Virus record (IMG/VR): IMGVR_UViG_3300030116_002032
Coordinates: 1 to 35,836 of that record
Length of the DNA: 35,836 nt
From: a virus
Direction: 5' to 3' (one strand)
Under the pieces are notes generated by a model, which saw only the letters and a list, made by a program, of their open reading frames with translations, ran no database searches and had not been told where the DNA came from. Positions 1-35,836 of this stretch are shown here, piece by piece. Position numbers and translations under genes: made by a program. How positions within the stretch are numbered: position 1 is the first letter of the stretch; every line of letters starts with the position of its first letter.

Positions 1-1040
1 CAGATTTTTCTGAAGTATATTATGGCACACAAAATGATGATACAAATTGGGGTAAAGGTAGCCGTTCTCACGATATTGGTTTTATGGATATGGTGAGTGA
101 ATCACAAACAAGCAAATATTTTGATGGGTATTTAGCAGATTTTTATTACATTAATGCACAGAATTTAACTGCTAGTGATTTTGGTGAGTTTAATGATAAC
201 GGAGTTTGGGTGCCAAAAAAATATACAGGAAGTTTTAATTCTGATAGTTTTAAATTAGAGTTTAAACAAACAGGCACAAGTGCAGATGCAAGTGGTATAG
301 GTGCAGATACAAGTGGAAGCGGAAATCATATGACTGTTGCTAATTTGGCTGCAACAGATATTACAACAGATACACCGACAAATAATTTTGCTACTTTAAA
401 TCCTTTAATGGCTGGGAGAGGTTCTACTTTATCAGAAGGTAATTGCAAAGTATCTGGTGAATCTGATAATAATTATGATGTTTCAACTTTTGGCTCTAGT
501 ATGAAATTTTATTTTGAATGGAAATTAGATGAAGCACATAGTGGAGGAAATGGAATAAAGTTAAGTGTGTTACATGAAAACGAATTAGCAAAAAATGATA
601 ACTACGGAAATTTTCAAACAAAATATGTCAAAACTTATACTAATTCAAATGATGGAAAATACCAAGATGGCAATGGACAAAATCCAACTGGAGGCGGAAG
701 TTTAACAAGGGCAACATCAGGAGATATAATTATGGTTGCTTGTGATGGAGGTAATGGCAAAGTTTGGTTTGGTGTTAATGGTACTTGGTTAAGTAGTGGT
801 GACCCAGCAAATGGAACAGGTGGATTTCATGGCTCTTGGAGTGCTTCAATGGAAACAGGAATTTATTTTGCTTGTTCTATTTATAGTGGAACAAATGGTG
901 CTGGACAAATTAATTTTGGTAATCCAAGTTTTGCTATTTCTAGTGGTAATTCAGATGGAAATGGGTATGGTAACTTTGAATATGCAGTTCCATCAGGGTT
1001 CTATGCATTATGTACTAAAAATTTAGCGGAGTTTGGATAA
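1..1040 (+). CDS. LamG/SPRY-like tail adhesin, 3' part (5' end lies at the window end)
   Basis: The frame is open from base 3, well before the first ATG at 84, so this is the 3' part of a gene. The first residues (DFSEVYYGTQ, then FDGYLADFYYINAQ) are the end of a concanavalin/LamG-like domain common in marine phage tail proteins. A second, SPRY-like domain follows, with a GDIIMVACDGGNGKVWFGVNG segment near the middle and the ending SGFYALCTKNLAEFG. It was probably receptor-binding or tail-decorating. The gene at 35432-35836 runs off the other window edge and holds the matching N-terminal half, so the two are almost certainly one gene of about 490 residues. The stop overlaps the next start as TAATG, which suggests translational coupling. 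Confidence 0.8.
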   Translation, partial: DFSEVYYGTQNDDTNWGKGSRSHDIGFMDMVSESQTSKYFDGYLADFYYINAQNLTASDFGEFNDNGVWVPKKYTGSFNSDSFKLEFKQTGTSADASGIGADTSGSGNHMTVANLAATDITTDTPTNNFATLNPLMAGRGSTLSEGNCKVSGESDNNYDVSTFGSSMKFYFEWKLDEAHSGGNGIKLSVLHENELAKNDNYGNFQTKYVKTYTNSNDGKYQDGNGQNPTGGGSLTRATSGDIIMVACDGGNGKVWFGVNGTWLSSGDPANGTGGFHGSWSASMETGIYFACSIYSGTNGAGQINFGNPSFAISSGNSDGNGYGNFEYAVPSGFYALCTKNLAEFG

Positions 1041-2107
1041 TGGCTTATACAACAATAGATAAACCGGCTGACTATTTTCAAGTTGTTGCTTGGACAGGTA
1101 ATGCTACAGATGATAGAGCAATTAATATTGATATGCAACCAGATATGGTTTGGTGGAAACATAGAACAAGTTCTAGTTATTGGCATTATGTAGTAGATTC
1201 ATCAAGAGGTATAGGAAAACAATTATATACAAATGGTGATGATACTGAAGGAACTCATACAGGTGGTCATGTTAAAAGTTATACATCTACAGGAATAACA
1301 ATAGATGATGACCAAGCTATAAATCATGGTAGTACAACTTATATTGGCTGGATGTGGAAAGCTAATGGTGGTTCAACAACATCTGGTGGAGGTACTGATT
1401 CTATTGCAACATCAACTTATCAAGCAAATACTACATCAAAATTTTCTATTGTTACTTATACCGGTGAATCTAGTGCTAAAACAGTTGCACATGGATTAGG
1501 TGTTAAACCAAATGCTATATTTGTTAAATGCCGACAAACTAAAGATTGGCATGTTTATTTTGATGGTGGTCAAGTATCAGACCCAGAAACAGATTATTTA
1601 CGATTTAATACAAACCTCGCACTTACAGATAATGATACATCATGGAATGATACAGCACCAACAACAAGTGTATTTACTATTGGCTCTGGAAGTGGTGGTG
1701 ATGCTAATGGAAATACAGATACTTTTGTAGCTTATTGTTTTGCTAATGTTCAAGGCTACAGTAAATTTGGTACTTACACAGGTAATGGTAATGCAGATGG
1801 AGCATTTGTTTATACAGGATTTAAACCTTCTTGGGTTATGCAAAAAAGAACAAATAGTGATACTGATGCTCATTGGCATATATTTGATATAAAAAGAGAT
1901 ACAAAAAATCCAAGAATAATAAGATTAGAAGGTAATAATAATTTTGCAGATTCAACAGGAGAAGGTGCTGATTTTTTATCTAATGGTTTTAAATGGAGAA
2001 GTAATGATGTTAGATATAATGGAAGTAGTGATACATATGTCTATATGGCATTTGCAGAAAACCCATTTGTATCTAGTGAGGGAGTACCATGCACAGCTGG
2101 AGGATAA
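1040..2107 (+). CDS. Three-repeat tail adhesin-like protein
   Basis: This 355-aa protein has no signal peptide or membrane segment and is rich in Gly, Ser, Thr and Asn, like a beta-rich phage surface protein. Three diverged repeats of one domain are visible. Each opens with a Pro-x-x-(V/I)-x-x-K-x-R type strand followed by a WH pair (near residues 34, 155 and 262). Each closes with an aromatic strand (YIGWMWKA, FVAYCFAN, YVYMAFAENPF). Proteins with this pattern are common next to LamG-type tail proteins in marine phages; I believe the family is DUF7483 but could not check. It is coupled to the preceding adhesin by TAATG. A role in host attachment is inferred from context. Confidence 0.7.
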   Translation: MAYTTIDKPADYFQVVAWTGNATDDRAINIDMQPDMVWWKHRTSSSYWHYVVDSSRGIGKQLYTNGDDTEGTHTGGHVKSYTSTGITIDDDQAINHGSTTYIGWMWKANGGSTTSGGGTDSIATSTYQANTTSKFSIVTYTGESSAKTVAHGLGVKPNAIFVKCRQTKDWHVYFDGGQVSDPETDYLRFNTNLALTDNDTSWNDTAPTTSVFTIGSGSGGDANGNTDTFVAYCFANVQGYSKFGTYTGNGNADGAFVYTGFKPSWVMQKRTNSDTDAHWHIFDIKRDTKNPRIIRLEGNNNFADSTGEGADFLSNGFKWRSNDVRYNGSSDTYVYMAFAENPFVSSEGVPCTAGG

Positions 2108-2178
2108 ATCCTAAATGCCCTGAATGTGGTTGTGATAATTGTATTTGTGATGAACAATGCGATTCTTGTGGAGCATAA
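2089..2178 (+). CDS. 29-aa cysteine-rich miniprotein
   Basis: This short ORF starts inside the last codons of the preceding gene and ends immediately before the next ATG at 2179. It has a good ribosome-binding site (gagggag, 4 bases before ATG). Seven of its 29 residues are cysteine, arranged CPECGC, CIC and C-x-x-CG, as in a zinc knuckle or a metallothionein-like metal binder. There is no signal peptide. It fills the only gap between two genes exactly, which supports it being real. Function is unknown; metal binding is inferred from the cysteine spacing alone. Confidence 0.6.
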   Translation: MHSWRINPKCPECGCDNCICDEQCDSCGA

Positions 2179-2574
2179 ATGCCATCAATTTCCGATAAAA
2201 CAGAAATAGGTTTACCAATAAAAAACCTAATTGGGTTAATTGGTGGAACAGCATTAGCAGTTTGGGCATACTTTGGCATTATTGAAAGATTAAATAATAT
2301 TGAAACACAAGGTAAATTAATGATTGTTGATGTAGAAAAAAATACTGAGTTTAGAATTAAGTGGCCTCGTGGTGAAATGGGTTCATTACCAGCAGATGCT
2401 CAACAAGATATGTTGATTGAATTTATTTCTACACAAATTGAAGCAATGCAAGAAGAAATGGAGGGTATGATGAGCAATACCGTAAATATAAAAAGGGCAC
2501 AACAGGATATTGAAAAATTAATTACAACGACAGAAAAACTAGAGGACAAGGTAAGAGCAAATGGAAGTCATTAG
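2179..2574 (+). CDS. Membrane-anchored coiled-coil protein
   Basis: The 131-aa protein has one clear membrane segment near residues 17-35 (LIGLIGGTALAVWAYFGII). The C-terminal half is charged and helical (IEAMQEEMEGMM through EKLEDKV) and likely forms a coiled coil. The layout, with a short N-terminal tail, one TM helix and a long soluble helix, fits a small lysis-cassette or virion membrane protein, and it lies upstream of the spanin-like, endolysin and holin genes. It is not recognised as a named family. The start is adjacent to the stop of the Cys-rich miniprotein, and the end overlaps the next gene. Confidence 0.6.
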   Translation: MPSISDKTEIGLPIKNLIGLIGGTALAVWAYFGIIERLNNIETQGKLMIVDVEKNTEFRIKWPRGEMGSLPADAQQDMLIEFISTQIEAMQEEMEGMMSNTVNIKRAQQDIEKLITTTEKLEDKVRANGSH

Positions 2575-2872
2575 TATAATAGTTATGTTTTTATTTGGTA
2601 ATATGAATGACCAAGAACATCAAATGACACAATATATTCCTATGGAGTCATTATCTACTTGCATGAAAGAAGTAAGGTTATTAAAAAAGAAGTCAACTGA
2701 TTATAGTAAAGATGCTTTTTGTGGTCCAGCTATTGTAGAAATAGAAAATGGTGAAGTAATTAAATTATATAATGAAATACCAGATAATGCTAAATTAGTT
2801 AAAAAAGATATTAGCAAAGAAGCATTTGAAAGATGGTCGTTGAAAGCAAAAGAAAAATGGAAAAAAGATTAA
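2561..2872 (+). CDS. Hypothetical protein with hydrophobic N-terminus
   Basis: This 103-aa protein begins with a short hydrophobic stretch (ISIIVMFLFG) that could be a signal or anchor sequence, followed by a soluble region with two cysteines (near residues 33 and 54) and a Lys-rich C-terminus. It overlaps the preceding gene by 14 bases. Phages often have small secreted proteins of this shape in the lysis cassette, but I do not recognise the family. Confidence 0.55.
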   Translation: MEVISIIVMFLFGNMNDQEHQMTQYIPMESLSTCMKEVRLLKKKSTDYSKDAFCGPAIVEIENGEVIKLYNEIPDNAKLVKKDISKEAFERWSLKAKEKWKKD

Positions 2873-3075
2873 TTATGTTTGGATATGCAATGTTATTGGC
2901 TAGCAGTATGTATGGCTGTGGCATTTATGAGGGTATGTCTATGAAACCTCATAAAACAACAGTTTCAACTAATACAACTATGAGTAATGTTGATAAAGCT
3001 AATGATGATAAAGACCAAGAAAAAGAATCATTTGGCTTAACAGTAAAACAAGAATTTGTATGGCAAGATAAATGA
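2857..3075 (+). CDS. Small lipoprotein, candidate outer-membrane spanin
   Basis: The N-terminus is basic (MEKRL), followed by a hydrophobic core and a lipobox-like ASSMYGC, so the Cys near residue 21 would be lipidated. The mature part is short and polar (Lys, Asp, Thr). An open frame extends upstream to 2833, and a second possible start lies at 2875, just after the preceding stop. I chose 2857 because it gives a normal basic signal-peptide start. It is followed directly by a TM plus coiled-coil protein, so the pair resembles an o-spanin and i-spanin in reversed order. The spanin role is inferred from architecture and location near endolysin and holin genes. Confidence 0.5.
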   Translation: MEKRLIMFGYAMLLASSMYGCGIYEGMSMKPHKTTVSTNTTMSNVDKANDDKDQEKESFGLTVKQEFVWQDK

Positions 3076-3386
3076 AAGATATGAAATTAAATTATGCTTT
3101 ATTATTTGCTGTCTTATTACAAGCAATAGGTTTAATTTGGTATGTGTCAAAAATGGATTCAAAAATAAATATTTTGTATGATAAATTTGAAAAAGAAAAT
3201 GAAGCATCTGTTGTAGAAAACCAAGTTAAAATGAAATTAGATTTAGCTAATTTAATGGAAGATGTAAAAGCTATTAAAAAAGAACTTAAAAAATCACGGA
3301 ACAAAGATAAAGAGATAATGGAACAACACAATCAAATATTTGAATTACTACAAAATAATTCTAATACTAGCGATTATAATTATTAA
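3072..3386 (+). CDS. TM plus coiled-coil protein, candidate inner-membrane spanin
   Basis: The 104-aa protein has one N-terminal TM segment near residues 7-25 (LLFAVLLQAIGLIWYV). A long heptad-like helix follows, rich in Lys, Glu and Leu (MKLDLANLMEDVKAIKKELKK), and a polar tail ends it. That is the i-spanin layout. Its start overlaps the stop of the lipoprotein gene (ATGA). The pair is upstream of the SleB-like endolysin and the holin. Membrane topology is seen in the sequence; the spanin role is inferred. Confidence 0.5.
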   Translation: MKDMKLNYALLFAVLLQAIGLIWYVSKMDSKINILYDKFEKENEASVVENQVKMKLDLANLMEDVKAIKKELKKSRNKDKEIMEQHNQIFELLQNNSNTSDYNY

Positions 3387-3397
3387 AAAGAAAAAGA

Positions 3398-3628
3398 ATG
3401 ACTAAGATATGGTTAATGCTTATGTTATTATCATCACCTAATTTACCATCAGTAAAATATAATGTTTATTTATACCAAACTGAAGATGAATGTGTAAATG
3501 CTCAAGCAGATTTTATGAATCATTATGAAAAAAAATCTGATGATTATAAAAGAATTACTGTAGTAGATACACATTGTATAGAATTTGAATCTTTTCCTAT
3601 ACCTAGATTTAATCCTTTAGGAACATAG
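3398..3628 (+). CDS. Small secreted hypothetical protein
   Basis: The 76-aa protein starts with a short signal-like hydrophobic segment (IWLMLMLLSS). Two cysteines remain in the soluble part (DECVNAQ and DTHCIEF) and could form a disulfide in the periplasm. The leader AAAAAGAAAAAGA upstream gives only a weak ribosome-binding site. It is not recognised; it sits in the lysis cassette. Confidence 0.5.
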   Translation: MTKIWLMLMLLSSPNLPSVKYNVYLYQTEDECVNAQADFMNHYEKKSDDYKRITVVDTHCIEFESFPIPRFNPLGT

Positions 3629-3659
3629 ACAAATCAAATTACTATTGTTATAATCTTAT

Positions 3660-3869
3660 ATGGCTTGGCGTTATAAGATATATAATGGAGATAGAATAAC
3701 TGATGAAGGTACTTCTAGTACTAAACCAAGTGTTCATATGGAACCTCACCCTAATTGGATAGTAAATAAAAATGAAAAAGGTGATGTCCTTTCCATAGAA
3801 TATCAGCCACCAAAAATTAAAATAATATACGAAGAAATAATACATACAATTAAGGAGGATTTAGTATGA
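3660..3869 (+). CDS. Hypothetical 69-aa protein
   Basis: A short soluble protein beginning MAWRYKIYNG with an acidic and Ile-rich C-terminus. There is no TM segment or recognisable motif. No clear Shine-Dalgarno site precedes the ATG. The stop overlaps the endolysin start as ATGA, so the frame is probably translated and coupled to the endolysin. Confidence 0.45.
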   Translation: MAWRYKIYNGDRITDEGTSSTKPSVHMEPHPNWIVNKNEKGDVLSIEYQPPKIKIIYEEIIHTIKEDLV

Positions 3870-4270
3870 TAGATAAAGAAGCTATAGATATTATGGCAAA
3901 GACTTTATATGGTGAAGCAAGAGGAGAAGGTGAAGAAGGTATAATAGCAGTAGGTAATGTTATTAAGAATAGAGTTAAAAAGAAAACTTGGTATGGTAAA
4001 ACTATAAAAGATGTTTGCCTTAAAGCATGGCAATTTAGTTGCTGGAATCATAATGACCCAAATTTTAAAACTATCTCATCACTCGACAAACGGAATAAAA
4101 CATTTGCTAAGCTATTGAAAACTGCTGAGCAAATTTTAAACAATGAATTTAAAGATAATACTAAAGGTTCAACACATTACCATACTTCAAGTATTAAACC
4201 GAAATGGTCCAAAGGTTTGACACCTGTCGTAACTATTGGTAATCATCTTTTCTATAATAATGTGAGGTAA
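3866..4270 (+). CDS. Cell wall hydrolase, SleB-type endolysin
   Basis: The 134-aa protein matches the cell wall hydrolase SleB family (Hydrolase_2): LYGEARGEGEEGIIAVGNV with the catalytic Glu region at residues 14-22, then IKNRVKK and the FSCWN motif near residue 52. Such enzymes cut peptidoglycan and serve as phage endolysins. There is no signal peptide, so export would depend on the adjacent three-TM holin. A strong AAGGAGG lies 8 bases before ATG. Confidence 0.85.
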   Translation: MIDKEAIDIMAKTLYGEARGEGEEGIIAVGNVIKNRVKKKTWYGKTIKDVCLKAWQFSCWNHNDPNFKTISSLDKRNKTFAKLLKTAEQILNNEFKDNTKGSTHYHTSSIKPKWSKGLTPVVTIGNHLFYNNVR

Positions 4271-4272
4271 GT

Positions 4273-4698
4273 ATGCTTGGTTTATTAGGTGGTTTAATAG
4301 GTGGTGGTAAGATTAGCAAGTCTATCTTATCTACTGGTTTAAAAGTAGTAGATGAACTCTACGAATCAGATGAAGAAAAAAAGATAGCACAGCGAACACT
4401 AGCTGAGATAGATGCAAAGCTAAAAGAAAAACAGATAGAAGTAAATATAGCTGAAGCTAAACATAAAAGTTTATTTGTTGCTGGTTGGCGTCCATTTATA
4501 GGTTGGATATCTGCAAGTGCTTTAGCTTTTAATTTTATCGTAGCTCCTTGTATGGAATGGTATATAGCTTTTGCTAAACTAGATATTACATTACCTAATA
4601 TTTCTTTAAATGAATTATATCCAATTATTCTTGGTATGCTCGGTTTAGGATTTGCTCGTTCCTACGAAAAAACCAAGAAAGTAGATGACAGGCATTAA
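4273..4698 (+). CDS. Holin of the three-TM (GTA-type) family
   Basis: The 141-aa protein begins with a Gly-rich hydrophobic segment (LGLLGGLIGGG), continues with a charged helix (KKIAQRTLAEIDAKLKEKQ), then FVAGWRPFIGWISASALAFN and a C-terminal hydrophobic segment (YPIILGMLGLGFARSYEK). The GWRPFIGW motif and R-S-x-E-K ending are typical of the GTA_holin_3TM family. It follows the endolysin gene directly and would permeabilise the inner membrane at lysis. Its stop overlaps the next start. Confidence 0.8.
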   Translation: MLGLLGGLIGGGKISKSILSTGLKVVDELYESDEEKKIAQRTLAEIDAKLKEKQIEVNIAEAKHKSLFVAGWRPFIGWISASALAFNFIVAPCMEWYIAFAKLDITLPNISLNELYPIILGMLGLGFARSYEKTKKVDDRH

Positions 4699-5104
4699 TA
4701 AAAAAGTTGCTCTAGTTATAGGTGATAGCCATGATTCTCCTAAGATTAGTAAGGAAAGGTTTTATTGGATTGGTAGACACGCTGCTTTTCTTAAACCTGA
4801 TATTCTTATTCATATTGGAGATTTGTCTTCTTTGGATTCTCTTTGCCATTTCATTCCTGACGATACTTATACAGCCAAAGTTACTAAACCTTTATATGAA
4901 GAAGATATGCTTAGCTTACAGGAGGCATTGTTTGAGTTGGACAAAGGGTTGGGCGATTATAATGTTAAGAAGGTTTTATTAGAAGGCAATCACGAATATA
5001 GATTACATAAATACGCAGATAAAAATCCACCAGTTTTTGGTATGCTTCAAAAGAAATTCTATGAAGTTATGGAATCATTCAACTGGGAGCATATAAATGA
5101 GTAA
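4685..5104 (+). CDS. Metallophosphoesterase, N-terminal half
   Basis: The 139-aa ORF holds the first three metal-binding motifs of a calcineurin-like phosphoesterase: VIGDSHD near residue 12, HIGDLSS near residue 42 and LLEGNHEYR near residue 99. It ends EHINE-stop before the usual GHxH motif, which is found in the next ORF in another frame. The two ORFs together (about 262 aa) equal one normal family member. The substrate is unknown. Coupling through ATGAGTAA and an upstream GGGAG suggests the second half can be translated separately. Confidence 0.75.
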   Translation: MTGINKKVALVIGDSHDSPKISKERFYWIGRHAAFLKPDILIHIGDLSSLDSLCHFIPDDTYTAKVTKPLYEEDMLSLQEALFELDKGLGDYNVKKVLLEGNHEYRLHKYADKNPPVFGMLQKKFYEVMESFNWEHINE

Positions 5105-5468
5105 GATGTATAATTTTCATGGCGTAAATTTTACTCATGTTCCAATAAATGCTATGGGTAAAGCGTATGGTGGTGTTAATGCAGAAAGAAAGATAGCTAC
5201 TGAAACACAAGCTGATTTAGTCTTTGGACATTCTCATAGATTTCAAGATGTAAGAGTGCCAGTCTTAGGTTCACCATTAGCTTACAGGAGAGTAGTTAAT
5301 GTTGGTTCTTCTATGCCACATGGTCACATAGAAGAATATGCTAAACATAATTTATCAGGTTGGACTTGGCAAATTACTGAGATTCGTATATGGGATAATC
5401 ATATACAAGAAGTCAATTCGATTTCTATGCAAACACTTGAACAACTTTATAAAAGGAGGAAGAAGTGA
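5097..5468 (+). CDS. Metallophosphoesterase, C-terminal half
   Basis: The 123-aa ORF begins by overlapping the stop of the N-terminal half and continues the same fold: FTHVPINAMGKAYGG, then the final metal-binding motif LVFGHSHRFQD near residue 45, and VNVGSSMPHG near residue 70. It has its own ribosome-binding site (GGGAG, 7 bases before ATG). Either the enzyme works as two chains or the gene carries a frameshift. Confidence 0.7.
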   Translation: MSKMYNFHGVNFTHVPINAMGKAYGGVNAERKIATETQADLVFGHSHRFQDVRVPVLGSPLAYRRVVNVGSSMPHGHIEEYAKHNLSGWTWQITEIRIWDNHIQEVNSISMQTLEQLYKRRKK

Positions 5469-5581
5469 TATTTAACTGGAAGTTTATAAATAATAAATCT
5501 AAAAATAAATGGGTATGGCTTGGTATTTATTATTCAACTATTAAAGACCAACATAATTTTAAAGATGTATTATCCTATTAA
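5465..5581 (+). CDS. 38-aa hypothetical protein, GTG start
   Basis: A GTG codon overlapping the stop of the phosphoesterase C-terminal half is preceded by a very strong AAAGGAGGAAGAA site. It opens a 38-codon frame with many Lys, Asn, Tyr and Trp residues (MIFNWKFINNKSKNKWVWLG). The strong ribosome-binding site lacks any other start nearby, so it most likely serves this frame. Function is unknown. Confidence 0.5.
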   Translation: MIFNWKFINNKSKNKWVWLGIYYSTIKDQHNFKDVLSY

Positions 5582-6149
5582 ACCTAGAGGTAATCGTAGG
5601 GTTATCAATACTTATGTATTCCATCAATCATTTAATGATAAACAAATTAATAGAATTAAAACTTTATTAGGTGATAAGTGGAATAAAGCTGAAATAGAAA
5701 CTGGTGATTCAGGTCGTTATAAATCTGATATAAGAATCAATGAAGAACAGACATTAATACCTGATAAAGATGGATTTCCATATACACAAATCTCTAATGT
5801 AGTAGCTGAACTTAATAGAGATTGGTGGAACTTTGATGTTACTGGTTTTAATTTTTTAACTGACCACCCATCAGTATTTAAATACAATGTTGGTGGTAAG
5901 TTTGATTGGCATTATGATTTTACTCATAGTGAACCAACTAGAAAACTTGGTTTTACATTACAACTTTCTAATTCATCTGAATATGAAGGTGGTAATTTAG
6001 AATTTTTTGGACATGAATTTGATGAAAAAAGTAGAGAGAAAGGAACTTTAATTTTATTTCCTAGTTACTCATGGCATAGAGTAACAGAAATAACTAAAGG
6101 AACTAGACTAGCTATGGTTGGTTGGGTTCATGGTCCAAGCTTTCAATAA
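5565..6149 (+). CDS. 2OG-Fe(II) oxygenase (prolyl 4-hydroxylase-like)
   Basis: The protein (194 aa from this start) has the Fe(II) and 2-oxoglutarate signature: the HxD pair in FDWHYDFTH, the distal His in YSWHRVTEI, and the following Arg in KGTRLAMVGWVHG that would bind 2-oxoglutarate. These enzymes are frequent in marine cyanophages and pelagiphages; their substrates are mostly unknown. The frame is open to an ATG at 5520, but that extension is hydrophobic and overlaps the 38-aa gene fully. I therefore prefer the ATG at 5565 (MYYPIKPRG). The 3' end converges with and overlaps the minus-strand DUF3310 gene by 38 bases. Confidence 0.85.
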   Translation: MYYPIKPRGNRRVINTYVFHQSFNDKQINRIKTLLGDKWNKAEIETGDSGRYKSDIRINEEQTLIPDKDGFPYTQISNVVAELNRDWWNFDVTGFNFLTDHPSVFKYNVGGKFDWHYDFTHSEPTRKLGFTLQLSNSSEYEGGNLEFFGHEFDEKSREKGTLILFPSYSWHRVTEITKGTRLAMVGWVHGPSFQ

Positions 6150-6330
6150 GCATATCTATTATATGCTTAGCTTTTTCTAAGTCTTCTTTTCTATTTCCCT
6201 TCTGTCGTAGGAGATATTGTATTATATCTCCTTCGGCTTTAGGTATTTTATTAGCTATAAAGAACTCCATTGGCTGTATTTTCCACCCTAAATAGTGGCT
6301 ACCACCTATTTGTTTATCAAAACTACCCAT
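6112..6330 (-). CDS. DUF3310-family protein
   Basis: The 72-aa protein has the family pattern: GGSHYLGWKIQPMEFFIANK, then EGDIIQYLLRQKGN, and EDLEKAKHIIDMLIE. This short domain is common in phages and is sometimes annotated as a nucleotide kinase-like domain without firm evidence. It is the last gene of the minus-strand block and converges with the oxygenase gene. The start is preceded by GGAGG; a second, stronger AGGAGG lies just upstream in front of a four-codon frame (see 6331-6342). Confidence 0.85.
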   Translation of the reverse strand: MGSFDKQIGGSHYLGWKIQPMEFFIANKIPKAEGDIIQYLLRQKGNRKEDLEKAKHIIDMLIESLDHEPNQP

Positions 6331-6342
6331 TTAAACCTCCAT
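6331..6342 (-). other. Four-codon mini-ORF before the DUF3310 start
   Basis: Read on the minus strand, AGGAGG is followed by ATG GAG GTT TAA and then at once by the ATG of the DUF3310 gene. The mini-ORF encodes Met-Glu-Val and itself contains the GGAGG that serves the following start. It may be chance, or it may act as a translational leader that loads ribosomes next to the real start. Confidence 0.3.
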
Positions 6343-6375
6343 ATTTGCCTCCTGAGAGGGTTTTTCTTATTAAGT

Positions 6376-6420
6376 AGGGTAGCAGTAGGTACGGAGAAGG
6401 AAACCTACTGTCGCTACCCT
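6376..6420. terminator. Strong hairpin between convergent blocks, likely plus-strand terminator
   Basis: The arm agggtagc-agtaggt (6376-6390) pairs with acctact (6403-6409) and gctaccct (6413-6420), with a 3-base bulge and a 12-base loop, acggagaaggaa. On the plus strand it is followed by TTTT, so it can terminate the late transcript coming from 1-6149. On the minus strand there is no T tail, and it would be an intergenic hairpin upstream of the DUF3310 gene. Confidence 0.6.
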
Positions 6421-6423
6421 TTT

Positions 6424-6443
6424 ACTTGCTCAAGGAAACAAGT
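6424..6443. repeat. Small hairpin with AAGGAAA loop
   Basis: acttg (6424-6428) pairs with caagt (6439-6443) around the loop ctcaaggaaa. It directly follows the larger hairpin and has the same purine-rich loop motif seen in the other intergenic hairpins of this genome. The stem is only five pairs, so it is weak on its own. Confidence 0.3.
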
Positions 6444-6475
6444 ATTTATATACTTATTTCCTGAATACTGATTTG

Positions 6476-6676
6476 TCAAAACTTTCCATTATAACATCTA
6501 ATGCAATAGTGTGTTCCTTCATCTTTATAATACCCATAATTTGGTGAAAAATAATTAATCATTAAATCTGTATGATATTTTTTTGCACATTGATTACAAG
6601 TATAAAACTTATTCTTATCCCATCTTTTAACAGGTTTATTAACATTAGGTTTTAGTTCTATTACTTTTGCTTTCAT
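6476..6676 (-). CDS. Small zinc-ribbon protein
   Basis: The 66-aa protein has two Cys pairs, YTCNQCAKKY near residues 27-30 and YCIRCYNGKF at the C-terminus, a typical four-Cys zinc ribbon. The N-terminus is basic (KPVKRWDKNK). It probably binds nucleic acid or a protein partner; function is unknown. Its start adjoins the stop of the next gene upstream. Confidence 0.65.
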   Translation of the reverse strand: MKAKVIELKPNVNKPVKRWDKNKFYTCNQCAKKYHTDLMINYFSPNYGYYKDEGTHYCIRCYNGKF

Positions 6677-6889
6677 TTATGAAGTTTCTCCTATTTCTAA
6701 ATCATATACTATATTAGAATTATTAATAGCTTCTTGAATTTTAGTAGTTATATCTACAGTTTTACATAATGCTTCTGTAGTATTTCCCCATTGATTCCAA
6801 TAACCTTCTTCTGTACTACAATTAAATTTTACTCTACTTCTTTTGCTATCATTTAATTCAATATAACCTTCAACATATATTTTAGTCAT
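6677..6889 (-). CDS. Hypothetical 70-aa protein
   Basis: A soluble protein (MTKIYVEGYIELNDSKRSRV) with no recognisable motif. GAGGAGA lies just before the ATG. It is tightly packed with the zinc-ribbon gene, which supports it being translated as part of the minus-strand operon. Confidence 0.6.
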   Translation of the reverse strand: MTKIYVEGYIELNDSKRSRVKFNCSTEEGYWNQWGNTTEALCKTVDITTKIQEAINNSNIVYDLEIGETS

Positions 6890-6930
6890 ATCTTCTCCTC
6901 CATATGTGAGATACTCTTTCCCACAATAAT

Positions 6931-7332
6931 CTAATTCTTATCTGGTCCTTTGTCCTTGGCTCTCTTAAAGCCTTGCGATTTAATTTTTTTAGACAATGTT
7001 TTATTTTCGTTTTTAGTTTCATGTGCTTCTCCTTTAACTAAATGAATAAAGTATTTCCAATCTAATACTACTGTTGGTAATTGTCTGTCTTCTACTAACA
7101 ATAATATTTCTGCATTACCTTTCCATCTTTGAATAGTTTTAAATCCTTCACCATTAGCTCTAGCTTTAGCTTCAACTGATGAACCACCAAGTATATCTAC
7201 TACTAGGTCATGGGGGAATCCAACTATAGCTCCACTCATTGGTTGTCTTCTAGCCTGAATCCCCTCATGTTCGAACATATGGACTAGCTTTCGTTCTACA
7301 CGATAGCCCTTTTGTTTTTGACTTCTGCCCAT
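6931..7332 (-). CDS. Hjc-like Holliday junction resolvase / PDDEXK nuclease
   Basis: The 133-aa protein begins GRSQKQKGYRVERKLV, the usual N-terminal helix with Glu of small resolvases. It continues GFPHDLVVDI (the catalytic Asp) and SVEAKARANG (the E-x-K pair), near residues 43 and 53. This is the PD-(D/E)xK core of Hjc-like enzymes that cut branched DNA. It sits next to SSB, an annealing protein and YqaJ exonuclease, as expected for resolving recombination or packaging intermediates. The C-terminus is a basic tail. Confidence 0.75.
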   Translation of the reverse strand: MGRSQKQKGYRVERKLVHMFEHEGIQARRQPMSGAIVGFPHDLVVDILGGSSVEAKARANGEGFKTIQRWKGNAEILLLVEDRQLPTVVLDWKYFIHLVKGEAHETKNENKTLSKKIKSQGFKRAKDKGPDKN

Positions 7333-7333
7333 A

Positions 7334-7753
7334 TTAAAAAGGTATATCTTCTACTTCTTCTTTAGTGCTGTTGTTAGATGGTGATACTGTTTGTGTTGCA
7401 GTATCACCACTAGCTCCACCACCAAGACCTATTCTTTTTACTGCTCCTCTAAATCTAGGTACATTAATTTCTGTAATCCATTTAGTTCCTGTATCTGATT
7501 CAAAGCTACGAGTAGTAATCTCTCCTTTGATATAAAACATTTCGCCTTTCTTACCTGTTCTTTCTAGCATCTGTGCTAGGATAGGGTCAAAGACAACTAT
7601 CTTATGCCATTCAGTTTTCTCTTGCCACTCATCACCCTTCTTATATTTTTGGTTAGTAGCTAAAGATAACCTTGCATACTTATCACCTTTGCTGGTTTCT
7701 TTTATTTCAGCATCAGCTCCTAGTCTGCCTATTAGTGTTACTTCATTTATCAT
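7334..7753 (-). CDS. ssb: Single-stranded DNA-binding protein
   Basis: The 139-aa protein starts MINEVTLIGRLGADAEIK and has KYARLSLATNQKY and WHKIVVFD, the OB-fold pattern of bacterial-type SSB. It ends in an acidic tail, EEVEDIPF, with the DIPF tip that recruits partner proteins. It binds ssDNA during replication and recombination. AAGGAGG lies 7 bases before ATG. It overlaps the annealing-protein gene by 11 bases. Confidence 0.92.
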   Translation of the reverse strand: MINEVTLIGRLGADAEIKETSKGDKYARLSLATNQKYKKGDEWQEKTEWHKIVVFDPILAQMLERTGKKGEMFYIKGEITTRSFESDTGTKWITEINVPRFRGAVKRIGLGGGASGDTATQTVSPSNNSTKEEVEDIPF

Positions 7754-8231
7754 TCTTTACCTCCTTATGAGATTTAATATTAAACTCTTTATATAATTCA
7801 TCAATGTATTTAGAGCTATCAAATTTACCCATGAATACATCTGCTGATAATCCTAGATGACTAAATGCTTTAGTCATAGCATCTGTCATAGCTTTCTTAG
7901 GAGCTTCATCATCTAATTTACCATTAGATTTATATAAATTTTGAACAGAAGGTACTGGTCCAAAGCAATTAGTTAATGCTTTACTGTCATCATCTAACCA
8001 ATAGATAGTAACTTCAGCAAACACTAGCTTATCAGTATAAGTAAATTTGTTTTCATGTTTCCAACCTTTACCTATAGGTCCAAACTGTTCTGTCATTCTC
8101 ATTATCTGCCATTGAGGGTCAATAGTAGTTAGGTTTCCCCAACCTTTATTCATACCTTTAGTAGCTCTTGGGTCAGTCTTCTTTAGTTTATCCCATATAA
8201 TTTTATTGGGATTTGATTCTGTAGTTGGCAT
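7743..8231 (-). CDS. Rad52/Sak-like single-strand annealing protein
   Basis: The 162-aa protein contains TTIDPQWQIMRMTEQFG near its start, VFAEVTIYW in the middle and KKAMTDAMTKAFSHLGLSADVFMGKFDSSKY. This last motif (A-x-T-D-A...LG..ADV..G.FD..KY) is typical of Rad52/22-like phage annealing proteins. It would anneal complementary ssDNA made by the neighbouring YqaJ exonuclease. A strong ggagg precedes the start. Confidence 0.75.
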   Translation of the reverse strand: MPTTESNPNKIIWDKLKKTDPRATKGMNKGWGNLTTIDPQWQIMRMTEQFGPIGKGWKHENKFTYTDKLVFAEVTIYWLDDDSKALTNCFGPVPSVQNLYKSNGKLDDEAPKKAMTDAMTKAFSHLGLSADVFMGKFDSSKYIDELYKEFNIKSHKEVKNDK

Positions 8232-8412
8232 AATGTTTTCCTCCGTTTTTAATTATTTCTGTTTCTATATCATATCCATCTTTCTTCAAGTCGAATATGA
8301 TAGCTGATAATCTAAAAGCTCCGAATTTAGTTAGAGCTTCTAGTGGTGTAATACCTTTGCCTTCTTGCAAATGTATTAAAACTTTTTGCTTTTGAGAATT
8401 ATACCTTGCCAT
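8203..8412 (-). CDS. Winged-helix/HTH protein
   Basis: The 69-aa protein (SQKQKVLIHLQEGKGITPLEALTKFG) looks like a helix-turn-helix domain of the HTH_39 type found in phage genomes: a first helix, the ITPLEAL turn, the RLSAIIFDLKKDGYDI recognition region and a basic C-terminal wing. It overlaps both neighbours and is likely a small DNA-binding regulator. Confidence 0.6.
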   Translation of the reverse strand: MARYNSQKQKVLIHLQEGKGITPLEALTKFGAFRLSAIIFDLKKDGYDIETEIIKNGGKHYANYRIKSQ

Positions 8413-8608
8413 TTATTTCCTCCTTTATTTTATCTGTTAATCTATTGTCTTCCATTTTGTCCATTATCTTATCAAATTTCTCTAAAGTATTATTAAAGTG
8501 TTGTATTACTAAAGTTCTTGCATCAAATAATTGTGAGTATGTTAATGTATTGTCTACTTCAATATCAGTTAAGACAAAATCATTTACTGTTAGTTTCTTC
8601 TGCTGCAT
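8399..8608 (-). CDS. Hypothetical 69-aa helical protein
   Basis: The protein is mostly charged helix (TLEKFDKIMDKMEDNRLTDKIKEE) without a TM segment or known motif. It overlaps the YqaJ gene by 29 bases upstream and the HTH gene by 14 bases downstream, which is usual for this operon. Confidence 0.5.
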   Translation of the reverse strand: MQQKKLTVNDFVLTDIEVDNTLTYSQLFDARTLVIQHFNNTLEKFDKIMDKMEDNRLTDKIKEEINGKV

Positions 8609-9407
8609 TAAATTCTCCTACAGTTATGTTTAATCTTCCAGTTTTAGAACGCTTAACTGTAACACCATGTCCAGTAGCTTCTCTCCAATCTGGTTGCACT
8701 AGAGATTTAATTTCTTTTTTACTAGCTTCAAATTCTCTAGCTTGTTCTTGTGTTTGTTTTAATGTTTGTGAAAGATACGCCCATTGATTACTACTTGTCA
8801 TATCTTTAACTATCATCTTATCTAACACAAGCTCTTTAGTTGATGGTGTTTCTATTGCTTCACCATCATATGGTGGTTTGTCTTGTACAACAAAGCTCCA
8901 AAATTGTTCTTCCTTTTCTACTAATTGATTCATAAACTTTTCGTTCTTTTCTATACGATAAGCTCCATATCTATTACCAAAGATAATAGATAACCAAGCG
9001 TAATTACATTCAAAGACATACATATAATGATGTATTTGTGGTAAATATGTTTCTATTGCTTTCTCCTGTGTAACGAATCCGTTTAAATGTTTTGCTTCAA
9101 AGATACCAAAACCTGTTTTATCGTGAACTAAACCATCAACATTAGCAAACATAAACTTTTTTTTATCACTAATTTTTAAACCAGTATGTGTTACTTCCAT
9201 TTCCATTTGTTTTTCAAACCATTTAAGATTAAATGATTCTGTCCATACTCCTAGCTGTACTGGAAATTCATTTGATAAATCTGGTAAATCTTTTTTACCT
9301 GTTTTTTCTAACCATAAGTCATACCAATCTCCTGATACTATTTTACGAGCATCAGAACCACCGATACCCTTCATTCTTTCTTCTTTAGTATAAGCTACTT
9401 CACTCAT
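8580..9407 (-). CDS. YqaJ-type (lambda exonuclease-like) recombinase nuclease
   Basis: The 275-aa protein has GIGGSDARKIV (residues 14-24) and LGVWTESFNLKWF near residue 52. The catalytic core follows: FANVDGLV near residue 86 (the Asp) and GIFEAKHLNG near residue 101 (E-x-K). This is the YqaJ viral recombinase family, a 5'-3' dsDNA exonuclease that pairs with an annealing protein; here that partner is the Rad52-like gene three genes downstream. The start overlaps the stop of a 56-aa gene as ATGA. Confidence 0.85.
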   Translation of the reverse strand: MSEVAYTKEERMKGIGGSDARKIVSGDWYDLWLEKTGKKDLPDLSNEFPVQLGVWTESFNLKWFEKQMEMEVTHTGLKISDKKKFMFANVDGLVHDKTGFGIFEAKHLNGFVTQEKAIETYLPQIHHYMYVFECNYAWLSIIFGNRYGAYRIEKNEKFMNQLVEKEEQFWSFVVQDKPPYDGEAIETPSTKELVLDKMIVKDMTSSNQWAYLSQTLKQTQEQAREFEASKKEIKSLVQPDWREATGHGVTVKRSKTGRLNITVGEFNAAEETNSK

Positions 9408-9574
9408 TTTTTTTCCTCCATTTTAAAATGTGTTATTTTATCTATACTCTCATCTCTTAATTCTGCATTATCAACATCATCGTTAAATAATTTAATAGCT
9501 TCTTCCTTTGTATTTGCTTCAATATCAAAAGTTTGTCCTATTGATACTTGTCTAGTAATTTTAAAGTATTTCAT
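9404..9574 (-). CDS. 56-aa hypothetical protein
   Basis: This short frame begins MKYFKITRQVSIGQTFDIEA and ends KMEEKK, with its stop overlapping the YqaJ start (ATGA). It is preceded by an AAGGAGA site. Helix-forming content (NTKEEAIKLFN) suggests a folded domain. Without it there would be a gap in an otherwise gapless operon. Function is unknown. Confidence 0.6.
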   Translation of the reverse strand: MKYFKITRQVSIGQTFDIEANTKEEAIKLFNDDVDNAELRDESIDKITHFKMEEKK

Positions 9575-9759
9575 TCTTTCGTCTTCTCCTTTTTATTTAT
9601 TATTTGATTATGAATAGCTTTACCTATTACCATTGCAGTATCATCAAATTCTAATTTACCTGACATAGATTTTAAAGTTATATCATTTTTTATAGTAGAT
9701 AATTCTTCTTCAGTAATAGTTATAGTATAAGTTTTATTTATTTTCTTCTCGTCTTTCAC
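9571..9759 (-). CDS. 62-aa hypothetical protein, GTG start
   Basis: The frame starts with GTG about 12 bases after AAGGAG and encodes a soluble, Lys/Glu/Ile-rich protein (TYTITITEEELSTIKND). It overlaps both neighbours. No family is recognised. Confidence 0.5.
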   Translation of the reverse strand: MKDEKKINKTYTITITEEELSTIKNDITLKSMSGKLEFDDTAMVIGKAIHNQIINKKEKTKE

Positions 9760-10018
9760 TATCCATCTTCTCCTTTCTTAGTCTAGCTGATGAAATTTTT
9801 TCCATCATATCTTTACACTCCTTATCTCCCTTCTCATATCTATTCATAAATTCTATCCAAGGAAAACTTGGCATAGTTTTTACTATAAAATTTATATTTT
9901 TTTCTATCCATCTTTTCTTTCTGTTGTTTGGGTTAGACCAATCAATCGTTTGTGGTCGTCTTCTTGGATTCCATAATCGTGTTAGCTTTCTTATTTGATA
10001 GTTAATTTTATCTGACAC
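9734..10018 (-). CDS. 94-aa basic hypothetical protein, GTG start
   Basis: The protein is strongly basic (KLTRLWNPRRRP near residues 11-22, NRKKRWIEKN near 32-41) and probably binds nucleic acid. It starts at GTG with GAGG 8 bases upstream and overlaps the preceding HTH gene. No family is recognised. Confidence 0.55.
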   Translation of the reverse strand: MSDKINYQIRKLTRLWNPRRRPQTIDWSNPNNRKKRWIEKNINFIVKTMPSFPWIEFMNRYEKGDKECKDMMEKISSARLRKEKMDSERREENK

Positions 10019-10221
10019 TTTAGAACCTCAGCCCAATTATATAAGTTGTAGACATTAGGTCTACGCATACCACATTCCCATTTAGATACTAGCTTATCAG
10101 CTACACCTATCATATCATTGACTTCTATTTGTGTTAATCCCATCTCATGTCTCCGTTCAATAAAGGGTAAGATTACATCATTCCAAAACTTGTCGTTCTT
10201 TTTTTTGACTTGATAAGGCAT
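9991..10221 (-). CDS. Cro/CI-type HTH regulator
   Basis: From the ATG at 10221 the protein is 76 aa and has a HTH_3-like pattern: RRHEMGLTQIEVNDMIGVADKLVSKWECGMRRPN, with the recognition helix near VADKLVSKWE. The frame is open upstream to 10305, but the extension overlaps the other HTH gene; starts at 10221 or 10257 are the most likely. It is probably a small repressor or antirepressor-type regulator of the early block. Confidence 0.65.
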   Translation of the reverse strand: MPYQVKKKNDKFWNDVILPFIERRHEMGLTQIEVNDMIGVADKLVSKWECGMRRPNVYNLYNWAEVLKCQIKLTIK

Positions 10222-10369
10222 TATAAATTTTTCTAGCTGTTTCAGCACGAGGTTCATACTTGCCCTTGAGCCACCTATAGTATGTGCTTGGATTAATTCC
10301 AACATCTTTACACTTCTCCTTTATGGTATTCTTCTCAATACCTTTTATTAAATCTATAGCGTGTAACAT
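10178..10369 (-). CDS. Small HTH regulator
   Basis: The 63-aa protein contains KCKDVGINPSTYYRWLKGKYEPRAETARKIYNAL, a helix-turn-helix with the recognition helix at PSTYYRWLKG followed by a Cro/CI-like third helix. It is transcribed just upstream of, and overlaps, the second HTH gene. An imperfect operator-like repeat and a possible promoter lie right before its start (10375-10404). Confidence 0.6.
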   Translation of the reverse strand: MLHAIDLIKGIEKNTIKEKCKDVGINPSTYYRWLKGKYEPRAETARKIYNALSSQKKERQVLE

Positions 10370-10374
10370 AACGC

Positions 10375-10404
10375 ATTACTGACACAATTTCTACACATTG
10401 TCTA
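10375..10404 (-). promoter_or_regulatory. Possible promoter and operator before the HTH genes
   Basis: On the minus strand TAGACA (10404-10399), an 18-base spacer and AGTAAT (10380-10375) form a weak sigma70-like promoter. Within the spacer acaat (10384-10388) and attgt (10397-10401) form an inverted repeat with 8 bases between them, a plausible operator for the HTH proteins. Confidence 0.3.
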
Positions 10405-11151
10405 TCTAAATCTCCCATTCCAATTTCTTCCTTCTCTTTGAAATCGTATTCTATTATCTACTCTTGTTCCAATATTATATATATGTTCTATTAAATCTAA
10501 GTAGTCATCTATGTTAGTACAATGTCGCATCTTCATACTGTGTGCCATTAATTGTTTCCACCACTTAGCTCTACTAAAATGTCTGTCCTTATCTAAGATA
10601 ATTAAAGCACTAACATAACTTCTTTTATTCCATGCACTAAAGACTGGCTTTTGTTTAACTAACCAATTACAAAATTCTTTAGCCCACTCTAGTCTTGTTA
10701 TCTTTAACTGACCTTTCTTAAAGTCATTGATTTGTGTAGAGCTTAGTGATGAATCAGCTAAGATACTGATTGCTACTTGAGTTGGTATATCATAACTTTT
10801 AATAAACCAATCAAGTGTTGTATAAGGACCTACACCTTTTTCTAAATCCATATAAGATTTAATAAAGTCGTTGTAGTTCCAACCCTTTTGAACAGAATTG
10901 ATTTGTCTTATCTCATCTATGTTCCAGTTCTGACCAGCTATATAGTGAACAGGTAAATTTAATTCTTTACATATAGTAAATCTATGCTGACCATCTACTA
11001 TTTCCATTCTTTCATTAACTATTATAGGAATAGGTAAGAAGTTTTCTTTCATAGACTTACGCAGTCTACTTAAATGTAAATCGTTTAATGGTCTATTACC
11101 CTTGACAAATCTAAACTGATTGTATTCATTAGTAACAGTAATTTTTTTCAT
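10402..11151 (-). CDS. ParB-like nuclease domain protein
   Basis: The 249-aa protein begins with a ParB/Srx fold: NRPLNDLHLSRLRKSMKEN, then PIPIIVNERMEIVDGQHRF with the VDGQHR motif near residue 56. The rest (about 170 aa) is helical and basic, ending in RFQREGRNWNGRFR. Phage ParB-like proteins may be DNA-binding, nucleases or modifiers of host processes; the target here is unknown. AAGGAGA lies just before ATG, and a strong hairpin lies immediately upstream. Confidence 0.75.
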   Translation of the reverse strand: MKKITVTNEYNQFRFVKGNRPLNDLHLSRLRKSMKENFLPIPIIVNERMEIVDGQHRFTICKELNLPVHYIAGQNWNIDEIRQINSVQKGWNYNDFIKSYMDLEKGVGPYTTLDWFIKSYDIPTQVAISILADSSLSSTQINDFKKGQLKITRLEWAKEFCNWLVKQKPVFSAWNKRSYVSALIILDKDRHFSRAKWWKQLMAHSMKMRHCTNIDDYLDLIEHIYNIGTRVDNRIRFQREGRNWNGRFR

Positions 11152-11172
11152 AAAAATTCTCCTTATATTTAA

Positions 11173-11213
11173 AGAACCTTACGCCCTTCGGAAACGAAAG
11201 GGCGTATGGTTCT
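11173..11213. ncRNA. Long hairpin upstream of the ParB-like gene
   Basis: Bases 11173-11188 pair with 11198-11213 with one mismatch (11179/11207), and CG/CG closes a GAAA tetraloop on the plus strand (UUUC on the minus strand). The minus-strand mRNA would place it about 10 bases before the ParB-like ribosome-binding site. No T tail follows in either direction, so it is not a typical terminator. It may be an RNase III site or RNA-stability element. Confidence 0.6.
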
Positions 11214-11216
11214 GAA

Positions 11217-11403
11217 GTGGTACAAGAATCAGCATCATAATCTCAAAGGATAAATTATGAGAGGCGTACCACCAACCATTGGGGGAGTAAAAATTTCATT
11301 TATCAGGGCTAACCATGTGAAATCGATACTCCCTAGTTCTACTATATACTTTCTTTGTAGGCAATATACTACCCATGAGGAGCTACCTCATTATTCAGTA
11401 GAA
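11217..11403. ncRNA. Multi-stem structured intergenic region
   Basis: This gap between the DUF932 and ParB-like genes holds no convincing gene but several nested stems. gtggtac (11217-11223) pairs with gtaccac (11266-11272), with an inner tctca/tgaga. gggagta (11283-11289) pairs with tactccc (11327-11333), extended by atttca/tgaaat across a symmetric 3x3 internal loop. ttctact (11337-11343) pairs with agtagaa (11397-11403), enclosing gtag/ctac and atgagg/cctcat hairpins. A structured non-coding RNA or long leader is likely. The strand is not certain. Confidence 0.5.
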
Positions 11404-11409
11404 TGTTCT

Positions 11410-12345
11410 TTAGTTATATTTATAATAAGCACTCCTTTGTCCATCTAAATTATCAGTAAATAAAACTAACCACATATCATTGTTCAATGCTTTAGCTACT
11501 TGTCGTTCTCTATTGTATTTAACATTATGTATTCTGCCTCTAGTTTCTCCCCAATCTTCTGTCTTATCAGGATGACTAGAGTAATGTGTTAATGTATTAT
11601 ACAATGCCCATAATGTATTACCTAAACCCATAGATTCTTTTCTAAATCTATTAGCTAAGTTATCTACTAATGGTTTTGAATAATGCGAAGGTTCAGAAGG
11701 TCTTGGTCTATGACCAATAGTTTTTTTGAAGAATTGTAATGCTTCTTCTGGTGTTACTTCTGACTTAATCATTTTTTCAAACTCCTCTTTACTTTCATTG
11801 TATTTATTAGGAGCTAGTGCTATCTTTTCTGATACTGCATCTACATTAAAACCAAAGGTATGTTTGTATCTATTAGCAACATGAATTGCTGGTGATACAC
11901 AACCATTCAAACACCATAATCTTAGTGCATCAAATACTGCTGAAAACATACGACTTAAATCTAAACTTGAATCAATTACTAAGCGTAACTTAAGTACATC
12001 TCCTATTTGTGGTTCAGCTATATATTTATTAAATACAATTTCCCTTCTCCATTTACTGCCTTCATCATATAGTTCATCAGTTACTTTTATATCTGATAAA
12101 TCTATTTCATTTGAAATTAATTTTTCATTTAATTTTTCAGCAATTTCATAGTGAGCTACAGGTACATACTTACTTCCACAAGTAGAAATTAATTCACCAT
12201 TTGTTTTATTATATATACCTCGTCTTATACGAGATGATATATTTTCACCATTCCTATCTTTTATAGGTCCAGTTTCTACATCAAACTTTAAATTCGGTGG
12301 CATACTTAATGCTGTGCGACCACCTTCTTGTACGCTAGTTTCCAT
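11410..12345 (-). CDS. DUF932-family protein
   Basis: The protein (311 aa from this start) has the DUF932 layout: RIRRGIYNKTNGELISTCGSKYVPVAHYE near the N-terminus, then LRLVIDSSLDLSRMF, LRLWCLNGCV and the C-terminal LWALYNTLTHYSSH. These are phage and plasmid proteins of unknown role, often near recombination genes. An upstream ATG at 12369 is possible, but only the ATG at 12345 has a strong site (GGGAGG, 6 bases away), so I chose it. The start overlaps the 3' end of a 50-aa gene. Confidence 0.8.
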   Translation of the reverse strand: METSVQEGGRTALSMPPNLKFDVETGPIKDRNGENISSRIRRGIYNKTNGELISTCGSKYVPVAHYEIAEKLNEKLISNEIDLSDIKVTDELYDEGSKWRREIVFNKYIAEPQIGDVLKLRLVIDSSLDLSRMFSAVFDALRLWCLNGCVSPAIHVANRYKHTFGFNVDAVSEKIALAPNKYNESKEEFEKMIKSEVTPEEALQFFKKTIGHRPRPSEPSHYSKPLVDNLANRFRKESMGLGNTLWALYNTLTHYSSHPDKTEDWGETRGRIHNVKYNRERQVAKALNNDMWLVLFTDNLDGQRSAYYKYN

Positions 12346-12487
12346 TAGTTCCCTCCCATTTATCTTCAACTACATTTTCAATAACTTCTATATTGTCATT
12401 GAGTTTTGATAGTTCTTTAATTGATTTAAGTATTTCTTCTCTAACTATCTTTCTAATTTTATCTGATAGTTCATCATCAGTTAGCAT
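12335..12487 (-). CDS. 50-aa helical hypothetical protein
   Basis: The frame starts at an ATG overlapping the previous stop (TAATG) and encodes an acidic and basic helix (MLTDDELSDKIRKIVREEIL), ending EDKWEGTNGN. Its end contains the ribosome-binding site of the DUF932 gene, so translation of the two is likely coupled. No family is recognised. Confidence 0.6.
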   Translation of the reverse strand: MLTDDELSDKIRKIVREEILKSIKELSKLNDNIEVIENVVEDKWEGTNGN

Positions 12488-12753
12488 TACTTACTCCTAT
12501 CATTTAATTTAGTTATATCTTTATAGATGCTGCTCTTTGCATCATCTAAACTTTTATTTACTTCTTCTATTTTAGATAGTGTAGGTAGTATTGCATCATA
12601 ACAATTCTCCAAGCTATCTATCCTAGCTATTAAACCATTTACTCTCTTAACTTCTTTACCTAATATATCTATTTGTTTATTCATTACTTGTTTCAATGCT
12701 AAAAATTCTGTGCTTCGAAAGTTAGATGGTCTAAATATATTTAATATACTCAT
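12487..12753 (-). CDS. Coiled-coil hypothetical protein
   Basis: The 88-aa protein has long heptad-like helices (MNKQIDILGKEVKRVNGLIARID and IEEVNKSLDDAKSS). There is no TM segment. It overlaps the gene upstream (ATGA type) and downstream (TAATG). Confidence 0.55.
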   Translation of the reverse strand: MSILNIFRPSNFRSTEFLALKQVMNKQIDILGKEVKRVNGLIARIDSLENCYDAILPTLSKIEEVNKSLDDAKSSIYKDITKLNDRSK

Positions 12754-13010
12754 AACAACTCCATCATTTTAATGTGATTATTTATTTCCTCATTCAATTC
12801 CAAGTATTGTATTTTATACTTATCATATTGAGGACTAGCTTTATCTATTACCTTTAACAATGCAAAGATACTAGACCTTACTCCTTCTTTAGCAATCTTT
12901 AAAGACCAATGATTATCCATGGCTACTTGAATATCATTTTGATTTTGTTCAACCATTTCTTCATGCTCTTTTGGTTCATGCTCCATTATATGTTCAACTA
13001 ATTTATTCAT
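12750..13010 (-). CDS. Hypothetical 86-aa acidic helical protein
   Basis: The N-terminus is acidic and His/Glu-rich (MEHEPKEHEEMVEQNQND), and the rest is helical (SSIFALLKVIDKASPQYDKY). It overlaps both neighbours by four bases. Not recognised. Confidence 0.55.
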   Translation of the reverse strand: MNKLVEHIMEHEPKEHEEMVEQNQNDIQVAMDNHWSLKIAKEGVRSSIFALLKVIDKASPQYDKYKIQYLELNEEINNHIKMMELL

Positions 13011-13203
13011 AATTTCACCACTATCACTACAGGTTCAGAAGTAAATTCTATTTCTATTGATTTAACTTTTGTATGTGACCACTCAACCTCGCCTGATTCT
13101 TTATCAGATGAAAAAATCATTTCTTTACCCTGTATTTTCAGGTTAGCATCAGGGTATGATGCTGTAATATTATCCAGCATATGTTGTAATGCTTTTGCTT
13201 TCA
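13007..13203 (-). CDS. Hypothetical 65-aa protein
   Basis: The protein begins MKAKALQHMLDNITASYPD and looks like a small alpha-beta domain (KSIEIEFTSEPVVIVVKL). The frame is open to 13270, but that extension would translate the strong hairpin at 13223-13268. The ATG at 13203 has a good AGGAGA site, so the hairpin is upstream, not coding. Confidence 0.55.
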
Positions 13204-13213
13204 TTTTATCTCC

Positions 13214-13274
13214 TAACTGTGAGAGAGAAACTTTTCCCCCACAGGAACGAAGGGGGGAAGTTTCTCTCATGTTA
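13214..13274. ncRNA. Long GC-rich hairpin in the minus-strand operon
   Basis: gagagaaac plus a T/C run (13223-13239) pairs with the G-rich run plus gtttctctc (13252-13268), about 17 pairs including two G-U. Outer taac/gtta pairs extend it. The loop is cacaggaacgaa on the plus strand (ttcgttcctgtg in the minus-strand RNA). It occupies the whole gap between the stop at 13275 and the ribosome-binding site of the gene starting at 13203. No T tail follows. Confidence 0.6.
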
Positions 13275-13466
13275 TTATAGTTCCTCTATATTATTTACTC
13301 TCACTCTAACGAATGGTTTAATGGAATCTTTCTTAGGTCCTTTCTTAATTCTGTATTTAGTTAAGTCAGTTTCCTTTGGTAATTCAGATGATGGTATAGT
13401 TTTCATCACCTTCTTACCTTTTAAGAAAGCATTTAATCTATTTAATTCTTTACTTAATAAATCCAT
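13275..13466 (-). CDS. Basic 63-aa hypothetical protein
   Basis: The protein is rich in Lys and Arg (NAFLKGKKVMKTIPSS, YRIKKGPKKDSIKPFVRVRV) and may bind nucleic acid. GGGAGAGGAG precedes the ATG. Its start overlaps the stop of the TM miniprotein. The downstream hairpin begins right after its stop. Confidence 0.55.
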   Translation of the reverse strand: MDLLSKELNRLNAFLKGKKVMKTIPSSELPKETDLTKYRIKKGPKKDSIKPFVRVRVNNIEEL

Positions 13467-13606
13467 TATACTCCTCTCCCTAATAAATATATTATTAGTT
13501 GGTTAAAGTTTTCAGCATGGGTATATAGATATCCCACCATAGCTACACACCAGATAGCTATTATTAATTTAATAATAAATAAAGTTAATCTAAAGGCGAA
13601 GCTCAT
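13466..13606 (-). CDS. 46-aa single-TM miniprotein
   Basis: The frame encodes one membrane segment (LFIIKLIIAIWCVAMVGYLY, about residues 9-28) with a short basic N-terminus and a C-terminus ending LLGRGV. It begins inside the end of the 76-aa gene, after a GAGGTGAAG site, and its stop overlaps the next ATG as TAATG. A small early membrane protein such as this could affect the host envelope or exclude other phages; no family is recognised. Confidence 0.6.
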   Translation of the reverse strand: MSFAFRLTLFIIKLIIAIWCVAMVGYLYTHAENFNQLIIYLLGRGV

Positions 13607-13820
13607 CTTCACCTCCAGTTATTGATTCTTCTATTGCAGTTAATGAAGTTATCTCATTACTCAATAGCTGAGCAACTGCCCATTCAGCTATCATTTTATA
13701 ATCTTGAGTGCTCATTTCTCTTAATGAACTTAAGTCATGCTGTAATTGTAATAGTTCTGAATGATTTAATGATTGGTCATTACTCACCTTATCATTTACA
13801 GCGATAGATAATGCTAACAT
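13590..13820 (-). CDS. Hypothetical 76-aa helical protein
   Basis: A helical, acidic protein (HSELLQLQHDLSSLREMSTQD, AIEESITGGEDELRL). It is the first gene after the promoter at 13839-13867. Its ribosome-binding site (GGAGAAG) lies in the loop of a small ATAAAC/GTTTAT hairpin that directly precedes and includes the start codon, so initiation may be structure-dependent. Confidence 0.6.
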   Translation of the reverse strand: MLALSIAVNDKVSNDQSLNHSELLQLQHDLSSLREMSTQDYKMIAEWAVAQLLSNEITSLTAIEESITGGEDELRL

Positions 13821-13838
13821 AAACTTCTCCGTTTCCTG

Positions 13839-13867
13839 TTTATATCATTTATATTGCACTACTGCAA
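13839..13867 (-). promoter_or_regulatory. Promoter for the main minus-strand operon
   Basis: On the minus strand TTGCAG (13867-13862), a 17-base spacer and TATAAA (13844-13839) form a sigma70-like promoter. Transcription would start near 13832, only about a dozen bases before the ATG at 13820. It lies just downstream of the terminator at 13893-13915, so it restarts transcription for the operon running to 6112. Confidence 0.55.
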
Positions 13868-13892
13868 CATATCATATGCTACAGTAGACATT

Positions 13893-13915
13893 AAAAAAGG
13901 GGGAATAAATCCCCC
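13893..13915 (-). terminator. Rho-independent terminator of the 122-aa gene
   Basis: On the minus strand GGGGG-ATTTATT-CCCCC is followed by six T. The stem has five G-C pairs plus one T-A and a short loop. It sits just after the stop of the gene at 13924, so that gene and its leader form their own transcript. Confidence 0.8.
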
Positions 13916-13923
13916 TAATTTGT

Positions 13924-14289
13924 TTATTTCTTATTGGTGTAACGAGCTATTCGTTTAGATTTTTCTTTAGCTTTTACATTTTCTTGAATTGAAAGTCCTC
14001 TTACCCACTGATATGGTTGGTAACCGAACTCTTTTTCAAAAGCTGTAGTAACTTCAGATGCTATTTTTTCTAGCATTTGAATCTCGTTGTCAGCAGATTC
14101 TAGTTTTGCATTAACACTTGCAGTACCAACATCATTACCTTCAACGGTAGCTAAATCATCTTCTAAACTAGCTTTATATTTAATATTAGTAACTATTAGA
14201 GGTTTAATGGCATTAACAAGTCTTTCAGTAAGAGATTCTCGATTAAAGTCATTTAAACCAGCTAAAGCGTCAATATTTATAAGAGCCAT
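13924..14289 (-). CDS. 122-aa hypothetical protein, first gene of the leftward block
   Basis: The protein (MALINIDALAGLNDFNRE, ending KSKRIARYTNKK) is soluble, helical in its second half (DNEIQMLEKIASEVTTAFEKE) and basic at the C-terminus. The frame is open to 14355, but only the ATG at 14289 has a ribosome-binding site (GGAGA). It has its own promoter (14660-14688) and terminator (13893-13915). The region between promoter and gene is a shortened inverted copy of this same gene and can base-pair with its ribosome-binding site and first codons. I do not recognise the family; its arrangement suggests tight self-regulation. Confidence 0.65.
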   Translation of the reverse strand: MALINIDALAGLNDFNRESLTERLVNAIKPLIVTNIKYKASLEDDLATVEGNDVGTASVNAKLESADNEIQMLEKIASEVTTAFEKEFGYQPYQWVRGLSIQENVKAKEKSKRIARYTNKK

Positions 14290-14292
14290 TTT

Positions 14293-14399
14293 AGTTTTCT
14301 CCGATTTGTTACTTGGGAAGCGAGAACCCATTTCACGCCTTCCAAGGAACGACAAGGCGTTGAAAAGGAACGTCTCGCTTCCAACAAATCGAGAAAACT
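14293..14399. ncRNA. Core hairpin of the inverted repeat
   Basis: The outer stem 14293-14310 pairs with 14383-14399 (17 pairs, one bulge). The middle stem ggaagcgaga (14316-14325) pairs with tctcgcttcc (14373-14382). The inner stem 14331-14341 pairs with 14354-14365 (one bulge). The loop is ccaaggaacgac. On the minus-strand RNA the outer stem buries the Shine-Dalgarno site of the gene starting at 14289. Confidence 0.7.
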
Positions 14400-14656
14400 G
14401 CTCTTATAAATATCGATTTAGCTTAAATGACTTTAATCAGAATCTCTCTGAAATGGTTGTTAATGACAGGGGTGTTGTCCTTTTCCATCAGAAGATGATT
14501 TAGCTTTGTAGACCTTTCATTACCTGAGGTCAGCTTTTGTAAAAGAGTTACTAAAGAAAAATCTAGCTCTACAAATTAGAGGGGATTTATTCTTTATGTG
14601 GTCTACTGACTTTCACACCCAAGCTGTGCTTTCAAGATGTTGTAGTCGTCAGCAAT
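14354..14656. repeat. Right arm: compacted inverted copy of the 122-aa gene
   Basis: Read on the plus strand this arm follows the gene's mRNA sequence with deletions. It keeps the ribosome-binding region, but the start codon is deleted and the frame is broken by a stop soon after. Then come blocks of the coding region, and the terminator-region sequence at 14571-14592. It is not a functional gene copy. It is transcribed leftward as the leader if the promoter at 14660 is active. Confidence 0.75.
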
Positions 14657-14659
14657 TTC

Positions 14660-14688
14660 ATTACACTAAATCTGGTGTGCGTTGACAA
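14660..14688 (-). promoter_or_regulatory. Leftward promoter for the leader and 122-aa gene
   Basis: On the minus strand TTGTCA (14688-14683), a 17-base spacer and TGTAAT (14665-14660) match the sigma70 consensus at 5/6 in each box. The start would be near 14653, exactly where the inverted-repeat right arm begins. Its -35 box overlaps the -35 of the rightward promoter. Confidence 0.6.
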
Positions 14689-14709
14689 GCAAAAATAAAG
14701 GTTTATTAG
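14682..14709 (+). promoter_or_regulatory. Rightward promoter for the terminase/structural block
   Basis: TTGACA (14682-14687), a 16-base spacer and TATTAG (14704-14709) precede the small terminase gene. The -35 is a perfect consensus and overlaps the leftward -35, so the two promoters probably compete. Confidence 0.5.
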
Positions 14710-14721
14710 TATAAGAGATAT

Positions 14722-15102
14722 ATGCCTAATACTCCTACAATTAAGAACTTAACGCATAGACAACGCACACTTGTTGATACTTTAGTATCACAGGATATCA
14801 CCGTAACAAAAGCTGCTGAAATTGCTGGATATGCTAAGGGCGAGAGTGGTAGAGTAGTAGCAAGTAAAACATTACGATTACCTCATGTTCAAGAGTATAT
14901 GATGCAACAAGTAGGGCAACATCTCGCCCTTTCAAGCATATCTTCTGTGAAACGACTACGACATCTTGTTGACCATGCTCGTTCAGAGTATGTACAGCTA
15001 GAAGCTAGTAAGGATATCCTTGATAGAGTAGGATTCAAGCAACCTGATAAGGTTAAACATACTCTGGATGGTGACATAAGTGTCAAGATAGACTTATCTT
15101 AA
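14722..15102 (+). CDS. terS: Terminase small subunit-like protein
   Basis: The 126-aa protein begins with a helix-turn-helix resembling small terminase DNA-binding domains: LTHRQRTLVDTLVSQDITVTKAAEIAGYAKGES, near residues 10-42. A helical oligomerisation region (LSSISSVKRLRHLVDHARSEYVQLEASKDILDRVGF) follows. It would recognise the packaging site and load the large subunit encoded at 16280. The stop codon lies within a strong hairpin (15075-15113). Confidence 0.75.
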   Translation: MPNTPTIKNLTHRQRTLVDTLVSQDITVTKAAEIAGYAKGESGRVVASKTLRLPHVQEYMMQQVGQHLALSSISSVKRLRHLVDHARSEYVQLEASKDILDRVGFKQPDKVKHTLDGDISVKIDLS

Positions 15103-15113
15103 TGACACTTATG
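15075..15113. terminator. Strong hairpin over the terS stop codon
   Basis: cataagtgtc (15075-15084) pairs with gacacttatg (15104-15113), and aagata pairs with tatctt (15085-15090 and 15095-15100) around the loop gact, with an AAT bulge. The 16-pair stem has no T tail. It could attenuate transcription, protect the terS mRNA or be part of a packaging site. A second hairpin, TGACCA/TGGTCA (15112-15129), overlaps it. Confidence 0.5.
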
Positions 15114-15320
15114 ACCACACGCATGGTCAAGGGGGTGTGATTGTTATATAACGCGAGGGGGGTTTAAAAAAAGATATGTTATATATGTTATTGGTCTATC
15201 TCAAGCAATTATAGTCAAAAAGGTTCGATATCGAGAAGTGCGTAGACAAACAGAACAAAATATATTTTACTGCTTGACAGGTTCGGTGATGAGCTTATGT
15301 GGTTTTTGATTAAACGATAA
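15103..15320 (+). other. Intergenic region with clustered palindromes
   Basis: No gene is supported here. Besides the hairpins at its left end it contains the palindromes gttatataac (15143-15152) and tcgatatcga (15225-15234), a G run near 15157-15162 followed by an A run, and a TTGACA near 15275 without a convincing -10. The region could hold a packaging site, origin or regulatory sites. Confidence 0.35.
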
Positions 15321-15500
15321 ATGATAAAAAAGAATCCATTTCTGAAGCAACCTGAGCCTAAGCGTTCGAACGCTAACTTGACTTCTGTTGCTAATACTCT
15401 TAGGAAGTTAGGTAGATATAAACCAAACTCTTTAATTAGGGAAAGGAATGAAAATGATGAAGATAAAAGAAACATGGAACAACCTGAGCAAGAAAGGTAA
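15321..15500 (+). CDS. 59-aa hypothetical protein
   Basis: The frame encodes a polar, basic protein (MIKKNPFLKQPEPKRSNANL) ending EDKRNMEQPEQER. It has no clear ribosome-binding site, and it overlaps the next frame by 53 bases. A perfect 14-base palindrome, agcgttcgaacgct (15361-15374), lies inside it. It may be coding, regulatory, or both. Confidence 0.4.
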   Translation: MIKKNPFLKQPEPKRSNANLTSVANTLRKLGRYKPNSLIRERNENDEDKRNMEQPEQER

Positions 15501-15561
15501 GATTGCTTCTGTTGCTCTTATAGCTATTGCTGTATTAGTTATTTATAACTGGGTATTCTAA
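15448..15561 (+). CDS. 37-aa single-TM miniprotein
   Basis: The frame (MKMMKIKETWNNLSKKGK) has a basic N-terminus and one TM segment (IASVALIAIAVLVIYNWVF) reaching the C-terminus. GGGAAAGG lies upstream, and later in-frame ATGs at 15454 and 15457 are also possible. Its stop overlaps the next ATG as TAATG. Function is unknown. Confidence 0.55.
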   Translation: MKMMKIKETWNNLSKKGKIASVALIAIAVLVIYNWVF

Positions 15562-15731
15562 TGGGTAGAGGCGTAAAGGAAAAAAGGTATAGCTGGGAAA
15601 AAGAAATGGATTCCCAATTAAATCAGATGGGGGTAAAAGAAATTAATCTATGGAAAGCTCCTTTTAAATTTAAAAAAAGCAGAAAAACAATGATAAAACA
15701 ATTTAAAAAAAATTTGGGTCTTAAAGACTAA
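15561..15731 (+). CDS. 56-aa basic hypothetical protein
   Basis: The protein begins MGRGVKEKRYSWEKEMDSQL and is very basic towards the C-terminus (FKFKKSRKTMIKQFKKN), so it may bind nucleic acid. It is linked to both neighbours by TAATG overlaps, which strongly supports translation. Confidence 0.6.
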   Translation: MGRGVKEKRYSWEKEMDSQLNQMGVKEINLWKAPFKFKKSRKTMIKQFKKNLGLKD

Positions 15732-15847
15732 TGCCAAAGAAAAAAAGTAATCCTTATGCCAAGGAGCTTATGTCTGGTAAGTACAGACAGAAAAAGAAAC
15801 CCTCAAAAAAAAATTATGACAGAAAAAAGTCCAAATCCAAATATTGA
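15731..15847 (+). CDS. 38-aa very basic protein
   Basis: The frame encodes MPKKKSNPYAKELMSGKYRQ followed by a Lys-rich tail. Tiny proteins of the form PKKKxNPYAK...GKYRQK are common upstream of terminase genes in marine podoviruses. The start overlaps the previous stop (TAATG). Role unknown. Confidence 0.6.
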   Translation: MPKKKSNPYAKELMSGKYRQKKKPSKKNYDRKKSKSKY

Positions 15848-16070
15848 TGTCGCTTCTGTCATACAGCATCTCAATAATTTAAAAGACCAAATAGGAAATA
15901 TTACTCTCCATATTGAATGGAAGAATGGAACACAAGGGGTATATGGCAATCCTAAAACTGTAGATGAATATGCAACTGCTAGTATGATGATACAGCAGTA
16001 TGCCTTGCAAACTCTTAGAGAACAAGGATTACTAGATTATACAGAAGAAATAAATTTTACTATACATTAA
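15816..16070 (+). CDS. 84-aa hypothetical protein
   Basis: The frame is open from 15756, but the sequence before MTEKSPNPNIDVASVIQHL overlaps the Lys-rich gene and looks non-coding, so the ATG at 15816 is preferred. The protein has a beta-strand region (GNITLHIEWKNGTQGVYGNP) and a helical region. It overlaps the next gene by one base (TAATG). Confidence 0.55.
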   Translation: MTEKSPNPNIDVASVIQHLNNLKDQIGNITLHIEWKNGTQGVYGNPKTVDEYATASMMIQQYALQTLREQGLLDYTEEINFTIH

Positions 16071-16276
16071 TGTCTTTTCAATTACATACTGGTGATTCCC
16101 TTACATATCCTGATATCCTTCTTCTTAGAAAGATAGTAAAGAAAGTCCACTTTAGACATTACCCAAAAGAATTAATGACAGACCATGAAGCTGATAAATT
16201 TATTTATTCCCTAACACCTAAAATAAAAGAACAACTAATTAAAACTTTCGTAGACGGAAATTTCGAGTATAAGTAA
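16070..16276 (+). CDS. 68-aa hypothetical protein
   Basis: A soluble, basic protein (LLLRKIVKKVHFRHYPKELM) directly before the large terminase gene. No family is recognised. TAATG links it to the upstream gene. Confidence 0.55.
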   Translation: MSFQLHTGDSLTYPDILLLRKIVKKVHFRHYPKELMTDHEADKFIYSLTPKIKEQLIKTFVDGNFEYK

Positions 16277-16279
16277 CTA

Positions 16280-17809
16280 ATGGTTACTTTCCATTATAAA
16301 CCAGATGGAGAAGTCATAAAGAAATTTATGAAGGACACCTCTTTCTTTAGAGGAATACGAGGACCAGTAGGTTCAGGTAAATCAGTTGCTTGTTGCATAG
16401 AAATTTTTAGGAGAGCATTACAACAAGAAAAAAATAGTGAAGGTATAAGAAAATCAAGATGGGCAGTTATACGAAATACAAATCCACAGTTAAGAACAAC
16501 AACAATTAAAACATGGCTGGATTGGTTTGATGAAAATAGCTGGGGTCCGTTTAACTGGTCAGTTCCTTATACGCATAAATTTAAAAAAGGAGAAATAGAC
16601 TTAGAAGTTATCTTCTTAGCTTTAGATAGACCAGAAGATGTAAAGAAATTATTATCTTTAGAATTAACTGGCGTATGGATTAACGAAGCAAGAGAATTAC
16701 CTAAAGCTATAGTAGATGCCTGTAGTATGCGTGTTGGTCGTTTCCCTTCTATGAAAGATGGAGGACCATCTTGGTTTGGAGTAATAGCAGATACCAATGC
16801 TCCTGAAGAAGACCATTGGTGGTCTATCATGTCAGGCGAAGCAAATGTACCAGATTATATTTCCCAAGAAGATAGACTAATGTTAATCAAACCTGATAAC
16901 TGGAATTTTTTTATTCAGCCATCAGGAATGAAAGAAGTAAAGAATAAAGACAATCAATTAATAGGATATGAAAAAAATACTAAAGCAGAAAACTTTAAGA
17001 ATCTAAATCCTGAATACTATAATAATATTATACGAGGTAAGTCTAAAGGGTGGATAGATGTTTATATAATGAATCGTTTAGGAGCTATCGAAGAAGGAAA
17101 ATCTGTCTTTAACTCTTTTAACGAGGAGGTTCATCTAGCTAAAGAGGATATCCCTTTCACACCTAAAGCTCCAGTATATATCGGAATAGATTTTGGATTA
17201 ACACCTTCTGCAGTTTTTGGTCAGCGAATAGGAATGGGTGTATGGCATATAATAAAAGAATTAGTATGTCAGGATATGGGAGCAGTTAAGTTTGCAGAAT
17301 TATTAAGACAAGAGATGGCAGAATATAAACGAGTAGAATTTAATATCTATGGCGACCCAGCTGGAGATTTTAGAAGTCAAACAGATGAATCAACTCCTTT
17401 CCAAATATTAAGAGGAGCTGGTATTCAAGCATTTCCAGCTCCATCAAATGATATATCTTTACGACTAGAATCAGTTAATGCTGTCCTAACAAGAATGATA
17501 GATGGTAGAAGTTCTTTCCTAGTTTCTCCTAAATGTATTAATATTAAAAAAGGTTTTCAAGGTGGGTATCATTATCGAAGACTACAAGTATCAGGAGATA
17601 GGTATGAAGATAAACCTATGAAGAATAGATACTCTCATGTAATGGACGCTTTACAATATTTATTGTTGGGAGCTGGTGAAGGTAAATCTATAGTTCAGGG
17701 TAGACAACCTATTAAGCCATTTGTTATAGAACGAAATTATGATGTCTTTAATAGAAAACCTAAAATAAAAAAGAAGTCATTATGGCAAAGAATGAGGAGT
17801 GGGTTATAG
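16280..17809 (+). CDS. terL: Terminase large subunit
   Basis: The 509-aa protein has the ATPase Walker A GPVGSGKSVAC near residue 28, a Walker B-like GVWINEARELP near residue 130 and a C-terminal RNase H-like nuclease starting YIGIDFGLTPSAV near residue 294, with the later Asp in NIYGDPAGDFR and in SHVMDALQYLL. It packages DNA into the prohead with terS and the portal. The length and order are normal for the family. Its end overlaps the next gene by 28 bases. Confidence 0.93.
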   Translation: MVTFHYKPDGEVIKKFMKDTSFFRGIRGPVGSGKSVACCIEIFRRALQQEKNSEGIRKSRWAVIRNTNPQLRTTTIKTWLDWFDENSWGPFNWSVPYTHKFKKGEIDLEVIFLALDRPEDVKKLLSLELTGVWINEARELPKAIVDACSMRVGRFPSMKDGGPSWFGVIADTNAPEEDHWWSIMSGEANVPDYISQEDRLMLIKPDNWNFFIQPSGMKEVKNKDNQLIGYEKNTKAENFKNLNPEYYNNIIRGKSKGWIDVYIMNRLGAIEEGKSVFNSFNEEVHLAKEDIPFTPKAPVYIGIDFGLTPSAVFGQRIGMGVWHIIKELVCQDMGAVKFAELLRQEMAEYKRVEFNIYGDPAGDFRSQTDESTPFQILRGAGIQAFPAPSNDISLRLESVNAVLTRMIDGRSSFLVSPKCINIKKGFQGGYHYRRLQVSGDRYEDKPMKNRYSHVMDALQYLLLGAGEGKSIVQGRQPIKPFVIERNYDVFNRKPKIKKKSLWQRMRSGL

Positions 17810-18195
17810 CTTTTACCAGCAGACCTGAGAAGTCAGCATGGTTTCATTGGTGGACACATAAAGATTTTAAACACGCTTTAGCTTTTAAATATGAACCTAA
17901 ACATCATTTATGGGTTTCATATAACTGGGGTAAAAATGGTGTAGACATTAGAATATTAACACCAGAAGAAATGACTACTGCTTGTTTATATTTTAAAGAA
18001 AATCATAATGCTAAATTTTTAATAGCAGAAGCAAAGGAATTACCTCAATATTATATTATGGAATTAACCTTTACGAATTGCGTAACAGCTATTAGACACT
18101 TAGTAGGAATAAGAAAATTAATGATAACTCCATATAGATTGTATTGTGCGTTGAAAAGTATGGGGTGTAGGGAGTATTTAGAAGATTCTAATTAG
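17782..18195 (+). CDS. Hypothetical protein between terL and portal
   Basis: The 137-aa protein (WVIAFTSRPEKSAWFHWWTHKDFKHALAF) has a His after KDFK and a conserved-looking C-terminal FTNCVTAIRHLVGI ... TPYRLYCALKSMG. The Cys/His arrangement and TPYRLY ending recall circularly permuted NlpC/P60-like phage proteins, but this is weak. It overlaps terL by 28 bases. Confidence 0.55.
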   Translation: MAKNEEWVIAFTSRPEKSAWFHWWTHKDFKHALAFKYEPKHHLWVSYNWGKNGVDIRILTPEEMTTACLYFKENHNAKFLIAEAKELPQYYIMELTFTNCVTAIRHLVGIRKLMITPYRLYCALKSMGCREYLEDSN

Positions 18196-18206
18196 AAAGG
18201 TCAATT

Positions 18207-18476
18207 ATGGGTGGCGTAAAAAAGAAAGTTGAAAAAACACTAGGGATAAAAAAACCCTCTCCAGCTCCAGCTCCAGCTCCAGCAGCTTCTGTTGCATCTG
18301 ACACTACACCATCACCTGATGGTAATGTTGTTGCAGCTGCTTATTCTACAAGAAAAGGAAAGAAATCTTTAATTAAAGGTGGAGGAGGAATGGCTGGTGG
18401 AATGGGATATAATCCAAGTGGTGGCGACTTTGCATTATTCCTAGAAGAATTAATGAAAAGAAAAACATTAGGATAA
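18207..18476 (+). CDS. Small Pro/Ala- and Gly-rich protein
   Basis: The 89-aa protein has a PAPAPAPAAS linker near residue 19, then a KKSLIKGGGGMAGGMGYNP stretch and an acidic and basic C-terminal helix. Low-complexity proteins of this kind often precede the portal gene in marine podoviruses. No function is known. A short spacer with AGAAAGG precedes the ATG. Confidence 0.55.
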   Translation: MGGVKKKVEKTLGIKKPSPAPAPAPAASVASDTTPSPDGNVVAAAYSTRKGKKSLIKGGGGMAGGMGYNPSGGDFALFLEELMKRKTLG

Positions 18477-18480
18477 GTAA

Positions 18481-20061
18481 ATGGCAGAAGATAAGTTTGC
18501 CTTTATATTAAATAAATATAAAGAGGCACATACTCTACGAGAGTATTTCGTTCCCAAGTTTGAGGAATGTTATGAATATACATTACCTCAGCGTGAATCA
18601 TTTTATTTTGAATCACCAGCTAATAATAGAGCAGATAAAATCTATGATGAAACTGCTGTAGTAGGTGTTCAAGAATTTGCTAGTAGATTACAGTCAGGTA
18701 TGATTCCAGCATTTGCAAAATGGTTTTCTCTTAAATCAGGTACAGATGTAGAAGATGATGAGCTTATGGCTGTAGATGAACAGTTAGAAAAAGTAACTGA
18801 TTATGTTTTCCAAGTAATTAATAATAGTAATTTTAACCAAGAATCACACGAAGCATTTCTTGATTTAGCAATAGGCACAGCTTGTTTATTGGTAACTGAA
18901 GGAGATGAAACACAACCTATAAAATTTAACGCAGTACCTTTACCACAAATGTTATTACTATCAGGACCTGATGGTAAGATAGATTGGATATTTAGATTAA
19001 GAAATATACCTATTCATCAATTACAAATACTATATCCCAAAGCAAAACTAGATGATGAAATAATACATATGATGGCTAGGGACCCAAATAAGAAATGTGA
19101 AATAATTGAGGCAACCTATAAACATTATGGCGAAGATGAGGAAACATGGCATTATTGTGTTCTTATGAAGAAAATGAAAAAGGTTATTTATGAAGAAGAA
19201 TTTAAAGGACAAGGTGGAAACCCATGGCTAGTCTTTAGATGGTCTAAAGCATCAGGAGAAGTTTATGGTAGAGGACCTGTGTTCAATGGAATATCAGCAA
19301 TTAAAACTTGTAACCTTGTTATAGAAATGATTTTAGAAAATGCACAGATGGCAATATCAGGTGTATGGCAAATATCAGATGATGGTACAGTTAATCCTGA
19401 TACAATAAATCTAGTACCTGGCAGTGTAATTCCTGTAGCTCCAAACTCAGATGGACTACAACCATTAAAGATGGCTGGTAATTTTAATGTAGCAGATTTA
19501 GTTTTACAAGATATGCGACACAATATTAAAAAAGCATTATACAATGAAATGCTAGGTAGACCTATGGCTAAAACACCAATGTCAGCTAGAGAAGTAGCAG
19601 AAAGACAAGCAGATTTACAAAGACAAATAGGAGCTGCGTATGGCAGACTTCAAGCAGAATTTATACAACCATTAATAAAACGAGTAGTATATCTTTTAAA
19701 GAAACAAGGAAGAATACAATTACCAGTTATTGATGGTAGGGAAATTAGGGTTAAACCTGAATCTCCTTTATCTAAAGCTCAACAGCAACAAGATGTATTA
19801 AATGTTGATTCTTTCTTAGAATTAGTTATGATGCGCTTCGGACCACAGATGTTAAACATGGTAGTTAAATCAGAAGTTGCAGCAGAATACTTGGCTAAGA
19901 AATTAGGTGTTCCTCTCGAAATCTTGCGTGAACCTGAAGAAAGAGAAGCTATTGCTAATCAAATTGCTCAGATGGCTCAGCAAGGTCAAGTTGCTCCTGA
20001 AGGTGGAGCTGCTCCTCCCAATCAAGCTCCACCTGAAATGAGTGAGGAAATGCCAGTATAA
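18481..20061 (+). CDS. Portal (head-to-tail connector) protein
   Basis: The 526-aa protein fits the T7-type head-to-tail connector family: FEECYEYTLPQRESFYFE near residue 27, GVQEFASRLQSGMIPAFAKWF near residue 60, and later MSAREVAERQADLQRQIGAAYGRLQAEFIQPLIKR near residue 370. The C-terminus is Gln/Pro-rich. It forms the portal ring for packaging and ejection. Position between terL and scaffold is canonical. It overlaps the next gene as TAATG. Confidence 0.92.
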   Translation: MAEDKFAFILNKYKEAHTLREYFVPKFEECYEYTLPQRESFYFESPANNRADKIYDETAVVGVQEFASRLQSGMIPAFAKWFSLKSGTDVEDDELMAVDEQLEKVTDYVFQVINNSNFNQESHEAFLDLAIGTACLLVTEGDETQPIKFNAVPLPQMLLLSGPDGKIDWIFRLRNIPIHQLQILYPKAKLDDEIIHMMARDPNKKCEIIEATYKHYGEDEETWHYCVLMKKMKKVIYEEEFKGQGGNPWLVFRWSKASGEVYGRGPVFNGISAIKTCNLVIEMILENAQMAISGVWQISDDGTVNPDTINLVPGSVIPVAPNSDGLQPLKMAGNFNVADLVLQDMRHNIKKALYNEMLGRPMAKTPMSAREVAERQADLQRQIGAAYGRLQAEFIQPLIKRVVYLLKKQGRIQLPVIDGREIRVKPESPLSKAQQQQDVLNVDSFLELVMMRFGPQMLNMVVKSEVAAEYLAKKLGVPLEILREPEEREAIANQIAQMAQQGQVAPEGGAAPPNQAPPEMSEEMPV

Positions 20062-20324
20062 TGAAAGAAAAAAAGGTAGAAGGAGTCCTTAGTATTGATG
20101 GATTCCGAAGAACAGTAGACCAAGAAAAACAATTAAATCAAGAATTTGCTGGATTATTTAAAGATAAATTAGGTGAGAAAGTATTAGAATATCTAAAAGC
20201 AATAACAATTAATAGCGTATCAGGACCAGAAATATCAAATGAAAAGTTGCGACACCTAGAAGGTTCAAGGTATATAGTAGGATTAATTGAATATAGAATT
20301 AAACAAGGAAGGGATAATGGCTGA
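20061..20324 (+). CDS. Hypothetical protein after portal
   Basis: The 87-aa protein (EGVLSIDGFRRTVDQEKQLNQEF) is helical. It contains SNEKLRHLEGSRYIVGLIEYRIKQGRDNG, resembling the small proteins encoded between portal and scaffold in T7-like marine phages. It overlaps portal and scaffold genes. Confidence 0.6.
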   Translation: MKEKKVEGVLSIDGFRRTVDQEKQLNQEFAGLFKDKLGEKVLEYLKAITINSVSGPEISNEKLRHLEGSRYIVGLIEYRIKQGRDNG

Positions 20325-21105
20325 AGAAGAAATTAAACAAGAACCAGTAGATGCAGAAGCAGTTGGAGAAGTTATAAAAGAATTTCAAGATGAAAAGAAA
20401 GCTGCCGAGAAACCTGAATTTGTACCTACAAAATTTTGGGATTCTGAAAAGAATGAATTAAAAATAAAAGAATTTGCAGATAGTTATGGTAATTTAGAAA
20501 AAGCATTTCACTCTAAAGTAGATGAGCTTACACCTCATATTAAAAAACAAATTGAATCTGATATGGTTAAAGATAGACCAGAAACACAAGATGGTTATGC
20601 TGTAAAACTAGATGAATCTTTTGGTGAAGTAGAAATTCCAAGTGATGACCCACTATTAACTTGGTGGAAAGATACCTGTTATAAATCAGGTTATAGTAAT
20701 GATATATTTAATGAGGGTGTAAATCAGTATCTTAAAGCATCTACTAATGGTGTGCCAGTATATGAAGATGAAATGGCAAAGTTAGGAGAAACAGGAAAAC
20801 AAAGAGCAGAAGCTGTTAATCTATGGTTAAAAGGAAATTTAGATGAAACAGAATATAATCATATGGCAGATTATCTTACAACAGCAGATGGTGTAAGAGC
20901 TGTAGAAAAAATTATGAAAAATACTAAATCAAATATTACTACTCAACAAACACCACAAGCTCCATTAGATGTTGCTGATAGTAGAAAAGAATTAGAAAAA
21001 ATGATGAAAGACCCTAGATATTTTCATCCTCAACATAGAGATGAGCAATTTATTAAGAAGGTAAACGAATCATTTAATAAATTATATCCTGAACAAACAG
21101 AATAA
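20317..21105 (+). CDS. Scaffolding protein
   Basis: The 262-aa protein is acidic, helical and Lys/Glu-rich (EEEIKQEPVDAEAVGEVIKEF), has no hydrophobic core segments and ends with a charged helix (HRDEQFIKKVNESFNKL). Its place between portal and capsid and its composition identify a scaffold. The frame opens at 20287, but the ATG at 20317 has a good GGAAGGG site and is the better start. Confidence 0.8.
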   Translation: MAEEEIKQEPVDAEAVGEVIKEFQDEKKAAEKPEFVPTKFWDSEKNELKIKEFADSYGNLEKAFHSKVDELTPHIKKQIESDMVKDRPETQDGYAVKLDESFGEVEIPSDDPLLTWWKDTCYKSGYSNDIFNEGVNQYLKASTNGVPVYEDEMAKLGETGKQRAEAVNLWLKGNLDETEYNHMADYLTTADGVRAVEKIMKNTKSNITTQQTPQAPLDVADSRKELEKMMKDPRYFHPQHRDEQFIKKVNESFNKLYPEQTE

Positions 21106-21109
21106 ATAA

Positions 21110-21379
21110 ATGGATAAGCTGGTCCTTATAGAATGGGTAGATGCTTTGGACCAAGAAAATGGCTGGATTTCTAAAGAAACTGCTATGAAAGCAAATGTAA
21201 TGACTGTTATCTCAGTCGGATTTGTTATCAATGAAGATGCAGATATGATTACAATTATAGGTGATAAAGATAAAGACCCTGATGCCGATACAGATATTTC
21301 ACGTGTAACGACAATACCAAAAGGGTGTATTAAGAATACTAGAGTATTGTGCGTTGATTGTAATTGCAATAATAATTAA
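21110..21379 (+). CDS. Small protein with Cys-rich C-terminus
   Basis: The 89-aa protein (LVLIEWVDALDQENGWI) carries an acidic stretch (DKDKDPDADTDIS) and ends VLCVDCNCNNN. Similar short proteins occur near capsid genes in marine phages. It may bind metal through the terminal cysteines; function unknown. Confidence 0.55.
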   Translation: MDKLVLIEWVDALDQENGWISKETAMKANVMTVISVGFVINEDADMITIIGDKDKDPDADTDISRVTTIPKGCIKNTRVLCVDCNCNNN

Positions 21380-21396
21380 AGCATAATTAACTATGC

Positions 21397-21477
21397 CTTT
21401 AGCTCGTCTAAAGTATGCCCTCGGATAACATACTCACAGTTTAAGATAACATAGGAAGCGAACCGAAAGGTTTTTTT
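21397..21477 (+). terminator. Hairpins before the capsid gene, possible leaky terminator
   Basis: ctttag (21397-21402) pairs with ctaaag (21408-21413). Further on, aacc-gaaa-ggtt (21461-21472) runs into seven T ending at 21477. The second stem has only four to five pairs, so it should leak. Together they may set the capsid mRNA level or 5' end. No gene lies in 21380-21502. Confidence 0.45.
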
Positions 21478-21502
21478 AACAACAACAATAACGAGGTATG
21501 TT

Positions 21503-22330
21503 ATGAGTTCTACAATATCAACTGCTTTTATTAAGCAATTTGAAAGCGAAGTCCATATGGCTTATCAGCGTATGGGTTCAAAACTTCGTGGAACAATAAG
21601 AACAATCAATAATGTTGTCGGTAGTCAGGCTCGATTCCAAAAGACTGGTACAGGTGAAGCTGTTACTAAGTCTAGACATGGTGAAGTTCCAGTAATGGAT
21701 ATTTCTCACTCTACTGTTGATGTAACTCTCAGCGATTACTATGCTGCAGATTATATTGATAAATTAGACGAGCTAAAAACTAACATTGACGAACGCCAAG
21801 TAGTAGCACAAAATGCTGCATGGGCGTTGGGTAGAAAAACTGATGAACAACTTACTACTGTTTTAGATGGTACATCTAATTCACAATCTGTTGGCTCACC
21901 AGCAGCTGGACTTAGTCTAGCTAAAGCTCAATTAGCTTTCGAAAACTTTGGCACTAGAAATGTTCCTGATGATGGCGACAGATTTTGGGTTGTTGGACAT
22001 AAACAATGGACAGACCTCTTAGACCTTACCCAATTCGCTAGTTTGGACTATGTTCCAGCTAACGAACTTCCATATTCTGGGGGTATGACTGCTAAGAGAT
22101 GGCTAGGCTTTATGTTCTATGCATTCTCAGGTCTTCCTGTTGATGGTTCTTCTGATAGAAAAACATTCGCATATCACCGTTCAGCTGTCGGACACGCTAT
22201 TGGTCAAGATATAGTTACTGAAATTAACTATATTCCTGAAAAGGTAGCTCACCTAACTACATCTATGATGAGTATGGGAGCTGTTATGATTGATGACAAT
22301 GGTGTTGAAGAAGTAATTTGTGACGAATAG
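21503..22330 (+). CDS. Major capsid protein
   Basis: The 275-aa protein lies after scaffold. It begins STISTAFIKQFESEVHMAYQRMGSKLRGTIRT, has VDVTLSDYYAADYIDKLDE near residue 73 and ends with NYIPEKVAHLTTSMMSMGAVMIDDNGVEEV. This pattern (TFK-type N-arm, D-Y-A-D helix, TS-x-MSMGAV) is typical of small podovirus capsid proteins. Codons are noticeably richer in C and G at third positions than in neighbours, as expected for a very highly expressed gene. The ribosome-binding site is AACGAGGTATGTT. Confidence 0.9.
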   Translation: MSSTISTAFIKQFESEVHMAYQRMGSKLRGTIRTINNVVGSQARFQKTGTGEAVTKSRHGEVPVMDISHSTVDVTLSDYYAADYIDKLDELKTNIDERQVVAQNAAWALGRKTDEQLTTVLDGTSNSQSVGSPAAGLSLAKAQLAFENFGTRNVPDDGDRFWVVGHKQWTDLLDLTQFASLDYVPANELPYSGGMTAKRWLGFMFYAFSGLPVDGSSDRKTFAYHRSAVGHAIGQDIVTEINYIPEKVAHLTTSMMSMGAVMIDDNGVEEVICDE

Positions 22331-22338
22331 GAGGAATT

Positions 22339-22590
22339 ATGGCTTATTCTACTGACAATCCTATCAAAAAAGTAGCTCAAATGGGAGATTCAAATGCCCT
22401 TTGGTACTACTCAGATGGTGACGCAATCGGTACAATAGATGATGACGACTATTTTATAGCCGATTACAAACTATTGACTGCTGGTGATATTATTATTGTA
22501 AATAGTGGTGGCTCCAATGCTGTTGCAGATATATTAATTGTATCTGTTCAAGATGGTGGCTCTAATCTAAATACAGTATTATTAGCGTAA
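22339..22590 (+). CDS. Small decoration-like head protein
   Basis: The 83-aa protein (NALWYYSDGDAIGTIDDDDYF) is acidic and beta-rich (DIIIVNSGGSNAVADILIVSV). It follows the capsid gene with a strong GGAGG site and precedes a strong terminator. That fits a capsid decoration or stabilising protein; it is inferred from position and size. Confidence 0.6.
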   Translation: MAYSTDNPIKKVAQMGDSNALWYYSDGDAIGTIDDDDYFIADYKLLTAGDIIIVNSGGSNAVADILIVSVQDGGSNLNTVLLA

Positions 22591-22601
22591 TAATCTAACT
22601 G

Positions 22602-22627
22602 CAAGGGGGAATTTTTCCCCCTTGTTT
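22602..22627 (+). terminator. Terminator after the capsid genes
   Basis: caagggggaa (22602-22611) pairs perfectly with ttcccccttg (22615-22624) around a TTT loop and is followed by TTT. The 10-pair GC-rich stem is strong but the T tail is short, so read-through to tail genes is plausible. Confidence 0.7.
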
Positions 22628-22641
22628 AAAAGGGAATTAAT

Positions 22642-23235
22642 GTGGCAATAACAAATGTAACAGTAGCTAATAGAGCAATAGTAATGATTGGAGCTAATAG
22701 AATCTCCAGTTTTTCAGATGGAAGTACAGAATCTACAGTAGCTAATGATTTATATTATGATATTTTAGATGGCGACTTAACAGCTTGTCGCTGGAGATTT
22801 GCCACAAAACAAGCACAACTTTCAGCTAATGCTACAGCTCCAACAGGTATATGGGGTCAAAGTCATTACCTACCTAATGACAATTTATACATACAAAGAA
22901 TAACAGTAAGTGGTAATACCATTACTGAATACGATATATTTAACAACGAATTATATTCAGATTTACAATCAACCGATACAGTAATAGCAGATTATACATA
23001 TAGACCAGCAGAAGAAGAAATGCCTAAGTATTTCTTACTAGCTTTAGAATATCATTTAGCATCAGTCTTTGCTCATGCTATCGCAAGAAATGTAGAGATG
23101 GCAAACTTATATGAACAAAAATATCAAATACAATATCGTAGAGCTAAGAACTTAGATTCAACACAACAACCAACAAGGAAATTTGCTAACAATAGATTTG
23201 CTAAGTTTAGAGGTTCTACAATAACCAACATTTAA
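22642..23235 (+). CDS. Tail tubular protein A (gp11-like), GTG start
   Basis: The 197-aa protein (ITNVTVANRAIVMIGANRISSFSDGSTESTVAN) matches the T7 gp11-like tail tube protein pattern, including DLTACRWRFATKQAQL and YTYRPAEEEMPKYFLLALEYHLA. The start is GTG with AAAGGGA upstream; the nearby ATG at 22640 is in a dead frame. It attaches to the portal and forms the upper tail. Confidence 0.88.
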   Translation: MAITNVTVANRAIVMIGANRISSFSDGSTESTVANDLYYDILDGDLTACRWRFATKQAQLSANATAPTGIWGQSHYLPNDNLYIQRITVSGNTITEYDIFNNELYSDLQSTDTVIADYTYRPAEEEMPKYFLLALEYHLASVFAHAIARNVEMANLYEQKYQIQYRRAKNLDSTQQPTRKFANNRFAKFRGSTITNI

Positions 23236-23241
23236 AATGAT

Positions 23242-25458
23242 ATGCCAATATTCAGAACAGCACAAAATACTTTTCAAGCTGGGCAGATAGACCCTCTCTT
23301 AACTTCAAGAACAGATTTACAAGCATACAAAGATGGATTAGCTACTTCTTCTAACTGGTGGCATTTAGCACAGGGGGGAGTAATGAAACGACAAGGTTTT
23401 AAATACCTTGCTGAAGTAGGAGCTACTGGTAGAGTAATACCTTGGACCTTTAGCTCAGATGAAATGTATGTATTAGTATTATATGCTAGTAATGTAAAAG
23501 TATATTCTACTCTTGGAACTTTAATAACTACAGTAAGTAGTTGTCCATGGACTGCTGACCAAATAAATGAAATTACTTATGCTCAATATGGCGACACTAT
23601 GTTTTTTTCTCACAGTGGATTTGCTACGCAAGAATTTGTAAGAACTTCTGCAACATCTTTTACAATTAGAAATTTTCATTTTGCAACTGATGATACTGGT
23701 GAATGTAATATGGATAACTCGGCTGGTACAGATGATGCTGCTACTGTCCATTGTCCTTTCTTTAAATTTAATCAATGGAATGTAACTTTAACTCCTAGTG
23801 CTACAAGTGGAACAGGTGTAACGCTTACTGCATCAGCATCTATATTTACTAATAATCATGTTGGCTGTAGATTTTCATTAACTGATGACCCAGCAAATAA
23901 ATACCATCAAGTACAAGTAACTGGATATACTTCAGGAACTCAAGTAGCTGTAACTGTAAGAGAAACTTTAGATTCAACAAATGCAACAGTACATTGGAAA
24001 GAACAAACATTTAATGATGTAAGAGGATATCCTCAATCCGTTGCTATCTTTGATGATAGATTATATTTTGCTGGTACTACAAGTAGACCATCAGGAATTA
24101 TGGCATCAAAGATTGGAGAATATTTTAATTTTGATTTAGATAATGCAAGTGGTGATGATGCAATAGATGTAACTTTAGGTTCAGATAAAGTAGATGAAAT
24201 ACGCTATATGCAACAAGGAAGAAACTTACAAATATTTACTGATGGTGGAGAATATTATTTAAGACCTGAATCTACTGGAGGTATATCACCAACTAACATA
24301 GCTTTTAAAAGACAAACTACTTTTGGTATTAAAAAAATAAGACCACAACAATTAGATGGAGCTACATACTTTATACAACGAAGTGGTACTGTAGCTAGAG
24401 AATATGTTTATGATGATATTCAAGATGGATATTCTTCAAACTCTATTTCCTTTTTAACAGATGTAATTAATCAACCTACTGATTCAGGAATAATAATGGG
24501 AACGACAGAACAACCAGAACAATTTTGGATATTAGTAAATACTGATGGTACTGTAGCTGCTTTCCATACTTTACGAAGTGATAAAGTACAAGGGTGGAGT
24601 AAATGGACTACACCTAATGGAGCTGGATTTGTTTCTATGACTTCAGTAGTAAATGATATATTTGCAGTAACTTCTCGTACTATTAATAGCTCAACAAAAT
24701 ATTATTTAGAGAAAATGGATTTAACAGATTCTAAACCTCTTGATTGTTATATTGATGGAACAATATATCCATACGGAACTCCTTTAGTTAATGGAGGAAG
24801 TCAAACAGGAAATAGTTTAATTATAGATGGATTAACACATACTGTAAAAGTAGGAGATGAATTTACTGTTGCTGGAATATCAGGAACTTATACTGTGTCA
24901 GGCGTAACTACATTAAGTGGAGCAAATCAAACTTTAAATTTAACTACTAATCTTGCATCTTCACCAGCAGATAATGCTGCTTTAACTTTTACTAAAGGTC
25001 ATATGTGGACAGTAGGAACACATTTAACCAGTCAATCTGGTATATCTGCTATAAGTGGAAATGAATATTTAGGAGAATTTACAGTAGACAGTAATGATAG
25101 AATTACTTTAGATGTACCTGTAAGTTCTATGTCTTGTGGTTTTAAATATGATTCTGTTTTAAAAACTATGCCAATAGATGTAGCTATACAAGGACAACCA
25201 TTAACTGCTAGATATAAAAGAATAGTGCGTTGTATATTAGATATTCAAGATGCTATTGATGTAGATATAGAAGGTCAGGATTTAAAAGTGAGACAAGTAT
25301 CAGGAAGTATAGGAAGTGGAAGTTTAACAAGAACAGCAGTAAATGGTAAACATGAATTTTATTTGACTGGTTATAGTCAAGATGCACAGGTTACATTAAC
25401 CTCAGATGTACCTACGCCTTTAAAAATTAGAGGATTAGTATTGGAGATAGATTATTAA
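23242..25458 (+). CDS. Tail tubular protein B (gp12-like stabilisation protein)
   Basis: The 738-aa protein begins FRTAQNTFQAGQIDPLLTSRTDLQAYKDGL and contains GGVMKRQGFKYLAEV, followed by long beta-rich regions and FDDRLYFAGTTSRPSGIMAS near residue 270. This is the T7 gp12/P22 tail stabiliser layout. It forms the tail nozzle. Its stop overlaps the next start (TAATG). Confidence 0.88.
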   Translation: MPIFRTAQNTFQAGQIDPLLTSRTDLQAYKDGLATSSNWWHLAQGGVMKRQGFKYLAEVGATGRVIPWTFSSDEMYVLVLYASNVKVYSTLGTLITTVSSCPWTADQINEITYAQYGDTMFFSHSGFATQEFVRTSATSFTIRNFHFATDDTGECNMDNSAGTDDAATVHCPFFKFNQWNVTLTPSATSGTGVTLTASASIFTNNHVGCRFSLTDDPANKYHQVQVTGYTSGTQVAVTVRETLDSTNATVHWKEQTFNDVRGYPQSVAIFDDRLYFAGTTSRPSGIMASKIGEYFNFDLDNASGDDAIDVTLGSDKVDEIRYMQQGRNLQIFTDGGEYYLRPESTGGISPTNIAFKRQTTFGIKKIRPQQLDGATYFIQRSGTVAREYVYDDIQDGYSSNSISFLTDVINQPTDSGIIMGTTEQPEQFWILVNTDGTVAAFHTLRSDKVQGWSKWTTPNGAGFVSMTSVVNDIFAVTSRTINSSTKYYLEKMDLTDSKPLDCYIDGTIYPYGTPLVNGGSQTGNSLIIDGLTHTVKVGDEFTVAGISGTYTVSGVTTLSGANQTLNLTTNLASSPADNAALTFTKGHMWTVGTHLTSQSGISAISGNEYLGEFTVDSNDRITLDVPVSSMSCGFKYDSVLKTMPIDVAIQGQPLTARYKRIVRCILDIQDAIDVDIEGQDLKVRQVSGSIGSGSLTRTAVNGKHEFYLTGYSQDAQVTLTSDVPTPLKIRGLVLEIDY

Positions 25459-25925
25459 TGGGTGAAGCAGCAATAATAGTAGCAGCAGCAGTTTCAGTTG
25501 GAGCAAGTTTAAAACAAGCACAGCTTTCAAAGAAAGCATCAAAAATTCAACAGAAACAAATTGAAGATGAAAAAAAGTGGGGTATAAAACAAGCTGGAAT
25601 AGATAAAGAAAATCTTGCTTTAGAAAAAGAAATGGCTGCTGGAGCAAACTTAGCAAGTGCAGCATCTTTAGGATATAGTCCTCATTTATCTGGTTCTTTT
25701 TTAGCTAACAGAAATTATAACCAATTTATTTTTAATAGAACAATAGCTCAAATAGATGAACAATTAAAATATAAAAATAAGAAATATGATTTAGCATATA
25801 CAAGTGCTGGAATAAAAGGACAGTATGGATATATAGGTGGAATATCTAATGCCTTTAGTTCTGTAGCTAGTGCTGGATATAAACTAGATAGTATGGGAAC
25901 ACCATCAAATAGAACTACAGGTTAA
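25458..25925 (+). CDS. Internal virion protein (gp14-like)
   Basis: The 155-aa protein has an Ala-rich hydrophobic N-terminus (AAIIVAAAVSVGASLKQAQ), then a coiled coil (KASKIQQKQIEDEKKWG) and a Gly/Ala-rich end. Small proteins like this, directly after gp12-like genes, form the ejection pore with two large internal proteins. Coupled by TAATG. Confidence 0.65.
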   Translation: MGEAAIIVAAAVSVGASLKQAQLSKKASKIQQKQIEDEKKWGIKQAGIDKENLALEKEMAAGANLASAASLGYSPHLSGSFLANRNYNQFIFNRTIAQIDEQLKYKNKKYDLAYTSAGIKGQYGYIGGISNAFSSVASAGYKLDSMGTPSNRTTG

Positions 25926-25926
25926 T

Positions 25927-28900
25927 ATGGCTTTAACAAAAGGAAAACCAACTAATCTATTAAAGAATATAGGAGTGGTCGGCACAGAAGGTTATACTGC
26001 TGGAGCTAGAAGTTTAGAAAGACTTGCCAATACTGCTGATAGAATTAGTGATATGGCTTACAAACAAGAAGCTAATAAACTTGAAACAGAAGCACAATTT
26101 GCAGCAAAGCATGACCCTATAAAATGGCAAGATAATTTTGTAATAGAAGGTCCTGAAGGTGATTTTAAAATTACACAAGTATATGAAGATGATAGTGAAC
26201 AAAAATTATTATATACATTTAAAACTCCTGTAGAGAATGAATTACTTCCAGCTGGAAAAATTTATAATGATGCTTACAATAAAGAACGAGATGGAATATT
26301 TGAAAAGTCATTAATATATGCTGTAAGTGATTTTGCAAGACAAGCTGAAACAAATAATATTTTAAATCCTGATGGTTATATGGCTCATGTATCTTCTTAT
26401 TTAGATACAGTAAGAGCTGATTTAGGTGGTAAGTATGAAAACACATTATTGAATTTAGAAAATGATGTTATTAGCAGACACTATGATGCAATTAATAGTC
26501 AAGTAGCACAACTAGAATTAGAACAAGCAAACTATAAACAAAAATCAAATCTTATTGATTTTACTAATACTGTAGTAAATAAAATAAGTGAACTAGGACA
26601 TATAGATTATGATGGTGAACCATCATTTACAATAGAAAGAGGAAAAAATAATCAAGTAATAATTAATTATGCTGGTGAAAATATAACTGAATTAGATTCT
26701 TATGTAACTATGTTAAATGATACAATTAATGATGTAGAAAATAATATTACTGTTCCTACTGAATCAAAATTATCATGGATAGATTCTCAATTTAAAAAGT
26801 TAGCATTAACTATGGCAGTTAATAAAGCTAAAACTTTAAAAGTAGAAGGTGAACCATATAAAACAGATAATAACTTTGATAATTTTATTAGTGATTTAAA
26901 ATTAGGAACATCATCTAATAATAAATTTGTTCAAGAAATTTCTTCATTAGTTAAAAATGATAAAGCTGCTATGGGTGGTATCTATGAATTAATTAATTCA
27001 TATTATTTAGATTTAAAATCATTGAATAATACAGATTTTACACAAACTAAAATGGCTATTAAAAATCATATGGTTGAAAAACATATAGAGTTAATGGCAG
27101 CATCTCAAAGTGGTAATAGAGAATTATACACAAAATTAGAAAAAGAATTTAATATAAACCTTGCTTATATGGTTGATTTATTTCCTGAGTTTGCAGATAC
27201 ACCACAAAAACAAGCATTTATTAATGATTATAAATTAGAAATTGCATCAGGTATGATGTTTCTTGATAGTAATAGTACAAATAAACACAAACAACTTAGT
27301 AATAATACTGCTGCTTCAATTATAAAAGATTTAATGAATAATGACCATTGGAATGATATTGATTCTTTAGTTTCAGCATATCAAAAATGGGAAGATAATG
27401 ATGTACTTCCAAATATTCGTGACCAAGATTATAATAGAATACGAAAATTATATCTATCTCGATATAGTCAATTAGATGCTGAAAATGGAGTGCTTAATGA
27501 TAAAATGGGGTGGATATATCATTCATTAGACTATGATGGTAGTTATCCAGTACCTAATGATAAAACTCATAGAGATGGATTAAGTTTATATTTTCAAACA
27601 AAACAAGATAAATTTGAAAAAGAAATACAAACAACAATAAGTAATTCTAATTACTCTACTAATAAATCAGGTTTATCAAAAGATATAGTAGAAGGAACAG
27701 CATTAACTGATACTGAAAAAAGACTGGGATATAAAGAACCAAAGAATGATTGGAATATGAAATTACAATACTTTGCTAAGTATGGAATACTTGATAGCCA
27801 AACTTATAATCAAATGAATAGAGGATTCTTAATGGGTGGTGAATTTGCTCAAGCAAATACAAGAATGTTTATGGATTTAAAACATTTGAGAGATGAAAGA
27901 GGTGGTCATGTAGGAACGCAAATATTAGCAAGTTTATCTTCTGATGCTTTTATGTTTTATGAATTAATGGAAGAAGTATTACAAGGTATGCCACCTTCTC
28001 AATGGAGTACAGGTTATGAAGCAGTACAAACTTTAATTGAATCAACTAAGAAAGATACATTAGATAATAGAAATAGACAATCAATGGCAGAAAGATTTGG
28101 TACTGTAAAAGATATAAAAAAATATATGGAAGAAGGAATAGATAAGTGGTTAGATGATAAAATAGATATATCAGATGTAGAAGATAATCCAAATTTATAT
28201 AACGATATAATGGATATGTATATTGTTAATATGGGAATGGGAACTTACGAACCACAAAAAGCTATGAATGATGCAATAGTAAAAACTGTAATGCAAAGTT
28301 ACGCTAAATCAGATTATGCTTTTGATACAAGTATTACAGGTTTTAAAGAAGAAGAACGATTCACTCAATTACCACCTGAATTAGTTTTTAAAAATGCTAA
28401 CTTACCATTAGAAGATTGGTTAGTACCATATGTTCAAGAAGAAATAGTAAAAGATATTGATTGGGAAGGATTAAATTTATCTATTAGTGAAGAAAAAGAA
28501 ACAGTAAAAGTTACAGAAAGAAAAACAAATGCACAAGGAGCAAAATTATTAGTATCTACTGAAAGTACAGCATATTATATTAATACTGACCCTACTAACC
28601 CTGACCAAAAAGAACCATTAGTATTAGGTAAAAATTTATTTCTTAAAGTTTATCAAGCTCCTAGAGGTCAATACCCTACTTACCAACTATATTACATTAC
28701 TACTGAATCATCAGGGTATGCAAACTATGGTCAAATGGTTAAGTTAAGAAAAAAAGATGGAACTGATTTAATAATAGACTTTGCTCCTGAATATAAAAAT
28801 GCAACAGGTAATTGGAGAGAAAAATTCTATGAAGAACAATGGGAGAATTGGTTACACATTAAAGATGATAAGAAAAGAGAATTTAAACAAAAAGTAATTG

Positions 28901-28929
28901 ATACCATAGAAGGTCTTGGACAATACTAA
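25927..28929 (+). CDS. Large internal virion protein (gp15-like by position)
   Basis: The 1000-aa protein is largely helical and charged with few Cys or Pro, and has no TM segment or visible enzyme motif. It begins LTKGKPTNLLKNIGVVGTEGYTAGARSLERL. Its position between the gp14-like and the 1387-aa gene corresponds to T7 gp15, one of the proteins ejected into the host to make the DNA channel. Identity rests on size and order. It overlaps the next start as TAATG. Confidence 0.6.
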   Translation: MALTKGKPTNLLKNIGVVGTEGYTAGARSLERLANTADRISDMAYKQEANKLETEAQFAAKHDPIKWQDNFVIEGPEGDFKITQVYEDDSEQKLLYTFKTPVENELLPAGKIYNDAYNKERDGIFEKSLIYAVSDFARQAETNNILNPDGYMAHVSSYLDTVRADLGGKYENTLLNLENDVISRHYDAINSQVAQLELEQANYKQKSNLIDFTNTVVNKISELGHIDYDGEPSFTIERGKNNQVIINYAGENITELDSYVTMLNDTINDVENNITVPTESKLSWIDSQFKKLALTMAVNKAKTLKVEGEPYKTDNNFDNFISDLKLGTSSNNKFVQEISSLVKNDKAAMGGIYELINSYYLDLKSLNNTDFTQTKMAIKNHMVEKHIELMAASQSGNRELYTKLEKEFNINLAYMVDLFPEFADTPQKQAFINDYKLEIASGMMFLDSNSTNKHKQLSNNTAASIIKDLMNNDHWNDIDSLVSAYQKWEDNDVLPNIRDQDYNRIRKLYLSRYSQLDAENGVLNDKMGWIYHSLDYDGSYPVPNDKTHRDGLSLYFQTKQDKFEKEIQTTISNSNYSTNKSGLSKDIVEGTALTDTEKRLGYKEPKNDWNMKLQYFAKYGILDSQTYNQMNRGFLMGGEFAQANTRMFMDLKHLRDERGGHVGTQILASLSSDAFMFYELMEEVLQGMPPSQWSTGYEAVQTLIESTKKDTLDNRNRQSMAERFGTVKDIKKYMEEGIDKWLDDKIDISDVEDNPNLYNDIMDMYIVNMGMGTYEPQKAMNDAIVKTVMQSYAKSDYAFDTSITGFKEEERFTQLPPELVFKNANLPLEDWLVPYVQEEIVKDIDWEGLNLSISEEKETVKVTERKTNAQGAKLLVSTESTAYYINTDPTNPDQKEPLVLGKNLFLKVYQAPRGQYPTYQLYYITTESSGYANYGQMVKLRKKDGTDLIIDFAPEYKNATGNWREKFYEEQWENWLHIKDDKKREFKQKVIDTIEGLGQY

Positions 28930-31900
28930 TGGCTTCATTAGAAGAACAAAAATTAAATAAACTATTAGATAAAGGTTTAACAGCCGAATCTAATATGTAT
29001 TTGCCATTACCTTATCAAAATTATCCTAATTTTAATCCAGCATTTGGTGGTTATGCTCCTGAAAGATATGGTCAAAGTTGGTGGGCAGATGTAATAGATA
29101 CTTGGACAATAGGTTGGCAAGGAGCTGTTCAATATAATATACAAAATATGCCTGATAACCATGAGATTACTGACTGGAATCCTTTAGATGAAAAGATGAA
29201 TCCTAATAGACTAGATGGATATGAACAATATGCTGATGAATTATTAATGACAAATAATAGAGAACACTTTGATTATCTTAAAGGAAGAATAGATGAAAAA
29301 AGGAGAGCTAGTTCTAATTTACAATGGTCAGATAGATGGTCGCCTTCTTTGTTAGTAGGTTTAGCTAATCCTATGTATCTTGTTCCTTTACCAGCTACAT
29401 TAGGTATGGGAATTTTAGGTGGATTAGCAAGAGGAGCATTAGGTTTAGGAGCAGTAGTAGGAGCAGAAGAAGCTCTTTATCATACAGCTGACCCTACTCG
29501 TACATGGAAAGAATCAATAACGACTATTGGAACAGCAGCACTTATGGGTGGAGCATTAGGTGGTGTATTAGGAGCAATAGGTAAAGGTAGATATAAAAAA
29601 GGTTTCATAGATGAAACAGGAAAAAGAATAGATAGAGAACACGCAAGGAGAGAAGGTCGTATGCCTGACAATCCTTGGAATCACCCTGATATAAAAATAT
29701 TCCATAATGCATCTGATAAAGTAAATATAAAAGTTAAAAAAACTAAAATGAATATTGATAAAACAAGGAAAGTTTTTACTTTTAAAGAAAAATGGAAGTT
29801 TGCTGAATCAGTATTTGAAACTGTTGGTAAAAAAATTAAAGGACAAAAAAGACAAAAGAAACTTTCATCTATTAATGTTGATGTTGCAAAGATAATGCAA
29901 CAATGGAAAGAAGGAATTAGATTTTGGACAAACCCAATAGCTATGGGTACAAAGAATGTATTTAAACATGATACTTTAAAAACACCATTAGAAGCAATAC
30001 AATTTATAATAGAAAGAGAAGCTGCAAAAACATTTGTACCTAGAAAATCTATATTAAAATTAGTAGGTAAAGGAGAAACTAGAAAAATAATAAAAGTTGC
30101 AGATAAAATCCCTGATGGTTGGAAAGTTATAAGTAAAGTAATTGACCCTGTAACTAAAAAAGCATCTATTATGACTATAATGAGAAAGGGTAAATACATT
30201 GAAAAGAAAGAACCTTTTAGTGATTGGATTACTAGAGTTAATAATCATGCATTAGAAAGAGTTAATGCTTTTAGAGTAGGAGATTCAAGTTATGTTGGAG
30301 TTATAACAAAAGAATTTGCAAAGACATTAACTAAAAGAACTTCAAGAGGATTATTTAATTTAGCAGATTCAATGGGAATAGATAAATTATTTTCTAAAAT
30401 GACACCTTGGTATAGAGCAATCAATATAGTTAAAACAAAGTTTAGAGGAGATAATTATTTAGGTTCTAAACCTTGGGAGCTAGGTTATACAGGTGTAGAC
30501 CATAATGGTAAATTTTTAGGTATAAGAAAACCAGCAGATGTTAAAGCTATGGGAGAAGCACAAAATAAATTTGCACAATTTAATGAAATATTTGAAGATG
30601 CTTATGCTATGTTTGTTAATGCTCAAAAAAGAATGGCTCCGTTTGGTGTAGAACTATCTAATGCTTTTACTAATATTACAAATAAAGTTAATGGAGTTAC
30701 ATGGTTTAAAGATATATTAAACAAATCTCCTAGCCAATGGACTAAAAGTGATTTTGAAGAAATATTCTTTTTACAATTAATTGAACCTTCTTTCTTAAAA
30801 GGTAAAGATGCTTTCAAAGTTATAACAGAAGCAGTATCTAAAACTAGAGTATTGCTTGATGATACTGGTAAAGTAATGTCTGACTTAGGTATGTTTGCTA
30901 GTAACAAAGGAGCTAAAGTATATAAAAATAAATTATCTAATAATCTATTTACTTTAGAAAATAGATTAAGAGCTTATGAAAAACAATTAAATGCACTTGA
31001 TAAAGCATGGCAAGTAGGAGCTAAAGTATCTCAAAAAAAATGGAATAACTTATCTGCTAATATAAAACAAATCAAAGATGATATTAAAGAAATTCAAAAT
31101 AGAATTAAAGAAACAGATGACTTTATTCTTAATAGTAAAGAAATGGGATATAAAGATTTAAAAGAAAATTATTTCCCTCAAATGTGGTCGCACTCAGCTA
31201 TTACACAATATCCTGAACAGTTTAAATCTATGTTAAGAAAATATTTTCAAGATAATGATACCTATTGGAAAGATGGAGTTAAAATTATTTTAGATACTTC
31301 AGCTAAAAGGGAAGCAAGGGTAAATGAAATATTCCATGACATAGCTAGAGGAGCAGCTCATGGAGATGTAGATGGTTTAATGGCTCATGTATATAGAAAG
31401 AAAGGTATTGGTGGATTACAATATTTAAAACATAGAGTTATTAATATCAAACAAACAGAATTATTTTTTCTTAATGAAGCTGGTGAAAAAGTTTGGTTTA
31501 TTAATAGAAGTGTATCAGATATACTTAGAGCTTATTGGACTAGAACATCACCACAAATTGCTATGGCTCAAAAGTTTGGTGATAGACATATGTTCGGAGA
31601 AATACAAAGAATTAGACAACATATATTAGAAGATTATATACTTCCTATTGTTAGTAAAATAGAAAAAGAAGTAGCTAAAACTAAACCTAACTTAAAAGAA
31701 ATAGCTAAACTAGAAAAAGAAATAACTAAATATCAAAATGCTGGAGAAGATTTTATACAAAATATAAAAGATTTAAGAGATAAAACATTAATGCAATTCA
31801 ATAGAGCTGACCCTACTGCATGGTCAGAACAAATGGCGACAAGTATTAAAGATTGGGCAAGTATGGCAACAATGGGAAGGGTTTATTTAACTGCTCTTAT

Positions 31901-33092
31901 TGATAATGGTATGCTTATATTTAATCATGGATATAGAAGGGCATTTGGTGGAGCAGCAAAACAATTTGTAAGAGGATTAGAAACTAGCAGAAAAGCAAGA
32001 AGACAATTACAAGATGAATATGGTGAAGGATTTGATGTATTATTAGCACAAGCTGGTTCTCGTTTCCAAGAAACAGGTGGAAATATAGTACCAGCAACTA
32101 ATATAATAACAAGAACTTTAAGTGCTATGCAACGACCATTTTATATTGCTAACTTTTTAGGACCACATACAGTTATTGCAAAACAAATGGCAAGTTATAT
32201 AGCAACACAAAGATTATTAAAGAACGCTGTCTTATGGGCAAGAGGAAAACCAGTACCAAAAGATGAAATGGAATTTATGTCAAGATTCTTTGATTTAAAA
32301 TTTGCTAAAGCAATAGAAAGAGAATTTAAGAAAGGAAATATACAAGTAGATAAAAATAATAACTGGTGGGCAAATTCTACTAAATGGTCAGATGATGATT
32401 TATCTTTAGCTTTCCGTTCTTATGTAAATGATTCAGTACATTCAACAGTTATAACTCCAAAGGGAGCTGATAGACCTAACTGGTTTGATGCTAAACTGAC
32501 TATTCCTACATTTACTAGAGATGCAACTGGTAAAATGAATAGAATAGAAATAGATTCTAAACTTGTTACATTACCAGCACAGTTTTTATCTTATGGTATG
32601 TCAGCAACTTCTAAACTTTTAATGGCTGGTATGCAAAGGAGAGATGGAAATGTTTTATCAGGTGTAACTGCACTAATGGCACTTGGTTATTTCTCAGCTT
32701 GGTTAAAAGACCCTTACTTTGAAAAGAAAACATTTACAGAAAATACAATAAGAGCTTTTGAATTAACAGGTATGTTAGGAATTATTAATGATTTGAACAT
32801 ATCTGTAGAAACTTTATCTGCTAATCAATTAGGAGTAAGACCAGCTTTTGGAGCTAGACCTTTGTTTGGTGATACTAATATTGGTGATAGAGTTGGTGAA
32901 CCTTTCGGACCTGGGATTAACTTAATAACAGAAGCAATATGGGCATTTACTTCAGAAGAAGCAAAGAAAGATGATAGAGCTGCGATTGTGCGTAGACTAA
33001 TTCCATGGAACAATTTATTAATTTGGAACAGCTGGTTTAGAGATGCTAGTAAAAATATGTATGGAACAATAGAAGAAAGTATAACTGACTAA
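28929..33092 (+). CDS. Very large internal virion/ejection protein (gp16-like)
   Basis: The 1387-aa protein has a hydrophobic, Gly/Ala-rich segment (about residues 136-220, with [22 protein letters not shown] and [15 protein letters not shown]). The rest is helical and basic ([11 protein letters not shown]). A region near 690-740 is coiled coil. It is the largest gene, in the place of T7 gp16, whose homologues are ejected first and cross the envelope. No lysozyme motif could be recognised. Confidence 0.65.
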
Positions 33093-34804
33093 TGGCACAT
33101 ATAACAATATCAGATAATGCTCCTAGAGTACAGATAACAGGAACTACAAGTGTTGGTCCTCACGCATATAACTTTGAAATATTTGCTGATGCAGATTTAA
33201 AAGTATATATCAATGATACCCTTAAAACTTTAACTACTCATTATACTGTAGCTGGAGCTGGTGAATCAGGTGGTGGTAGTATTACTTTTACTGGTGGTAA
33301 TGCTCCTTCTTCTTCATCAGATGTTATAACTATTCAAAGAGATTTAGCAGTATCAAGAACAACAGATTTTGCTACTTCTGGTAGTTTTCAAATAGATTCT
33401 TTAAATACAGAATTTGATAAACTAACAGCAAAAGTAGCTCAACAAGAATTTAATATTAGGAGAGCTCCTCTACTTAAAGCAACTACAGTAGATGCTAACC
33501 TAGACGAAACATTTCCTGACCCTGTAGCACACAAAGGAATTAAATGGAACAGTTCAGCTAATGCCTTAGAAGCAGTACATTTAGATTTTAGTGCTGCTGT
33601 TTCAACTGTATCTGTAGGTAATCCAGCAACTGCAGCTTTAAATACAACTACTGGAGTTTTTACTTTTGGTATTCCAACTGGAGCAACTGGAGCAACAGGT
33701 TCTACAGGACCTACTGGTCCAAGTGGTCCAACTGGTCCAAGTGGTCCAAGTGGACCGACAGGTTCTACAGGTTCAACTGGACCTGCAGGACCAACAGGAC
33801 CTGCAGGACCGACAGGACCTAGTGGTCCAACAGGACCAACAGGACCAACAGGACCATCAGGTTCTGGTTCTATGACAAACTTTATACTAGAGGATGATTC
33901 TGGTGATGAAGTTACAATATCAGATGGAAAAGAAGTTAAGTTTATTGGCTCTGGTATTACAACAAACTGGACAGATACTGATAATGGTACTGACGCAGAC
34001 CCTTATGATTTAACTTTTACTGTTGATGCAGCTCAAACTGGAATTACTTCCATGTATGCTACTGATTTAATTTTAGGTGAAGATGCAGAAACTGCTATTG
34101 ATTTTGGAACTGCAAATGAAATTGATTTTAAAGCTGATAATGCTGCAAGATTAACATTAACTGCTTCTTCTTTATATCCAGTAACTACTAATCAAATTGA
34201 TTTAGGAACTGCTTCTTATGAATTTAAAGATGCTTTCTTTGATGGCACAGTAACAGCAGATGCTTTTGCTGGACCATTAACTGGTAATGTAACAGGTAAT
34301 GTTTCTGGTACAGCAGCTACTGTTACTGGAGCAGCACAATCTAATATTACTTCTGTTGGAACTTTAACTACTTTATCTGTAGATAATATTACTGTTAATG
34401 GAAATGACATTTCTTCTACAGATACTAATGGAAATATTACTGTAACTACTAATGGCACAGGTAAAATACAATTTAATGATTTAGCTTATATTCCTCAACA
34501 AGCATTAACATCATCATCAAATGCTGTTGCTTGGGATGTTCAAGCTAAACCAAATGCTTATCATCAAACTTCAGAAAATACGACTTTTTCTGCTCCAACA
34601 AATGGTGTTGAAGGAGCTTTTATTTGTTTGGAAATTAATTATAATGGCTCACATACTATTGGGTGGAATACAGTTTTTGAATTTGCTGCTTCAACCGAGC
34701 CAACAGAAACTGCTACTGATGGTAAAACCGATATTCATGTATTCAGATATAATGGTGCTATTTGGCAAGAAGTAGGTAGAACAATGAATTTAAGTGAGAG
34801 TTAA
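33092..34804 (+). CDS. Tail fibre with T7-like N-terminus and collagen-like repeat
   Basis: The 570-aa protein starts with a T7 gp17-type N-terminal domain ([20 protein letters not shown] ... [20 protein letters not shown]), which attaches the fibre to the tail. A collagen-like Gly-x-y repeat follows (about residues 197-259, many GPTGPSGPT units). A beta-rich distal part contains [16 protein letters not shown] and ends in [16 protein letters not shown]. The repeat codons form near-identical 9-base units, so copy number can change. It is the likely host-binding fibre. Confidence 0.85.
33680..33871 (+). repeat. Collagen-like Gly-x-y coding repeat
   Basis: About 21 triplets of Gly-Pro/Ser/Ala-Thr/Ser coded by tandem ggtccaact, ggaccaaca and similar units. 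Such tracts form trimeric stalks and vary in length by slippage or recombination. The reading frame stays intact for any whole-unit change. Confidence 0.85.
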
Positions 34805-34807
34805 GAT

Positions 34808-35428
34808 ATGTATGCAATAGTAGAAAATAAAAAAGTAATTGAAACTTTTAATCATCCAAAAAAATTAATTAGAAATGATATTCGTTATTCAACTAAAATT
34901 TATTCTTTATGGACTGTAGCTGAAAAAAAAGCCATTGGCTTATACGAAGTTGAGTATGATAACACCAATAAAAAAGATGAAGAATGGTATACTAATACTA
35001 ATCAAACTTTAACCTATGATGCTAGTTCTGATAAAGTTACTGCCAGTTATGGAACTGCTACAGCTAAAAAAATTGCCGATACCTTATGGACTTCTCAAGA
35101 CAAAACTGATGGATTAATAACAGAAGGTCAAGATGTAGGTGATGTTGCAGTAAAAGGATTAAAAACAATTAAAAAAGAAATGATAGATAAACAATGTGCT
35201 GGGTTATTAGCACCTAGTGATTGGCGATTAATAAAAGCACAAGAAACAGAAACAGAAATGGATAGTGGTTGGAAAACTTGGAGAGCAAGTGTAAGAACAA
35301 AATGTAACTCCATGCAAACACAAATTGATAATGCTAGTGATGTTGATGCTTTGGCTGCTTTGTTTACTTACACAGAAACAGATGGAGTTTTATCAAGACC
35401 ATTAGGCGAATTTCCTGAGAAGGAATAA
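34808..35428 (+). CDS. Small tail-region protein (DUF4376-like C-terminus)
   Basis: The 206-aa protein (YAIVENKKVIETFNHPKKLI) has a helical C-terminal part, DWRLIKAQETETEMDSGWKTWRASVRTKCNSM, like DUF4376 proteins found near tail fibres; such proteins may assist fibre assembly. It lies between the fibre gene and the LamG adhesin. The SD is weak (AAGATATG context). Confidence 0.6.
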   Translation: MYAIVENKKVIETFNHPKKLIRNDIRYSTKIYSLWTVAEKKAIGLYEVEYDNTNKKDEEWYTNTNQTLTYDASSDKVTASYGTATAKKIADTLWTSQDKTDGLITEGQDVGDVAVKGLKTIKKEMIDKQCAGLLAPSDWRLIKAQETETEMDSGWKTWRASVRTKCNSMQTQIDNASDVDALAALFTYTETDGVLSRPLGEFPEKE

Positions 35429-35431
35429 TTA

Positions 35432-35836
35432 ATGCCTTTAATAATTCCAGCAAAAACTTTAGCAGATGATGCTTATGAAATTAGTAATTCTGTTAGATAT
35501 AATCAAGACGATTCTCCAAAATTAAATTTTACTCCAAGTTCAGATATGGCTTCAAGAAGAACTATGACTTGGAGTTTTTGGTGTAAAAGAGGTAAATTAA
35601 ATGGAACAGGTGGTTATATGTTTGTCATGGCTTTAGATGATGATAGTGTAGGATTTAACCCTGTTATACGATTTAATGATAGTGGTTCAGGTGATACTAT
35701 GAGATTTACTGCTCATAATGAAAGCACACCACTTCGTTTTATCACAAATGCTGCTTTTCGTGACCCGTCAGCTTGGTATCATTTTGTTATTATGATGGAC
35801 ACAACACAATCAACCAATACTGATAGACTTAAACTG
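35432..35836 (+). CDS. LamG-like tail adhesin, 5' part (continues at window start)
   Basis: The frame starts MPLIIPAKTLADDAYEISNS after AAGGAATAATTA and runs to the window end without a stop. It encodes the first half of a concanavalin/LamG domain (SFWCKRGKLNGTGGYMF, WYHFVIMMDTTQSTNTDRLKL). The expected next strand in this family is a YVNG-type turn leading to T-D-F-S-E, and the window's first in-frame residues are DFSEVYYGTQ. It is therefore the 5' part of the gene ending at 1040. Confidence 0.8.
   Translation, partial: MPLIIPAKTLADDAYEISNSVRYNQDDSPKLNFTPSSDMASRRTMTWSFWCKRGKLNGTGGYMFVMALDDDSVGFNPVIRFNDSGSGDTMRFTAHNESTPLRFITNAAFRDPSAWYHFVIMMDTTQSTNTDRLKL

What the first reader, a model, noticed from the sequence alone, without database searches (positions are those of the whole stretch)
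13852..14656. A gene whose own transcribed leader is a compacted inverted copy of itself
Reading the plus strand, the gap upstream of the 122-aa gene (right arm) matches the reverse complement of the gene, its ribosome-binding site, terminator and flank. Complementary blocks, in strictly colinear reverse order, are: 14383-14399 with 14293-14310 (one bulge); 14400-14413 with 14273-14286 (14 perfect); 14423-14438 with 14241-14256 (16 perfect); 14441-14453 with 14223-14237; 14457-14465 with 14211-14219; 14490-14505 with 14149-14164 (16 perfect); 14532-14549 with 14027-14044 (17 of 18); 14551-14565 with 13956-13970 (15 perfect); 14571-14578 with 13916-13923; 14581-14592 with 13903-13914 (12 perfect); 14601-14608 with 13882-13889. 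The copy is shortened by deletions, yet the kept blocks are almost unmutated. Simple decay would scatter substitutions, so constraint on base-pairing is plausible. A promoter at 14660-14688 would transcribe the copy first and then the gene, so the nascent leader would be antisense to the ribosome-binding site, first codons and body of its own mRNA. Possible roles are translation shut-off, RNase III processing, a dsRNA decoy, or a cis-regulated toxin-like gene. A relic of an inverted duplication remains possible.
Basis: partly seen in the sequence, partly recalled or inferred. Interest (0 to 1): 0.88.

Follow-up and report, generated by a model that had tools for sequence, protein, structure and literature searches.

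The report
Giant self-pairing hairpin beside phage terminase
Many ocean phages related to those of the abundant bacterium Pelagibacter carry, between a fast-evolving small gene and the DNA-packaging gene, a hairpin of roughly 230 to 1,370 bases whose two arms change together base by base, which points to an undescribed, probably RNA-level control element.

Summary
The gap right of the 121-aa leftward gene ('X') is a colinear inverted copy of X; leader plus gene fold with z = -13.9. Loci fetched by homology to the neighbouring small terminase gene (TerS) show the same layout: 47 of 105 sequence clusters have a strong palindrome of about 100-1,370 nt between X and TerS, and 87 of 105 fold far better than shuffles. 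Sequences differ wholly between lineages, but the pairing is kept: 124 double changes against 35 expected in 25 close pairs; 43 of 64 consensus pairs with compensatory change; native arms pair better than swapped arms. It is therefore neither a relic nor an assembly chimera. Best reading: a selected rod-shaped RNA, most likely TerS-sense and antisense to X's start region, controlling X. Constraint on pairing is shown; RNA nature, strand, promoter and role are inferred. X is a helical-hairpin protein of unknown function in a hypervariable cassette. No Rfam family and no described system found here matches.

The parts
13882..14608 (.). whole rod-like hairpin: base pairs CAGTAGAC / GTCTACTG at its two ends, apex near 14345
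13882..14312 (.). left arm: contains gene X, its terminator and its ribosome-binding site
14380..14608 (.). right arm: non-coding compact inverted copy of the left arm; 92-96% identical in the two nearest relatives
13924..14289 (-). gene X, 121 aa, predicted all-helical hairpin; no Pfam or PDB match, only sub-threshold PHROG hits
14299..14302 (-). GGAG ribosome-binding site of X, inside the stem
   Evidence: sequence; structure
14293..14399 (.). apical domain: covarying stem (GGAAGCGAGA/TCTCGCTTCC here, GCGAACAG/CTGTTCGC in relatives) around the conserved plus-strand loop sequence GAACCCATTT ... AAAAGGAACGTC
13898..13916 (-). intrinsic terminator of X, also part of the base of the stem (the right arm could act as an antiterminator in a leftward transcript)
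13848..13875 (+). weak promoter-like site (TTTATA-16-TATCAT) whose start would fall at 13882, the first base of the rod; such sites are not above chance
   Evidence: not enriched in relatives
13859..13887 (.). dyad CTACTGcaACATATcATATGctACAGTAG at the left base of the rod, operator-like
   Evidence: sequence
   Evidence: sequence; not enriched in relatives
14682..14687 (+). TTGACA (in GTGCGTTGACA), -35 element of the rightward TerS promoter; NTTGACA present in 87 of 105 relatives against 4.4 expected
14722..15102 (+). small terminase subunit TerS, the neighbour used to fetch relatives

Best explanation
The locus is a conserved rod-like hairpin element that sits between the hypervariable leftward gene X and the TerS promoter in Hodr-like pelagiphages and their relatives. 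SHOWN (by sequence): the two arms are kept complementary base by base while the sequence of X and of the rod turns over; the stem covers the X start region, typically about 50-80 nt beyond the X start codon and in some phages the whole of X. INFERRED: the element acts as a folded RNA, most likely transcribed in the TerS direction, so that its 5' arm is antisense to the ribosome-binding site and first codons of X. INFERRED: it controls X as an extremely long, self-paired countertranscript, either by capturing X mRNA into double-stranded RNA or by making X mRNA itself a rod when the locus is transcribed leftward; both exclude ribosomes and invite RNase III. Because X and its rod are exchanged and diversified as one cassette, each rod matches only its own X.
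For: Palindrome upstream of TerS in 47 of 105 clusters at >60 bits against a shuffled maximum of 42.5; 87 of 105 clusters fold with z < -4, including loci without a blastn palindrome such as L104, L107 and L100. Compensation: 12-sequence plus-strand alignment, 43 of 64 pairs changed on both sides, covariation 0.481 against 0.227 shuffled, 0/500; 25 close pairs, 124 double changes against 34.8 expected, 94 restoring Watson-Crick pairs; L012 against L243, 14 double changes against 2.0 expected, 12 still paired, spread from X codon 36 to just past the stop codon. Arm-swap test: interaction -124 with own X against -6 to -15 in the swaps involving L012; -69 against -32 to -44 for the L003 leader with the other long X arms. 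Mismatches equally frequent at codon positions 1, 2, 3 (0.19/0.20/0.17), so the copy does not lag behind synonymous drift. Plus-strand signature: lower energy in 34/36, G.U 263 against A.C 61 in the coding stem, single-side changes G.U 81 against A.C 52 on strand-neutral pairs, alifold -40.1 (64 pairs) against -25.1 (38 pairs). Extra synonymous constraint in X codons 1-15.
Against: No sigma-70-like promoter for a plus-strand rod RNA is enriched at the left base, inside X or beyond its stop, so how it would be made is unknown. The plus-strand bias is partly a general shortage of C at mismatched positions (quasi-independence fit), which stable G-containing mismatches in single-stranded DNA would also give. 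The window itself shows no strand preference. In six scored clusters the detected hairpin ends short of the X start codon. No expression or functional data exist. The stems carry about 18-27% non-Watson-Crick columns, so it is not obvious why single pairs are compensated so often.
Confidence: 0.45

Rival explanations
1. Leader reading of the first reader: X is transcribed leftward from just left of TerS, its own 5' leader (right arm) pairs with its ribosome-binding site and body, and this shuts off translation, triggers RNase III cleavage or, in the window clade, also masks the X terminator.
For: A writable minus-strand promoter at 14688-14660; in many relatives the right base of the hairpin lies about 25-34 nt from the TTGTCA/TTGACA motif, where such a promoter would start; the minus strand of the window folds with z = -13.9.
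Against: Leftward promoter signal is absent across relatives (mean z 0.02 against 2.05 for the rightward one); the minus strand is the weaker folder and carries A.C instead of G.U; in the Hodr clade the hairpin runs over the TerS promoter and up to TerS.
Confidence: 0.2
2. No selection on pairing: the arms are homogenised by a mutational mechanism, template switching or repair within a quasi-palindrome (as described in PMC8604942 and PMC7202029).
For: The mechanism is known to extend identity between inverted arms; double changes are mildly clustered (183 runs against 237 expected).
Against: Of 129 blocks of double changes 102 are single base pairs and none exceeds 4, and in L012/L243 they are interleaved with uncompensated changes. 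The G.U/A.C asymmetry is not predicted. Persistence at one genome position across unrelated sequences calls for a function.
Confidence: 0.15
3. The plus strand acts as folded single-stranded DNA, for instance in replication, packaging initiation near TerS, or as a single-strand promoter like Frpo of the F plasmid or the N4 hairpin promoters.
For: Plus-strand preference; G-containing mismatches (G.T, G.A, G.G) all enriched over their complements; no conventional promoter found for X.
Against: In the aligned clade G.U clearly leads the non-Watson-Crick cells (81 G.U, 24 A.G, 12 A.C), as expected for RNA; no promoter hexamers above chance lie in the leader.
Confidence: 0.13
4. Relic of a recent inverted duplication, or an assembly chimera.
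For: The right arm is a shortened copy with large deletions.
Against: Present in dozens of independent assemblies and in the complete isolate genome of Hodr; compensatory changes; equal mismatch rates at the three codon positions.
Confidence: 0.02

Closest known systems
Countertranscribed antisense RNAs (CopA/CopT of IncFII plasmids, OOP RNA of phage lambda; the latter in PMC5869508, review PMC5415839)
   Same: A strand opposite to a small regulated gene, complementary to its translation start, folded, sequence-specific to its own target; hypervariable between relatives as in plasmid incompatibility (from general knowledge).
   Different: Known ones are short (roughly 70-100 nt, from general knowledge) with their own promoter and terminator; here the antisense arm is joined to a full-length complement of itself, the rod reaches 1.37 kb, and no promoter is recognisable.
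Obelisks and delta-like agents (PMC11922315, PMC13096302)
   Same: Rod-like RNA structure of about 1 kb with a protein coded on one arm.
   Different: Those are RNA replicons; here the rod is part of a dsDNA phage genome, the protein lies on the strand opposite to the better-folding one, and no Rfam ribozyme is found.
Large structured phage RNAs GOLLD and ROOL (PMC12286853)
   Same: Large, conserved, structured non-coding RNA in phages.
   Different: Different architecture (large ornate RNAs forming homo-oligomers, not a rod over a gene); no Rfam match here.
Quasi-palindromes homogenised by template switching (PMC8604942, PMC7202029)
   Same: Imperfect inverted repeats whose arms evolve in concert.
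   Different: Mostly single base-pair compensations, interleaved with uncompensated changes; strand-biased G.U tolerance; fixed genomic place.
phi29 packaging RNA
   Same: Structured RNA encoded near packaging functions (from general knowledge).
   Different: No Rfam match; these phages have an ordinary TerS/TerL; no evidence that the rod meets the terminase.

Membership tests
cis-antisense (countertranscribed) RNA regulator | complementary to the translation initiation region of a target gene on the other strand | tested here: met
   X ribosome-binding site and start codon lie in the left arm in the window; in 38 of 44 scored clusters the hairpin runs past the X start codon, typically by 50-80 nt
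cis-antisense (countertranscribed) RNA regulator | folded on the strand antisense to the target | tested here: met
   plus strand more stable in 34/36 hairpins and G.U-rich; in the window itself neutral
cis-antisense (countertranscribed) RNA regulator | own promoter transcribing the antisense strand | tested here: inconclusive
   no enrichment of sigma-70-like sites at the left base, inside X or beyond its stop; one weak site in the window at 13848-13875
cis-antisense (countertranscribed) RNA regulator | changes expression of the target | not testable with these tools
   needs expression assays
Obelisk / delta-like rod RNA | rod-like fold with an ORF on one arm | tested here: met
Obelisk / delta-like rod RNA | autonomous circular RNA with self-cleaving ribozyme | tested here: not met
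   part of a phage DNA genome; no ribozyme family in Rfam up to E = 10 in 13500-15200 of the window nor up to E = 0.1 in nine related loci
GOLLD / ROOL / OLE or phi29 pRNA | match to the covariance model | tested here: not met
template-switch homogenised quasi-palindrome | multi-nucleotide tracts copied from one arm to the other | tested here: not met
   102 of 129 double-change blocks are single pairs, maximum 4; mild clustering remains
toxin-antitoxin (type I) or other known phage gene | X resembles a known toxin or phage protein family | tested here: not met
   no significant Pfam or PHROG family for X of the window; relatives also without a convincing family; PADLOC and NCBIfam not searched; fold searches with the model of a relative's X gave nothing at E <= 0.001

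The most novel reading that the evidence does not exclude
A new class of phage regulatory element: a rod-shaped RNA of several hundred nucleotides, one arm of which is the antisense of a protein gene, held complementary by selection through full sequence turnover, so that gene and rod form a self-specific, hypervariable cassette (for example one that silences X of an incoming phage of the same type and thereby sets superinfection groups, as antisense RNAs set plasmid incompatibility).
Probability: 0.22. Interest if true: 0.93.

Novelty: categorically new. Interest (0 to 1): 0.8.

Why it matters
Hodr-type phages infect Pelagibacter, among the most numerous bacteria in the sea, and their genomes are annotated almost entirely as hypothetical. 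A hairpin of up to 1.37 kb kept at one position in most of the loci sampled, with base pairs exchanged one by one over distances of several hundred bases and through the coding region of a gene, is an extreme case of RNA or DNA structure constraining a protein gene. It makes two questions directly testable: what maintains very long imperfect palindromes, selection or copying, and whether phages use self-matched double-stranded RNA to control an early gene or to exclude their own kind.

Tried and rejected
Relic of inverted duplication and assembly chimera: rejected by replication in many independent loci and by compensation. Known RNA family: no Rfam match. Known protein: X has no convincing match in PHROGs, Pfam or PDB sequences, nor by fold; a weak fold resemblance to T4 UvsY (E about 0.8) is not evidence. 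Third-position drift of a lagging copy: rejected. Codon-usage bias as sole cause of the plus-strand G excess: fourfold sites of X do favour C on the gene strand, which may contribute, but the right arm is G-rich at mismatches too. Nesting depth of the MFE fold as a detector: not discriminating. Promoter at hairpin bases by consensus: nothing above chance except the TerS promoter. A protein alignment of X relatives was too diverse for a search of bacterial genomes. Literature: no paper found on such an element in pelagiphages, with the limit that only open PMC papers are searched.

Full report
1. Observation. The eleven complementary blocks exist at the stated coordinates in colinear reverse order. 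Read leftward, 13870-14660 folds to -277.4 kcal/mol against -162.7 +/- 8.3 for shuffles (z = -13.9). The structure is a rod: CAGTAGAC (13882-13889) pairs with GTCTACTG (14601-14608) at the base and the apex lies near 14345; the left arm holds the terminator, coding region, start codon and ribosome-binding site of a 121-aa gene ('X', 14289 to 13924). A scan of the whole 35.8-kb record finds nothing else like it. The record is a phage: portal (head-to-tail connector), terminase and recombination genes match known families, and its closest named relative is Pelagibacter phage EXVC031P Hodr, 73% identical over the aligned 27% of a 7-kb query.

2. Spread. Four other contigs code a close X (87% and 63% identity). 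Taking the neighbouring small terminase gene (TerS) as bait, independent of the finding, gave about 200 loci, which reduce to 105 clusters of upstream sequence. Of these, 47 have a strong self-palindrome (more than 60 bits; the best of 105 shuffled controls reached 42.5) directly upstream of TerS; their span runs from about 100 to 1,370 nt, mostly 230 nt and more. By energy, 87 of 105 fold with z < -4; loci missed by the palindrome search, such as L104, L107 and L100, are in fact near-continuous rods. The common layout is: a leftward X-type gene whose start lies in the left arm (in 38 of 44 scored clusters the hairpin runs past the X start codon, typically by 50-80 nt), a non-coding right arm, a rightward TTGACA promoter (NTTGACA in 87 of 105 against 4.4 expected), then TerS. 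In the window, L012, L066, L207, L233 and L120 the rod swallows all or nearly all of X.

3. The pairing is under constraint. (a) RNAalifold on 12 plus-strand rods: 64 pairs, 43 with changes on both sides; covariation score 0.481 against 0.227 +/- 0.015 in shuffles (0/500) and 0.08-0.13 when slid. (b) In 25 close pairs of loci (one pair of contigs is counted twice under different ids), 124 base pairs changed on both sides against 34.8 expected from the single-arm rates, 94 of them back to Watson-Crick. (c) L012 against L243, 88% identical: of 18 changes in the left arm, 12 are matched by the partner in the right arm several hundred bases away, at all three codon positions from codon 36 to just past the stop codon, many changing the amino acid. 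(d) Arm swaps within the window clade: the L012 leader gains 124 kcal/mol with its own X and 6-9 with any other; the L003 leader 69 against 32-44 with the window, L001 and L002 arms; window, L001 and L002 are interchangeable. (e) Mismatch rates at codon positions 1, 2 and 3 are equal (0.186, 0.195, 0.171); a decaying copy of a gene under protein selection would lag at position 3. (f) Codons 1-15 of X keep their synonymous codon more often (0.67-0.76) than codons 51 onward (mostly 0.48-0.63). The relic and chimera readings are therefore out.

4. Which strand, and RNA or DNA. Counting mismatches without treating G.U as a pair, the strand that points toward TerS has far more G.T than A.C: 306 against 131 over all stems, 263 against 61 in the part that codes X, 38 of 47 clusters with G.T in excess and 6 the reverse. 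That strand is also the more stable in 34 of 36 hairpins, by up to 115 kcal/mol, and gives the better consensus fold (-40.1 with 64 pairs against -25.1 with 38). On pairs chosen neutrally from both strands, single changes lead to G.U 81 times and to A.C 52 times. Two cautions: part of the asymmetry is a general lack of C at mismatched positions, which stable mismatches in single-stranded DNA would also give; and the window itself shows no preference.

5. Promoters. Across relatives the only sigma-70-like signal above chance is the rightward one before TerS (mean z 2.05), which in most phages lies just right of the hairpin and in the Hodr clade inside its right arm. Neither a leftward promoter for X nor a rightward promoter for the rod is enriched (mean z between -0.11 and 0.02). 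How the rod is transcribed is the main gap.

6. X and its cassette. X is predicted as an all-helical hairpin protein (window X mean pLDDT 82; a relative, L069, 88) with no recognisable family or fold (the fold searches used the L069 model). It is hypervariable: window and L012 are 92-98% identical on the TerS side while their X proteins share about 35%; conversely window and L001 share 98% of the N-terminal half of X and 92% of the right arm while their TerS-side flank is only 80% identical. Gene and rod therefore appear to travel and diversify as one unit.

7. Mechanism. What is shown is constraint on pairing at the nucleotide level, in a fixed place, over complete sequence turnover. The best-supported inference is a folded RNA, most likely TerS-sense, whose 5' arm is antisense to the start region of X and which controls X through double-stranded RNA (about 0.45).

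8. Comparison. It works most like a countertranscribed antisense RNA, but the defining own promoter was not found and regulation is untested, so membership is not claimed. It resembles Obelisks in being a rod with an ORF on one arm, without the ribozymes or the RNA-replicon state. No Rfam family matches and no paper describing it was found in the open literature searched.

Noticed in passing
14672-14687 and 14760-14772: GGTGTGCGTTGACA before TerS has an inverted near-copy GACAACGCACAC just inside TerS; operator- or packaging-site-like pair, also visible in L003/L004.
   Followed up: partly
relatives, e.g. L045, L069, L090 just before TerS: A run GGGGGGGAACACAAGGGGGGG directly follows the TTGACA promoter in many relatives (about where transcription would start); absent in the window clade.
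   Followed up: partly
L069, L091, L065, L082 between hairpin and TTGACA: About 200 extra bases with a second conserved, apparently structured motif (AACGTCCG ... CGCAACGGCC).
   Followed up: no
13859-13887: 29-bp dyad at the left base of the rod, between X and the next leftward gene, overlapping a possible leftward promoter for that gene.
   Followed up: no
window against L001/L002: X differs mostly by amino-acid changes in its C-terminal half (dN/dS 0.8 and 2.0 by a simple count over a few sites) while its N-terminal half is nearly identical at the DNA level.
   Followed up: partly
33092-34804: Tail-fibre-like protein with a collagen-like GPTGPSG repeat stretch.
   Followed up: no
OQ414635 (Hodr): The locus tags in the Hodr record carry the name of another phage (EXVC032PBaldr).
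   Followed up: no
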